A DNA stretch of 64,000 nt from contig CAMAXI010000007.1 in the NCBI GenBank assembly GCA_945862165.1, positions 1-64,000 of the forward strand. Direction: 5' to 3'. The DNA comes from Chryseobacterium gleum. Lineage in GTDB: Bacteria > Bacteroidota > Bacteroidia > Flavobacteriales_D > Crocinitomicaceae. The translations under genes were made by a program, and so were the position numbers. Shown one piece after another: positions 1 through 64,000 of the stretch (positions within the stretch are counted from its first letter, which is position 1; each line of letters begins with the position of its first letter). A model generated the notes under the pieces. It was not told the origin of the DNA. It saw only the letters and a list, made by a program, of their open reading frames with translations, and ran no database searches.

Positions 1-1980
1 GTAGCAACAATAGATGCTTTAGGATTAGTAACCGCAATCAAAGCTGGAACAAGTAGTATTAGTTATGTAGTAACAACAAACAATTGTTCTACTACGGTGA
101 ATAGTACGATTACCGTGAATGCATTACCAATAGTAGCATCTATTACTGGAGCTTCTATCGTTTGTATGGGGCAAACAACCCAATTAGTTTGTACAACCCC
201 AAATGGAGTTTGGAGCAGTCAATCTTCCAATATTGCCTCTGTGGATGCTAGTGGTTTAGTGACTGGAAAAATTGCTGGTTCATCCAGTGTTATTTCCTAC
301 GCGCTTACAATTAATGGATGTACTACTAAAAATGATTTTACAATTACTGTAAATCCAATGCCTGTCGTTTCATCCATCACAGGAAATCTTACAATATGTT
401 CCGGATTAACTTCGCAGTTAGCCAATGCAACAGTAAATGGTGTTTGGACAAGTGCTAATCAAGCAGTAGCAACAATTTCAAATACTGGATTAGTTTCAGG
501 ACTGACAGGAGGAACAAGTCAAATTAGTTATACGGTAACAACAAATGGTTGTACCACAATACAAAATGCAACAGTTACAGTTGTTACATCTCCAATTGTT
601 CCTGTAATTACTGGAAATTCAACGATATGTGCAAACACTTCAAGTTTATTAGCAAATTCTACAGCTGGTGGTGTTTGGACAAGCGACTCAACGAAATACG
701 CTACAATTGATCCTATTTCCGGATTAGTTTCTGGGAAGGCTGCGGGTAGTTCTTTAATTCGTTATACCGTTATAGCGAATGGTTGTACCACCGAAAAAAC
801 AATTACTGTTACAGTAAAACCATTACCGATAGTTGCTCCAATAACTGGTCCAACAAATGTATGTGTTGGAGCTACGATTGTATTATCAGATATTACACCA
901 ACTGGTGTTTGGAGTAGTTCAGATCCTTTGGTTGCCTCAGTAAGTGGAGGAGGCATGGTAACAGGTCTTAAGGCAGGAGCCGTTTCGATAAACTATGCTG
1001 TAACTGCTGGGGGCTGTACAAATACTAGTACAACTGCAATCGCTGTTAATGCTTTACCGATTGTTGCTTCAATCGTTGGTAACACAACTTTCTGTTCAGG
1101 TAGCACGAGTCAATTATCTAATGCAACAATTAATGGTAGTTGGTCAAGTAGTAATACTGGAGTTGTAACAATCGATCAAAATGGTTTATTAACCGGAATT
1201 ACAGCAGGTACAAGTATTGTTTCTTATGCAGTTACAATAAGTGGCTGTACAACTACAATTACTTCGAATGTAACAATAAATCCATCTCCTGTAGTTGCAG
1301 ATATAACAGGTGGTTCTTCGCTGTGTATGGGAACTACTTTAAAGTTATCAAGTGCTACCACTGAAGGGACATGGGTAAGTGCTTCTAGTGGGGTAGCTTC
1401 TGTAACTTCCTCTGGATTGATTACAAGTGTAAGTCCTGGAACTTCTGTTATTTCTTACGCTAAAACTTTAGGTACCTGTACCACTTCAAAAACAGATACA
1501 ATAACGGTTTATGCATTGCCGGTTGTAGCTCCAATAACTGGGATGGTAGATATTTGTGCGGGTTCTTCTTCACAATTAGTAAATACAACTCCAAATGGCG
1601 TTTGGTCTAGTTCAATACCTGGTATTGCATCCATCGACGGTTTTGGGATGGTAATTGGAATAAGCGCTGGTTCTTCAACGATTTCATATGCGGTTTCAGA
1701 AAATGGTTGTACAACCATTGTAGACACTGTTGTAAATGTTACGGGAGCATTGGTGGTATCTCCCATAAGTGGTAATACTACTTTATGTGAAAATGAAACT
1801 ACGAAACTTGCGGATGCTACTCCTGGTGGAACTTGGTCAAGTGCAACAGTTAGTATTGCAACTATTAATAAAAATTCTGGTTTGGTTACAGGTATAACCG
1901 CAGGAACAAGTATAATTACCTATGCTGTTGTTACAAATGGTGTTTGTCCTCAAATTGCTCAAACAACCGTTACGGTAAAT
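1..1980 (+). repeat. Tandem coding repeat A: ~8 units of about 231-234 bp (Ig-like/BIG2-like)
   Basis: ALPIVASITG / PMPVVSSITG / SPIVPVITG / PLPIVAPITG / ALPIVASIVG / PSPVVADITG / ALPVVAPITG / ALVVSPISG recur at about 78-aa spacing. Confidence 0.85.
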
Positions 1981-4900
1981 CAAGTGCCTACGGTGAACAC
2001 AATTACGGATAAAACAGTTTGTGAAGGAAGCACAGTAAACGGAATTACTTTTTCAGGAAATAGTTCACCAACCTATCAATGGACAAATTCGAATACTGCA
2101 ATAGGTTTGACCTCTTCAGGAACCGGAAATATTACAGCATTTACTGGAACAGGAACCACTTTAGGCGGCCCCTCTCAAACAGCAGTTATTAATGTAACCC
2201 CAAATATGAATGGGTGTGTTGGTACTTCAAAAGCATTTTTCATCACCATTAAATCATTAGAGAATCCAGCATTCTCTTATACAGCTACTTCGTATTGTAA
2301 TTTAGATGCGGATCCTTCTCCAACTATTACGGGTTCAACGGGTGGTTCGTTTTCTTCAACTCCTTTAGGACTAGATTTAAATCCTATAACTGGTGTTGTA
2401 AATCTAATAACTTCTTCGGAAGGATATTATGCCATAACGTATTCTACAGGTGGTACTTGTTCGCAGGACTCCACTGTGCTTTTGAGTATTTCAAACCATC
2501 CTAGTGTAAATAGTACAAGTGATCAAATCGTTTGTGATGGTTCTAATTTTAACGCGATAAACTTTGCCGGAAACCCTGGAACCATGTTTAATTGGTCAAA
2601 TTCAAATAGTTCCATCGGATTAGGTTCGAATGGAAATGGAAATATCCCAAGTTTTATTGGGACAGGAACAATTACTAGTGGAACAAATATTTCTGGAACG
2701 ATTGTAGTAACTCCATTTGTTGGATCTTGTGTTGGTAAACCGGATACTTTTCTTTTACAAGTTAAAGCCAAAGACAATGCGAATTTTACATATCCAAGTA
2801 ACTCATTTTGTTCTACTTTAGATGCAAATCCGATTGCAAATATTACGGGTAATACTGGAGGTGTATTTAGTGCTACGCCAACTGGATTAACACTCAATCC
2901 ATCCACAGGGTTAATTACGCTCGCTAGTTCAACGTCTGGAACATATGTTTTAACCTACACGACTATTGGATCATGTACTAATTCTTCTTCATTAAACTTA
3001 ACCGTTGGAGACAATCCTTCTGTTAATATTGTCAGTAATCAGATAAAATGTATTGGAACAAATTTTGATCCTATCAACTTTACTGGTTCCGCTGGAACTT
3101 CCTATGATTGGGTGAATAATACTCCTTCTATAGGTCTAGCTGTATCTGGTACTGGAAATATTCCAGCATTTGCAGGTGCAGGTGTTTCAGCACTTACTAC
3201 TTCGTTGACTTCAACTATTACTGTTACTCCACACATTGGTTCTTGTCCTGGTTCACCTAAATCATTTACATTAACACTTAATTATACAGATAATGTTGGT
3301 ATAACTTATTCAAATGTTTCATATTGTGCTGCAGATGCAAATCCAACACCAACGATAACAGGAACAACAGGCGGGATATTCTCTGCAACTCCAAGTGGTT
3401 TAGCGATAAATTCAACGACCGGAGAGATTGATATAATTTCTTCAACACAAGGAATGTTTAATGTGATGTATAGAACTACAGGTGTTTGTGCAGATACCGT
3501 AATCGTTCCTATTGGTATTAGCTTTAGTCCTGCTGTAAATACTATTTTGGGACAAACTGTTTGTACAGGTACAAGTTTCACTCCCACAATTATTTCAGGT
3601 TCTCCAGGTTCATTATTTGATTGGAAAAACTCGAATACGAATATCGGTTTAGCTGCTTCTGGAACTGGAGACATTGCGTCTTTTGTTTCCTTAAATACTT
3701 CCAATTTAGCAATTCAAGGAACGGTAACGGTAACTCCACGTGCTGGTTCATGTAAAGGGACTCCTAAGTCCTTTGACTTGAAAGTAAATCCAGTAGACGA
3801 TGCTACATTTAGCTATATTGCAGCTTCTTTTTGTTCCAATGCTTCTGATATTACACCAACAATTACAGGTACAAAAGGAGGGAACTTCTCTTCATCTCCG
3901 TCGGGTTTAAGTTTAAATCCAACTACGGGTAAAATTGCAATTTCTATATCCAAAGCCGGTAACTATAATATAACCTACCTTACAAATGGAGTTTGTCCAA
4001 AAGTGTTTTCCAATGTAGTCAAAATAAATCCGGAACCTTTAGTTAATCCGGTTAGTAATCAAATTGTTTGTCAAGACATAAACTTCAACTCGATCAATTT
4101 TAGCGGTACTACTTCTACCTTGTTTAATTGGACGAATAGTAACACGTCAATTGGTTTAGCATCCGCTGGAACAGGAAGTATTTCTTCGTTTAAAGCAACG
4201 GGTACGTCAAAAGGCGGAAGTCCTGAAACAGCCATTTTACAAGTTACACCTTCCATAGGAGTATGTCTTGGAACACCAATATCAGTAGTGTTAACGGTAA
4301 ATAGCTTTGACAATCCTTCCTTTGCTTATTCTGATAATTCTTATTGTAAATCGCAAGGAAACCCTATTCCTAAAATTACAGGAGCAACAGGCGGAAATTT
4401 TTCGGCATCTCCAATTGGCCTAGATTTAGATAATGTGAGTGGAGCTATTAATCTATCAAATTCTACATCTGGTACTTATGCAGTAACCTACACTACGAAT
4501 GGTAATTGTCCTATTGATTCAACCGTAAACATTGCTGTTGGTAATGACCCAATTGTTAATGCAATTACAGATCAAACAAAATGTGAAGGAGTTGCTTTCT
4601 CGACAATCACTTTTTCTGGAAACCCAGGGACGGTATTTGATTGGACAAACACAAATACAACAATTGGTTTAAGTGCAAGTGGTACAGGCGATATTCAAAG
4701 TTTTAATGCTACTGGAACCACGACTGGAGCGTCAGATATTTCAGGTACGATCACAGTAACTCCGAGAATAGGTTCGTGTGTTGGTACTCCAAAAACATTC
4801 AAATTAACCGTAAATGCTTTAGATAACGCTAATTTTTCATATGCAAACGCATCGTTTTGTAAAACTCAATCTAATCCTTCACCTACAATTAGTGGTTTAA

Positions 4901-7900
4901 CAGGGGGAACTTTTAGTTCTTTACCTGCTGGTATAGCCATGAATTCAAGTGGGGTTATTGACCTTGCTTCTTCCTTAAGTGGTACATATACAGTTAGCTA
5001 CACTACCCATGGTACTTGTCCAAATGTAACTTCTATTCCAATGTCCATAGGAAATGCACCTACTGTAAATACGGTGACAGATAAAACTGTTTGTGCTGGA
5101 AGTACGTTTACTACGATTGCTTTTAGTGGATCGCTAGGTTCTGTGTTTAATTGGACGAATGTAAATACTAGTATTGGATTAGCAGCAACTGGAACAGGTG
5201 ATATTAGTGCATTTACTGCTTTAGCTGCCGGGATGAGTACAATAACGGTAACTCCAAGTGTAGGTATTTGTATCGGTGCACCAAAAACATTCAAATTAAC
5301 AGTGAACCCGCTCCAAACTACGACTATAGCTTATGCACAAACTTCTTATTGTCAAAATCAAGTTAATCCTTCACCAGCTATTTCTGGTCCTACAGGAGGA
5401 AGTTTTTCTGCTTTCCCATTCGGTCTATCCGTTAATCCATCGAATGGAATAATTGATTTAGCTACTTCCAATCCTGGAAATTATAAAGTAACATACGCTA
5501 TTAATGGCGTTGCATGTGCTTCCAATTCTACAACACAAGTTGCTATCGGAGATAATCCAACTGTGAATGCAATTTCTTCGCAATCTGTTTGTAATGATGT
5601 AAACTTTAATACAATTCTATTTACGGGAAATACTGGAACGCAATTTTCTTGGGTGAATTCAAACACTGCGATTGGATTAGCAGGTTCTGGATCTGGAAAT
5701 ATTGCCTCGTTTACAGGTACAAATACTACGAAAAACATAATTTCAGGAATACTTACCGTAACTCCTTCGATTGGTACGTGTGTTGGAACAGCGAAAACGT
5801 TTATGTTGAGTGTAAAACCATCCGACGATGCTTCTTTTAGTTATGCATCTAATAAATATTGTGCGGACGATAACAATCCATCCCCAACAATTTTAGGTAC
5901 AACAGGTGGTAAGTTCACAGCTAATAACGCGGGTATTAGTTTAAATAATGGTTCCGGTAAAATCACATTGGGAACTTCTACTCCTGGAACATATAATATT
6001 ACATATCTAACTGGGGGTGCGTGTGCAAAAGCATCTACAGAAGTAATTACCTTGGTTCCAATCCCATTGGTGAATCCGGTTGTAGATCAAACAGTGTGTG
6101 AAGGCAGTAATTTTAGTACGGTTACTTTTTCTGGATCAGCAAATACACAGTTTGATTGGACAAATTCTAAAACTGCCATTGGTTTAGCTGCTTCTGGCGT
6201 TAGTGACATAACTTCTTTTAAGGCTAAAGGTACAACACCAAATGGTGCTGCTTTAACCAGTAAAATAGTAGTTACCCCAAAAATTAATGGTTGTCTAGGA
6301 ACAACAATTTCGTTTGATTTAAAGGTGAATTCTATGGATGCTCCGTATTTTTCCTATCCAAGCAATTCTATTTGTCAATTAGATCTTAATCCAACACCAA
6401 TAATTACAGGGACGACAGGTGGTATATTTTCAGCTACTCCAGTAGGATTATCTTTAAATAGTGGTTCTGGTAAAATAATTATTTCTACTTCAATTGTTAA
6501 TACGTATACATTAAAGTACACTACTAAAGGTGCGTGTGTGAAGGATTCTTTAATAACAATCGTAATTAATCCTACTGCATTTGTAAATACAATTACAAGT
6601 CAGCAAAGATGTCAAGACGATAGTTTTAATCCAATCAATTTTACCGGTTCAACAAATACTATTTTTAAATGGACAAATTCGAATAAAACGATTGGTTTAG
6701 CGAATTCGGGAGTTGGTAACATTGCTTCTTTTATAGCATCAGGGACGGTTTATGGAGGAGGTTCTGTTAGCGGAAATATAGTTGTCACCCCTGAAATAAA
6801 TGGCTGTTTTGGAGCAACAAAAACATTCAATTTAACTGTAAATCCAATTGATAATCCAGCTTTTGCTTATTCGGATAACTCTTATTGTGCGATTCAGGCA
6901 AATCCAGTACCTGTAATTTCAGGAACTCTTGGTGGTGCGTTCACTTTTTCTCCAGTTGGTTTAGTTATTAATTCAAGTACAGGAGAAATTGATTTGAAAG
7001 CGTCAATACCGAATAATTATTTTATTAAATATACAACTACTGGAAATTGTAAAAATGATTCGACAGTTAGTGTTGGTGTAGGTGGAAATCCTTCTTTAGA
7101 AGATATCGATGACCAAGATGTCTGTGAAGGAACTTCTTTTGATCCAGTTAACTTTAAGGGTAATCCTGGAACTGTATTCGCATGGACTAATTCAAATGCG
7201 ACAGTTGGTATTTTGACTTCAGGAACGACAGATATTCCAGCTTACATTGCAAAAGGAGTTTTAAATTTTAGAGATACGCTTGCGCAAATGGTAGTTACTT
7301 CTCGTATAGGGTCTTGTATGGGTAATACTGTCAATTTTAAATATCGCGTTCGTGCTAAACCAAATATTCAAGGGCGTATTGTTCAAACACCTTTAACCAG
7401 TAAATTGGTAAAAGATACAGCAGTATGTAAAGGAGCAAATATTAAGTTGCTTGCGACTGGTATCTCGAAAAATGCAGATTATCATTGGACCCCAAATACT
7501 GCTTTGCTTGGTTTTCCGTCTTTTGGAGCGAGTGTTACCACGAATATGGATTCAACGCAACAATTCATAATTACAGGTCAAAATCAATTTGGATGTAGTA
7601 ATACAGATAGTGTCATTGTTCGTGTTTATAATCCAAAAGTTCTTTCTCTCCATTCGGATACCACTGTGTGTTCTGGAGTGAATTTCAATGGAATAGTCTT
7701 CAAAGGAAATACGCCAACACCAACTTTCACCTGGACAAATACCAATATTTCTATCGGCTTACCAGCGAGTGGCTCTGGTAATATTGCGTCTTTTGTTGGT
7801 AAAAATTCATCTGTAAATCAATTACAATCTGCAACTATTATGGTAACTCCAAAATATACAATTCCGACTTCTGGTGCTGTATGTTCTGGTACTACTACCA

Positions 7901-10308
7901 CCTTTAAATTACAAGTGAATAAATTGGATAACCCTACTTTTTCTGGTTATTTGTCGCAATATTGTTCCAACGAAACCGCTTCTACAATTCCTACCATAAT
8001 TGGTACTAAAAATGGGGTATTCACTGCACAGCCAGCTGGACTTGTTTTAAATCCAATTTCCGGTCAATTATTCCCAACGGCTTCTTTAGCGAAAGCGTAT
8101 TTTGTAAAATATACGACTACTGGAGTTTGTGCAAAATCGGACTCCATGAGTTTAACCATCAAACCAATATTAACGGCTTCAATAAGTGGTCAAAAAACGG
8201 TATGTAGAGATGCTGCACAACCTATAATTACGTTTAAAGGAGCAAATGGAACAGCGCCTTATACCTTTAAATATACGATCAATGGTGGGGCAATAAAACA
8301 AATAGTATCTGCAGTATCAACAGACTCCGTTACTTTACCAGTATCAACAGCTACAGCAGGTACGTTTGTGTATGCGCTCGTTGGTGTACAAGAATCAAGT
8401 GCTTCTCAATGTAGTAATGGTGTTGGAGGTAGTGTTACTATTAATGTAAACACTTTACCAATTGCGCAAATTACAGGAACAGCTACTGTTTGTGAAGGTG
8501 GAACATCGCCAACTGTAACTTTTACAGGAGTCAATGGAACATCTCCATTTACGTTTACGTATGCTATTAATGGATTTACACAACCTACGATTTCAACAAA
8601 TTCAGGAGAGTATAGTGTAAATGTTACCCAAGCTACAGCTGCAAGTTCTACTTTTACCTATTCCTTAATCGGCATTAAAGATGGAAGTAGTTTGGCTTGT
8701 TACCAACCTCAGAATACTTCCGCAACAATTTCAGTGAAAAAATTACCAACTGGAACGATTAAAGCGAGTACAAAATCTGTTTGTATAGATGGTACAGGGC
8801 CTACAATCACTTTTGCAGGTGCTAACGGAATACAACCATACACCTTTGAATATAAAGTAAACGGTGTTTTGAATTTTGTAAGTTCCAATAATAACTCATT
8901 TGCAGTCATTGATGTACCTACAAATACAGCAACGAAATATGTTTATGAGTTAGTGAGTGTTAAGGATGCTGGACAATATTCTTGTAAAAACACAAATATT
9001 TACTTGAAAGATTCAGTGGAGATTATCCCGGGTGCTTTTGTTAACCCAATAGAGGACGTTACTGTCTGTAAAGGAAATAATTCAGGATTAATCAATTTTA
9101 CAGGATCATCCAATACTACGTTTAATTGGTATACAAATAATACTACTACAGGATTAGCTTCGACAGGAAAAGATTCGATTGGTAATTTTAAAGGATTGAA
9201 TACTTCTACGAACTCACCAAATATTTCAATTGTAACAATAACACCATCGAAAGGAGTTTGTAAAGGAAAAGCGATAACATTTAAAATTTTAGTTCGACCA
9301 AATCCGGTTCCAAAAACAAGTCCGGTTACAATTATCTGTCCTGGAGATTCTCTATTGATAAAAGGGATTACTCCAAATGGTATTTCTCCGGATTATCAGT
9401 ATATCTGGACTCCAGATGCTACATTAAGTTGTTTGGATTGTCCTCAAGTTTGGGCAAAACCGACGAAAACAACAGACTATACGTTCATTGCAAAAGATGC
9501 TTTTGGTTGTATCGGGAAAGATAAATTTACCATGCTCGTTCGTGATACTCCATTAATTCAAGGAAAAGACACCACATTATGTGGAGCAACCAGCGAAATT
9601 AAGTTAAAAGGATCCGGAGGAATATCCTATGTTTGGAGTGATGGTATTGTTGATGGACAGCCATTTACCCCTGAATTTGGTGTAAATAAATATGCTATAA
9701 CAGGAAAAGATAAATATGGATGTAGTTCTTCCGATACTGTCATTGTGAGTGTTTTAACGCAACCAAATGCTTCTTTTACCTTGAGTACAAATGAAGTATT
9801 TGCAGCGCCTAATCAACCTGCGAATGTATTAATTACCAATACAAGTAAAAATGCACTTAAATATGTTTATAATTATGGAAATGGGGAACCATTAGTAGAA
9901 GGTACGACATTGGAACCAAAAACGGCAATTTACCAATATCCAGGTATTGCTACGGTTGAATTAGTAGTATATAATGGCGCATGTTCAGATGCATATAGTT
10001 TACCAATTATCATTAAAAAAATCGACACCACTTCGATTGTGAAATTACCAAATGTATTTACACCAAATGGTGATGGTGAAAATGACGAGTTTATGATTGT
10101 TGTTAAAAACGCGAAAACATTACATTTAACGATCTTTAATCGTTGGGGAAATCTAATTCATGAAATTACTGAAACAGCTCCAACTTGGGATGGTAAAATA
10201 AATGGATATTTAGCTGCAGAAGGGGTTTATTTCTACGAATATACGGTAGAAACACAAAGTGGGCCTCCAATTAAAGGAAATGGCTATGTGCAATTGATTC
10301 GAAAATAA
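1..10308 (+). CDS. Giant repeat-containing secreted/cell-surface protein with Ig-like (BIG2-like) and PKD-like repeats and a C-terminal T9SS type B (CHU_C-type) sorting domain; 5' end outside window
   Basis: Frame 1 is open from base 1 (VATIDALGLVTAIKAGTSSISY...), so the ORF-track start at 97 is not the real start. ~78-aa repeats (ITG..C.G....L...TP.GVWSS....VA.ID..GLVTG..AGTS.ISYAVT..GCTT), then ~170-aa repeats (VN.I..QTVC.G..F..I.FSG..GT.F.WTNSNT.IGLA.SGTG.I.SF...). C-term LPNVFTPNGDGENDEFMI...IFNRWGNLIHE...WDGKING...GVYFYEYTV is type B sorting-like. Confidence 0.93.
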   Translation, partial: VATIDALGLVTAIKAGTSSISYVVTTNNCSTTVNSTITVNALPIVASITGASIVCMGQTTQLVCTTPNGVWSSQSSNIASVDASGLVTGKIAGSSSVISYALTINGCTTKNDFTITVNPMPVVSSITGNLTICSGLTSQLANATVNGVWTSANQAVATISNTGLVSGLTGGTSQISYTVTTNGCTTIQNATVTVVTSPIVPVITGNSTICANTSSLLANSTAGGVWTSDSTKYATIDPISGLVSGKAAGSSLIRYTVIANGCTTEKTITVTVKPLPIVAPITGPTNVCVGATIVLSDITPTGVWSSSDPLVASVSGGGMVTGLKAGAVSINYAVTAGGCTNTSTTAIAVNALPIVASIVGNTTFCSGSTSQLSNATINGSWSSSNTGVVTIDQNGLLTGITAGTSIVSYAVTISGCTTTITSNVTINPSPVVADITGGSSLCMGTTLKLSSATTEGTWVSASSGVASVTSSGLITSVSPGTSVISYAKTLGTCTTSKTDTITVYALPVVAPITGMVDICAGSSSQLVNTTPNGVWSSSIPGIASIDGFGMVIGISAGSSTISYAVSENGCTTIVDTVVNVTGALVVSPISGNTTLCENETTKLADATPGGTWSSATVSIATINKNSGLVTGITAGTSIITYAVVTNGVCPQIAQTTVTVNQVPTVNTITDKTVCEGSTVNGITFSGNSSPTYQWTNSNTAIGLTSSGTGNITAFTGTGTTLGGPSQTAVINVTPNMNGCVGTSKAFFITIKSLENPAFSYTATSYCNLDADPSPTITGSTGGSFSSTPLGLDLNPITGVVNLITSSEGYYAITYSTGGTCSQDSTVLLSISNHPSVNSTSDQIVCDGSNFNAINFAGNPGTMFNWSNSNSSIGLGSNGNGNIPSFIGTGTITSGTNISGTIVVTPFVGSCVGKPDTFLLQVKAKDNANFTYPSNSFCSTLDANPIANITGNTGGVFSATPTGLTLNPSTGLITLASSTSGTYVLTYTTIGSCTNSSSLNLTVGDNPSVNIVSNQIKCIGTNFDPINFTGSAGTSYDWVNNTPSIGLAVSGTGNIPAFAGAGVSALTTSLTSTITVTPHIGSCPGSPKSFTLTLNYTDNVGITYSNVSYCAADANPTPTITGTTGGIFSATPSGLAINSTTGEIDIISSTQGMFNVMYRTTGVCADTVIVPIGISFSPAVNTILGQTVCTGTSFTPTIISGSPGSLFDWKNSNTNIGLAASGTGDIASFVSLNTSNLAIQGTVTVTPRAGSCKGTPKSFDLKVNPVDDATFSYIAASFCSNASDITPTITGTKGGNFSSSPSGLSLNPTTGKIAISISKAGNYNITYLTNGVCPKVFSNVVKINPEPLVNPVSNQIVCQDINFNSINFSGTTSTLFNWTNSNTSIGLASAGTGSISSFKATGTSKGGSPETAILQVTPSIGVCLGTPISVVLTVNSFDNPSFAYSDNSYCKSQGNPIPKITGATGGNFSASPIGLDLDNVSGAINLSNSTSGTYAVTYTTNGNCPIDSTVNIAVGNDPIVNAITDQTKCEGVAFSTITFSGNPGTVFDWTNTNTTIGLSASGTGDIQSFNATGTTTGASDISGTITVTPRIGSCVGTPKTFKLTVNALDNANFSYANASFCKTQSNPSPTISGLTGGTFSSLPAGIAMNSSGVIDLASSLSGTYTVSYTTHGTCPNVTSIPMSIGNAPTVNTVTDKTVCAGSTFTTIAFSGSLGSVFNWTNVNTSIGLAATGTGDISAFTALAAGMSTITVTPSVGICIGAPKTFKLTVNPLQTTTIAYAQTSYCQNQVNPSPAISGPTGGSFSAFPFGLSVNPSNGIIDLATSNPGNYKVTYAINGVACASNSTTQVAIGDNPTVNAISSQSVCNDVNFNTILFTGNTGTQFSWVNSNTAIGLAGSGSGNIASFTGTNTTKNIISGILTVTPSIGTCVGTAKTFMLSVKPSDDASFSYASNKYCADDNNPSPTILGTTGGKFTANNAGISLNNGSGKITLGTSTPGTYNITYLTGGACAKASTEVITLVPIPLVNPVVDQTVCEGSNFSTVTFSGSANTQFDWTNSKTAIGLAASGVSDITSFKAKGTTPNGAALTSKIVVTPKINGCLGTTISFDLKVNSMDAPYFSYPSNSICQLDLNPTPIITGTTGGIFSATPVGLSLNSGSGKIIISTSIVNTYTLKYTTKGACVKDSLITIVINPTAFVNTITSQQRCQDDSFNPINFTGSTNTIFKWTNSNKTIGLANSGVGNIASFIASGTVYGGGSVSGNIVVTPEINGCFGATKTFNLTVNPIDNPAFAYSDNSYCAIQANPVPVISGTLGGAFTFSPVGLVINSSTGEIDLKASIPNNYFIKYTTTGNCKNDSTVSVGVGGNPSLEDIDDQDVCEGTSFDPVNFKGNPGTVFAWTNSNATVGILTSGTTDIPAYIAKGVLNFRDTLAQMVVTSRIGSCMGNTVNFKYRVRAKPNIQGRIVQTPLTSKLVKDTAVCKGANIKLLATGISKNADYHWTPNTALLGFPSFGASVTTNMDSTQQFIITGQNQFGCSNTDSVIVRVYNPKVLSLHSDTTVCSGVNFNGIVFKGNTPTPTFTWTNTNISIGLPASGSGNIASFVGKNSSVNQLQSATIMVTPKYTIPTSGAVCSGTTTTFKLQVNKLDNPTFSGYLSQYCSNETASTIPTIIGTKNGVFTAQPAGLVLNPISGQLFPTASLAKAYFVKYTTTGVCAKSDSMSLTIKPILTASISGQKTVCRDAAQPIITFKGANGTAPYTFKYTINGGAIKQIVSAVSTDSVTLPVSTATAGTFVYALVGVQESSASQCSNGVGGSVTINVNTLPIAQITGTATVCEGGTSPTVTFTGVNGTSPFTFTYAINGFTQPTISTNSGEYSVNVTQATAASSTFTYSLIGIKDGSSLACYQPQNTSATISVKKLPTGTIKASTKSVCIDGTGPTITFAGANGIQPYTFEYKVNGVLNFVSSNNNSFAVIDVPTNTATKYVYELVSVKDAGQYSCKNTNIYLKDSVEIIPGAFVNPIEDVTVCKGNNSGLINFTGSSNTTFNWYTNNTTTGLASTGKDSIGNFKGLNTSTNSPNISIVTITPSKGVCKGKAITFKILVRPNPVPKTSPVTIICPGDSLLIKGITPNGISPDYQYIWTPDATLSCLDCPQVWAKPTKTTDYTFIAKDAFGCIGKDKFTMLVRDTPLIQGKDTTLCGATSEIKLKGSGGISYVWSDGIVDGQPFTPEFGVNKYAITGKDKYGCSSSDTVIVSVLTQPNASFTLSTNEVFAAPNQPANVLITNTSKNALKYVYNYGNGEPLVEGTTLEPKTAIYQYPGIATVELVVYNGACSDAYSLPIIIKKIDTTSIVKLPNVFTPNGDGENDEFMIVVKNAKTLHLTIFNRWGNLIHEITETAPTWDGKINGYLAAEGVYFYEYTVETQSGPPIKGNGYVQLIRK
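1981..7110 (+). repeat. Tandem coding repeat B: ~10 units of about 510 bp (PKD-like plus second subdomain)
   Basis: VNTITDKTVCEG, VNSTSDQIVCDG, VNIVSNQIKCIG, VNTILGQTVCTG, VNPVSNQIVCQD, VNAITDQTKCEG, VNTVTDKTVCAG, VNAISSQSVCND, VNPVVDQTVCEG, VNTITSQQRCQD, LEDIDDQDVCEG recur at ~170-aa spacing. Confidence 0.85.
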
Positions 10309-10365
10309 TGTTCGATGTTATCTAAAGAAAAATTAAATTCGCAATAAAATTAAAATTAAATAGAA

Positions 10366-11076
10366 ATGGGAAGAGCGTTCGAATATCGTAGAGCATCGAA
10401 AGAAAAACGTTGGGATAAAATGTCAAGATTATTTCCAAAATTAGGAAAAGCAATCACTATGGCAGCGAAAGAAGGAGGTGAAGATCCTTCTACAAATGCT
10501 AAATTACGTACAGCAATTCAAAATGCGAAGGCGCAGAATATGCCTAAAGATAATATTGAGTCGGCTATAAAAAGAGCAACACAAAAAGATACTGCTAACT
10601 TCAATGAGATAAATTACGAAGGAAAAGGTCCTCACGGTGTATTAATTTACATTGAATGTGCTACCGATAATTCTACGAGAACTGTTGCAAATGTCAAATC
10701 CTATTTTAATAAATCTGGAGGAACGGTTGTTCCAAATGGTCAATTAGAATTCATGTTCGATAGAAAATCCGTTTTTGAATTAGCCTTGAAAGAAGGTTTA
10801 GATTCGGAAGAATTAGAATTAGAATTGATTGATGCTGGTTGTGAATTCATCGAAGTAGAAGAAGATAAATATGTTGTATATGGTGACTTCACTTCTTTTG
10901 GAACATTATCTAAAGCAATCGACGATTTACAATTGGAGGTATTGAAAGCGACACTACAACGTATTCCAACTTCACCAATTGAGTTAACTGAAGAACAAAT
11001 GGTAGATATTGAAAAATTGTTGGATAAAATCGAAGAAGATGATGATGTACAACAAGTGTTTACAAATATTGCCTAA
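10366..11076 (+). CDS. yebC: YebC/PmpR family DNA-binding regulatory protein
   Basis: [71 protein letters not shown] is characteristic of YebC. Confidence 0.95.
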
Positions 11077-11089
11077 TTAATTGTATTTC

Positions 11090-11122
11090 GAGGCTATCTG
11101 GAAAGATAGCCTCAATTTTTTC
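11090..11122 (+). terminator. Intrinsic terminator-like hairpin
   Basis: GAGGCTATCT-GGAA-AGATAGCCTC (10-bp perfect stem) followed by AATTTTTT, between yebC and rsmI. Confidence 0.75.
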
Positions 11123-11126
11123 TACC

Positions 11127-11819
11127 ATGCCTGAACTCATACTTGTACCGACTCCTGTAGGGAATCTTGAAGACATAACACTTCGAGCAATACGTATTTT
11201 AAAAGAAGCTACTATTATCTACGCCGAAGATACTAGAGTAACAAAGAAATTACTCAATCATTTAGAAATTCAAAAACAAGTATATCCTTTTCATGCACAC
11301 AACGAACATAAAATGTTGGGAAATGTGATGGAATATGTTAAGTCTTCAGAATTAACTGTTTTAGTTTCTGATGCCGGTACGCCTGCTATTTCAGATCCTG
11401 GATTTTTATTAGTACGTGCATGTATTGAAGCTGGAATTAAAGTTTCGTGTTTACCTGGTCCAACAGCTGTAATTCCAGCTCTAGTTGGAAGTGGTTTTCC
11501 ATGTGATCGTTTTTGTTTTGAAGGGTTTTTACCACATAAAAAAGGAAGACAAACCAAGTTAATGGAACTCGCGCAAGAAGAACGTACGATTATACTGTAT
11601 GAATCTCCACATCGCTTGGTGAAATGTTTGACGCAAATTGAAGAATTTTTTGAGCCAACACGAAAAGTATGTGTGGTCCGAGAAATTTCAAAAATATACG
11701 AAGAATATCAACGTGGTGAGGTTTCGGAAGTACGAAAACATTACGAACAAAAACCACCGAAAGGAGAAATTGTTGTGGTGATTGAAGGGAAACCAGCTGT
11801 CAAAAAAAGCAAAGAATAA
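11127..11819 (+). CDS. rsmI: 16S rRNA (cytidine(1402)-2'-O)-methyltransferase
   Basis: MPELILVPTPVGNLEDITLRAIRILKEATIIYAEDTRVTKKLL...SDAGTPAISDPGFLLVR...LPGPTAVIPALVGSG. Confidence 0.95.
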   Translation: MPELILVPTPVGNLEDITLRAIRILKEATIIYAEDTRVTKKLLNHLEIQKQVYPFHAHNEHKMLGNVMEYVKSSELTVLVSDAGTPAISDPGFLLVRACIEAGIKVSCLPGPTAVIPALVGSGFPCDRFCFEGFLPHKKGRQTKLMELAQEERTIILYESPHRLVKCLTQIEEFFEPTRKVCVVREISKIYEEYQRGEVSEVRKHYEQKPPKGEIVVVIEGKPAVKKSKE

Positions 11820-11831
11820 TTTTATTATTAC

Positions 11832-13274
11832 ATGCAGAAAAAGTTTCTTTCTAATTTAGTATGGATGGTTTTTTTTAATCTCTTGATTAAACCATACGCT
11901 ATTTTTGGAATAGATGCGGAAGTCCAAAATCGTGTAGGAACCGAAGAATATGGTCTCTATTTTACATTACTTAATTTTTCCTACTTATTTAATATTTTCC
12001 TCGATTTAGGAATCACGAATTATAATACGCGCTATGTTGCGCAACATCCTAATTTGGTGAGGCGGTATATTGGAAACATTTTGAGTTTACGACTTGTTTT
12101 ATTTGTAGTATATGTAGTGTTAAGTATTGGCTTAGCATTCGTTTTAGGCTATAACGCTAAGCAATTTTGGTTTGTTTATGTGTTGATTTTCAATCAATTT
12201 TTAGTCAGTATTCTTTTGTATTTTAGAAGTTGTTTTGCAGGCTTACTTCTTTTTAAATGGGATATTTTTCTTTCCATATTAGATCGTATTTTATTAATAG
12301 GGATCGTATCCGTATTGTTATACCATCCTTTTTTTAAAGGGGATTTCGATATCAAATGGTTTGCATTAGCACAAACTGCTTCTTTTTTAATTTCCGTATT
12401 GGTTGCTGTTCTGTTGGTTTTCAAACGTATTGGCTTACCACGTTTACATTGGGGGAAGGCCTTCAATGTTGTAATTTTAAAGAAAAGTTTTCCATATGCA
12501 TTATTGATATTATTAATGATGTTATATACCCGCGTGGATGCAATGATGATTGAGCGCTTACATGTGCATGGAAACAAGCAAGTGGGTATTTATGCACAAG
12601 CTTTTCGTATGCTCGAAGCGAGTTTGATGTTTATAATGTTGTTTACTGGTTTATTATTCCCGCTTTTTTCTAGAATTTTAAAAGATAAAACAAGTATCAT
12701 TCCACTATTAGATACTTCTTCTAAGTTGGTAGTTGCTTTCACTACTTTAATGGGTTTTACGTGTTGTTTATTTGCTTACTTTATATTAGACACCATTTAT
12801 ATTCACGACATCTTGTTCGTAGTTCCAACCTTCCAATTGCTCATGTTGAGTTTAATTCCAACGGCATTCATTTTTGTTTATGGCACATTGATGACTGCTA
12901 ATGGAGATTTAAAACGATTGAATATTTTATCTTTTATTGGTTTAGTTTTAAATGTACTTCTTAACTTTATCTTAATTCCTAAATATGGCGCTTTTGGTGC
13001 AGCGATTGCAACATTTATGACACAATTATTAATCGCAATTTTTTATTTTTCATCGGTTTGGAAACAATTTAAGTTACATTTTCTAGGAAAAGAATTGTTG
13101 CGATATAGTGTCTATGTTTTATGGTGTTTGATTGCAGCATGGGTGAGTAAACAAGTAGAAGAAGAAATCTATCAGTTCGGTACATTTATTGGCTTATTAA
13201 TTTCGGGTATGTTTTTAATTGGGTTGATTCCAATTAAAACAATGCTTTCTTCGTTTAAAAAAGAAATACAGTAA
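11832..13274 (+). CDS. Polysaccharide biosynthesis/flippase (Wzx/MOP-family) membrane protein
   Basis: 480-aa, many TM segments; EEYGLYFTLLNFSYLFNIFLDLGITNYNTR... typical of the oligosaccharide flippase family. Confidence 0.8.
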   Translation: MQKKFLSNLVWMVFFNLLIKPYAIFGIDAEVQNRVGTEEYGLYFTLLNFSYLFNIFLDLGITNYNTRYVAQHPNLVRRYIGNILSLRLVLFVVYVVLSIGLAFVLGYNAKQFWFVYVLIFNQFLVSILLYFRSCFAGLLLFKWDIFLSILDRILLIGIVSVLLYHPFFKGDFDIKWFALAQTASFLISVLVAVLLVFKRIGLPRLHWGKAFNVVILKKSFPYALLILLMMLYTRVDAMMIERLHVHGNKQVGIYAQAFRMLEASLMFIMLFTGLLFPLFSRILKDKTSIIPLLDTSSKLVVAFTTLMGFTCCLFAYFILDTIYIHDILFVVPTFQLLMLSLIPTAFIFVYGTLMTANGDLKRLNILSFIGLVLNVLLNFILIPKYGAFGAAIATFMTQLLIAIFYFSSVWKQFKLHFLGKELLRYSVYVLWCLIAAWVSKQVEEEIYQFGTFIGLLISGMFLIGLIPIKTMLSSFKKEIQ

Positions 13275-13276
13275 TT

Positions 13277-14302
13277 ATGAATTTATCCTACTCTCGTTTT
13301 TTTATTTCCCTGAATTGGACAACGTTGGTATTTATTTACCTCGTAGTAATTGCAGGAAGTTTTGTACGTATAACAGGTGCAGGGATGGGCTGTCCAGATT
13401 GGCCGAAATGTTTTGGACAATATATCCCGCCAACCGACGAAAAAGTATTACCTCCTGATTACAAAGATATTTATGCTTCCAAACGCGCTAAGAAAATTGA
13501 GCGATTTGCTAATTTTTTGGACAAGATTGGTTTTTCCGATGTAGCAGTTAAATTGCGAGATGATAAATCCTTGTTAATTGAACAAGATTTCAATGCCAAA
13601 AAAACGTGGACAGAATATATTAATCGTCTCTTTGGTGTAGTAGCTGGTTTTGGTGTGCTCTTTATTTTTATTGCTGTTATACGTAAATATCGGTCTAGAA
13701 AAATGGTGCTATTAGCTACTAGTAACCTGATCATATTGGTGATTCAAGCATGGTTTGGTTCGATCGTTGTCGCGACAAATCTAGTTCCTTGGACGATCAC
13801 CTTGCATTTGTTTTTAGCACTTGTGATTATTGTAATTCAATTATTGTTAGTGATAGAGGTAAGTAAAACACAACGCATACCTTTAATAGCTGCTTCTAAA
13901 ATTAAATCCTTTGTATGGATCGTTTTAATAATCACTTTTGTTCAGTTGTTTTTAGGGACACAAGTACGTGAATCGATTGATTTTTTAGTAAAACAAGGGT
14001 ATTCTAGACAATATTGGGTGAATCATTTAGGCCTGCCATTTTTTATTCATAGAAGCTTCTCCTGGATTGTATTGATAGGAATGGGGTATATGTTTTGGCT
14101 TAATAAAAAATCCGAAAACCTCAAGATTATTTCTACTTCCTTTTATATTCTAATTATAGAAATCTTATCAGGAGTCCTATTAGCCTATGCAGACATGCCA
14201 GGATTAGTTCAAACTGCGCATTTACTTTTTGCGACTGTCTTGTTTGGAGTCTTATTTACAACTGCAATTCGTTTTGGTAAAAAAGATGCGTTGAACGCTT
14301 AA
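13277..14302 (+). CDS. ctaA: COX15/CtaA-family heme A synthase
   Basis: VIAGSFVRITGAGMGCPDWPKCFGQYIPP; WFGSIVVATNLVPWTITLHLFLAL; FIHRSFSWIVL. Confidence 0.9.
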   Translation: MNLSYSRFFISLNWTTLVFIYLVVIAGSFVRITGAGMGCPDWPKCFGQYIPPTDEKVLPPDYKDIYASKRAKKIERFANFLDKIGFSDVAVKLRDDKSLLIEQDFNAKKTWTEYINRLFGVVAGFGVLFIFIAVIRKYRSRKMVLLATSNLIILVIQAWFGSIVVATNLVPWTITLHLFLALVIIVIQLLLVIEVSKTQRIPLIAASKIKSFVWIVLIITFVQLFLGTQVRESIDFLVKQGYSRQYWVNHLGLPFFIHRSFSWIVLIGMGYMFWLNKKSENLKIISTSFYILIIEILSGVLLAYADMPGLVQTAHLLFATVLFGVLFTTAIRFGKKDALNA

Positions 14303-14319
14303 TCGACGGGTTTTCATTT

Positions 14320-15141
14320 TTAATGTTTAAAACATTCGTCCGGATTTCCTAGTCGAATCGTAAATGTAATTCCGTATATAAAATACCAATCTTTTGTCTG
14401 ACTATTTCCCCTTGGGCCATAGGCTGAACCATTTATATTTCGGTTGGAAAGCGCTACCGTTAAAGGGCTTGCGACTTCCATTAATTGTGCCTTATCCACA
14501 AATCGGTCACTGCTTACATCATCTAAATAATCGGTGAATGTTTTGCGTATACCGTATTCCATCCCAAAACAAAAGATTTTACCAAAAGGATATTTAAAAC
14601 CAATACCAAAAGGGATTGCTAATTGATTTTTACTGTAATAATCATTTGTGTTCAACGGTGTTCCTTGTCCTTCGGTGCCTAATGTTCGTAATTCGACCGT
14701 TTCTCCAAGATAGGTAGTGCTTGGATTCATTTGAAAATAGGCGACTTCTGCAAAAAGATAACCAGAGCCTCGATATGTTTTATTGCCGAGTTGAAAAGGG
14801 AAGTAATTAAATTCGATTCCAGCACCTATTTCTGTAATCGTAGAAGAGAACGAAAGGTTCCGATTGGTATAAACCCCTTGGTATCTAGAAGGAGATGTTG
14901 CATCATCCGCAGAAACGCTACCAGTCATAAATAGTCCACGTAGAGCTACGCGTGGATTGATATTGTATTTTACGATAATTCCAATTGCTACCTGAGAATT
15001 TTTAAAATGTTCCAACGTATTTAGGTCTCCAATGTAATAAGATGCACCACTAAATATCCCAATCTCACTTTTGGATAGATTGTTTTGTCGTTGCGTAAAA
15101 ACGACGAACGGGAAGAATAGTATAATCAGAAGAGTCCGCAT
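14320..15141 (-). CDS. DUF6089-like outer-membrane beta-barrel protein
   Basis: Signal peptide, SEIGIFSGASYYIGDLNTLEHFKNSQVAIGIIVKYNINPRVALRG; Bacteroidota DUF6089-like. Confidence 0.7.
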   Translation of the reverse strand: MRTLLIILFFPFVVFTQRQNNLSKSEIGIFSGASYYIGDLNTLEHFKNSQVAIGIIVKYNINPRVALRGLFMTGSVSADDATSPSRYQGVYTNRNLSFSSTITEIGAGIEFNYFPFQLGNKTYRGSGYLFAEVAYFQMNPSTTYLGETVELRTLGTEGQGTPLNTNDYYSKNQLAIPFGIGFKYPFGKIFCFGMEYGIRKTFTDYLDDVSSDRFVDKAQLMEVASPLTVALSNRNINGSAYGPRGNSQTKDWYFIYGITFTIRLGNPDECFKH

Positions 15142-15275
15142 ATATAGTGTTTTAACGAAAAAATTTTTTTTTTGTTGCTTTGGATGACTTATAAAGTCTA
15201 AGTATTTCGTTTTGTTGTAAATATATTTTTAATTTTGTCAAAATTATTATAAAAAACAATTATTATTTTTTGCTT

Positions 15276-16931
15276 ATGCGGTTTTTAGTATTGACAACTG
15301 TTATTGTATCCCTGGCGTTTTCTAGTTGTAAAAAATTAGATATAGATAGTATTAAAAATCTCACTTGGAATCCGAAATTCGCTTCTCCCTTGGCCTATGG
15401 TACTTTTACCGTGAAGGACATGTTAGCTAAGTTTGATTCATCTGGGGTAATCAAATCAACGAATGGGGATTTATCCATTGTTGTTACTTCGAGTTTTCCT
15501 GCTTTGGAAGCTTCCAAATTCATTCAATTACCAACGGTATCTCAAGTTTTTGATTTAACTCCTCCTGAGATTGCTACGTATGGCGCAAAAGCAGATCCAT
15601 TTAATGTATTACCAAAAGGGATTGATTTACAAACACAAAATGCAAATACGCAAATTATTGATTTTCCGATAAATTCAGGGCAAGAAATTGCAAGTATCGA
15701 TTTTACAAAAGGAGATCTTGAAATAACCTTAGCTACAACTTTAAAACAAGATATTAATGTGAAGTTGTCATTTCCTGATTTTCAAGTGAACGGAGTAGCA
15801 TTAGAAGACTCTATAAAATTGATTTATTTGAATTCTACGCCAATGTCCAAAAAAATTAAATTTTCATTGGCAAATGTAAAAGCAGATTTTACAAACGAAG
15901 GTAAATCTTCCAATAAAATTAGAATTAAAGCATTGGGTACAGTTTCTGGAACAGGTGAAAAAGTAACTGGTTCTGAATATTTAAAATTAACATGTGCAAT
16001 GTCAAATTGTGAGTTTGGAGTTGTGAAAGGGTATTTTGGTCAAATTTCTGTCGCTAATCCAGCGGATTCTATTATGCTAGATCAATTTGAATCGTTTAAA
16101 ATTTCAAAAGGGGTAATAGGGTTAACAAATCCGAGTATTAAAATGAATATCTCCAATACCTTTGGTTTTCCGGTGGAATTAGGATTTGATAAATTCTTGT
16201 TTCAAAACAAAGCAGGTGGTCCAATTGTAAACATGAACCATACTCCATCTTCGATGCCGATAGCCTATCCGAAATTTTCGGAAAAAGGAATCCCTGTAAA
16301 GACAACTATTGCAATTAACACTTCCAACACAACTAATTTAGATCAATTGATTAGTAGTGTATCGAAATATTTAATTGTTCAATCTTCTGCAACAACAAAT
16401 AAAGGTGGAAAAACAGGAGAATTAAATTATATTTTAGGAAATAGTCAATTAACAGTAGATACAGAAATTGATGTTCCATTAGAAGGATATGCAACTGGTT
16501 TTGAAAGACAAGACACAATCGATGTGGATGGAACTTTTGATGTGGATAATTCGATACAAAGTGTAATCATTCGTTTGGTCTTAAACAATGGATTCCCTCT
16601 AGAAATTAATGGATCTATGTATTTTGTGGATGCTTATGGAAATACCCTTAAAAATAATGGTGCATTGATTGACTTATTAAAGTTGAATCCAACCATCCTA
16701 GCATCCGGAAAAGTAGATACTGATGGAAATGTAACAGCATCTACAACAACGATAAATGATATTGTTATTTCCTCAGAAATACTTCCGCTATTAAAAACTG
16801 CTAAAAAATTAATTTTTAAAACCAGTATTGGTACAGCCAATGGCGCAGCGAATAAGTCTGTGAAATTAAGAGATGATTATACGATTGGGTTTAAGTTAGG
16901 GGTAAACATTCAGGCTGGAATTAAAAAATAA
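15276..16931 (+). CDS. Putative lipoprotein of unknown function
   Basis: MRFLVLTTVIVSLAFSSCKK lipobox-like N-terminus; 550-aa beta-rich sequence. ORF-track start is 15270; Met at 15276 (MRFL) is also plausible. Confidence 0.7.
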   Translation: MRFLVLTTVIVSLAFSSCKKLDIDSIKNLTWNPKFASPLAYGTFTVKDMLAKFDSSGVIKSTNGDLSIVVTSSFPALEASKFIQLPTVSQVFDLTPPEIATYGAKADPFNVLPKGIDLQTQNANTQIIDFPINSGQEIASIDFTKGDLEITLATTLKQDINVKLSFPDFQVNGVALEDSIKLIYLNSTPMSKKIKFSLANVKADFTNEGKSSNKIRIKALGTVSGTGEKVTGSEYLKLTCAMSNCEFGVVKGYFGQISVANPADSIMLDQFESFKISKGVIGLTNPSIKMNISNTFGFPVELGFDKFLFQNKAGGPIVNMNHTPSSMPIAYPKFSEKGIPVKTTIAINTSNTTNLDQLISSVSKYLIVQSSATTNKGGKTGELNYILGNSQLTVDTEIDVPLEGYATGFERQDTIDVDGTFDVDNSIQSVIIRLVLNNGFPLEINGSMYFVDAYGNTLKNNGALIDLLKLNPTILASGKVDTDGNVTASTTTINDIVISSEILPLLKTAKKLIFKTSIGTANGAANKSVKLRDDYTIGFKLGVNIQAGIKK

Positions 16932-16953
16932 AATAATAGATAGTACTTTAGTT

Positions 16954-18432
16954 ATGCAAAAAAAATTAAATAAAATAGGTGTACTACTTTTTGGATTAAT
17001 AGTAGCTTCTTCACTTTTTGGTCAACGTGATTTGACGCTTTACTCCATGAGTAATATATCGCAATCACTTACAGTTAATCCAGCTTTTAGACCAAAAGCA
17101 AATGTTTTTGTTTCTCTACCAATAGGTATGCAGTCTTTCAGCATAACTAATTCAGGGTTTGCTGCTGCGGATTTATTTTCTTCCGATCAAAAAAGTTTTA
17201 CTACGGATGAACAATTTTTCAAGGGAATGCGTTCAATCAATTACCTGCAAGTGGAAGCGAAAAACGAACTTTTAGGATTCGGATTCCGGGTGAAGAAAAA
17301 TTATTTTACGTTTAATATAAGTAATAAATATTCGTCGGAATTTGATTATACTCCTGACTTTTTAAAGTTGTTTTTTCAAGGTAATGGTGGTAGTTTGGCG
17401 GGTAAAAGAGCAAGCTTTGATGGACTTGGTTTATATATTACGGATTATGTCGAGTACGCATTAGGGTATAACCGAGAGGTGAATGATAAATTAGTTGTTG
17501 GTGGAAAAATCAAATTACTTTCAGGTATTACAAACTTAACCACTACTAAATCTACATTAGGATTAACTACAGGAGTTAATGGAACTTCCATAGGTTTTGA
17601 TGGTTCAGCATTTGTTAACTCAAGTAATTTAGGGGTTATTTTGGATACAAACAATAACACACAATTTCCAATTGAATCTGGGTTTAATTTTGCTAATCTT
17701 GGTTTAGGGCTTGATCTAGGAGCAACATACAATTTGGATGAAAAAATAAAACTTTCTGCTAGTATTATTGATATAGGATTTATTTCTTGGAAAAACGATG
17801 TTAGAAATTATAGATTGAAACAGTTTGAGTATACATTTAATGGGATAGATGCAAGTCCTGTATTAACGGATACTACTTCAAATGTATTTGATCAAATAAA
17901 TGATACTTTGAACAACATGTTTAAAACGGAAGAAAGTAAAAATGCGTATACAACGAGTTTGGCAACACGTTTTTACATAGGTGGGAACTACCATTTCAAT
18001 AAGTATTTTAATGCTGGTGTATTGTGGTACAGTCAATTTGTTCGAAATCAGTATCGTCCTGGTTTAGTACTTTCTGCAACTGCAAATGTTAAATCCTGGT
18101 TGTCTGCTTCCGTTAATTATGGAATGTATGCGAATTCGTTTACGAATATCGGTTTTGGATTAAGTTTACGTGGTGGACCAATTCAATTATTTGTAATAAC
18201 GGATAATATACTCGCACCATTTAATCTAGGAGGTACGCGTACGGCATCTGTAAGTGTTGGTTTAAATTTGGTGTTTGGAAAAGAAGCGGATAAAAAATCT
18301 AGTTTTAGTGTTGAAAAAACGAAAGCAACAAATAATGCGCAAAATCCAAATGGAGATTCTCAAAAGTCGGAAAGTGTTCCAAGTGCACCAGCAACACCGC
18401 TGACACCTGCTCCATCAGAACCTGCAAAATAG
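16954..18432 (+). CDS. Outer-membrane porin-like protein (DUF5723-like)
   Basis: Signal peptide, QRDLTLYSMSNISQSLTVNPAFRPKANVFVSLP, beta-barrel-like repeats; Pro/Ser-rich C-terminus. Confidence 0.65.
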   Translation: MQKKLNKIGVLLFGLIVASSLFGQRDLTLYSMSNISQSLTVNPAFRPKANVFVSLPIGMQSFSITNSGFAAADLFSSDQKSFTTDEQFFKGMRSINYLQVEAKNELLGFGFRVKKNYFTFNISNKYSSEFDYTPDFLKLFFQGNGGSLAGKRASFDGLGLYITDYVEYALGYNREVNDKLVVGGKIKLLSGITNLTTTKSTLGLTTGVNGTSIGFDGSAFVNSSNLGVILDTNNNTQFPIESGFNFANLGLGLDLGATYNLDEKIKLSASIIDIGFISWKNDVRNYRLKQFEYTFNGIDASPVLTDTTSNVFDQINDTLNNMFKTEESKNAYTTSLATRFYIGGNYHFNKYFNAGVLWYSQFVRNQYRPGLVLSATANVKSWLSASVNYGMYANSFTNIGFGLSLRGGPIQLFVITDNILAPFNLGGTRTASVSVGLNLVFGKEADKKSSFSVEKTKATNNAQNPNGDSQKSESVPSAPATPLTPAPSEPAK

Positions 18433-18444
18433 TATAGATTCATG

Positions 18445-18500
18445 CAAACAAAAACCCAGTATAGACGTGATGCATCGCGTCTATACTGGGTTTTTGTTTG
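18445..18500 (+). terminator. Long symmetrical hairpin, likely bidirectional terminator
   Basis: 23-bp perfect inverted repeat CAAACAAAAACCCAGTATAGACG / CGTCTATACTGGGTTTTTGTTTG, 10-nt loop TGATGCATCG. Confidence 0.8.
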
Positions 18501-18595
18501 CCCTATAAAAATCTTTGGACATTGGTCATAGGTATCCTATCTTTTATCTATTTTTGTTTACAAGATCAACAGAAAAAATTTCAACACGAATTATT

Positions 18596-20035
18596 ATGAA
18601 AAGAATTAGAATCATCGATATTTTAACGAATCCTGAAATCGGGAAGGAAATCAATGTGAAAGGTTGGGTAAGAGCGTTTCGAAGTAATCGTTTTATTCAA
18701 TTGACAGATGGTTCTACAATTAATACCTTACAAGCAGTTGTTGACTTCGAACAATTCGATGAAGCTCTTTTGAAAAAAATCACAACTGCAGCGGCTTTGA
18801 GTTTAACTGGAACATTGATTGAATCGCAAGGTTCTGGTCAAGCAGTGGAATTACAAGTTTCTACCATTGAAATTTTAGGAGAAGCAAATCCAGACGATGT
18901 GCAAAAAACGGTGATGCAACCTAAAAAACACAGTTTAGAATTCTTAAGAGAACAAGCACATTTACGTTTTAGAACAAATACCTTCGGAGCTGTATTTCGT
19001 ATTCGTCATGCAGTAGCTTATGCAATCCATAAATTTTTCAACGACAAAGGTTTCTTCTATTTACATACGCCAATCATTACGGGTTCGGATGCGGAAGGAG
19101 CAGGGGAGATGTTCCGTGTTTCAACCTTAGATGCTAAAAATCCTCCGATGACAGAAGATGGAGAAGTGGATTTCTCCAAAGAATTTTTCGGGAAACAAGT
19201 GAACTTAACAGTTTCAGGACAATTGGAAGCGGAATTAGCTGCTTTGGCCTTAGGTCAGGTGTATACGTTTGGTCCTACATTCCGTGCGGAGAACTCAAAT
19301 ACATCGCGACACTTGGCAGAATTTTGGATGGTAGAGCCTGAGGTTGCGTTCAACGATTTGAACGACAACATGGATTTGACAGAAGAATTCTTGAAGTATA
19401 TCTGTAATTACATCATGGAGCATTGTGCAGATGATTTGAAATTCTTAGATGATAGAGATAATACAGAGCAACAATCCAAACCACAAAACGAGCGCAACGA
19501 ATTGCGTTTAACGGAGCGTTTACAATTTGTAGCGAACAATCCTTTCAAACGTATTACGTATACAGAAGCAATCGATCTATTATTAAATTGTGCGCATTAT
19601 AAAAAGAAAAAATTCAAGTTTGATGTTGCTTGGGGTACCGACCTTCAAAGTGAGCACGAGCGTTTCTTGGTTGAAAAAGAATTCAAATGTCCTGTAATTA
19701 TTACGGATTATCCAGCTTCTTTCAAAGCATTCTACATGCGTCAAAATGAAGATGGGAAAACAGTTGCCGCGATGGATGTATTGTTCCCCGGAATTGGTGA
19801 AATCGTAGGTGGTTCACAACGGGAAGAGCGTTTAGATATCTTATTGGAAAAATGCAAAGCATTCAACATCCACGAAGAAGAATTATGGTGGTATTTGGAA
19901 ACACGTAAGTTCGGAACAGTTCCGCATGCAGGATTTGGTTTAGGATTTGAACGTATGGTCATGTTCGTAACCGGTATGTCTAACATTCGTGACGTAATTC
20001 CTTTCCCAAGAACACCACAAAATGCAGAGTTTTAA
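18596..20035 (+). CDS. asnS: Asparaginyl-tRNA synthetase
   Basis: [40 protein letters not shown]...; class II aaRS motifs [26 protein letters not shown]-term [33 protein letters not shown]. Start moved from ORF-track 18515 to 18596. Confidence 0.96.
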
Positions 20036-20053
20036 TTTTTGAGAATATAACCC

Positions 20054-21499
20054 ATGGCCCTCAAACAACATCTTGCACAGAAGTTAGAGCAACGTCTCTC
20101 TCCGCAACAAATTCAGTTGATGAAATTGTTGCAAGTGCCAACGATGGAGTTAGAACAACGTATTAAACAGGAAATTGAAGAAAATCCTGCGTTGGAAGAA
20201 GGTCTGGACACAGTTGAGGATGATTTTGCAAACGACGAGGATTATACCGAAGAATTAGACGCTTCAACGGACTTTGATTTGTCGGAATACATGGATGATG
20301 ATAGTCCGGATTATAAAACGCAAGTCAATAACCGATCTAACGACGATGAAGAATATTTCGTTCCACTTTCAGGGGAACAATCGTTTCAAGAAAAGTTGAT
20401 TGAGCAATTACATTTGTTAGATTTAGATGATACCCAATTCAGTATTGCGGATGTAATTATCGGTAATTTGGATGAGTCAGGATATTTGAATCGAACAGTA
20501 TTTGCATTGGTGGATGACCTTGCTTTTTCAGCAAATATTTATGTAACAGAAAAACAAGTGGAAGAAGTCTTGGCTTTGGTGCAAGAATTGGATCCAGCTG
20601 GGGTAGGAGCGCGTGATTTACGTGAGTGTTTATTATTGCAATTAAAGCGTACCCAATCTGGTGATATTACCCGATTTACAGCAAAGAAAATTATTGAAGA
20701 TCATTTTGAAGAATTTATTAAAAAACATTACGATAAAATTCAATTCAAATTAGAGATCGAAGACCAAGATTTAAAAGAAGCCATCGATGAGATTTTGAAA
20801 TTGAATCCCAAACCAGGTGGTTCAATGAAAGAATCTGCTAAACCGATGCAACAGATAACACCAGATTTTACCATTATTGAATTTGAAGGTAAGTTAGATC
20901 TTTCTATACATGGTAGAAATGCACCAGATTTAAAGGTTAGTAGGGAGTACGAAAACATGTTACGTGGTTATTCCGAGGGTGCTAAAACTTCTAAGTCGGA
21001 TAAAGAGGCGGTGAGTTTTGTGAAGCAAAAATTAGAAAATGCGAAGTGGTTCATTGATGCAATTAAGCAGCGTCAAAATACCTTGTTTGTAACCATGTCA
21101 GCAATTATGAATTACCAACGTGCGTTTTTCTTGACTGGGGATGAAACCAATTTACGTCCGATGATTTTGAAAGATATTGCAGAATTAGTTGGATTAGATA
21201 TTTCCACAATTTCTAGAGTAGCGAATAGCAAGTACGTACAAACGAATTATGGGATTTACTCCTTGAAGTATTTTTTCTCTGAATCCATGTCAAAAGATAC
21301 GGGGGAAGAAGTTTCCACACGCGAGGTGAAAAAGATTCTCTCAGAAGCCATTCAAGGGGAAGAAAAGAACAAACCCTTAACGGATGATAAATTAACGCTT
21401 ATATTGCAAGAAAAAGGCTATAACATCGCGCGCCGTACCGTTGCTAAATACCGGGAGCAATTAAATTATCCAGTTGCACGTTTACGAAAGGAGTTGTAA
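20054..21499 (+). CDS. rpoN: RNA polymerase sigma-54 factor
   Basis: MALKQHLAQKLEQRLSPQQIQLMKLLQVPTMELEQRIKQEIEENPALEE...; ISTISRVANSKYVQT; ARRTVAKYREQL RpoN box. Confidence 0.96.
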   Translation: MALKQHLAQKLEQRLSPQQIQLMKLLQVPTMELEQRIKQEIEENPALEEGLDTVEDDFANDEDYTEELDASTDFDLSEYMDDDSPDYKTQVNNRSNDDEEYFVPLSGEQSFQEKLIEQLHLLDLDDTQFSIADVIIGNLDESGYLNRTVFALVDDLAFSANIYVTEKQVEEVLALVQELDPAGVGARDLRECLLLQLKRTQSGDITRFTAKKIIEDHFEEFIKKHYDKIQFKLEIEDQDLKEAIDEILKLNPKPGGSMKESAKPMQQITPDFTIIEFEGKLDLSIHGRNAPDLKVSREYENMLRGYSEGAKTSKSDKEAVSFVKQKLENAKWFIDAIKQRQNTLFVTMSAIMNYQRAFFLTGDETNLRPMILKDIAELVGLDISTISRVANSKYVQTNYGIYSLKYFFSESMSKDTGEEVSTREVKKILSEAIQGEEKNKPLTDDKLTLILQEKGYNIARRTVAKYREQLNYPVARLRKEL

Positions 21500-21568
21500 A
21501 CTTTAGAAATTATATATATATTTGTAATGAATCTGAAATTTAGCTAGTCTTTCAAGTAGGATTCCCCC

Positions 21569-21591
21569 GGTAGCTTTATGCTACCTTTTTT
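21569..21591 (+). terminator. Intrinsic terminator downstream of rpoN
   Basis: GGTAGC-TTTAT-GCTACC followed by TTTTTT. Confidence 0.75.
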
Positions 21592-21592
21592 A

Positions 21593-22294
21593 TTATATGG
21601 ATATTATTCCGTTTAAATCTACTAAATCATTCTTAATCACAACATTTTTTAATCTTTGAAAGTAGTTGTGGCCACCCTTTTTTTTCATGAAAGCATTTGG
21701 TTCATAATTTTGTCTTACACAATAGGCAATAACATCATTCATTTGATGTAAGAGTGAATTTCTAGAATCTCTAAAAATAGGATCTTCAATTATCTTATTA
21801 ATTCTATCATTATTCGTATGTCTTTGCCCTCTTATGAGAATCCTGAGTTTTTCTCCATCTGTATTATCGGATAATATAATTCCTTTTTCATTTTGATGTT
21901 TAGTTTTTAGATGTTCTTCAAACGTATGTAATAATTGAATCCAAGTAGTATTAAAAACATCTTCGTTTGGATTTATTTTGTTTTTTACAACACTAAATAT
22001 TTCAATATTTTCTTGGGTATTTAACCAATCAATACATTTTTTTATAATATCTAATCGATCATTCCGCTTTATTCTTACTAATTCTTTTGGACGATTAATT
22101 AATTCAGTACAATGGATTTCTTCTCTTAATTTTAGTCCTTTTGAATCTCTTAGTTGATTTCTGAATTTTACTAATTCATCTAATGTGTTTCTCCATTTTG
22201 ATTCATGTATAATTAATGCTGATAACACAAAATACTTTGTAGGACTATTTTTTATTCCAACATCTCCGCTCTCATCGACATATAATAAATACAT
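21593..22294 (-). CDS. DUF3800 domain-containing protein
   Basis: N-terminal MYLLYVDESGDVG and distal D/N-rich motifs (ILSDNTDGEKLR, HQMNDVIAY) fit DUF3800. Confidence 0.8.
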   Translation of the reverse strand: MYLLYVDESGDVGIKNSPTKYFVLSALIIHESKWRNTLDELVKFRNQLRDSKGLKLREEIHCTELINRPKELVRIKRNDRLDIIKKCIDWLNTQENIEIFSVVKNKINPNEDVFNTTWIQLLHTFEEHLKTKHQNEKGIILSDNTDGEKLRILIRGQRHTNNDRINKIIEDPIFRDSRNSLLHQMNDVIAYCVRQNYEPNAFMKKKGGHNYFQRLKNVVIKNDLVDLNGIISI

Positions 22295-22362
22295 ATATTT
22301 TAATTTGTCTATCTAAGTTAATTAACATTTTTATTAATTGAAAGTTTCAGTACATTTGAACT

Positions 22363-23010
22363 ATGAAATTTCTTTCTAATCTAATCTCCTGGATTTTTCT
22401 TCCTCTTTTCATGCCGGTCTACGCCTTATTATTAACGATGTATATCCCATCTTTAGAAGAAGGTTCTTTTCAAAATAAGACGATTTATTTGTTGGATCCG
22501 CGATTGAAGTTAGCCTTATTGGGCATTTTCTTTCTTTTTTCTTTTTTAGCACCTGCCATTTCTTTAGTCATTTTAAAACGCAACAATAAGATTTCCAATT
22601 TAGAAATTGATAATCGTTCCGAACGTTCGATACCAATTTTAATTACCGCAATCTATAGTGCAGTACTTGCTTGGTTTTTGATAGCGAAAACACCTGAAGG
22701 AATTTTACCTGCTGCCATCTATTTATTACCTGCGGGTGGTACCGTTGCTATTTTATTAGTCTTATTGATTACCCGCTTTGATAAGATTAGTTTGCATGCA
22801 TTAGGTGTAGGTATGTTAATGGGTTTTTTGATTGCTTATTTCCAAACCCAAGCACAATTTCAGTTGGTTATATTATTTCTGGCAACGATTCTTAGTGGTG
22901 TAGTAATGTCAGCTCGTTTATATTTAGGTAAACATAATTTACGCCAATGTTTGATGGGGTATTTTTTAGGGATGTTAGTTATTTATTTAACGATTAAATT
23001 TTTGGGCTAG
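22363..23010 (+). CDS. Integral membrane protein (PAP2-like, uncharacterised)
   Basis: 215-aa polytopic membrane protein: MKFLSNLISWIFLPLFMPVYALLLTMYIPS... Confidence 0.55.
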   Translation: MKFLSNLISWIFLPLFMPVYALLLTMYIPSLEEGSFQNKTIYLLDPRLKLALLGIFFLFSFLAPAISLVILKRNNKISNLEIDNRSERSIPILITAIYSAVLAWFLIAKTPEGILPAAIYLLPAGGTVAILLVLLITRFDKISLHALGVGMLMGFLIAYFQTQAQFQLVILFLATILSGVVMSARLYLGKHNLRQCLMGYFLGMLVIYLTIKFLG

Positions 23011-23114
23011 TAACTCATTTTCACCCACCTCTTTCCTCCCTCTAGGGAGAATTCCTCCACATTTCCTACTAAATTATTAATCATTCTCTGACTAATTTAA
23101 AAATTGATTATAAA

Positions 23115-23146
23115 AAAAGGCTGTTTCAATGAAGAAACAGCCTTTT
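23115..23146. terminator. Bidirectional terminator between convergent genes
   Basis: AAAAGGCTGTTTC-AATGAA-GAAACAGCCTTTT, 13-bp perfect arms. Confidence 0.8.
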
Positions 23147-23159
23147 AATAGTTATCCAA

Positions 23160-23206
23160 AAGTCTAATGTCTTTCGTCTAATAGTCTTTTGTCTAGTATT
23201 CAAAAG
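23160..23206. repeat. Dispersed short repeat (GTCTTTTGTCTAAT-type), copy A
   Basis: AAGTCTAATGTCTTTCGTCTAATAGTCTTTTGTCTAGTATTCAAAAGTC overlapping the accC 3' end. Confidence 0.6.
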
Positions 23207-24527
23207 TCTCCATGAACTTAGTTGTGAAGTTTCCATTACAGAAATCCTCGTTCATCATTAATTTTTGGTGGAAAGGAATCGTAGTTTTAATCCCTTCAAT
23301 GATGTATTCATCCAATGCTCTTCGCATTTTAAGAATTGCTTCTTCGCGTGTTTGAGCTACTACGATCAATTTTGAAATCATCGAATCATAGTTCGGTGGT
23401 ATTGTATATCCTGAGTATGCGTGTGTGTCGATACGTACACCGTGCCCTCCAGGACAATGGTATGTCGTAATTAATCCTGGGGAAGGTCTAAAATCGTTAA
23501 ATGGATCTTCCGCATTGATACGACATTGAATCGCGTGCATTTGTGGAAAGTAGTTTTTACCAGAGATTGTTTCACCTGCAGCAATTTTGATTTGCTCCTT
23601 GATTAAGTCAAAGTTGATTACCTCTTCTGTAATTGTATGCTCTACTTGGATACGTGTATTCATTTCCATGAAGTAGAAATCACGGTTTTTGTCTACCAAG
23701 AATTCAACTGTACCAACTCCTTCGTAATTTACCGCTTTCGTAGCTTTAATAGCAGCTTCACCCATACGTTGACGTAAGTCATCCGTCATGAATGGTGAAG
23801 GCGTTTCTTCCACTAATTTTTGGTGTCTACGTTGGATAGAACAGTCACGCTCGGACATGTGACAAGCGTTTCCGTGTTGATCCCCTGCAATTTGAATTTC
23901 GATATGACGTGGTTCTTCAATGTATTTTTCCATGTAGATACCATCATTTCCGAATGCTGCTGCTGCTTCTTGCTTTGCAGAATTCCAAAGCGCTTCCATA
24001 TCTTCTTCTTTCCAAACAATTCGCATCCCTTTTCCACCACCACCAGCAGTTGCTTTGATGATTACTGGGTAAACGATTTGTTTTGCTTGAACGATTGCAT
24101 CTTCTAAACTTTCTACTAATCCTACAGAACCTGGAATACAAGGTACACCTGCAGCAATCATGGTTGCTTTTGCAGTTGCTTTATCTCCCATTTTCGCAAT
24201 TTGTTCTGGTAACGCTCCGATGAATTTAATCCCGTGTTGCTGACAAATTTCGGAGAATTTTTCATTTTCAGACAAGAAACCATATCCTGGGTGAATTGCA
24301 TCTGCATTCGTGATTTCAGCTGCAGCAATGATATTTGCGATAGATAAATAAGACTTTGAACTTACTGGAGGTCCTATACATACTGCTTCGTCTGCAAAAC
24401 GCACTGGTAAACTGTCTTTATCAGCCGTCGAATATACCGCAACAGTTTTAATACCCATTTCTTTACATGTACGAATGATACGTAAAGCAATTTCACCTCT
24501 GTTTGCAATTAATATTTTTTTAAACAT
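23193..24527 (-). CDS. accC: Acetyl-CoA carboxylase, biotin carboxylase subunit
   Basis: [78 protein letters not shown]. Confidence 0.96.
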
Positions 24528-24551
24528 CTGTTAATTATTATATATGAAAAA

Positions 24552-24591
24552 GGGACTTGTATTTTAGAGTAACTCTAAAATTTCAAATCCC
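24552..24591 (-). terminator. Terminator/attenuator-like hairpin between accB and accC
   Basis: Minus strand GGGATTTGAAATTTTAGAG-TTA-CTCTAAAATACAAGTCCC then TTTTTC; 9-bp perfect inner stem plus imperfect outer stem. Confidence 0.55.
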
Positions 24592-24609
24592 AATTAAATG
24601 AATGAATTA

Positions 24610-25089
24610 TTAAGCTGGATCAACCAAAAATAATGGTTGGTCGTATTCTACAGGAGATGCATCGTCCACTAAAACTTTAACGATTCTACCAGAAATTTCT
24701 GCTTCGATATCATTAAATAATTTCATCGCTTCAATGATACAAACTACTTTACCTTTTTCGATTGAATCTCCTACATTTGCTAATGCTGGTTTATCTGGTG
24801 AAGTTGAACGGTAGAAAGTTCCAATCATTGGTGACTTGATTGTAATGTATTTAGCATCTTCTGAAACTGCTGGTGCTTTTGGTGTTTCAGCTGTCACAGC
24901 TACTGGTGCAGGTGCAGCAGCAGGTGCAGAAATTTGTTGTGGAGCTTGTACGTATACGGTATGCTCTTCTTTTTTGCTCTTATTTTCAGCTTTAATAACG
25001 ATTTTAAAATCTTTTTGCTCGATTTCAACTTCGCTTACACCTGATTTAGATACAAACTTGATTAAATCTTGAATTTCAGTTAAGTTCAT
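24610..25089 (-). CDS. accB: Acetyl-CoA carboxylase, biotin carboxyl carrier protein
   Basis: Ala/Pro-rich linker and VVCIIEAMKLFNDIEAEISG biotinylation motif. Confidence 0.96.
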   Translation of the reverse strand: MNLTEIQDLIKFVSKSGVSEVEIEQKDFKIVIKAENKSKKEEHTVYVQAPQQISAPAAAPAPVAVTAETPKAPAVSEDAKYITIKSPMIGTFYRSTSPDKPALANVGDSIEKGKVVCIIEAMKLFNDIEAEISGRIVKVLVDDASPVEYDQPLFLVDPA

Positions 25090-25114
25090 GTTTTGATTTA
25101 TTAGTTCTTAATTT

Positions 25115-26104
25115 TTATGAATTATAGGCCCATTTTAAATAAACGGATCCCCAAGTAAATCCTCCACCAAAAGCAGACAGTAATAAATTATCTCCTTTTT
25201 TCAATTGTTTTTCCCAATCCCACAAACATAAAGGTAATGTTCCTGCAGTTGTATTACCATACTTTTGTATGTTAATCATTACTTTTTCTTTCGGAATCCC
25301 ACAACGTTCTGCTGTAGCATCAATGATGCGTAAGTTTGCTTGATGCGGTACTAACCAATTGATATCTTCACTTTTCAAATTGTTTTTTTCCATGATTTCC
25401 GCCGAAACTTCTGCCATGTTTGTTACTGCAAATTTGAATACAGTTTTTCCTTCTTGTTTAACGTAATGATCTCTATTTTGAACTGTTTCTAAAGTTGCTG
25501 GACTAGCAGAACCACCTGCAGGTTGGATTAGGTAGTGTCTTCCAGAACCATCGCTACGTAAAATAGCATCCATAATACCTAAATTTTCCGTATTTGGTTC
25601 TAATAAGACTACACCAGCACCATCACCAAAGATAACACATGTTGTACGATCTTCATAATCGATGATTGAACTCATTTTATCTACACCCACAATTAGTACT
25701 TTTTTATGTGTACCTGCTTCAATAAATTTTGCGCCAGTTTGTAGTGCATAAATGAAACCAGAACATGCTGCGATTAAATCAAATCCCCATGCGTTTGTCA
25801 TTCCTACTTTGTCACAAATAATATTTGCGGTACTAGGGAAAGGGTGGTCTGGAGTAACTGTAGCAACAATTACTAATTCAATATCTAATGGATCAATACC
25901 TTTTTTTGCGAGTAAAGCCTTTACAGCTTCTGCACCCATGTCTGAAGATGCACCATTTTTCATGATTCTTCTTTCAGAAATTCCTGTTCTAGATAATATC
26001 CATTCATCTGTTGTGTCAACGATTTTAGCTAAATCGTGATTTGTCATAACTGTTTCAGGTAAATATCCTTGAACTCCGGTAATTGCGGCTGTAATTTTGC
26101 TCAT
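25115..26104 (-). CDS. fabH: Beta-ketoacyl-ACP synthase III
   Basis: [78 protein letters not shown]. Confidence 0.96.
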
Positions 26105-26108
26105 ATAA

Positions 26109-27047
26109 CTAGTTAAATGCTTCGTTTACTTTTGTTGCCAATCCGGATTTTGCTACTTCATACGAATGTAACAACATGTTTTTTACTGCGATATCGTTAG
26201 AGATACCATGACCAATAATTACATTTCCTTTAACCCCTAAGATTGGCGTGCCTCCATAATTTTCATAATTGAAACGATCGAAATATTCGTCTTGAATACC
26301 TCTTTTTTTCATCATGTAATACAATCCTTCGGCTTGTTTAAGAACGATATTCCCTGTGAAACCATCACATACAATTACATCTGCTTTACCACGGAATATA
26401 TCTCTACCTTCTATGTTTCCGATGAAATTTACCTCTTCAGATTCAGCGAGTAATTTATGTACAGCAATCGTAAGTAGATTCCCTTTCGATTCTTCTTCGC
26501 CGATATTTAATAGTGCGACTTTAGGGTTTTCAATACCATATACATTTTTAGCATATAGTGACCCTAATACAGCAAATTGATAAAGTACATCTGGCTTGCA
26601 ATCTGCATTAGAGCCTACGTCTAATAATACAGAATTTCCACCGTCAAACGATGGAATAACCGATGTGATACAAGGACGAATAATTCCAGGAATCGTATTT
26701 ACTTTATAAATCGCACCTACCAACATTGCACCTGTATTTCCTGTACTTGCAAAAGCATCAATTTCTTTTTTTGCTAGCAAGTCAAACCCAACAGAAATTG
26801 TACTGTTTGGTTTTTGAGGAATCGCACGGGTTGGATGGTCATGCATCGTGATAACATCCGGTGCATGTACGATTTCGAAATCATCTGGATTTGCTCCACG
26901 CGACTTTAGGTCATCTACGATAGTATCGTGATCACCTAATAGTACGAGTTTTACGTCCCGAGGAAGTTCTTTTTGAGCGAGTATCGCACCAGATATATTT
27001 GCATCTGGTGCGAAATCGCCACCTAAAATATCTATTCCTATCTTCAT
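26109..27047 (-). CDS. plsX: Phosphate acyltransferase
   Basis: [28 protein letters not shown]...; [23 protein letters not shown]. Confidence 0.95.
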
Positions 27048-27064
27048 CAGGAAGAATGAATTAA

Positions 27065-27256
27065 TTAAATCGCTACTTCTTTTTCAGCTACTACTTTACC
27101 TTTATAGTAAAGTTTTCCTTCATGCCAGTGTGCATGGTGGAATAAGTGAGGCTGACCTGTAGTTGGACAAATCGCAATATTGTCAGCTACTGCTTTAAAA
27201 TGCGTTCTTCTTTTGTCTCTTCTAGTTGTCGAAGTTCTTCGTTTAGGATGTGCCAT
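27065..27256 (-). CDS. rpmF: 50S ribosomal protein L32
   Basis: [23 protein letters not shown]...; directly upstream of plsX. Confidence 0.95.
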
Positions 27257-27280
27257 TTTACTTTGTTTATATTATAACGT

Positions 27281-27904
27281 TTAATTCAAATTTTTTAAAA
27301 TTGCGAATTGAGGGTTGATTGGTCTGTCAAGTGGGTCATCTTCCGGTTCATCTTGGTCATCTGCGTCATTTTCGTCTTCATCTTCCCAATTTTCGTCGTC
27401 TTCCCATTCGTCTTCTTCGTCCCAATCCTCATCGTCTAGTTCTTCCTCTTCTACATTCGCATTAATGGTATGCTTTTGTATTAGTTCCCACATTTCTTCA
27501 TCACATTCACCAGGTTTATGTGTTGCTCTTAGTGGTAACAAGGAAGTGATTAATTCGTAAATAGGGAAAGTGACGTCTATTTGATAACTATCTGGGTGTA
27601 TAACCACTAGATTTTCATCTTCTTCGTCTTCTGTTCCAAATTTGTAAATTAATCTATATTCTCCTTGGATGTCCAAATTCATCGGCGTGTCACAGCGATC
27701 ACATGTAGTAGAAACAGAACCTTTAATTGCAAAATGGGCAATTAACATGGTGTCTTTTTTTTCTAACTCTAGTGTCGCTTCTAAAACGCCTGCGTGAATT
27801 ATGGAATATTCCATAGATTCAAAGAACGATGTTTTTATCTCGTATTCGAAATGATATTTTCCTACTTTTAATCCAACAAATGGAATGTTAAATTCGTTAT
27901 TCAT
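27281..27904 (-). CDS. DUF177 (YceD-like) protein with extremely acidic C-terminal tail
   Basis: MNNEFNIPFVGLKVGKYHFEYEIK; CDRC; located upstream of rpmF as is usual. Start at the internal Met (27904) rather than 27934. Confidence 0.85.
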   Translation of the reverse strand: MNNEFNIPFVGLKVGKYHFEYEIKTSFFESMEYSIIHAGVLEATLELEKKDTMLIAHFAIKGSVSTTCDRCDTPMNLDIQGEYRLIYKFGTEDEEDENLVVIHPDSYQIDVTFPIYELITSLLPLRATHKPGECDEEMWELIQKHTINANVEEEELDDEDWDEEDEWEDDENWEDEDENDADDQDEPEDDPLDRPINPQFAILKNLN

Positions 27905-28001
27905 TCTTTTCGCTTCATTAAAATAGGAAAGCAAAGGTAATAAAATTAAACGAAGATTGTTTATATCTTTTTAATTTTTACTCTTTTTTATTGTTTTATG
28001 C

Positions 28002-29096
28002 TTATTCAACGCGATTATTTGCGAATGGTTTTCGTTTAAATTCAGGCGATTTTTGTTCCGATAATGGGTTAGCGTGTATTTCTTTGACAAACTTTCGTGT
28101 TTTATAAATTTCTACCGCTAAATAAATTGCATTGCGCATGGATTGTGCGGAAGCGATTCCTTTTCCTGCGATATCAAACGCTGTTCCATGGTCAGGGGAT
28201 GTTCGTACAATTGGAAGTCCAGCAGTAAAGTTCACTCCTTCGTCAAAAGTTAAGGCTTTAAACCCTGTTAATCCTTGGTCGTGGTACATTGCAAGAACCG
28301 CGTCGAATTGATTGAATTGTGAAGAACCAAAGAATCCATCCGCAGGATAAGGACCGAAAACAAGCATTCCTTTATCAAAATTTTCTTTAATAATTGGAAT
28401 GATTATTTCTTCCTCTTCCTTTCCTAATTTACCATTTTCACCTGCGTGTGGATTTAGTCCAAGTACAGCAATTTTAGGTCTAACGATTCCGAAATCTTTT
28501 TTCAAACTGTTTTCCAAAACTGTAAGTTTCGCTTGAATTTTTTCTTTCGATAAATTATCCGAAACTTCTTTTACAGGAATATGGCTTGTTGCTAGAGCAA
28601 CGCGTAAGTTTTGACCAACCATCATCATTAGTGCTTCTTCTTGATTGGAAAGATGCGCTAAATATTCTGTATGTCCTGGAAATTTAAAATCAGCTAAAGC
28701 AATAGCTTCTTTAGAAATTGGTGCAGTGACAAGCACATCGATTTTTCCAGATGCTAAATCTTGCGTTGCTCTTTCTAATGATGCAAAGGCATATTTACCT
28801 CCAGTTTCATTCATTTCACCAATTTGAAAGCGTATTTCATCGTTCCACACATTAATTATATTGATTTTATGTGGTATCGCTTCTTCTGCTGTTTTACAAG
28901 ATTGGTAAGCAAATTCTTCTTCCTTCACCATTTTTTTATGGTAGGATATCGTTTTTGTTGAACCATAGATGATCGGTGTAAACTCCGATAAAATACGTGC
29001 ATCTCCAAGTGCTTTGATTATAACTTCCGGACCTATTCCATTGACATCACCTATGGTAATTCCCACACGGATTGCTGCTAGTTTATCCTTTTCCAT
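28002..29096 (-). CDS. pdxA: 4-hydroxythreonine-4-phosphate dehydrogenase
   Basis: RVGITIGDVNGIGPEVIIKAL; NPHAGENGKLGKEEEEII; YHDQGLTGFKAL; TSPDHGTAFDIAGKGIA. Confidence 0.95.
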   Translation of the reverse strand: MEKDKLAAIRVGITIGDVNGIGPEVIIKALGDARILSEFTPIIYGSTKTISYHKKMVKEEEFAYQSCKTAEEAIPHKINIINVWNDEIRFQIGEMNETGGKYAFASLERATQDLASGKIDVLVTAPISKEAIALADFKFPGHTEYLAHLSNQEEALMMMVGQNLRVALATSHIPVKEVSDNLSKEKIQAKLTVLENSLKKDFGIVRPKIAVLGLNPHAGENGKLGKEEEEIIIPIIKENFDKGMLVFGPYPADGFFGSSQFNQFDAVLAMYHDQGLTGFKALTFDEGVNFTAGLPIVRTSPDHGTAFDIAGKGIASAQSMRNAIYLAVEIYKTRKFVKEIHANPLSEQKSPEFKRKPFANNRVE

Positions 29097-30486
29097 TGTA
29101 GTTGTTTTCCAAGAAATGTGTTAAAAGTCGAATACCGACACCTGTACCTCCTAATCCTTTGTAATTTTCTTTCGCTTCTAAGAAAGAAGGTCCTGCAATG
29201 TCTAAATGAACATAAGGTGCTTTTACGAAATGTTCTAAGAATTTACCAGCAGTGATCATTCCTGCAGTTCTTCCGCCGATATTTTTCATGTCTGCAATGG
29301 AAGACTTTAATTGATCTTTATATTCATCCCAGAATGGAAGTTGCACTACACGTTCGTGTACTTCGTTTCCAGACTCGGTTAATTTGTCTAATACTTTTTG
29401 TTTCGCGTTCCCCATCATACAGGAAGCTTTTGTTCCGATAGCTACCACTGCTGCCCCCGTTAATGTTGCAGCATCAATAACTAATTCAGGGTTGAATTTA
29501 TTGGAATATGCCAATGCATCTGCTAGGATCATACGACCTTCTGCATCTGTATTTAATACTTCAATGGTTGTTCCGTCGTACATGAGAATCACATCCCCAG
29601 GTGCATACGCATTAAGTCCTGGTCGGTTGTCTGTCGCTGGAATTAATCCAATGATATGTACCGGAAGTTTATTCAAGGCAGCAGCATAGATTGTTCCAGC
29701 CATACAAGCAGCACCAGCCATATCGCTTTTCATCAAGTCCATGGAGCTAGCTGTTGGTTTTAAACTTAAGCCACCAGTGTCGTATACAACACCTTTACCT
29801 ACTAGTACAACTGGTTTTTTATTTGTCGCGTTTTTAGGTTTGTACTCGATAACAGTAAATGTTGGTGGGTCAATAGAACCTTTGTTTACAGCAAGTAAAC
29901 CTCCCATTTTAAGTGCTTCGATTTTATTTTTCTCAAAAATTTCTACAGAAAAACCAGCGATTTCTCCAAGTGTAGCAATTTCATTCGCTAATTGTGTTGC
30001 CGTTAAAAAAGAAACAGGTTCATTCACCATGTCTCGTGCCCAAAGAACAGATTTTAGTACGTTGTTCAGGTTTGTAATTTCTTCTTTACCGAATTTCCCG
30101 ATTACAAAAATATTTTCAAGTGCATATTTTTTCTTGTCTGCATCTTTGAAGTATTTTAAGAATTGGTAGTTAGATAACGCGAAACCTTCAGCGACACTTA
30201 ATACTCCCTCTTTTTTACCAATGATGGTAATGTTTTTTTCGGTACGTGGAAGTTTTGCTCTTACATCATGCCCAGCAATGCGTAATTTTTCTTTGTTTTC
30301 ATTTTCACGAATAAAGAAAATATGTTGGTTACCAAATTTTAAGAAGTCGAAATCTTCTTTTCCTTTAACGAATTCAGCAGCTTGTTGAAAAACAAGTGGG
30401 TTTTCTGTTTCTGAAAGGGTGTTTTTTTTGTCCAATAGAAAAACGAGGCTTTCCGTTGGCGCGTAATTTTTTATTTCTTTTATCAT
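29083..30486 (-). CDS. pepA: Leucyl aminopeptidase family (M17) protein
   Basis: VGKGVVYDTGGLSLKPTASMD-like motif, KSDMAGAA, NTDAEGRMILADAL. Start at MIKEIK (30486) preferred over 30519. Confidence 0.92.
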   Translation of the reverse strand: MIKEIKNYAPTESLVFLLDKKNTLSETENPLVFQQAAEFVKGKEDFDFLKFGNQHIFFIRENENKEKLRIAGHDVRAKLPRTEKNITIIGKKEGVLSVAEGFALSNYQFLKYFKDADKKKYALENIFVIGKFGKEEITNLNNVLKSVLWARDMVNEPVSFLTATQLANEIATLGEIAGFSVEIFEKNKIEALKMGGLLAVNKGSIDPPTFTVIEYKPKNATNKKPVVLVGKGVVYDTGGLSLKPTASSMDLMKSDMAGAACMAGTIYAAALNKLPVHIIGLIPATDNRPGLNAYAPGDVILMYDGTTIEVLNTDAEGRMILADALAYSNKFNPELVIDAATLTGAAVVAIGTKASCMMGNAKQKVLDKLTESGNEVHERVVQLPFWDEYKDQLKSSIADMKNIGGRTAGMITAGKFLEHFVKAPYVHLDIAGPSFLEAKENYKGLGGTGVGIRLLTHFLENNYNGKG

Positions 30487-30514
30487 AGTAAATCTTTTTA
30501 CGAAAGTAAAGGTA

Positions 30515-30560
30515 ATCAAAAGTCGTTAGACATTAGACAAAAGACATCAGACAAAAGAAA
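30515..30560. repeat. Dispersed short repeat (GTCTTTTGTCTAAT-type), copy B, inverted relative to copy A
   Basis: ATCAAAAGTCGTTAGACATTAGACAAAAGACATCAGACAAAAG; reverse complement CTTTTGTCTGATGTCTTTTGTCTAATGTCTAACGACTTTTGAT resembles copy A. Confidence 0.6.
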
Positions 30561-30612
30561 TGGGATGCATTTCATCTTTTTAATGATTCCACATGTTTTT
30601 TGAAATGAAATG

Positions 30613-30957
30613 TTAGTTGTTCGTGTTTAATTTGGTGTAGTTGTAGTAAGAAGTTGCTAAAATTCCTAGAATGATAAATGGGAAAAATGTTTGAAAATTC
30701 ACACCATCCACTGCACCATGACTGATACTTGCGAATAGGAAATTAAACGTAAATCCTGCATATGCAAGTTCTTTCAATTTGCGTGGTAATTTAGGGATGA
30801 TTATAATTAAAGCTCCTAGTACTTTGAAAATCACCAATGCATTTCCGAAGTATTCCGGATATCCAAGGTGACTGATGCCTTCTTTTGCTAATTTAGATTG
30901 TGAGGTTAGCGCCGGCATAACACCTTCCATTAAAAATATTAAGCTCGTTGTAATCCA
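30613..30957 (-). pseudogene. DoxX-like membrane protein with disrupted 5' end (or alternative start at 30930)
   Basis: ORF 30613..30930 begins mid-domain (MEGVMPALTSQSKLAKEGISHLGYPEYFGNALVIFKVLGALIIIIPKLPRKLKELAYAGF). The same frame continues upstream as WITTSLIFL to an in-frame TAA at 30958-30960. A poly-A tract and an ATG lie just beyond, in another frame. Confidence 0.55.
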
Positions 30958-31011
30958 TTAAATAATTTTATTTTTTTTTCATCGGTTTTATTTTTTTTGG
31001 AATAAAAATAT

Positions 31012-31506
31012 TTAAATTTTTCCATCTTCCAGCAATGTTGCCAATTCTTCAAAGGTCATTGTGATTCCTTGTTCGAAGCCCATTTCAATTAATTTATGAA
31101 TTTCTTCTTCGGAATTATAGGTGGTTTTAAATTCTACACTGGTACCAGTTTCCGTTTTTGTAAACGTGTTTTTCCCAAGAGATATTGGTAATTCCGTATT
31201 TGTATTTCCGTCCTCATCGCAAAATTCATCTTCGATAGCATAGCTTACCATTGGATCAATCTTAAGGAAGTTCATTTTCCCCCAGTGTTTTTCATTTTCA
31301 GGACTCACCATCGCGTATAACCAGTAACCACCTTCGGAAAAATGCATGGTTTTTGTTTCCGCACGCCAAGGTTTAGGAGCCCACCATTTTTCTAATGATT
31401 CACTTTCTGTGAACGCTTTCCAAACTGTTTCTAATGGTGCATTGAATTCTCGGGATACCAAAATTGATTTTTCTTGAAAATCTTTACTTACGATTGTTTT
31501 ACTCAT
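31012..31506 (-). CDS. SRPBCC (AHSA1/START-like) domain protein
   Basis: ILVSREFNAPLETVWKAFTESESLEKWWAPKPWRAETKTMHFSEGGYWLYAMVSPENEKHWG. Confidence 0.88.
   Translation of the reverse strand: MSKTIVSKDFQEKSILVSREFNAPLETVWKAFTESESLEKWWAPKPWRAETKTMHFSEGGYWLYAMVSPENEKHWGKMNFLKIDPMVSYAIEDEFCDEDGNTNTELPISLGKNTFTKTETGTSVEFKTTYNSEEEIHKLIEMGFEQGITMTFEELATLLEDGKI
31404..31506. repeat. Direct repeat copy 1 (5' end of intact SRPBCC gene)
   Basis: 31404-31485 is identical over 82 bp to 34574-34655; homology extends to the start codon. Confidence 0.95.
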
Positions 31507-31525
31507 GTTGTATTATTTAAATTGT

Positions 31526-31833
31526 TTATTTTAAGTTGTTTAATAGTTCATCTAATTGATCAAAGCGTGTTTCCCATAATTGTTGGAAAGGGGATAACCA
31601 ATCGGCAACTTCTTTCATTTTTTGAGTATTGAATTGGTAATAGATTTCTCTGCCTTGTTGTTTATGACTAACCAACTCACATTCTGCTAGTATTTTAATG
31701 TGTTTGGATACTGCTTGTCGACTGCTGTAAAATGTTCTTCTATTGCATTTGGTGTCATGGCATGAAGGGCTATTAACATTAAAATTGCTCTGCGTGTTGG
31801 GTCTGCAATGGCTTGAAATACATCTCTTCTCAT
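31526..31833 (-). pseudogene. ArsR-family HTH regulator, frameshifted
   Basis: [37 protein letters not shown] in one frame; [65 protein letters not shown] in another. Junction at about 31722-31728, consistent with a 1-nt deletion. Confidence 0.75.
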
Positions 31834-31849
31834 AGTTTTGTGTATAAAT

Positions 31850-31865
31850 GCAATTAATTGGTTGC
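31850..31865. promoter_or_regulatory. Candidate ArsR operator
   Basis: GCAATTAATTGGTTGC imperfect palindrome just upstream of the ArsR start. Confidence 0.35.
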
Positions 31866-31881
31866 GCAAAATAAAACACAC

Positions 31882-31925
31882 AAAAAATCCGCTCACCTAA
31901 TTATTGTCAACTAGTATGAGCGGAT
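31882..31925 (-). terminator. Intrinsic terminator downstream of the T9SS protein gene (31949..34402)
   Basis: Minus strand ATCCGCTCA...TGAGCGGAT (9-bp perfect arms, 21-nt loop) followed by TTTTTG. Confidence 0.7.
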
Positions 31926-31948
31926 AACGTTCGTTTTCTATTTCTTAC

Positions 31949-34402
31949 TTAATCAACAATGAATGGTTGTTGCGTTGAGAAATTACTATTTGTAAAATGA
32001 ATGATATAAGCTCCTTTCGTTAAATTTGGCAGGTTCAACTGTAGGTTAGCTGTTTGTTGCACTTCTGTTTCAAATTCACATTTACCTGCAACATTGTATA
32101 TTTTAAGCTTTGTAAGTTCATTTGTAATTTTAGTGTCCGGGAAACGAATCATTAATTTTTGTCCTGCGTGAATTGGGTTTGGGAACAATTCAAGTTGTGT
32201 AATTTCTGTTTCATTCAGAGAAGAAGTTCCGTTCACCATCACAGTTGTCGTTGCTAATTCGCTCCAACATTCTCCGTTACCTACTTTTAAATGGTACGCA
32301 CCAGCCTTAGCGTTATCTGCATTTAGAATTGTTGGATTTTGTTCAGAAGAACTGAAAGGATACACTCCCGTCCATTCGTATATAGCAGCAGTAGTTGAAG
32401 TCGATAAATGAATTGTTTGTCCTGTTGTGTATGGACCATCGTTTGAAATAGTTGGTGTTGCTGGTCTTACTTTCACTGTCACTAATACAGAATCCTTCGC
32501 ACTAACACATGCACCGTTAAATGCATATACTACGAAATAACCTGAATTTGAGGTGTGAATATTTTCAATAATAGGTGTACGAACATTGCTGCTAAAGTTG
32601 TTTGGACCTTTCCATTGGTATCCAGTTGCTCCAGCTACCGAACTAGCTTCTAAGTTTATTGTTTGTCCTTCACAGTTTATGGTGTTGTACAATTCCCCTG
32701 TATGGTTAATTGCAGTTGGTTTATTGAATACATCACAACAGTTTCTAACAATTAAGGTATGACTGTAAGTCGTATCTTTTGGGTTGCTAGAAATAACTCG
32801 TAAACGATAATGATTTCCTACAGGTAGGTTCGCAGGAATTGAAAGGGTAGATGTTCCCGTAAATGTTCCACTGCCCTCGATTGCTAGTGTATCAATATTT
32901 TTAGGCGTTTCGAAACTTCCTGAAGCATCACTTAATTGGATGATAGAAGTGTTTCCGCTGTTGAAAATTCCACGAACCGAGTAGTTCAATGTCACGTCAC
33001 TTCCTAAACAAAGCGTATCCGAAGGAGTCGTTAGCGTGATTTCGTTATCTAATAATTTAATCATCCAATAATCGATGGTACCTCTTGAATTTTGAGATTT
33101 ATGAGCCGAAATATTTGAACTAGATTGTCCACCTAGTAAAATTCCATTATCACTACAACGCGTTAGGGTATAGCAGTAATCACCATCATTTCCACCGTAG
33201 GTACCGTCCCAAATTTTTGTTCCGTCTGTATTTACTTTGACAACCCAGAAATCAAACCAACCCATTTTTGCTTGACTTTTTTCACCGATTGCATTGGATC
33301 CTGATGAAGTCGCGAAAAGGTAGGTTCCATCTGTATTTTGAAGTACTTCATCCACCGTTTCTTCGCCATCACCACCGAATGTTTTGTCCCAAGTCACAGC
33401 GCCAAGCGAATCAATTTTTACCAACCAGCTGTCGTTTGATCCTCGGCAACTATCTGTTTTTTCAAAACTTATTGGAGAGCGAGAGCCACCAGCAAGTAAG
33501 AAACCGCCGTCTAATGTTTGAACAGCTGCTTTGGCATCATCTAAGCCACTACCACCATATGCTTTATCCCATTTTTTTGTTCCGTTTTCAGTGATGCGAA
33601 TTGCCCAATAATCTGCGGCCCCCATGTTGTAGTCACCACGTAAATAATCTGATTTCTCACCTCCTGCATTTGAGTAGGTTGTTCCTAAGAGTAAGTATCC
33701 ACCTGTAGTACATTTTACGATTTTTCGTAAAAAATCGGAGCTATTACTTCCATAGGTTTTGTCCCAAACTTTTATCCCAGTTGAAGTGATTTTAATGATC
33801 CAATAATCTGTTCTTAAATCTATATCTCGATTTTCTTCGGTTTTGTCTCCTGAAATACGAGAATCAGATTCACCACCCAATAAGAATCCACCATCCGGAG
33901 TTTCTACGATTGACCTTAAATCTTCATCGCGAGAACCTCCGAAAGATGCGTCCCATTGTTTAACGCCATTTGCATTGATTTTGATGACCCAATAGTCTTT
34001 TCCACCATTACCAGTTTGACTTTTATCGCCTGAAATATCCGAATCCGAATATCCACCTAGTAGGAATCCACCATCACTTGTTTCTATTACTGTTCGACAA
34101 AAATCTGTATATCTTCCACCATAGGTTTTATCCCAAATTTTTTGACCTAGTTTATTTGTTTTAACTACCCAGAAATCGACAAACCCCGTTTGACCTTTTT
34201 TGTCTTCTGTTTTATCTCCTGAAATACCTGAATAGGATAACCCAACGAATAAATAATTTTTATCTGAGGTTTCGATTACTTTGTACCCCGCATCTGCATC
34301 AGAACCACCGAAGGTTGCGTCCCATAATTTATTGGGTCTTGTTTGAGCAATCAAGGAGTTTACGGTAATAAGTAAACAGAAAATGGTGATAGTGAATTTC
34401 AT
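31949..34402 (-). CDS. Secreted repeat protein with T9SS type A C-terminal sorting domain
   Basis: Signal peptide; ~7 repeats of ~60 aa (WDKTYGGS..D.....V.T.DGGFLLGG.S.S..SGDKS....G..DYWVIKI); Ig-like region; LELFPNPIHAGQKLMIRF...YIIHFTNSNFSTQQPFIVD. Confidence 0.85.
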   Translation of the reverse strand: MKFTITIFCLLITVNSLIAQTRPNKLWDATFGGSDADAGYKVIETSDKNYLFVGLSYSGISGDKTEDKKGQTGFVDFWVVKTNKLGQKIWDKTYGGRYTDFCRTVIETSDGGFLLGGYSDSDISGDKSQTGNGGKDYWVIKINANGVKQWDASFGGSRDEDLRSIVETPDGGFLLGGESDSRISGDKTEENRDIDLRTDYWIIKITSTGIKVWDKTYGSNSSDFLRKIVKCTTGGYLLLGTTYSNAGGEKSDYLRGDYNMGAADYWAIRITENGTKKWDKAYGGSGLDDAKAAVQTLDGGFLLAGGSRSPISFEKTDSCRGSNDSWLVKIDSLGAVTWDKTFGGDGEETVDEVLQNTDGTYLFATSSGSNAIGEKSQAKMGWFDFWVVKVNTDGTKIWDGTYGGNDGDYCYTLTRCSDNGILLGGQSSSNISAHKSQNSRGTIDYWMIKLLDNEITLTTPSDTLCLGSDVTLNYSVRGIFNSGNTSIIQLSDASGSFETPKNIDTLAIEGSGTFTGTSTLSIPANLPVGNHYRLRVISSNPKDTTYSHTLIVRNCCDVFNKPTAINHTGELYNTINCEGQTINLEASSVAGATGYQWKGPNNFSSNVRTPIIENIHTSNSGYFVVYAFNGACVSAKDSVLVTVKVRPATPTISNDGPYTTGQTIHLSTSTTAAIYEWTGVYPFSSSEQNPTILNADNAKAGAYHLKVGNGECWSELATTTVMVNGTSSLNETEITQLELFPNPIHAGQKLMIRFPDTKITNELTKLKIYNVAGKCEFETEVQQTANLQLNLPNLTKGAYIIHFTNSNFSTQQPFIVD

Positions 34403-34573
34403 AGCAAAATGATTAAAGTTTTGACAAAGATAATTTTTCCATCGAAAATAATCTTTATTTATCGGGAATTAGACTTCTTTCATCGATTAACAATTGAATA
34501 GCAGTTCGCTTCCACGATACATTTACAATAAATTACTAATTTTGGTGTAATGGACAAAAAGTAGGCTGTTTTT

Positions 34574-34676
34574 TTTCTGTGAACGCTTTCCAAACTGTTT
34601 CTAATGGTGCATTGAATTCTCGGGATACCAAAATTGATTTTTCTTGAAAATCTTTTTTGACAGTTGTTTTATGCAT
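34574..34676 (-). pseudogene. Truncated SRPBCC 5' fragment (direct repeat copy 2)
   Basis: Encodes MHKTTVKKDFQEKSILVSREFNAPLETVWKAFTEKK..., then homology stops; 82 bp identical to 31404-31485. Confidence 0.92.
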
Positions 34677-34695
34677 TTGCTAGCATTTATTTCTG

Positions 34696-34731
34696 TTAAA
34701 CTATTCAATACTTTTAAACTGTTGAATAGTT
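34696..34731. promoter_or_regulatory. Operator-like inverted repeat upstream of the SRPBCC remnant
   Basis: AACTATTCAA-N13-TTGAATAGTT perfect 10-bp arms; also direct repeats TTAAACTATTCAATA / TTAAACTGTTGAATA at 18-bp period. Confidence 0.45.
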
Positions 34732-34746
34732 ATATATGTATTTAGA

Positions 34747-35211
34747 TTAGTTATTTACGCGTTTCATCGGTGAAGTCCGACAAATCTCATATAAAACATC
34801 GAGTAAAGCTTCCGCTTGTTTTGGTGGAAACATGGAAACCAATTCTTTCTGGATTCCGTCATAATAAATCTTTAGTGTAATTAACGAGCCGTCGCAGCAT
34901 TTTACGCCATTAAACGTAAGGCTACTTACGTCACTTTTTCGGAAGTTTTTTATGAATTTTTTATACATTTTACGGCTCAATTTTCCGGTGAAGTAGCCAA
35001 TTTTGGTAGAATCTAGTTCACGCGAATTACTATTTGCAAGAAATACCGTTTCCGCATGAAGTTTAAAGGTTTTATCTGCTTTTAATTCGAGGTGATATAC
35101 AGGACAAGTTCCAAAACAATACGAAGTTTGGAAGGTGATTTTTTCGAAGATTTGAGTTCGTCCAAGTTGCGCGAATAAGCCTAACACGATAATTAATAGG
35201 TATTTTTTCAT
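34747..35211 (-). CDS. DUF6438-like secreted protein
   Basis: Signal peptide; FEKITFQTSYCFGTCPVYHLELKADKTFKLHAETVF. Confidence 0.7.
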   Translation of the reverse strand: MKKYLLIIVLGLFAQLGRTQIFEKITFQTSYCFGTCPVYHLELKADKTFKLHAETVFLANSNSRELDSTKIGYFTGKLSRKMYKKFIKNFRKSDVSSLTFNGVKCCDGSLITLKIYYDGIQKELVSMFPPKQAEALLDVLYEICRTSPMKRVNN

Positions 35212-35299
35212 ACTGGTCTAACGAATTTAAAATGGATTCTTATTTCAAATGTAGAAATTAATTAAACGATTTTTGCTACGTATAATTTTTATTTTTTTT

Positions 35300-35328
35300 C
35301 CACCTTTTTCCATTGCCCAAAAAGGTGG
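35300..35328. repeat. Short hairpin
   Basis: CCACCTTTTT-CCATTGCCC-AAAAAGGTGG perfect 10-bp arms. Confidence 0.7.
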
Positions 35329-35336
35329 AGCCAAAA

Positions 35337-35511
35337 AGTCTAGGCCTCTAGGAAGTAACTTTGAAAATTACGTTTAATTCACTGTCTGCACCCAAACTCA
35401 CAAACGCCTTTTGCTGATTTTTTTATTAAAAATCAGAAGGCTGGGTTCAAACAAGGGTTTGACAACGTGCATTTAAACTTATTTTCTACTGTAACTTCCT
35501 AAATGGCCATT
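35337..35511. repeat. Long imperfect inverted-repeat element
   Basis: Left arm TAGGAAGTAACTTTGAAAATTACGTTTAA...GCCTTTTGCTGATTTTT aligns with the reverse complement of the right arm TAGGAAGTTACAGTAGAAAATAAGTTTAA...AGCCTTCTGATTTTT. Confidence 0.7.
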
Positions 35512-35607
35512 TTATTGCTTCGAAAAGAATTTTTTGTTCCTTAAACTAATTCATTCTTGTTTGCTATAGTTGATAATCCATAAAAACATAGTAACTTGAC
35601 ATCAATT

Positions 35608-36846
35608 ATGAAATTTACAGAATTACAATTACACGAGAGTATCCTTGAAGCGATCTCTCACATGGGGTTTGAAAATGCGACTCCAATACAAGAAAAAGCT
35701 ATTCCTACCATTCTTGAAAATAAAGATTTGATTGCTTGTGCACAGACAGGTACAGGAAAAACAGCAGCGTTTATTTTGCCGATTTTAAATAAATTAGTTG
35801 GAAAAGAAGATACAACCATCGATACATTAATCATTGTTCCTACACGGGAATTAGCCATCCAAATTGAGCAAGAAATACAAGGTTTATCGTATTTTGTTTC
35901 GGTAGGTTCACAAGCAGTTTATGGTGGAACAGATGGAAAAGACTGGGACATTCAGAAAGATGCATTAAAAAATGGAACGGATATTATTGTTGCTACACCC
36001 GGAAAATTACTTTCCCATCTAAAAATGGGGTATGTGAATTTTAAACATGTAAAACACTTAGTGTTAGACGAGGCCGATAAAATGTTAGATATGGGATTCA
36101 CGGAGGATTTAGAGCAAATTTTCTCGTATTTACCAGCCAAAAAACAAACCTTGTTATTTAGTGCTACGATGGCTCCAAAAATTCGGACACTTGCGACTAA
36201 AATTTTACATGAGCCAGAAGAAATTACCTTATCTATTTCAAAGCCTGCGCCGGGTGTTTCTCAAAATTTGTATTTGACATTTGATAATCAGAAGATTCCG
36301 GTAATAAAACATATTTTGGAATCACGACCTGAATACACAAGCATCATTATTTTTACTTCTTCGAAAAGCAAAGTTTCGGAAATAGTGCATGGTTTACGCA
36401 AAGCAGGATTCAAATCGCAAGGGATTTCTTCCAATTTGACGCAGACTGAACGCGAAGAAGTATTGATTGGTTTTCGATCTAAACGTATTCGTATTTTAGT
36501 AGCTACGGATGTGATGAGTCGCGGAATTGATATCAAAGAAATCAACATGGTTATTAATTACGATGCCCCACATGATGCGGAAGATTATGTACATCGAATT
36601 GGGAGAACAGCGCGTGCAAATACGAAAGGTGAGGCGTATACCTTAATCAATGAGAAAGACATGTTACGTATGCAAAACATCGAGAAATTGATTGAAGCAG
36701 AAATCCCACGTTGTATATTACCAGAAGCGTTAGGAGCAGGACCGGAATGGAAAGTGTCCGCTGGTGGATTTAAGCGAAAAAAGAAAAGTAGTTCTTGGAA
36801 GAAGAAAAAGAAACCCGAAGTAACTGTTAGTTCCGAATTAAAATAA
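35608..36846 (+). CDS. DEAD/DEAH-box RNA helicase
   Basis: Q-motif, AQTGTGKTAA, VPTRELAIQ, VLDEADKMLDMGF, SATMAPK, HRIGRTAR; Lys-rich C-terminus. Start at MKFTEL. Confidence 0.95.
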   Translation: MKFTELQLHESILEAISHMGFENATPIQEKAIPTILENKDLIACAQTGTGKTAAFILPILNKLVGKEDTTIDTLIIVPTRELAIQIEQEIQGLSYFVSVGSQAVYGGTDGKDWDIQKDALKNGTDIIVATPGKLLSHLKMGYVNFKHVKHLVLDEADKMLDMGFTEDLEQIFSYLPAKKQTLLFSATMAPKIRTLATKILHEPEEITLSISKPAPGVSQNLYLTFDNQKIPVIKHILESRPEYTSIIIFTSSKSKVSEIVHGLRKAGFKSQGISSNLTQTEREEVLIGFRSKRIRILVATDVMSRGIDIKEINMVINYDAPHDAEDYVHRIGRTARANTKGEAYTLINEKDMLRMQNIEKLIEAEIPRCILPEALGAGPEWKVSAGGFKRKKKSSSWKKKKKPEVTVSSELK

Positions 36847-36847
36847 T

Positions 36848-37486
36848 CTAAACATCAAAACCAAGGATAAATTTGGAACTATATAACTCTTTAACCAGAT
36901 TTTCATGATTTTGTGCTCTTCCTTGTATGGAAAAAACACAGGAATGCATGTTTTGGTTTTTGGTTTTTTTGGTGATTGACATCGTTAAATCGTAGTTTTT
37001 TATCAAGATTAATAGATCTTCTAGGTCAAATTCATTGGAATGAACAAAGGTGATATTGTATGTTTCAACTTTATTGGAGCGTTCAATTAAGCGTTGTATC
37101 CAGGTAAAACTGAGCAAAACAATCATTACAATAATTAGCGCGGCAAATGCGAATTCATACCTACCTATTCCGATGGCCATTCCGATGGCTGCGGAAATCC
37201 AGATGGTTGTTGCGGTAGTTAATCCCTTGACGTTCATTCCTTCCCGGAAAATTGCACCCGCACCTAAAAAACCGATACCAGTAACGATATTGGATGCTAC
37301 CCTGCCATCGTTGCTTATATAATTGGAAATCATAGTGAATAGGGTAGAGCCTACTGTAATTAAAATAACCGTTCTGAATCCTGCGGCCTTACTTTTATAT
37401 TCTCTTTCTGCGCCGATAATTGCACCAGCGAATAATGCAACCAAAAGTTTTGTTATTTCTTCGACGAATAAGTGGTTTCCAAACAT
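36848..37486 (-). CDS. MgtC/SapB family protein
   Basis: ALFAGAIIGAEREYKSKAAGFRTVILITVGSTLFTMIS; VTGIGFLGAGAIFREGMNVKGLTTATTIWISAAIGMAIG. Confidence 0.92.
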   Translation of the reverse strand: MFGNHLFVEEITKLLVALFAGAIIGAEREYKSKAAGFRTVILITVGSTLFTMISNYISNDGRVASNIVTGIGFLGAGAIFREGMNVKGLTTATTIWISAAIGMAIGIGRYEFAFAALIIVMIVLLSFTWIQRLIERSNKVETYNITFVHSNEFDLEDLLILIKNYDLTMSITKKTKNQNMHSCVFSIQGRAQNHENLVKELYSSKFILGFDV

Positions 37487-37667
37487 GTTTTTTTTGATTA
37501 ATATACGTATAAATGTTTTAATTCAATTTTCTTTTGGATGAAAATAAGATCTAATTTTCGGATAAAGTAACGATACCGATCGTCTTCATTGGGTACATGG
37601 AAATTTAGTTGTTTTTTATAAGCGATTTTAATTCAATCATTTTACAAAAAAAATTGCTTGAATAATT

Positions 37668-37698
37668 TGTTTTAATCGGAACATTTATTGTAACTTTA
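37668..37698 (+). promoter_or_regulatory. Candidate Bacteroidota-type promoter of the HU gene
   Basis: TTG (37668-37670) - N20 - TAACTTTA (37691-37698), close to TTG/TAnnTTTG. Confidence 0.35.
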
Positions 37699-37719
37699 TT
37701 TTACAAAAAACTATAACCT

Positions 37720-37992
37720 ATGAACAAACAAGAATTAATTGATGCAATCTCAGCTGAGTCTGGATTGACTAAAACAGATGCTACAAAAGCATTAAACGCA
37801 CTTGTAAACGCAACTTCTACTGCATTGAAAAGTGGAGATAAATTATCTTTAGTTGGATTTGGATCTTTCTCTGTTTCTAAAAGAGAAGCAAGAACAGGAC
37901 GTAACCCACAAACAGGTAAAGAAATTCAAATTGCTGCTAAGAATGTTGTTAAGTTCAAAGCTGGTTCTGAATTAGAAGCAAACGTGAACTAA
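37720..37992 (+). CDS. HU family DNA-binding protein
   Basis: MNKQELIDAISAESGLTKTDATKALNALVNATSTALKSGDKLSLVGFGSFSVSKREARTGRNPQTGKEIQI. Confidence 0.96.
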   Translation: MNKQELIDAISAESGLTKTDATKALNALVNATSTALKSGDKLSLVGFGSFSVSKREARTGRNPQTGKEIQIAAKNVVKFKAGSELEANVN

Positions 37993-38015
37993 TTATAGGT
38001 TTTCTTTGAAAGAAG

Positions 38016-38050
38016 AAAGGTTGATTCAGAGATGAGTCAACCTTTTTTTT
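38016..38050 (+). terminator. Intrinsic terminator of the HU gene
   Basis: AAAGGTTGA...TCAACCTTTTTTTT. Confidence 0.75.
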
Positions 38051-38321
38051 GTTTCTTGGGTTTGGGTAGGAGTTTATTTTTTCTCAAATCCCATAATTAG
38101 GAAAGGAATTATTAAAACGAGAGTATATAGTTTCGTTATAAATTTATTATTTCATCTAATAAAACTGAATCTTTTTGGAAATCCCAAACCGTACTTTTTA
38201 AAACCTTTTCATTTAATCGAAGCATTAATCAATAAAGTTTGTTGTTTTAACTTTTTCATACAACTATCTTACGACAGTAAATCAACAATAATTTTTCAAC
38301 CATTACATTCTATCATAAATT

Positions 38322-39092
38322 TTAAGGATAAAATCTAACTTTCACTTTATACTTACCTTTATAAGTTTTACAAGGTGTTGATTCAAGTAGTCCATCTTGA
38401 TATCTTTTGTTTTGTGAAATAAACTCACCTTCTACAAAATAATATTTATTCATATTTTCTTTATCAAATTGAACAGGACCAACGTATGTTATGTTATTAT
38501 AAAAGTTTTGATTGTTTTTATTCTTTTGATTTGCGTTAAAATAAGTTGCGTCAAAGGAATGTGAATCATCTATTCCTGGGAAATCACCATACATGTGATT
38601 TAATTGATAATAAAAATAGTCGTTATTAAATAAACATAATTCTCCTCCTATAGTGTCTAAACTAGAAGAGCTTCCACTACCATCTGAATTTACTGTATAT
38701 AGAGTTTTATCTTTAAATACAAAACCATTATCATTATAATATGTTCCAAACAATGCTTTTTTACCAGTAGTAAGTCCCTTGATATGAGGAGGTAAAGCTA
38801 AATATAGAATTGGAATTTTTAACTGACTTTGTGTTATTGAATCTTTTGTATTATTAGTTTTGTTATTTAAAAAGTTAATTTGATAAATATATGGTGAATA
38901 TTTATTAATAAGGTCAGGTATAATTAGAATTTTACTACTTAAAGCAATATTAAAAGTATCAGATTTAACTCCATCATTAAGAATTAAATATTGTTCAGAT
39001 TGTGTTGACGAATTAATACTGTTTTCTTTTTTACATGACACTAACCAAGAAAATGTAAAAAACAGAAAACATAAAATATATATATTTTTCAT
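38322..39092 (-). CDS. Putative lipoprotein, unknown function
   Basis: MKNIYILCFLFFTFSWLVSCKKENS lipobox. Confidence 0.65.
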   Translation of the reverse strand: MKNIYILCFLFFTFSWLVSCKKENSINSSTQSEQYLILNDGVKSDTFNIALSSKILIIPDLINKYSPYIYQINFLNNKTNNTKDSITQSQLKIPILYLALPPHIKGLTTGKKALFGTYYNDNGFVFKDKTLYTVNSDGSGSSSSLDTIGGELCLFNNDYFYYQLNHMYGDFPGIDDSHSFDATYFNANQKNKNNQNFYNNITYVGPVQFDKENMNKYYFVEGEFISQNKRYQDGLLESTPCKTYKGKYKVKVRFYP

Positions 39093-39159
39093 TGTTATTT
39101 TTTATTTTTGAAATATAAAATAGGCTATAATATTTTTTATATAGCCTATTTAGATTTAT

Positions 39160-39717
39160 TTAAAATTGATAACCAACTTTCCAATTAAATTCTATTGGTA
39201 ATCCAGTTGTTAAAAACCAACCAACGCCACCAGCAATATCATTTACTGAGGATGACAAAGCGTCTGTTGTTATTTTGTAATCATAAGTAGGTGTTGTAAA
39301 AAATCTCACTCCAAAATATGGTTCAATCGTAAAATGATTAGCAACTAAAAATTTATACCCACAACCTAAACCACCACCAAACACAGAGGAACGTGTATTG
39401 GAATATAAATCTGGATTAATGTCAGCAGTTGTTAAATTTCCGTAGCCTAATTTAAACTGACCGAAAAAACCATCATCATTTCCATTTTTGCCATACACTC
39501 TAACAAAAGGTTCAATTATTGGTCCTTGCCAATTTGCAAAATACCAATTCATATTTGCCCCTAAAGTAAACTGTTTATTCAATGGCATTTCATACTGAAT
39601 TCTTGCTTTAGGATTAAGTAATCCAAATCCAGCAGATCCGTTTCCTTTCCAACTTTGTGCTTTAGCGGATGACAAAGCCAACAAAATTGTTGAAACTGTA
39701 AAAATTAACTTTTTCAT
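39160..39717 (-). CDS. Outer-membrane beta-barrel protein, unknown function
   Basis: Signal peptide, alternating beta-strand pattern, C-terminal aromatic residue (WKVGYQF). Confidence 0.65.
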   Translation of the reverse strand: MKKLIFTVSTILLALSSAKAQSWKGNGSAGFGLLNPKARIQYEMPLNKQFTLGANMNWYFANWQGPIIEPFVRVYGKNGNDDGFFGQFKLGYGNLTTADINPDLYSNTRSSVFGGGLGCGYKFLVANHFTIEPYFGVRFFTTPTYDYKITTDALSSSVNDIAGGVGWFLTTGLPIEFNWKVGYQF

Positions 39718-39740
39718 TTTATTTTCGATTTTAAGATTAC

Positions 39741-41261
39741 TTATTGAAGTACAATTTTTCTTGTGTCTTTCACAATTTGGTTTCCATCCATTATTTGAAC
39801 AGTATAAACTCCTCTTGCTCCAAATTGTGAAGTATTGATAGTAAACAATTGTTGATTTATTAAAGAAGAGAAAACAGATTTTCCTAATGCATCAGTTATT
39901 TTGATTGTGCTTCCAGATAATTGAGTAAAGTCTCCAGTATTTATATAGATAATATCACTTGTTGGATTTGGATAAATTTTAATCTCTGTTGTACCAATTA
40001 TATTATTTAACCCAGCAAAATGTGCTTTGATAATAAGGGTATCCGTTACACTTATATGAGTTGTTATAGTATCATACTTTGTAGAGCTACAAACGATTCC
40101 AGTTGTATCAAAAACAATTGTTGAACGAGTTGCTGAACCACTACAATTATTTGAATTCGTATAGTTATAAGTTATGGTTTTATTCCCTAATCCAGCTAAC
40201 TTAGGATTAAAACTTGTACCACTAATCCCAGAGCCTATATATGTTCCACCACTTGGTGTTCCTACTAATGTAATTGCATTTGAATTATTATTAATAAATG
40301 CATTTAATGAAGCTAAACTTACAATAGGATTTGGATTAACTGTAACGTTGGTAATTGAACTTGTCGTACTACAAGTACCATCAATTATTTTTACAGTGTA
40401 ATTTCCAGAAATATTTGAAGTATAAGAACTTGTTGAAGCATTATTTATTTGAATGTTATTACTAAACCATTCATAAGTATAACCTGCTCCCATTGAAGTA
40501 TTTAGAGTAACCGAATTGCCTTCACAAAAAGTTGTTGAACTTTGGTGAGCGATAGTAGCTATTGGATTAGTACAACTTTTGAAAAGTGCCGTTATTTCTT
40601 CTTGGGCTAAAGCTCGGCTGTAAATACCAATATCATCAAGCTTACCATTTAAAAAAAATGAATTCGGTGAACTTGCTCCAAAAAATATAAAATTAGAAGG
40701 ATTTAATGGTTCAAGTATAGTTTTTGAACCTAAATTGATTCCATTCAAATAGTAAGTAACCAGATTTTTACTTTTAACTATTACATAATGAAACCAATTT
40801 TGAGAATTCGTAAAATAACCCGAATGATTCCAACCTATGGAAGAACTTAGTGTTAAAAACTCCAATCCATTGTGGATATAATCAACACCTCCATTTCCAA
40901 TACCGATACCATTACTATTTACATTATCGTCACGACCGATCTGGGCATAGCAACCTCCTTGGGTGTTGTTTAGATATATCCAACAAGATATTGATACTGT
41001 ATCTATTTGAGCTATATCACTAGAACATTGAATGTAATTGCTTACACCATCAAAACTATATGCACTATTCGCTTTACCATTTCTATCAATAGTCAACGTA
41101 GCTCCATTCACTGTGCCATTATTTCCATTTCCAGATTCATCATAGGCATTACCATTGAAAGGCCACCAACCGATTAATCCATTCTTAGGTATATAAGAAG
41201 GAGTTTGTGCAATTATACTACTACCCAGTAATAGTGATAATATTAAGATTTTTATTTTCAT
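39741..41261 (-). CDS. LamG-like domain protein with Ig-like region and T9SS type A sorting domain
   Basis: GLIGWWPFNGNAYDESGNGNNGTVNGATLTIDRNGKANSAYSFDGVSNYI; C-term IKIYPNPTSDIIYINTG...GVYTVQIMDGNQIVKDTRKIVLQ. Confidence 0.88.
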   Translation of the reverse strand: MKIKILILSLLLGSSIIAQTPSYIPKNGLIGWWPFNGNAYDESGNGNNGTVNGATLTIDRNGKANSAYSFDGVSNYIQCSSDIAQIDTVSISCWIYLNNTQGGCYAQIGRDDNVNSNGIGIGNGGVDYIHNGLEFLTLSSSIGWNHSGYFTNSQNWFHYVIVKSKNLVTYYLNGINLGSKTILEPLNPSNFIFFGASSPNSFFLNGKLDDIGIYSRALAQEEITALFKSCTNPIATIAHQSSTTFCEGNSVTLNTSMGAGYTYEWFSNNIQINNASTSSYTSNISGNYTVKIIDGTCSTTSSITNVTVNPNPIVSLASLNAFINNNSNAITLVGTPSGGTYIGSGISGTSFNPKLAGLGNKTITYNYTNSNNCSGSATRSTIVFDTTGIVCSSTKYDTITTHISVTDTLIIKAHFAGLNNIIGTTEIKIYPNPTSDIIYINTGDFTQLSGSTIKITDALGKSVFSSLINQQLFTINTSQFGARGVYTVQIMDGNQIVKDTRKIVLQ

Positions 41262-41464
41262 AACAATTTGATTTTTAGTTTAACATTTCAAATCTACCTT
41301 ATCCTTTACTACTATTTTTCACCATTTATTTTACGTAGGTATTTTGAAACTAATCGTTTATTTTCAATGAGTTTTCGTATACATTAATAGATTAGATATT
41401 CAATTTTACTTGTGAAAAAAGTGAATACGAAAACACAAGAAAGTTAATCTTTGATGAATCGGGG

Positions 41465-41665
41465 TTGATACTATTAGATCAGCGCATGAAACAGTTGCGT
41501 TCAGTCAAGAAAATCACCCAAGAAGAATTGGCGTATCGTTCGGAATTAACACTTTCCCAAATAGCACGGATTGAAATGGTAAGGAATAATCCAACGGTTT
41601 CAACCATGTTTCGAATTGCAAAAGCTTTGGATGTAAGTTTATCGGAATTATTCGATTTTTCTTAG
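41465..41665 (+). CDS. Small XRE-family HTH protein
   Basis: MKQLRSVKKITQEELAYRSELTLSQIARIEMVRNNPTVSTMFRIAKALDVSLSELFDFS; start uncertain (TTG 41465 or ATG 41486). Confidence 0.8.
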   Translation: MILLDQRMKQLRSVKKITQEELAYRSELTLSQIARIEMVRNNPTVSTMFRIAKALDVSLSELFDFS

Positions 41666-41800
41666 TCGTTACTTAGTTACTTTTTCAGATGTTATACGAT
41701 TAGCAATTACGACTTTAATCTTTTATAGTCAATAGATTAACGAATAATTATACAGCTACTTACTTAGTCGTTACTTAGTCGTTACTTAGTCGTTACTTAG
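41661..41800. repeat. 11-bp tandem direct repeats CTTAGTCGTTA
   Basis: 3.5 copies at 41763-41800; ~1.5 copies at 41661-41676 overlapping the XRE stop codon. Confidence 0.9.
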
Positions 41801-41953
41801 ACACATTATTCAATTTCTCCTTTTTCTGAAATAACATATTGTTGATTTCTATCTTTTGGATTTTCGGGAATTGTAAATTCAAGCCAATTTTTATTTAATT
41901 GAACAAAAAAGTTTAATTTTAATATTCGTTTAGCTCAATTTACATACCATTGA

Positions 41954-43429
41954 ATGACAAAAGAAGAATTTATTGATAAATTAGGAGATTTAGAATGGGA
42001 AGACTTTGAAGTGAAAGAAGCCAAAGAGGCAATTCCAAAATCTTCCTGGGAAACAGTAAGTTCTTTTTCCAATACTACTGGTGGATGGTTAGTATTTGGT
42101 GTAAAACAAATTGGTAAATCATTTGACATTCAAGGTGTATCAAATCCAGAAAAAATAGAGCAAGATTTTCTAAATACATTGCGTGGAGACAAATTCAATG
42201 TTTCTTTCTCGCCGAAATTAATGAGGTATTCATTTGATAAAAAAGTTGTACTTGCATTTTATATACCGATTTCAAAAACAAAGCCTGTTTATTACAACTC
42301 GTTGTCAAATACATATATTAGAAGAGGGAGCTCAGATCAAAAAGCAACTAAAGAAGAGATAGATAGTTTATTTAGAGACCAATCTTTTGGTACTAAATCT
42401 TCCGAAATTGCAGTAGGAACTTCCCGAAACAGTATTAACAACTCTTCTTTATCTCGTTTTCGAGATTATATGTCTCGTTTCAATCCTACAGTTACTTACA
42501 ATAGATATAATGAAGATGATTTCCTTCAGAAACTTCGAATTATGGAAGGAGAGAAATGTACTTTGGGTGGTTTGTTATTCTTAGGAAATAGAGATGTAAT
42601 TGAACGACATTTTCCAGATTTTAGAATCGACCTACTAGAAATACCTGGTACTTCCTATAAAGATTCAGAAACACGATATACTTATCGAATAGACGAGTTT
42701 GACAACCTATGGGAATATTATTTTGAGTGTATAACTCGCTTAAAATCAAAAGTAAATGTTAATTTCAAAATAGGCAGTGAAGGTTTTGCAACTGATGAAT
42801 CAATCGGTTTTGATGCATTACGAGAAGCATTGGTTAATTTATTAATGCACGCTGATCATTTTTCTCCTGCGTGTCCACGAATTAGAATATTTACAGACAG
42901 AATTGAATTTTATAACCCAGGTGGTTTACCAAAACCATTACATGAAATTAAAGGAAAAGATATTTCATTACCCCGTAACCCTATAATAACGAAACTTTTT
43001 AGGGTTGTTAAATTAGCTGAAAATGCTGGTTTTGGATTGGATAATATTGAATACAACTGGAATACATACAATCAAACGACTCCAACTTTTGATATAGATT
43101 TTGATTCGGTTATTGTTACATTCAACTTATCAAATCAGAATACCGCACAAGTAACCGCACAAGTAACCGCACAAGTAACCGCACAAGTAACTTTATTAAT
43201 GAATGCAATGAAAGAGGGTCTGTATACTAGCGCTGAATTAAGAGAGTTAGTAAATATAAGACACAAGAAAACATTTTCTGAAAACTACTTAAATCCTGCC
43301 ATATCATTAGGCTTAATTGGAATGACACATCCAAATTCTCCTAATAGTCCTACACAAAAGTATTTTTTAATTTCAAAACAAAGCTTGACTACGAAAAAGA
43401 AAATTACTCCAATAGCAAAAGAAAAGTAA
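41954..43429 (+). CDS. AlbA_2 (Schlafen-like) putative DNA-binding/ATP-binding protein
   Basis: EWEDFEVKEAKEAIPKSSWETVSSFSNTTGGWLVFGVKQ...; FDALREALVNLLMHADHF; FYNPGGLPKP. Confidence 0.88.
   Translation: MTKEEFIDKLGDLEWEDFEVKEAKEAIPKSSWETVSSFSNTTGGWLVFGVKQIGKSFDIQGVSNPEKIEQDFLNTLRGDKFNVSFSPKLMRYSFDKKVVLAFYIPISKTKPVYYNSLSNTYIRRGSSDQKATKEEIDSLFRDQSFGTKSSEIAVGTSRNSINNSSLSRFRDYMSRFNPTVTYNRYNEDDFLQKLRIMEGEKCTLGGLLFLGNRDVIERHFPDFRIDLLEIPGTSYKDSETRYTYRIDEFDNLWEYYFECITRLKSKVNVNFKIGSEGFATDESIGFDALREALVNLLMHADHFSPACPRIRIFTDRIEFYNPGGLPKPLHEIKGKDISLPRNPIITKLFRVVKLAENAGFGLDNIEYNWNTYNQTTPTFDIDFDSVIVTFNLSNQNTAQVTAQVTAQVTAQVTLLMNAMKEGLYTSAELRELVNIRHKKTFSENYLNPAISLGLIGMTHPNSPNSPTQKYFLISKQSLTTKKKITPIAKEK
43142..43189 (+). 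repeat. In-frame 12-bp minisatellite (ACCGCACAAGTA)x4 coding (TAQV)n
   Basis: Four exact consecutive 12-bp units, translated TAQVTAQVTAQVTAQV. Confidence 0.95.
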
Positions 43430-46400
43430 TCCTTACTTCGGTTCCGAACAAATTGGAATCTACGGTTTTTAAGTTTGTTATTTCGTAATTGAAATCCCTT
43501 GTTTCAAACTCTCGATTTAGTAAATCCAATCTATCTTTCGTTAATTTTTGACCAAATGATTTATGAAAAGAATTTGAAGATCCTTCATCGAATCCAGTGC
43601 CATTATCTCGGATTGTACAAATTAGTTTTCCAGCATCGATGAAGAAATATATATCAATCGTTTGTTGTTTAGCCACCTCATTTTCAAAAGCATGCTCAAA
43701 AGCATTTTCAATAAAAGGCTGTAAAATCAACGGTGGTATAAGAGTGCGATATTTGTCAACAGAATGATCTAATTTAATATGCGTAGTCACCCTATCAAAT
43801 CGCATTTTCTGTACATTCATGTAGCTGTCTAGAAAACGAATTTCAGTTTCCAAAGACATCAATTTTTCAGAAGCATTTTCAAGAGTTTGACGAATCAATT
43901 TAGAAAACTCTCCTAAGTAATGCAAGGCATTGGTCGTGTCATTATCTATTATGTAATTCTGAATGGAATTCATTGCATTGAAAGTGAAATGCGGATTCAT
44001 TTGGGCTCTTAGAGCCTCTAATTTGGTTTCTGTCAGCTTATTTGTTACTTCCGCTTTTTCTCGCTCTCTGTGTTCAATAAATCGAATTCGATATCGAATG
44101 ATTAGATAAGCTAACGTTATCAAGATAAGCAATACCAAAGTAATAAACCAAGTTGTTTTCCAGAATGGAGGAGTGATGATTAAAGTGATTACTTTGGTTT
44201 GAAACGAACTTCCGGTTCCAGTATTTTTACCTTCTATATGAATTAAATATTTCCCATTAGGAACACCTAGTAATTGTATATTTCCAGTTGGTAGTAATTT
44301 GTTCCAACCCTTAGAAAGACCATCAATTTTGTATCGATAGACATTTTTGTCAGCATTGAATGAATTGATGGATGAAAAAAAGATTTGTACGTCATTTTCT
44401 TTGTACGTTAATTCTATCTCATCATTTGAAATTGCTCCCCAAGTATAGGCTAATTTTTTAGTATAACGATTTCCATTTACAAAAAGCTCGTTAATTCGAA
44501 TTGGTGCTTTACTTTGGCTAATTTCTTTAAGAATCGCTTTAGTATTTAACTTAATAAGACCATTATTGCTTGCAATCCACAGATTTGCATTTTTATCTTT
44601 TACACAATCATTAAACTGAATATCTTCTATCCCTTCAGATTTGTCCAATAATTTAACAAAACGATTGTTTTGTAAGATGTTAATTCCTTTGTTAGTTCCT
44701 ATGAAATATGTCCCGTTATCATATTCAATAAAAGAAATCGAAGTCCCAACAATGTCTTTATACGGTTTAAATTCTTTAATTATAAGCAATTTCTGACCAT
44801 CCCATTTTGTGACGAATACACTTCCATTATTAGTGCCGATAATTAACTCATTTTTGGAGTTCAAAATAAGTTCTTTAATATATCTCCCTTTGAATTTTTG
44901 TGGTTGTAGTAAAGAAGTAAATTTTCCATTCTGTAATAGAAATAAGCCTTTCGAATATGTTCCAAACCAAATTAAGTTTCCTTGTTTACAAATTTTCGTG
45001 ATATCTCTTGGAACTGAATTATCTCCTAAATTGTACTCTTGGCACTTAGTTCTGTCAAATTTATTAGTCAATCTATATATAGAAGAATACAATTGCCCAT
45101 AATACAATCTGTCTTTAGTATCGAAAACAACTTGCCCTCCATTGGAGCCGTAAAAATGTACAATATTCATTTTTGAATCAAAACAAAACAACCCCCATGT
45201 GTTACTTACCCAAGTGTATCCTTCAAGATCAGAAATGATGTTACATGAAGTAAGCCCAATAAATTGATAATCAAAAGTATATATCCTGTCTTGGGATAAG
45301 ACATTTTTATGTTTGTGCAAGTATTCCGTTAATTTTTGATACAGTTGATTTTTGGAGATTACAATTGCTTGATTATTTTGCTTTATTTTTAAGATATAAT
45401 CTTTTGCACCAATCCAAAGACTTCCTGTTTTATCAATATATAATTCTTGAATTTGAAGTTCTTTTAATCCAAAATAGGATGCATTAAATTGTTTAATTCG
45501 ATTACTTAAATCAACTCTAAAGACTCCTTTATCAATAGATCCAACCCAAAGTTGTTGCGTTTCTTCATCGTAATAATTGCACCACAATCCATTGGAAGTG
45601 ATATTTGCTTTTTTTGTGATGTTTATAATCTTATTGTTTTTAATTTCAAATAATCCGCCATTAGGGTCAGTTACATTCCATGCTGAGCAATAAATGGAGT
45701 TTTTAGCTTTGGCATAATTCCAAATGATTGGATTTTTAATAGAATCTACCGTGCCACGTATCAAATTTTTAGTGTATAACTTTTGTTCAGGACTACTACA
45801 GTAATATTTTTTTGAGTCGTAATAACTGGAATAGTTACTTTGTACATAAAACAAACTATCTAATCTACTTTCATTTAAATGCTTTTTTATATTTAACTGA
45901 TAAACGCCATTAAAACTTGATGTCACCAAAATCTTATCTTCGAGCTCATCTATTCCTACGATTTGAAAACCTCTAATTCCGTTTTTCTTTTGAAATGATT
46001 TAAACTTGTTACCATTAAAAATACTTAATCCATTGTCGGTTGCAAGTATTAAACAATTATGCTTTTTAGAATAATGTATTTTACGAATCTTGTTATTTAT
46101 TAATCCATTCTTTTCGTTGAAATAAGCAAACTTTTTACCATCAAACTTGGCTAATCCATTGCCATAAACTGAAATCCATAAATTGTGTTCTTTGTCTTCT
46201 ACTATTGACCAAACTTGGGTGTATTTCAATCCATTTGATTCGTTATAAACTTTGAATTTTTTCCCATCATACCTGCACAATCCAGCATCTGTCCCAATCC
46301 ACATATAACCTCTAGAATCTTTGAAGAAACATTTGATACTATTACTCGGTAAACCGTCATTTATCGTAATGTTTTTGCTTGGAATTGCTTGTGTATAGGA

Positions 46401-46448
46401 AATTCCAACACTTATAAAACTTACAATAAAACAAAGTATTAACCGCAT
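43404..46448 (-). CDS. Reg_prop beta-propeller / Y_Y_Y / LytS-type (His_kinase) sensor
   Basis: Repeated GLWIGT..GL..YDGK..., TM segment near residue 775, ALRAQMNPHFTFNAMNSIQNYIIDND H-box, DNGTGFDEG ATP-binding region. Confidence 0.92.
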   Translation of the reverse strand: MRLILCFIVSFISVGISYTQAIPSKNITINDGLPSNSIKCFFKDSRGYMWIGTDAGLCRYDGKKFKVYNESNGLKYTQVWSIVEDKEHNLWISVYGNGLAKFDGKKFAYFNEKNGLINNKIRKIHYSKKHNCLILATDNGLSIFNGNKFKSFQKKNGIRGFQIVGIDELEDKILVTSSFNGVYQLNIKKHLNESRLDSLFYVQSNYSSYYDSKKYYCSSPEQKLYTKNLIRGTVDSIKNPIIWNYAKAKNSIYCSAWNVTDPNGGLFEIKNNKIINITKKANITSNGLWCNYYDEETQQLWVGSIDKGVFRVDLSNRIKQFNASYFGLKELQIQELYIDKTGSLWIGAKDYILKIKQNNQAIVISKNQLYQKLTEYLHKHKNVLSQDRIYTFDYQFIGLTSCNIISDLEGYTWVSNTWGLFCFDSKMNIVHFYGSNGGQVVFDTKDRLYYGQLYSSIYRLTNKFDRTKCQEYNLGDNSVPRDITKICKQGNLIWFGTYSKGLFLLQNGKFTSLLQPQKFKGRYIKELILNSKNELIIGTNNGSVFVTKWDGQKLLIIKEFKPYKDIVGTSISFIEYDNGTYFIGTNKGINILQNNRFVKLLDKSEGIEDIQFNDCVKDKNANLWIASNNGLIKLNTKAILKEISQSKAPIRINELFVNGNRYTKKLAYTWGAISNDEIELTYKENDVQIFFSSINSFNADKNVYRYKIDGLSKGWNKLLPTGNIQLLGVPNGKYLIHIEGKNTGTGSSFQTKVITLIITPPFWKTTWFITLVLLILITLAYLIIRYRIRFIEHREREKAEVTNKLTETKLEALRAQMNPHFTFNAMNSIQNYIIDNDTTNALHYLGEFSKLIRQTLENASEKLMSLETEIRFLDSYMNVQKMRFDRVTTHIKLDHSVDKYRTLIPPLILQPFIENAFEHAFENEVAKQQTIDIYFFIDAGKLICTIRDNGTGFDEGSSNSFHKSFGQKLTKDRLDLLNREFETRDFNYEITNLKTVDSNLFGTEVRITFLLLLE

Positions 46449-47210
46449 CTATACAGTTCTATTTTTATAAATGAAACTTACCAATTGTTCGCTTTTACGT
46501 ACGGAAACATCTAATTTTTTGCCAGTAGTCATTGTAACTGAATATCCATCCACACGACTGTAGTTTGAGATGTAATTCAAATTGATAAGTGTTGATTTGT
46601 GTATTCTAAAGAAAACAGTGTTGGGTAAAGTTTCTTCTAAATACTTGAGAGTTTTTGTTACCGTAATTTCACGACCTTGAAGTGTTATGATTTTCGAATA
46701 ATTATCCATTCCTTCACAATAAACAATGTTGGATATCTTTTCTAATTCATAGCCAGTTGAAGTTGGGATTGCTATTTTGTTGAATTGCGTTGAATCCGTA
46801 TTTAAGTTTTCTAGCAATGCAGAAATTCGTTGTTGATTGGTAGATGCTGTTTGTTTACGTTCAAGGCGTTTAATAGCATCGTTTAGGTCGATAAAATTGA
46901 TTGGTTTTAATAGGTAATCAATTGCCGAATGTTTGATAGCATCAATCGCATAGTTTTTATGAGCAGTAGTGAAAATGATGTCAAAAAACACATTGTCAAA
47001 GTACTTGAATAACTGAAAACCATCTTCGCCTTTCATTTCAATATCTAAAAAGATAAGTTCTGGATGAAGTTTGTTAATCAATTCCACGCCTTGACTTACA
47101 GATTCCACCGCACCTAAAACAATAAGTTTCGTTCCGAAGTATTGATGGATTAGCTTTTCAAGGAATTCTCTCGCTGGCTTTTCATCATCGATAATAATGC
47201 ATGTAATCAT
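46449..47210 (-). CDS. LytTR-family response regulator
   Basis: IIIDDEKPAREFLEKL...LIFLDIEMKGEDGFQL...TTAHKNYAIDAIKHSAIDYLLKPI; LytTR domain IHKSTLINLNYI. Confidence 0.94.
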   Translation of the reverse strand: MITCIIIDDEKPAREFLEKLIHQYFGTKLIVLGAVESVSQGVELINKLHPELIFLDIEMKGEDGFQLFKYFDNVFFDIIFTTAHKNYAIDAIKHSAIDYLLKPINFIDLNDAIKRLERKQTASTNQQRISALLENLNTDSTQFNKIAIPTSTGYELEKISNIVYCEGMDNYSKIITLQGREITVTKTLKYLEETLPNTVFFRIHKSTLINLNYISNYSRVDGYSVTMTTGKKLDVSVRKSEQLVSFIYKNRTV

Positions 47211-47489
47211 GTTTAATACTGTAATTGATAAATTCTTATATACTTACGGTAAAACTAAAGTAATTAATTAGAAGTATATTCTTCTATTATTTTTCGTTGG
47301 GATATTTTGGTTAACGATATATTTGGAAGAGGGAGTGTGAAAACTTCCGGGATTTTAGTAGTTTTTAGTTTTAATAAGAACGTAAACTTAAATCTTGTGC
47401 AAGTAATTCATATATCAAAGTGCGAAATTCACGGTTTTTGATACTATATAAGATCAGGTCTACAAATATGACAGATAATTCATAAAATA

Positions 47490-47525
47490 AAAAACCCAGT
47501 AAACACTTAGTATTACTGGGTTTTT
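47490..47525. terminator. Terminator hairpin downstream of tRNA-Asn
   Basis: AAAAACCCAGTAA ... TTACTGGGTTTTT, 13-bp perfect arms. Confidence 0.75.
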
Positions 47526-47530
47526 CAATG

Positions 47531-47604
47531 CGCTCTCTCCTGGGCTCGAACCAGGGACCCTCTGATTAACAGTCAGATGCTCTAACCAACTGAGCTAAGA
47601 AAGC
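47531..47604 (-). tRNA. tRNA-Asn (GTT)
   Basis: Minus strand GCTTTCTTAGCTCAGTTGGTTAGAGCATCTGACTGTTAATCAGAGGGTCCCTGGTTCGAGCCCAGGAGAGAGCG; all cloverleaf arms pair; anticodon GTT; CCA not encoded. Confidence 0.96.
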
Positions 47605-47684
47605 ATTTCACAACTCTCACCGAATTGTGAGTGCAAATATATATAAAAAAATTAATTCCAATATATTTTTGCAATTTTTTTTAC

Positions 47685-48134
47685 CTAAAAATCGTCTTCG
47701 TCAATAGAGAAATCTTCTAGTGTTGAGTCAACATATTCATTGTCATCGTTTTCTACTTCGTCGATGATGTCTTCCGTCATGGTGCCGTCAAATTTAGCAG
47801 GACGTAAAATGTTTGTTTGGGCAACATTTAAACGAATTTCTGTTCTTACGAACCCGTCTTCCATCGTATATGCTTTAGCGAAAGGAGAACCAATTAATTC
47901 AACCAATGCACCTTTTTTAAGGAAGTCAAGAATACGTAAATTTGCACCCTCTTTTTTCCAGATAGTACAATTTACCCAAGTAGTTTTTGTTTTCGATTCA
48001 CCAGATCGTTTGTCTCTCCAGTTTTTGTTGTGTGCAACAGGAAAGTTAATTGCTATAACACCTCTATCCATCGTTTTTAGTGTAGCATCTTTTCCAATGT
48101 TTCCGATAAGTCTGGTCTCAAATACTGTAGCCAT
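47685..48134 (-). CDS. ssb: Single-stranded DNA-binding protein
   Basis: RLIGNIGKDATLKTMDRGVIAINFPVAHNKNWRDK...TTWVNCTIWKKEGANLRILDFLKKGALVELIGSP; acidic C-term ending DEDDF. Confidence 0.92.
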   Translation of the reverse strand: MATVFETRLIGNIGKDATLKTMDRGVIAINFPVAHNKNWRDKRSGESKTKTTWVNCTIWKKEGANLRILDFLKKGALVELIGSPFAKAYTMEDGFVRTEIRLNVAQTNILRPAKFDGTMTEDIIDEVENDDNEYVDSTLEDFSIDEDDF

Positions 48135-48217
48135 ATTGTTATATATTAATCGTTTAATTGTGAAAATTAAAAAAAGAATTTTGAATATGCAAATTCAATA
48201 GTCTGAAATTATACCAC

Positions 48218-48601
48218 TTATTTTGTATACACATAGACTTTGTGACCATTCATGTTTTGTGTCATTGTAAGGCTGTTATCGGAAATACTTGTAAAATCAT
48301 AGCCTTGGTCGTCGTATCCTCCGTCTGGTTTAGTGCGCGAAATGGTAATAGAACCCGATTTAATGAGCGCATATTTACCATAGGTAACTACTGGGATACT
48401 TTTAGTAGTTTTTGTTTCAGTGATTGTTCCTCCACGACCATCCGGCGCAAAATTCAGTTGTTCCTTATAGTCTATGTTTAAAGCTTTGCCATCAATGGAA
48501 ACTAAATGCCACATGCCTGCAATTTTTTTATTGGTCATTGCCTCGGGGGAGCAAGAGATTAAGGTTGTGAATAATGTTACAAATACAATAATTTTTTTCA
48601 T
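48218..48601 (-). CDS. Lipocalin-like lipoprotein, unknown function
   Basis: MKKIIVFVTLFTTLISCSPEAMTNKKIAGMWHLVSIDGK. Confidence 0.65.
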   Translation of the reverse strand: MKKIIVFVTLFTTLISCSPEAMTNKKIAGMWHLVSIDGKALNIDYKEQLNFAPDGRGGTITETKTTKSIPVVTYGKYALIKSGSITISRTKPDGGYDDQGYDFTSISDNSLTMTQNMNGHKVYVYTK

Positions 48602-48633
48602 GGTGGGATTTTTAAGTAAAAATAGAAATCTTT

Positions 48634-49686
48634 TTAGAGTAAACGTTTTTGGTAACGTTGAATATCTATTTCACGATCTAGGATTTTGTCTTCTAGGATA
48701 AAGTCGGACATTTCGCGCGCTAGTAATGGAGCCATGAGGTAACCTTTTGTACCTAAACCATTGAAAATATATAAACCAGGGAAGTTAGCATGTCTTCCCA
48801 TTAAGGGTCTTCTATCCAGAACTGTTGGTCTTATTCCTGCTTCTTGGTCTATTACTTCAAAATTACATGTGGTTAAGTTTTGTAAATGACCAATGAGTTC
48901 CGTGCGTGCTTCTTCGGTTGTGTGTAATGTAGGGTCGTCCCAAGCGTAGGTTGCGCCAACTCGGTAAATAGCGTCTTTTACTGGCAAAGTAAAACATTTT
49001 CGGTTGAGTGATTCTGTGCGCGAAATTTCTTCAGACAGTATGGTCAGTGTCTCTCCTTTGGTTGCTTGTAAGGGCAAATAGTTAAACCAGGGGTTTTCTA
49101 ATCCATGGTACCCTTCACAAAAAATAATTTTTGCAAATTGCTCCCCTTTATACCTTGCATTTTCAGGATCGATATCCGTGTATTGGATTTTTTCGATGCG
49201 TAATCGCTGGGTTTGTTCTAGCCACTTAAAAGCATCCTCTAATAATTGTTTGGTAGAAATATAGGCTGCATTTAATACTTCTCCAGTGCCATAGGTGTTT
49301 ATTACGGTGTTGTTCGTATAGTCCGAATCATCCAGCGGCTTGAGGTATGCTTGGTATTCTTCGATATCCTGTTTTTTTAACCAAAAATCTAATTCTTGTT
49401 GGTGAGCAAATGCGCGTCTAATAGGAATTGGGTGGAAATAAGTTTGTCCCCATTCGTTACTTGCGTCTGCATAAAATTGTTTGGCATAAGGTAAGAATTC
49501 GTCAACCCTCCAACTTTTCGCCATACGTCTGAATACCATCGGATTGATTAGTCCAGCTGCGATGCGGGAACTATAGTTCGTTTCAGCGTCGATTACTTCA
49601 AATGGGATGTTTCGGTTGTCGAGGTGTCTCGCAAGAGCTACTCCAGCGATACCAGCTCCTACTATTAAGACTTTTTTCTTTTCCAT
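48634..49686 (-). CDS. FAD-dependent (DAO-family) oxidoreductase
   Basis: KKVLIVGAGIAGVALARHLDNRNIPFEVIDAE; QEAGIRPTVLDRRPLMGRH; NGLGTKGYLMAPLLA. Confidence 0.88.
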   Translation of the reverse strand: MEKKKVLIVGAGIAGVALARHLDNRNIPFEVIDAETNYSSRIAAGLINPMVFRRMAKSWRVDEFLPYAKQFYADASNEWGQTYFHPIPIRRAFAHQQELDFWLKKQDIEEYQAYLKPLDDSDYTNNTVINTYGTGEVLNAAYISTKQLLEDAFKWLEQTQRLRIEKIQYTDIDPENARYKGEQFAKIIFCEGYHGLENPWFNYLPLQATKGETLTILSEEISRTESLNRKCFTLPVKDAIYRVGATYAWDDPTLHTTEEARTELIGHLQNLTTCNFEVIDQEAGIRPTVLDRRPLMGRHANFPGLYIFNGLGTKGYLMAPLLAREMSDFILEDKILDREIDIQRYQKRLL

Positions 49687-50432
49687 TATTTTGCAATTGC
49701 AAGTGTGATAATACTTATTTTAATTTTTGGATTGTATGCTTGAATTTCTCGTACACACGCTTCCAACGTAGCACCTGTTGTAACTACATCATCTACCAAT
49801 GCGATGTGTTTATAGTTTTTTATATTTTTCACATCGATGGTAAAGGTGTTTTGTACATTTTCCCAACGCTTAAATCTTCCTTTTTTTGTCTGACTCTCAC
49901 TGTGCTTACTCTTTTTCAATAGTTTGTCATTGAAGGGAATATTACTTGTTTGTGCGATTCCTTCGGCGAGTAATCGACTTTGGTTATATCCGCGTTGGTA
50001 TTCTTTTTTTGCATGCAATGGAATTGGGATTAAACAATCTACTTGCATGAAAGTTGGTATTTTTAATAGGTTTGTTCCAATACGACTTCCCATTTCTAGG
50101 GCTAATTTTTTTTTGTTTTGGTATTTAATACCATGTAATATTTTTTGGGTGCTTATTTCTTTTTCAAAATGAAGAAGGCTATAGGTTGCTTCCACGGGTA
50201 TTCTTCCCCAGAAAAGTTTATCTAGTTTACTTGCTTCTTGGAACTTTTCGAATTGTGTATAATGAAGATCGTTTTCGCACATGTGACATAGTAGAATTTT
50301 TTTATGTGTTGTTTCTTCTTCACAAATCAAACAGATATTGGGATAGACCAAATGTGTTAAATCTTCTTTCCATTCAACTAATTTTTTTTGCCAAATTCGA
50401 TATACCGATAGTGTTTTAGTGAGTTGCGACAT
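49686..50432 (-). CDS. ComF family phosphoribosyltransferase-like protein
   Basis: CLICEEETTHKKILLCHMC; DCLIPIPLHAKKEYQRGYNQSRLLAEGIA; ALVDDVVTTGATL. Confidence 0.92.
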   Translation of the reverse strand: MSQLTKTLSVYRIWQKKLVEWKEDLTHLVYPNICLICEEETTHKKILLCHMCENDLHYTQFEKFQEASKLDKLFWGRIPVEATYSLLHFEKEISTQKILHGIKYQNKKKLALEMGSRIGTNLLKIPTFMQVDCLIPIPLHAKKEYQRGYNQSRLLAEGIAQTSNIPFNDKLLKKSKHSESQTKKGRFKRWENVQNTFTIDVKNIKNYKHIALVDDVVTTGATLEACVREIQAYNPKIKISIITLAIAK

Positions 50433-50804
50433 GTGTAAACAATTTGATGTTAAAAAGGCTCTATTTTTTTTCTTGACAGGTGTTTGTTTATGCTGTAAAT
50501 TTATACAAATCTCTTGTAATATTAAGTGAGTAAAAAACTTGAGTTATTTTAAAATATTTATCGACAAAATGATTTAATTGGTTGTGAATATCTTTTAAGT
50601 CGTCGATAAAACTTGTTTTTCTTCGGAAGGACAAGGAGTTTAGAAAACCGTTGTTGAAAACGTTTGTGTTTTGTGAATTTCTTTAATTGCAAGAACTGAT
50701 TTTAATGACAATTTTTGTAACCCCGTTACTAATTCATCTCAAACAAATGAGAAGTGTTTTTAACAAAAAAATAGATTAATAATAGATTACTTAATTAATA
50801 TAGT

Positions 50805-51782
50805 ATGAATCACGTAGAACCAATTTTAACACCTAACGAAGGAAGGTTTGTGTTGTTTCCTATACAGCATGATGATATTTGGTCTTTTTATAAAAAAGCG
50901 GAAGCAAGTTTTTGGACTGCAGAGGAGATTGATTTGTCGACAGATATACTTGATTGGGAGAATAAGTTGAATGATAATGAAAAACATTTCGTTAAACATA
51001 TTCTTGCATTTTTTGCTGCTTCTGACGGGATTGTAAATGAAAATTTGGCAGAGAATTTTTTATCAGAAGTGCAATATACGGAAGCTAAGTTTTTCTATGG
51101 TTTTCAAATTACGATTGAGAATATTCACTCAGAAACGTATTCTTTGTTGATTGATACCTTAATCAAGGATTCTGCAGATAAGAAATACTTGTTTAATGCG
51201 ATCGATACAATGGCTTGTGTTCGTAAGAAAGCAGATTGGGCATTACGTTGGATTGAGCAAGGAACATTTGCGCAACGTTTGGTAGCTTTTGCAGCGGTAG
51301 AAGGTATTTTCTTTTCTGGATCTTTCTGTTCTATTTTCTGGTTGAAAAAACGCGGTTTAATGCCAGGGTTAGGATTCTCCAATGAGTTGATTTCAAGAGA
51401 TGAAGGTCTACATTGTGATTTTGCTTGTTTGTTGTACAATAATCATATTGAAAATAAGTTAGATAAAAAAGAGGTAGAGCAAATCATCTTGGATGCAGTC
51501 GAAATTGAAAAAGAATTTATTTTGGATGCGCTTCCTGTAAAATTGATTGGAATGAATAGTGACTTAATGTCGCAATACATTGAATTCGTTGCAGATAGAT
51601 TACTTGTTGAGTTAGGGAATGATAAAGTATACAACGCAACAAACCCATTTGACTTCATGGATATGTTGTCGATTCAAGGTAAATCTAATTTCTTTGAGAA
51701 ACGAGTAGCGGAATACCAAAAAGCTGGTGTTATGAACAGTGGGAATGACAACCACGGGTTTAGTATGGATGAAGATTTTTAA
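50805..51782 (+). CDS. nrdB: Ribonucleoside-diphosphate reductase small (beta) subunit, class I
   Basis: [64 protein letters not shown]. Confidence 0.95.
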
Positions 51783-51819
51783 TATAAAAAACAAATTACC
51801 CTTAAAATAGATTAAAGAT

Positions 51820-54198
51820 ATGTATGTAGTTAAAAGAGATGGACGAAAGGAGGCAGTGAAATTCGACAAAATCACCGCACGAATTATTAAAATGTGTTAC
51901 GGTTTGGATCCGTTAGTAAGTCCAGAAGCGGTAGCGATGAAAGTGATTGAAGGTATTTATGATGGTGTTACTACTTCTGAGTTAGACAACTTAGCAGCAG
52001 AAACAGCAGCAGCAAAAACAATCGACCACCCAGATTATGCGCTATTAGCATCTAGAATTGCAGTTTCTAACTTACACAAAGAAACAAAGAAGTCATTTTC
52101 AGAAGTGATGGAGGATTTATACACTTATGTAGATCCAAAAACGAATCAACCAGCATCTTTGTTGGCGGAGGATGTATATAATGTAATCATGGAAAACCGT
52201 GAAGTACTTGATTCTAGTATCATTTACGACCGTGATTTCAAATACGATTACTTTGGATTTAAAACATTGTCGAGATCTTATTTATTACGCTTAAACGGAG
52301 AAATTGCTGAACGTCCACAGCAAATGTTGATGCGTGTTTCTGTTGGTATCCATAAGGGGGATATTAACGAAGCAATCAAAACGTACAATTTAATGTCAGA
52401 AGGTTGGTTTACACATGCTACACCAACTTTATTCAACGCTGGAACACCAAAACCACAAATGTCGTCTTGTTTCTTGTTAACCATGAAAGAAGATAGTATT
52501 GATGGTATTTACGATACATTAAAATCATGTGCTAAGATTTCACAATCTGCAGGTGGTATTGGTTTAGCTATTCACGATATTCGTGCTACTGGTTCATACA
52601 TTAAAGGTACAAATGGTGCTTCCAATGGTATCGTACCGATGTTACGTGTATTTAATGATACAGCAAGATACGTAGATCAAGGTGGAGGAAAACGTAAAGG
52701 TTCTTTCGCTGTATACATCGAGCCTTGGCATGCGGATGTTTTTGATTTCTTAGATTTAAAGAAAAATCACGGAAAAGAAGAGCAACGTGCACGTGATTTA
52801 TTCTTCGCATTGTGGATTCCAGATTTATTCATGAAACGTGTGGAAAGTAATGGCGATTGGACCTTAATGTGTCCAAACGAATGTCCAGGTCTTTCGGATA
52901 CACACAGTGCTGAATTTGAAGCGTTGTACATGAAATATGAGGCAGAAGGAAAAGGAAGAAAAACAATCAAAGCACAAGATTTATGGTTCAAAATTTTAGA
53001 ATCACAAATTGAAACTGGTACTCCTTACATGTTGTACAAAGATGCTGCGAATGCTAAATCTAACCAACAAAATTTAGGTACTATCAAGTCTTCGAACTTG
53101 TGTACAGAAATTATTGAATATACTGCACCAGATGAGGTAGCTGTATGTAACTTAGCTTCTTTAGCATTGCCAAAATTCGTAACAGAAGATGGTCAATTTG
53201 ATCACAATAAATTATTCGAAGTTACTTACCAAGCAACTGTGAACTTAAATAGAATCATTGATGGAAACTACTACCCAGTAGAAGAAGCAAGAAATTCGAA
53301 CATGCGTCACCGTCCAATTGGATTAGGAGTTCAAGGATTAGCAGATGCATTTATTATGATGCGTTTCCCATTCGAATCTCCTGAAGCAAAACAATTGAAT
53401 GCGGAGATTTTCGAAACAATCTATTACGCTGCAATGACTGCATCGAAAGATTTAGCGAAAAAAGAAGGTGCATACGAAACGTTCCAAGGTTCTCCTTTAT
53501 CTAAAGGTGTGTTCCAATTCGATATGTGGAATGTTACGCCATCTACTCGTTGGGAATGGGATGTATTACGTAAAGAAGTAATGGAATTTGGAGCAAGAAA
53601 CTCTTTGTTATTAGCGCCAATGCCAACAGCTTCTACAGCGCAAATCTTAGGAAACAACGAATGTTTTGAGCCATATACTTCTAACATTTACACACGTCGT
53701 GTACTTTCTGGTGAGTTTATTATCGTAAACAAACACTTATTGAAAGATTTAGTAAAAGAAGGTCTTTGGAATAAAGATATGCGTTCTAAATTAATGGCTT
53801 CTAACGGTTCTGTTCAAAATATCGTGGAAATTCCAACGCATTTGAAAGAATTATACAAAACAGCTTGGGAGATTTCTCAAAAAGCAATTGTTGATTTAGC
53901 TGCCGATCGTGGTGCTTATATCTGTCAATCCCAATCCTTGAACATCTTCATGGAAAATGCAAACTTCGGAAAATTAACTTCGATGCACTTCTACGGTTGG
54001 AAACAAGGATTGAAAACAGGAATGTACTACTTACGTACGAAAGCTGCTACGGATGCAATTAAATTCACAGTAGATAAAGCATTTACTTCTGAGCCAGAAA
54101 TTAACAAAGTACCAGTTGCTGCATTAACAAAAGAAGGACAAGAAGCAATTGCTTGTTCATTGGACGATCCAGAAAACTGTGAAATGTGTTCAGGGTAG
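51820..54198 (+). CDS. nrdA: Ribonucleoside-diphosphate reductase large (alpha) subunit, class I
   Basis: ATP-cone [51 protein letters not shown]-terminal CEMCSG. Confidence 0.96.
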
Positions 54199-54224
54199 AA
54201 CTTGAGATTATGACTTATAAATTG

Positions 54225-54255
54225 AGCGACTTCGGAAACGGAGTCGCTTTTTTTG
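54225..54255 (+). terminator. Intrinsic terminator downstream of nrdA
   Basis: AGCGACTTCG-GAAA-CGGAGTCGCT followed by a T-tract. Confidence 0.75.
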
Positions 54256-54280
54256 TGTATATGAAATTATTACTGTGATC

Positions 54281-55501
54281 TTAAAACAATACCACCCGAT
54301 CAAAAAACTTCTTATAGCGATCGGTACTCATAAACTTATTACCACCGTAACAGCTTAATTTAATTAGTTTTCCTTTATAGATGAAAACACGTCTCCAGCA
54401 ATGTCCCGTTCCATAGACGTATGCAAGTCCTTCATAGGCTTGAATTCCATTTTGGATTGTTAGTTCTTGAATCTTCGTTTGTTCGGGTGCATTGAAAATA
54501 CTTTCTACGTATTTAGAGAGGTTGTAATTTTTTCCAACACGTTCACTTTCGATTAGGTAGGTATTTCCTTGACCCATTTCTCGATAAACAATTTCTTCGT
54601 AGTTATCTTCTTTTTTCACAAAAGGTTTACCTCCAAATTGCACACTAATTCCAGAGGTAGGGTCAGCATAGGTAAAGCTGTTTTGTTTCTGGATTTCTTT
54701 AGCTGCTTCTATTGGTTCTTCTGCATAGGTTGCATTCACCTGTTGTACTTTGTAGCCACGGTCCTTTAGGATTTGTAGAATACCAGTCGGGCCAGCCAAA
54801 TGCGAGGCGCCTACGGCAATAAACAGACTGTTTTTTTTGCAAAGTGTATCAATTCCATCTGCCATGATAAAGTTACGCTCGTTAATCATCCATTGATAGC
54901 CATCTTTGGTAGCGGAAAGTTGACGTTCCATCATTTCGCGAATTCGCTCAATATTTCCCGAAAGGTATATTTCCATCAATTTTTCCTGACTTAACTTATC
55001 TGTTGGGGAACTGATACCCAATATGCGCGATTTATTAATTAAAGCGTATGCTGCTAATTGATCTTCAATGGATTCAAGTGTATAACACTTTTTGTTCAGG
55101 TTATACGCAAGTAGTTGCAGGTATAAGTCTAAAAATTGTGGACGACCATCTTCTGAACCATAATTTGTTTTTGTAGCACGTTTACTCGTTGTGTATGGCG
55201 TTCCAGCGGCATCAAATTCAAAACTAGGGGTATTAGCGCGGGTGTCTAATTCAGCAAACATACTGTATATATCTGCCTCAATAACAACTGCCTCTGAACG
55301 AAGAAGTACACTGTAGGTACTGTCTGAAAATTTAAATACACGAGGATCATTCGAATGATAGGTTCCAAAGATATAACTCGGTTTTTTGAGTTTTCTCCCT
55401 GAGATTTTCCATAATAATTGATTGGGATTGCTAGACATGGTTTGTGCTGACACATCGAAATATGTCGCTACAAAAACCAAAAACAGTAAGCAATTACGCA
55501 T
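54281..55501 (-). CDS. TraB/GumN family protein
   Basis: LLWKISGRKLKKPSYIFGTYHSNDPRVFKFSDSTYSVLLRSEAVVIEADIYSM; GASHLAGPTGILQILKDRGYKVQQV. Start at MRNCLLFL rather than 55528. Confidence 0.85.
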   Translation of the reverse strand: MRNCLLFLVFVATYFDVSAQTMSSNPNQLLWKISGRKLKKPSYIFGTYHSNDPRVFKFSDSTYSVLLRSEAVVIEADIYSMFAELDTRANTPSFEFDAAGTPYTTSKRATKTNYGSEDGRPQFLDLYLQLLAYNLNKKCYTLESIEDQLAAYALINKSRILGISSPTDKLSQEKLMEIYLSGNIERIREMMERQLSATKDGYQWMINERNFIMADGIDTLCKKNSLFIAVGASHLAGPTGILQILKDRGYKVQQVNATYAEEPIEAAKEIQKQNSFTYADPTSGISVQFGGKPFVKKEDNYEEIVYREMGQGNTYLIESERVGKNYNLSKYVESIFNAPEQTKIQELTIQNGIQAYEGLAYVYGTGHCWRRVFIYKGKLIKLSCYGGNKFMSTDRYKKFFDRVVLF

Positions 55502-55509
55502 TGTATATC

Positions 55510-58311
55510 TTAATGAGCATCTAACCAATTATCCGCTATTTTCACTTCTACTTCCATCGGAACAACCAGTTCGATAGCCGATTCCATGGCTTCTTGTACT
55601 AATTTTCGCATCAAATCTTGTTCCGAAATGTGTACATCAAACACCAACTCATCGTGTACTTGTAACAATAATTTAGATTGTACTTTTTGTTCTTGCATCG
55701 CTTTGTCAACTGCAATCATGGCAAGTTTTATGATATCTGCTGCAGAACCTTGAATCGGTGCATTAATTGCATTTCGTTCGGCATAACCACGTACAATCGC
55801 ATTCGCAGAATTAATATCTGGAAGGTATCTTCTACGTTTCATGATGGTTTCTACATAGCCCAATTCCCGAGCATCGTTTACCAAACCATCCATGAAGGAT
55901 TTTATGGTGCCAAATTGTTCGAAATAACGATCAATAATGGATTTTGCTTCGGTTCTAGAAATTCCTAAATTTTGCGCCAATCCAAATGGACCTTGTCCAT
56001 ACATAATTCCAAAGTTTACCGCTTTCGCAGCACTACGTTGGTCTTTAGTTACTTCTTCCAACGGAACATGAAATACATTTGCTGCCGTTGCTGTGTGAAT
56101 GTCTATTCCTTTTTGAAATGCGTCAATCATTCCAGGGTCTTTACTCAAGGCTGCAATGATACGTAATTCAATTTGAGAATAATCCGCCGCCATGATTTTG
56201 AATTCTGGTCCACGTGAAATAAAAGTCTTACGAATTTCTTTTCCTTTTTGGGTGCGAATTGGAATATTTTGCAAATTCGGATTATTGGAACTCAAACGTC
56301 CTGTTGCTGTAACCGTTTGCATGTAACTCGTGTGTACACGGTGATCGTTTGGATTCAACAACGTAGGAAGCGGATCTACGTAGGTTCCTTTTAGTTTTTT
56401 ATTTTGACGGTATTCTAAAATTTTCCCTATGATTGGGTGATCGTTACGGTATTGTTCCAAAGCATCCTCCGAAGTTTGGTATTGTCCTGTTTTGGTTTTC
56501 TTTGCTTTCGCATTGATTTTCATTTTTTCAAACAAGACTTCTCCCAATTGTTTCGGAGAATCTAAGTTGAAGTCTTCCCCAGAAATTTCTTTGATTTCTT
56601 TTTCCAGACTAATCGAGTCCTCCTCTAAACGTAAGGATAATGTTTTTAACCCTTCCACATCAATTGCAATTCCTTCTCGTTCCATGCGTTGAATGACATT
56701 AACCAAAGGCATTTCCATGGTGTGGAATAAATCTTTTAAATGTTCTTTTTGAATTTGGGGTGCTAAAATTTGATATAGTTGAAAGGTAATATCTGCGTCT
56801 TCACATGCATAATCGGAAACTTGCTTTGGATCTAAATCGCGCATGTTCCCCTGATTTTTTCCTTTTTTACCAATCAATTCGGTAATAGAAACCGGTTTAT
56901 ATTGTAAATAGTATTCCGCCAAAAAGTCCATGCTTTGTTTGGATTCAGGCTGAATTAAATAATGTGCAATCATCGTATCAAATAAGGATCCGCCAACCGC
57001 TATACCATAATTCTCCAAGACTTGTAAGTCGTACTTTAGGTTATGACCAATTTTTTCAATGGATTCATTTTCGAAGAAAGGCTTGAAGGAATCTACGATT
57101 AGTTGTGCTTCTTGTTGGTTTTCTGGGAGTGCGACATAAAATGCTTCCCGTTGATTGAATGAAAACGACATGCCTACCAACGCAGCGAGTAAAGCATCCA
57201 CAGCAGTTGTTTCTGTGTCAAAACAAACGGATGTTTGCTTTAATAACAATTCCAATAATTCTGCGCGTTCTTCGGAATTGGTGATTAAATGGTAATTCGG
57301 TTTTTCCGTAGCAATCGTTTTTAATTCAGAAGTTTGAACCGGAGTTTGAATTTCCAACAAACTTTGTGTTCCAAATAAATCAAATTGTCCTGTTTCAGTT
57401 ACCGGAGCAGTAACAGTTATTTCTTCTCCGATAACGCGTTTTGCCAACGTTCTAAATTCTAATTCCGTAAATACTTCCATGACCTTTTTTGCATCTGGTT
57501 CACACATAATGAGGTGTTCTGGATCAAAAGGTACATCGACATCCAGGATAATCGTTGCTAATTGTTTGGATAAACGACCTTGGTCGGCGAACTCAATTAC
57601 GTTTTCGCGCATTTTTCCTTTGAGTTGGTCCGCATTGGTGATGATGTTTTCCAAGGAACCATATTCTTGGATTAATTTTTTAGAAGTCTTTTCTCCAATT
57701 CCAGGTATTCCAGGAATATTATCGGAAGCGTCTCCCCATAATCCAAGGATGTCAATGACTTTTAAGGGATGGTCGACCTCAAATTTTTCACATACTTCTT
57801 TTATTCCCATAATTGAAGCTGGATCACCACCACGACCAGGTTTGTAAATAAATATTTTTTCTGATACCAACTGACCAAAATCCTTATCCGGAGTCATCAT
57901 GTAGGTATAATACCCTTCTTTTTCTGCTACTTTTGCTAAGGTTCCAATGACATCATCTGCTTCAAATCCCGATTTCAATAAAATAGGAATGTTAAATGCT
58001 TCAATGATTTTTTTGATTGGATCAATCATCGCACGCAAATCTTCCGGCATTTCCTGACGATTCGCTTTATACGCTGCAAAGTCTTCCTGACGATTCGTTG
58101 CCCCACCAGGTGCGTCAAACACCACCGCTAAATGTGTTGGTTGCTCTTTTTTAATTACATCAATCAGTGCATTTGTAAAACCAAAAGCAGCAGACGTATT
58201 TTGTCCTTTGGAATTCACACGTGGATTCTTCGCAAACGCAAAATACGCTCTGTAAATCAATGCAAAAGCATCTAATAGGAATAATTTTTTATCGTGTACT
58301 GGAGTAATCAT
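55510..58311 (-). CDS. polA: DNA polymerase I
   Basis: 5'-nuclease domain (KLFLLDAFALIYRAYFAF), 3'-5' exonuclease-like region (VCFDTETTAVDALLA), polymerase motifs (ADYSQIELRIIAALS, DQRSAAKAVNFGIMYGQG, QVHDELVFDV). Confidence 0.96.
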   Translation of the reverse strand: MITPVHDKKLFLLDAFALIYRAYFAFAKNPRVNSKGQNTSAAFGFTNALIDVIKKEQPTHLAVVFDAPGGATNRQEDFAAYKANRQEMPEDLRAMIDPIKKIIEAFNIPILLKSGFEADDVIGTLAKVAEKEGYYTYMMTPDKDFGQLVSEKIFIYKPGRGGDPASIMGIKEVCEKFEVDHPLKVIDILGLWGDASDNIPGIPGIGEKTSKKLIQEYGSLENIITNADQLKGKMRENVIEFADQGRLSKQLATIILDVDVPFDPEHLIMCEPDAKKVMEVFTELEFRTLAKRVIGEEITVTAPVTETGQFDLFGTQSLLEIQTPVQTSELKTIATEKPNYHLITNSEERAELLELLLKQTSVCFDTETTAVDALLAALVGMSFSFNQREAFYVALPENQQEAQLIVDSFKPFFENESIEKIGHNLKYDLQVLENYGIAVGGSLFDTMIAHYLIQPESKQSMDFLAEYYLQYKPVSITELIGKKGKNQGNMRDLDPKQVSDYACEDADITFQLYQILAPQIQKEHLKDLFHTMEMPLVNVIQRMEREGIAIDVEGLKTLSLRLEEDSISLEKEIKEISGEDFNLDSPKQLGEVLFEKMKINAKAKKTKTGQYQTSEDALEQYRNDHPIIGKILEYRQNKKLKGTYVDPLPTLLNPNDHRVHTSYMQTVTATGRLSSNNPNLQNIPIRTQKGKEIRKTFISRGPEFKIMAADYSQIELRIIAALSKDPGMIDAFQKGIDIHTATAANVFHVPLEEVTKDQRSAAKAVNFGIMYGQGPFGLAQNLGISRTEAKSIIDRYFEQFGTIKSFMDGLVNDARELGYVETIMKRRRYLPDINSANAIVRGYAERNAINAPIQGSAADIIKLAMIAVDKAMQEQKVQSKLLLQVHDELVFDVHISEQDLMRKLVQEAMESAIELVVPMEVEVKIADNWLDAH

Positions 58312-58350
58312 TTTGGGAATTATGAATTGTTGTTTTATGGATTATGATTT
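58252..58350. repeat. Direct repeat copy 1 (polA 5' end and leader)
   Basis: CTAATAGGAATAATTTTTTATCGTGTACTGGAGTAATCATTT...ATGGATTATGATTT. Confidence 0.88.
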
Positions 58351-58370
58351 TCTATAACAAATATACAGCT

Positions 58371-59528
58371 TTAACGGGCAAATTCATGCCAAGGAATCAT
58401 TTCACAATTTTGTCTTACATAATGCTCGTTTCCTGTATAAATCATTTTTTTGACCACTATTCTATTTTCCGCTTTTTTTTCAAAGTAATCCAAACCTTTC
58501 ATGTGTTTACTCATGATTGTTGCGGTCGACTTTATTTCATGGGTGATTAACTTTTGATTTTCGGAATAAACTAAATCGATTTCGTTGCCGACTGAATCCC
58601 TCCAAAACCAGCTATCAACGACTTGATTCTTATGATACATACGTTTTATGTGTTCTGAAATCATCATATTTTCAAATAATGCTCCTTTTATTGAACTAGC
58701 TAGCAGGTAATCATAATCGTTTATTCCTAACAAATGGCACAATAAGCCGGTATCGTAAAAATAAATTTTAGGAGATTTTACCAATCGTTTACTGAAATTT
58801 TCAAAATAGGGTTGTAAGGTAAAAACGATGTAACTACTTTCTAAAATAGACAACCAAGATTTTGCCGTTGGTTGGGAAATCCCACAAGCATTTGCAAGTT
58901 CATTGAGGTTGAGTAGTTGTCCTGCGCGGGCTGCTAATAAGGAAAAGTATTTTTTAAATAATGCTAAATTTTTTACTTCTAATAGTTCTGTTAAATCACG
59001 TTGTACGTATGTTTCAATGTAATTGGCATAAAATTTCGAAGAGTTGATTCCACGACTGTAAATAGCTGGATAAAATCCTTTTAACATGCAATTTATATAG
59101 TCTGTTTCTAATAAATTCTCACTTTTTAACTCTTGAAAATCAAAAGGAAATAATCGAAATAATGCTACTCTACCAGCTAAACTTTGTGTAATATTTTGCA
59201 TCAAATGGAAGTTTTGAGAGCCGGACAATATATAGTGTCCCATGCTGTTTTCTTCATCTACCTTCGTTTGTAAATATGAAAATAACGTGGGCACGCGTTG
59301 GGCTTCATCAATAATTGTCTTTCCAGAATAGCGCTTTAAAAATCCATTAGGATCCTCCAATGCAAACTCACGTTGATCTAGATTTTCTAAATTCACATAT
59401 TCGTATTCAGAAAATGTGTTTTTTAAAAAAGTCGTTTTCCCAGATTGTCGAGGTCCTGTGACTGCTATAACAAGATATTTATCGATTAATTCACGGATAC
59501 TTTCTAGTATGTTTCGTTGCAATTTCAT
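58371..59528 (-). CDS. AAA_14/DUF4143 family ATP-binding protein
   Basis: YLVIAVTGPRQSGKTTFLKNTF (P-loop), KTIIDEAQRVPTLFSYLQTKVDE, ILSGSQNFHLMQNITQSLAGRV, DUF4143 C-terminal region. Confidence 0.92.
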   Translation of the reverse strand: MKLQRNILESIRELIDKYLVIAVTGPRQSGKTTFLKNTFSEYEYVNLENLDQREFALEDPNGFLKRYSGKTIIDEAQRVPTLFSYLQTKVDEENSMGHYILSGSQNFHLMQNITQSLAGRVALFRLFPFDFQELKSENLLETDYINCMLKGFYPAIYSRGINSSKFYANYIETYVQRDLTELLEVKNLALFKKYFSLLAARAGQLLNLNELANACGISQPTAKSWLSILESSYIVFTLQPYFENFSKRLVKSPKIYFYDTGLLCHLLGINDYDYLLASSIKGALFENMMISEHIKRMYHKNQVVDSWFWRDSVGNEIDLVYSENQKLITHEIKSTATIMSKHMKGLDYFEKKAENRIVVKKMIYTGNEHYVRQNCEMIPWHEFAR

Positions 59529-59545
59529 ATAACAATAGTACGACT

Positions 59546-59624
59546 TATTTTGAAAATACACAAGTTGTATTTTGAAATTACATGCATTCTATTTTGAAAA
59601 TACACAAGTTTCATTTTGAAATTG
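59546..59624. repeat. Two-unit upstream repeat with TTTTGAAA boxes (35-nt units, 44-bp period)
   Basis: TATTTTGAAAATACACAAGTTGTATTTTGAAATTA (59546-59580) and TATTTTGAAAATACACAAGTTTCATTTTGAAATTG (59590-59624); 3 differences in 35. Confidence 0.92.
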
Positions 59625-59646
59625 CGCGTTTTTTTAAAGTTGTTAC

Positions 59647-59744
59647 TTAAATCAATTTAAAAGTACCTAATAGAAATAATTTTTTATCGTGAACTGGAGT
59701 AATCATTTATATAGTTATGAGTTATAAATTATGGATTATGATTT
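59647..59744 (-). pseudogene. Truncated polA 5' remnant (direct repeat copy 2)
   Basis: Minus strand ATG at 59706 encodes MITPVHDKKLFLLGTFKLI-stop versus PolA MITPVHDKKLFLLDAFALIYRA; nucleotide core 59667-59708 matches 58272-58313 at 40/42. Confidence 0.9.
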
Positions 59745-59841
59745 GATTGAATCATACGCAGCGGGAAGCAAGTGTTTTGGTTCGATTTAGTTTACTTTTC
59801 ATTTATTTTCTGTTACTTTTCAAAATTGTCATCCCCCTCGG

Positions 59842-59941
59842 TCCCCCTTCAAAGGGGGAAGCAGTGTTTTGCATCAAAATCACGCCTTCGCTCGTCACTT
59901 CATCACTTCGTCACTTCGGTCCCTGAGGTTCTCAAAGGGAC
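59842..59941. repeat. REP-like palindromic repeats downstream of cysS
   Basis: TCCCCCTT-CA-AAGGGGGA palindrome (59842-59859) and GTCCCTGAGGTTCTCAAAGGGAC (59919-59941), separated by TCACTTC-type short repeats. Confidence 0.65.
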
Positions 59942-59942
59942 A

Positions 59943-61406
59943 TCACTTCCAAGTCGTTCCGTCCTTCCCATCTTTCACCACCAATCCAGCCGCAGCTAAT
60001 CCATCGCGAATCTTATCCGAAGTTCCCCAATCTTTGTTCTCACGTGCTTGTTGACGTAAATTCAAGACTAAGTCCATCACACCTTCTAATTTTGAGTCGT
60101 CAACTGCGCTACTTAAAGTAGCCAATCCAAGTACATCAAAAACAAAGGCATTCACTTCTTTGGTTAAGATTTCTAAATCAGTTTGTGTAATTGTTGCTTT
60201 ACCTTCTTTGATAGTGTTAATCACTTTAACTGTTTCAAATAAGTTTGCAACTAATATCGGCGCATTGAAGTCGTCGTTCATGGCATCGTAAAAAGAAGCG
60301 ACTAAACCTTGCGCATTTATTGAAGAACTTTCGCTAGTTGTTAGATTTGCCAAATCTTTTACAGCATCCATTAATTTTTCAAATCCTTTTTCCGCAGCGT
60401 TTAATGCCTCACTGGTAAAATCAAGTGTACTGCGATAATGTGCTTGCATCATAAAGAAACGAACAACCATTGGATGGTAACCGCGCTCTAATAAATCCGA
60501 ACCTCCGTTGAATAATTCATTTGGTAATAAGGTATTACCGGTAGATTTAGACATCTTTTTACCATTCAAGGTTAACATGTTTCCATGCATCCAATAATTT
60601 ACAGGAGATTTACCTGTAGATGCACAACCTTGTGCGATTTCACATTCGTGGTGAGGGAATTTCAAATCCATTCCGCCTCCATGAATATCAAACGTTTCTC
60701 CTAAATATTTAGTACTCATTGCCGAACATTCCAAATGCCAACCTGGAAAACCTATTCCCCAAGGAGAAGGCCATTTCATAATATGTTCTGGTGAAGCATT
60801 TTTCCAAAGAGCAAAATCCAAGGAGTTACGTTTTTCATCCTGACCATCCAAGTCACGGGTACCCGCAATTAAATCCTCAATTTTTCTTCCGGATAATTCT
60901 CCATACGGGAATTGCTCGTTGTATGTGTTGACATCAAAATAAACCGAACCATTCACTTCGTATGCGTAGCCGTTTTCAAGGATGGTCTTAATCATTTCAA
61001 TTTGTTCGATGATATGACCCGTTGCAGTTGGTTCGATGCTTGGTGCGTGATTATTGAATTGACGAAGAACATCGTGAAAATCCAAGGTGTACTTTTGTAC
61101 AATTTCCATTGGTTCAACTTGCTCTAAACGTGCTTTTTTAGCAATTTTATCTTCTCCTTCATCTGCATCGTTCTCTAAATGACCGACATCGGTAATGTTT
61201 CGAACATAACGAACCTTATACCCGATATGTAACAGATAACGATATACCGTATCAAAAGAAATAAATGTTCTACAATTTCCAAGGTGAACGTAATTGTATA
61301 CTGTTGGTCCACAAACATATAATCCGACAAAATTTGAATGTATAGGAACAAATTGTTCTTTTTTTCCAGAATGGCTATTGTAAATGTGTAGTGTAGAGTT
61401 TGTCAT
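59943..61406 (-). CDS. cysS: Cysteinyl-tRNA synthetase
   Basis: [70 protein letters not shown]. Confidence 0.96.
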
Positions 61407-61517
61407 AGTGTTGTGTTAACATCAATTGTAAATAACAAATATAATAAGGAAGTGAAAAATAAGTGGTTTAATTAAATATTTCTTAATTTTAGAGAACTAT
61501 TTATTTTATAATGAATT

Positions 61518-62306
61518 ATGAAAAACATATTATTTTTAATTCTAGTTATTTCTATCTCTTTTCAAGCCTTTTCTCAAAACGCAAATAATCAAGTAGTTGT
61601 TAATTCTGATAAAAATGGCGAGATGGAAGATTCATTGTTATCTATCCAAGAAGAAAAACACGACGGGCATTTTGCAGGTGTAGATTTTGGATTAAATGTA
61701 TTGTTAAATAATTCTTTTCAAGCGAATTTTCCAAATGAACCACAATGGAATAATTCGGTTATAAACTCTTATTATTTCAATTTCAATTTTTACGATCGAA
61801 AGTTGATACTAACTCCTGATCGATTAGGAGTGACTTTGGGGTTGGGGTTAAATCTTTCAAAATTTGCTTTTTCGAAAGATTGGACATTGAAAGATGCGTA
61901 TAGTGTACAAGATAGTACTGTATATGGTAATGCGCATTTAGATACAATTAGTTTTACACGAAATAAATTACATTTAGCATATTTACAAGTGCCAGTTTTA
62001 CTTGAGTTTACGCCTAAAAAAAATTTTTGGATTAGTGCAGGATTTATTACAGGAATTAAACTTTCTTCAAACGTAAAGCAATTATACACGGATGAAACTA
62101 ACCCTAACATATTATACGAGCGAACTATTAAAGGAACGTTTGCTTTAAACACATTGAAATGTGATGCGACGATTAGAGCCGGTTTTGGACAAAATTTTGG
62201 AAGAATGTATGGTGCATTTATTTCCTATGCATTAGTCCCTACGTTTAACACTTCTTTGATGGCTAATGTTCATCCGCTTACATTTGGTGTAAGTTACAAT
62301 TGGTAA
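61518..62306 (+). CDS. Outer-membrane beta-barrel (PorT-like) protein
   Basis: Signal peptide; HFAGVDFGLNVLLNN...; terminal beta strand LTFGVSYNW. Confidence 0.7.
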   Translation: MKNILFLILVISISFQAFSQNANNQVVVNSDKNGEMEDSLLSIQEEKHDGHFAGVDFGLNVLLNNSFQANFPNEPQWNNSVINSYYFNFNFYDRKLILTPDRLGVTLGLGLNLSKFAFSKDWTLKDAYSVQDSTVYGNAHLDTISFTRNKLHLAYLQVPVLLEFTPKKNFWISAGFITGIKLSSNVKQLYTDETNPNILYERTIKGTFALNTLKCDATIRAGFGQNFGRMYGAFISYALVPTFNTSLMANVHPLTFGVSYNW

Positions 62307-62311
62307 TTTCT

Positions 62312-63091
62312 ATGAAAAAATCGTTTATCCGAATAGTCGTTCTTACACTTTTCGGTTTTTATGTATTTGCAGGCTTTAGAAGTCAGCATACTACAATTCC
62401 TAATTTATTAGAAATTCCTGCGCACAATTCGCACGACATAGTTATTTGTCATACTGGTTATTGTTTGTCATACGATGAAAAGTTTAAAGTAGCCAAATGG
62501 GTTGCGTATGAACTTACGCTTGCAGAAACGGAAGGAGAAATTGGACGTAATGATAAATTTAAACCGGACCCATTAATTACACATAATAGTGCAGCTTTAG
62601 AAGATTATAAAAAATCAGGATACGATAGAGGACATTTAGCCCCTGCAGCAGATATGAAATGGTCAGTTCAAGCGATGGAAGAATCTTTTTATCTTTCCAA
62701 TATGTGTCCGCAAGATAAAAGTTTTAATCGCGGTATTTGGAAAAAGTTGGAAGAACATGTGAGAGAATATGCAAAACATAATAAACAAATAAAAGTTGTT
62801 ACAGGTCCAATTTTAGAACAAGGCTTACCAGTTCTTGGGCCTAATCGAATTACTATTCCGCGCTATTTTTATAAAGCTTTGCTCGATTATTCGCAACCTT
62901 CTGTTAAAGCGATTGCGTTTTTAATGAAAAATGAACACAGCGAATTACCTTTGAGTCACTTTGTTATTTCCATTGACAGTTTAGAGAAGGTTTCGGGTAT
63001 CGATTTTTTCCCATTATTGCCCGATGCGGATGAAATTAAGTTGGAAAAAGAAAAGTGTTATTCCTGTTGGGAATCGGATAAAAATCATTAA
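62312..63091 (+). CDS. DNA/RNA non-specific endonuclease family protein
   Basis: DYKKSGYDRGHLAPAADMKWSVQAMEESFYLSNMCPQDKSFNRGIWKKLE (DRGH motif). Start at MKKSF rather than 62300. Confidence 0.93.
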   Translation: MKKSFIRIVVLTLFGFYVFAGFRSQHTTIPNLLEIPAHNSHDIVICHTGYCLSYDEKFKVAKWVAYELTLAETEGEIGRNDKFKPDPLITHNSAALEDYKKSGYDRGHLAPAADMKWSVQAMEESFYLSNMCPQDKSFNRGIWKKLEEHVREYAKHNKQIKVVTGPILEQGLPVLGPNRITIPRYFYKALLDYSQPSVKAIAFLMKNEHSELPLSHFVISIDSLEKVSGIDFFPLLPDADEIKLEKEKCYSCWESDKNH

Positions 63092-63152
63092 TAAATTTGG
63101 AATTCATTAAAAAAAGCGTACATTTGTGCAGTATTTATAAATAACTAAGTGC

Positions 63153-63180
63153 GAGGGGATGATTATCCCCTCTTTTTTTT
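63153..63180 (+). terminator. Terminator-like hairpin directly upstream of rimP
   Basis: GAGGGGAT-GATT-ATCCCCTC followed by TTTTTTTT; ends 5 nt before the rimP ATG. Confidence 0.7.
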
Positions 63181-63185
63181 AGCAA

Positions 63186-63662
63186 ATGATTACAAAAGAA
63201 TTAGTACAAAAATTAGCGCAAGAACGTATCGATGAACTAGATAGAGGTCTATTTATCGTTGCTATTTCTATTTCTCCTAAGTTTGTGATTAACCTAGAGT
63301 TAGACAAAGTAGAAGGGTATGTTGCTATTGATGATTGTGTTTCTGTTTCTCGAAACGTAGAACATAATTTAGATCGTGAGGAACAAGATTTCGAGTTACA
63401 CGTTTCTTCTGCAGGATTAGATAAGCCCTTACGTGTTTTGCCGCAATATGTTAAAAATATTGGTAGAACAGTAGAGGTTATATTAAAAGACGGAAAAGAA
63501 AAAGAAGGTGTTTTGTTAGAAGCAACAGCAGAGAAAATTGTTGTTAAAACGACACGTACGGAGAAAAGTCCGGAAACAAAAAAGAAAGTAACCATTGAAG
63601 AAGAGGAAACTCTTCCATTGGCAACGATAAAGGAAACAAAAATTGTTATTTCATTTAAATAA
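63186..63662 (+). CDS. rimP: Ribosome maturation factor RimP
   Basis: VEGYVAIDDCVSVSRNVEHNLDREEQDFELHVSSAGLDKPLRVLPQYVKNIGRTVEVIL; followed by nusA. Confidence 0.92.
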   Translation: MITKELVQKLAQERIDELDRGLFIVAISISPKFVINLELDKVEGYVAIDDCVSVSRNVEHNLDREEQDFELHVSSAGLDKPLRVLPQYVKNIGRTVEVILKDGKEKEGVLLEATAEKIVVKTTRTEKSPETKKKVTIEEEETLPLATIKETKIVISFK

Positions 63663-63668
63663 ATAGGC

Positions 63669-64000
63669 ATGAACAGCTTAGAATTAGTAGATTCGTTTTC
63701 AGAATTCAAAGAGTTAAAAAGTATCGACAAACAAACAATGCAACACGTATTAGAAGACGTGTTTCGTGCAATGTTGAAAAAGAAATTTAACACAGACGAA
63801 CATATCGATATTATTGTAAATATTGAGAAAGGTGATGTGCAAATTTTCTTGAATAAAGAAATCGTTCCAGATGGTGAGGTAGAAGATTCAAATACGGAAA
63901 TTGCTTATTCTGAAGCGATTAAAATTGAACCTGATTTTGAAGTGGGTGAGGAAGTTTCTGAAGAATTTAAGTTTGCTGATTTTGGTAGAAGAAATATTCT
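63669..64000 (+). CDS. nusA: Transcription termination/antitermination factor NusA, N-terminal part (truncated by window end)
   Basis: MNSLELVDSFSEFKELKSIDKQTMQHVLEDVFRAMLKKKFNTDEHIDIIVNIEKGDVQIFLNKEIV...; rimP-nusA order. Not in the ORF track because it runs off the window. Confidence 0.92.
   Translation, partial: MNSLELVDSFSEFKELKSIDKQTMQHVLEDVFRAMLKKKFNTDEHIDIIVNIEKGDVQIFLNKEIVPDGEVEDSNTEIAYSEAIKIEPDFEVGEEVSEEFKFADFGRRNI

What the first reader, a model, noticed from the sequence alone, without database searches (positions are those of the whole stretch)
58252..59744. AAA_14/DUF4143 ATPase gene inserted at the polA 5' end, flanked by a duplicated polA start
Seen directly: the start of polA plus about 40 bp of leader (58252-58350) is repeated as a truncated copy at 59647-59744. 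The second copy encodes MITPVHDKKLFLLGTFKLI-stop, against MITPVHDKKLFLLDAFALIYRA in polA. The only gene between the copies is the AAA_14/DUF4143 ATPase. Inference: a ~1.4 kb one-gene module inserted at the polA start and duplicated or restored the 5' end, leaving the old start as a remnant. No integrase, transposase or terminal inverted repeat is evident, so the mechanism is unexplained. polA now lies about 60 bp downstream of the ATPase stop on the same strand and may depend on its promoter.
Basis: partly seen in the sequence, partly recalled or inferred. Interest (0 to 1): 0.8.

Follow-up and report, generated by a model that had tools for sequence, protein, structure and literature searches.

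The report
Mobile ATPase-nuclease gene duplicating its target
A single gene for an ATPase fused to a DNA-cutting enzyme (a very common but untested 'phage defence candidate') has inserted in front of the DNA polymerase I gene and left a broken copy of that gene's start behind; the same kind of scar surrounds many of its relatives in other bacteria, so the gene family behaves like an unrecognised one-gene mobile element.

Summary
The repeat is real: 58253-58350 and 59648-59744, 83-84% identical, present also in a second assembly of the same species. Only one relative (G007) has any second polA start. Some have cysS-polA with only 87-151 bp between; others have unrelated genes there. The upstream copy has the sister species' polA leader, so it is the old start; the copy in use is joined to the ATPase. 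The ATPase is AAA_14 + helix-turn-helix + PD-(D/E)XK nuclease (PADLOC candidate PDC-S01). Related genes 80-98% identical sit at different chromosomal sites, and their similarity runs only from an upstream 22-bp array to the stop codon. Flanking direct repeats occur at 16/73 family loci against 4/273 control genes (p = 9e-9): ends of rnhA, sufD, asnS, a purM leader and others, 24-208 bp, the right copy usually starting within 35 bp of the ATPase stop. The copies differ mostly by synonymous changes, so one is usually an imported allele: one end joined through homology, the other illegitimately at the module edge. This resembles 'insertion with long target duplication' of restriction-modification genes. 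How the gene reaches new sites is not shown.

The parts
59943..61406 (-). cysS, upstream neighbour; cysS-polA adjacency is the ancestral order in several related genera
59648..59744 (-). remnant of the old polA leader and first ~20 codons (left target copy); leader is the sister species' type
59624..59652 (-). left junction: polA-derived ..TTGATTTA meets the array flank; G005's flank without a polA remnant reads CTTGATTAAAGTAACAACTTT, so TTGATT is shared (microhomology)
   Evidence: sequence
59546..59623 (-). tandem AT-rich 22-bp array (TGTAATTTCAAAATA type); TTTCAAAAT exactly at -27, -49, -71, -93 from the ATG
58371..59528 (-). AAA_14/DUF4143 gene (385 aa): AAA ATPase, helix-turn-helix region, PD-(D/E)XK nuclease; PADLOC PDC-S01
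58351..58370 (-). 20 bp between ATPase stop and right copy, with promoter-like TATATTTG; found downstream of the ATPase in G007 too
58253..58350 (-). right target copy: leader and start of the functional polA
55510..58311 (-). polA, intact (933 aa)

Best explanation
The ATPase gene with its upstream array is a one-gene mobile module. Its left edge lies at or just outside the 22-bp array and its right edge at the ATPase stop codon. It entered the cysS-polA gap of this lineage as part of a fragment that also carried a polA leader. The right side joined through homology at polA, which kept polA intact; the left side joined illegitimately inside the resident polA, about 60 nt into the gene at a TTGATT microhomology, leaving the resident start as a remnant. 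Shown: defined module edges, presence of relatives at different sites, flanking duplications in many genomes, remnant leader native and in-use leader ATPase-linked. Inferred: that the nuclease makes the break, that one-sided homology is the route, and that the array is the protein's own binding site.
For: Module edges: pairs such as G007/G011 (98.1% identical) and L175/L283 (96.9%) match only from 94-98 bp before the ATG to the stop (+0 and -2 bp), with unrelated flanks. At fourfold-degenerate sites the G007/G011 ATPases are 92% identical against 74% in cysS and polA (p = 6e-6), so the gene moved recently. Duplications: 16/73 family loci vs 4/273 control ORFs, p = 9e-9; 13/73 without array or palindrome repeats, p = 8e-7. 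In 12 of 16 duplicated loci the right copy starts within 35 bp of the ATPase stop. Empty sites: in Polaribacter the right sufD fragment plus downstream DNA is collinear over 1042 bp with a relative lacking the insert; the same holds for rnhA over 1296 bp. Copies differ by 44 synonymous and 26 nonsynonymous changes; duplication followed by decay predicts 35% synonymous (P = 1e-6), so one copy is usually a foreign functional allele. Window: remnant leader native, in-use leader ATPase-linked. Nuclease residues E286, E316, D318, E331, K333 are 98-100% conserved.
Against: In the L166 sufD case the copies differ at 3/125 sites while the nearest relative differs at 11, which also fits simple duplication at insertion. 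In the window the in-use polA coding start is of the sister-clade type (50-53 of 54 bases), so donor DNA need not extend past the leader, and the mirror event (the cysS-side remnant imported next to a resident ATPase) is not excluded. Most family loci show no detectable duplication. The donor of the window's module is not identified. No activity of the protein is known.
Confidence: 0.62

Rival explanations
1. Target-site duplication: the encoded nuclease makes widely staggered nicks and repair fills the gaps, so both copies derive from the same target at insertion.
For: Defined module edges, direct repeats on both sides, and low divergence in L166 (3/125, nearest relative 11/125).
Against: Synonymous excess between copies (44 of 70 changes; 35% expected, P = 1e-6). 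In L168 the functional copy, not the remnant, is the more divergent from the empty relative (7 vs 4 of 104). In the window the remnant leader is sister-like and the in-use one is not.
Confidence: 0.2
2. Ordinary gene transfer: homology-facilitated illegitimate recombination or transformation carries in a useful gene; the ATPase itself has no part in mobility.
For: This process is known and leaves displaced gene remnants, as proposed for Vibrio T6SS immunity arrays (PMC5361080). Other genes also accumulate in this cysS-polA gap, and G007 has a decayed polA start next to a RhuM-like gene.
Against: Junctions cluster at the ATPase stop and array in different phyla, where random ends are expected.
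Confidence: 0.3
3. Ancestral duplication: the clade ancestor had both polA starts and the ATPase, and sister species lost the ATPase by recombination between the repeats.
For: Sister leaders resemble the remnant leader; G004 and G005 keep the array and an old promoter without the ATPase.
Against: The remnant has about 6 changes in 57-60 nt, whereas fourfold sites differ by 40-48% between G000 and its sisters; an untranslated remnant of that age should be far more decayed.
Confidence: 0.1

Closest known systems
Insertion with long target duplication of restriction-modification genes (Nobusato et al. 2000, known here through citing papers PMC1643837 and PMC3031569)
   Same: Short gene unit inserted between core genes, flanked by long direct repeats of the target, no transposase or integrase, nuclease-encoding cargo.
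   Different: Here a single ATPase-nuclease gene with its own upstream array or palindrome and a right edge at its stop codon, in many phyla.
PDC-S01 phage defence candidate (PADLOC), AAA_14 + DUF4143
   Same: The protein is a member by profile (E 1e-100); described as an ATPase fused to the PD-(D/E)XK superfamily and fourth most common system in prokaryotes (PMC12988326).
   Different: The passages read say nothing of mobility, target duplication or upstream arrays; defence is untested.
Homology-facilitated illegitimate recombination (PMC3240628, PMC5361080)
   Same: One end homologous, other end illegitimate, displaced gene remnant left behind.
   Different: There the illegitimate end is not tied to a fixed edge of the incoming gene.
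Free-standing homing endonuclease genes
   Same: Selfish nuclease gene in intergenic positions, copied with flanking sequence (general knowledge, not tested).
   Different: Pfam found no LAGLIDADG, HNH or GIY-YIG domain; instead AAA ATPase plus PD-(D/E)XK.

Membership tests
AAA_14/DUF4143 (PDC-S01) | Both Pfam domains above cut-off and PDC-S01 profile match | tested here: met
AAA_14/DUF4143 (PDC-S01) | Walker motifs and PD-(D/E)XK catalytic residues intact | tested here: met
   GPRQSGKTT 25-33, DE 74-75, E286, E316, D318, E331, K333; model pLDDT 91.7
AAA_14/DUF4143 (PDC-S01) | Anti-phage activity | not testable with these tools
   Validation described as pending for most PDCs (PMC12988326)
Insertion with long target duplication | Long direct repeat of target sequence flanking the inserted gene, absent at the empty site | tested here: met
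   Window; sufD; rnhA
Insertion with long target duplication | Both copies derive from the same target allele | tested here: inconclusive
   sufD case compatible; rnhA, window and pooled synonymous test point to an imported allele
Transposon or integrative element with transposase/integrase | Recombinase gene or terminal inverted repeats in the insert | tested here: not met
   Only the ATPase lies between the copies; inverted repeats found there do not pair the two ends of the insert

The most novel reading that the evidence does not exclude
The PDC-S01 (AAA_14/DUF4143) family, counted as the fourth most common defence candidate of prokaryotes, is an autonomous one-gene mobile element: its ATPase-nuclease binds the array or palindrome at its own 5' edge, cuts intergenic or gene-end targets and copies array plus gene into the break, leaving long target duplications.
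Probability: 0.4. Interest if true: 0.9.

Novelty: new variant of a known kind. Interest (0 to 1): 0.75.

Why it matters
A family seen tens of thousands of times and filed as a defence candidate by genomic association may lie in islands because it is itself mobile. The result gives that family defined ends, a candidate binding site conserved across phyla and a set of insertion scars, so its mobility becomes directly testable. It also offers a single-protein model for the 'insertion with long target duplication' puzzle. Locally, it shows an essential-gene neighbourhood (cysS-polA) taking repeated insertions while polA is restored.

Tried and rejected
Assembly artefact: rejected by the second assembly. 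Chance repeat: rejected. Vertical ancestral duplication: disfavoured by remnant age. Site-specific integration at polA: rejected, since of about 70 polA upstream regions only the window genome and G007 show an own-start remnant and the family duplicates many different genes. A sharp donor switch inside polA was looked for by sliding identity but not resolved, because the 5' 450 bp are conserved in all species. Solved-structure search by sequence found nothing; the structural match 2qen, a Pyrococcus Walker ATPase, is weak (TM 0.43-0.47), and the Can2 matches are fold-level only. NCBIfam and PHROGs gave no hit. Plasmids carry distant relatives (339 records, all under 60% identity) and phages four, so no recent vector was seen. 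Literature: DUF4143 and COG1373 gave nothing relevant.

Full report
OBSERVATION. The repeat is present at 58253-58350 and 59648-59744, 82.7% identical over 98 gapped positions. The best ungapped placement matches 71 of 98 bases; shuffles reach at most 49. The only gene between the copies is a 385-aa AAA_14/DUF4143 protein. A contig binned in another genome (G245) carries the same arrangement at 99.5% DNA identity.

LOCUS HISTORY. cysS followed closely by polA is the order in several related genera. In the window's genus the gap is 87 bp in G006 and 151 bp in G003. Others hold unrelated genes there: a 187-aa and a 218-aa protein, a KilA-N-like 277-aa protein and a RhuM-like 348-aa protein (names are my reading of the sequences). 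Across about 70 polA upstream regions an own-start remnant was found only in the window genome (E 9e-19) and, decayed, in G007 (E 8e-5), where it lies between the orthologous ATPase and the RhuM-like gene. ATPase orthologues at 79-90% aa identity also lie just 3' of cysS in G011, G020 and G078. G004 and G005 have lost the ATPase but keep the array and an old polA promoter.

WHICH COPY IS OLD. In the 36 bp before ATG the remnant shares 30-32 bases with G004, G008 and G010, the copy in use 19-21. The copy in use is preceded by AAAGCTGTATATTTGTTATAG, found downstream of the ATPase in G007 as well with one change. So the remnant is the old start and the present leader is linked to the ATPase. The left junction lies at TTGATT, shared by polA and by the array flank seen without a remnant in G005. 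Fourfold sites differ by 40-48% between the window genome and its sisters, while the remnant's coding part has about 6 changes in 57-60 nt, so the event is younger than that split.

THE PROTEIN. An alignment of 152 homologues keeps the Walker motifs and the nuclease residues E286, E316, D318, E331 and K333 at 98-100%. The AlphaFold2 model is confident (pLDDT 91.7, pTM 0.90). Its best fold matches are a Pyrococcus Walker ATPase, clamp loaders, and Can2, a CARF-nuclease. The helix-turn-helix at about residues 207-231 is my reading of sequence and secondary structure. PADLOC files the family as PDC-S01. [quoted passage not shown]

GENERAL PATTERN 1, ARRAYS. Eighty homologues from GTDB genomes show strong short self-repeats upstream in 42% of cases, against 0.9% of 460 other genes (rank test p = 1e-10). 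In Bacteroidota these are 22-23-bp arrays like the window's. Among 41 mostly non-Bacteroidota homologues, 17 have a palindrome of score 11 or more, against 12 of 240 controls (p = 4e-9), commonly with the core GAAGTTgAACTTC. Some members have such repeats on both sides of the gene.

GENERAL PATTERN 2, RELOCATION WITH FIXED EDGES. ATPases 80-98% identical occur with unrelated flanks. For pairs at different sites the match typically runs from about 80-185 bp before the ATG to within about 10 bp of the stop; in one group it ends 1-31 bp before the stop, so the last codons appear to come from local DNA. G007/G011 ATPases are 92% identical at fourfold sites against 74% in cysS and polA (p = 6e-6).

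GENERAL PATTERN 3, TARGET DUPLICATION. Flanking direct repeats are found at 16/73 family loci and 4/273 control ORFs (p = 9e-9; 13/73 without array or palindrome repeats, p = 8e-7). They include 3' ends of rnhA (several species), sufD, asnS and a hydrolase, a purM leader, and a terminator by a tRNA gene; 24-208 bp (gene names of rnhA, sufD, asnS and purM are my reading of the translations). In 12 of 16 cases the right copy begins within 35 bp of the ATPase stop, the window at +21. Empty sites in relatives match the remnant side: 91.7% over 1042 bp for sufD and 88% over 1296 bp for rnhA.

MECHANISM. Pooled over seven coding duplications, copies differ by 44 synonymous and 26 nonsynonymous changes, where duplication plus decay predicts 35% synonymous (P = 1e-6). 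That test assumes the remnant evolves neutrally from the time of the event. In L168 the functional copy is farther from the empty relative than the remnant is (7 vs 4 of 104). I therefore favour import of the module with part of the flanking gene, one end by homology and the other illegitimately at the module edge. L166 alone would also fit plain target duplication. For the window the mirror image, a sister-type cysS-side fragment joined in front of a resident ATPase, would give the same structure and is not excluded. How the module reaches a new site is not shown; nuclease-made breaks are an inference.

COMPARISON. The pattern matches 'insertion with long target duplication', described for restriction-modification genes of Helicobacter pylori (Nobusato et al. 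2000, seen here only through PMC1643837 and PMC3031569). Homology-facilitated illegitimate recombination is the closest described process (PMC5361080). I found no report of mobility, arrays or target duplication for DUF4143 or PDC-S01 in the open-access library searched; subscription papers were not searchable.

LIMITS. The duplication survey used homologues selected by similarity to one protein; control ORFs came from the same contigs and were not matched for intergenic length. The 16 junction cases of the last test mix the first survey with later loci (window, L277, L279). One genome per species prevents strain-level dating. Loci that are the same place fetched twice were not all removed from pair lists.

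Noticed in passing
window 59546-59623; L059-L066, L088, L089, L230: Each subgroup of AAA_14/DUF4143 genes has its own upstream repeat (for example ATTCCGAAATTACATA, or TAGGAATT..ATTCCTA), sometimes repeated downstream of the stop as well; sequence seems to track the protein subgroup.
   Followed up: partly
window 59830-59880 and the cysS-polA gaps of G001, G004, G005, G008-G010: Dispersed REP-like repeats (CCCCCTTTGAAGGGGG) border the varying genes in the cysS-polA gap, which looks like a gene gain and loss hotspot.
   Followed up: partly
L041 (G007:C28), polA upstream: A second, decayed polA start lies between the orthologous ATPase and a RhuM-like gene, suggesting an independent insertion at the same place.
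   Followed up: partly
G245 contig C238 / CAMBBW010000238.1 (L070, L153): This contig is filed in a MAG of another genus that has its own polA as well; it is probably a contaminant from the window's species.
   Followed up: yes
G272 (L217, L237-L244): One genome (the record behind L217, titled Coxiellaceae) holds at least nine AAA_14/DUF4143 genes, one reading through an internal TAA, a possible burst of the family.
   Followed up: no
L005 (G000:C2:207922-211950): A second family member in the window's own genome is flanked by a 39-bp, 82% direct repeat near what looks like a tRNA gene, possibly another target duplication.
   Followed up: no
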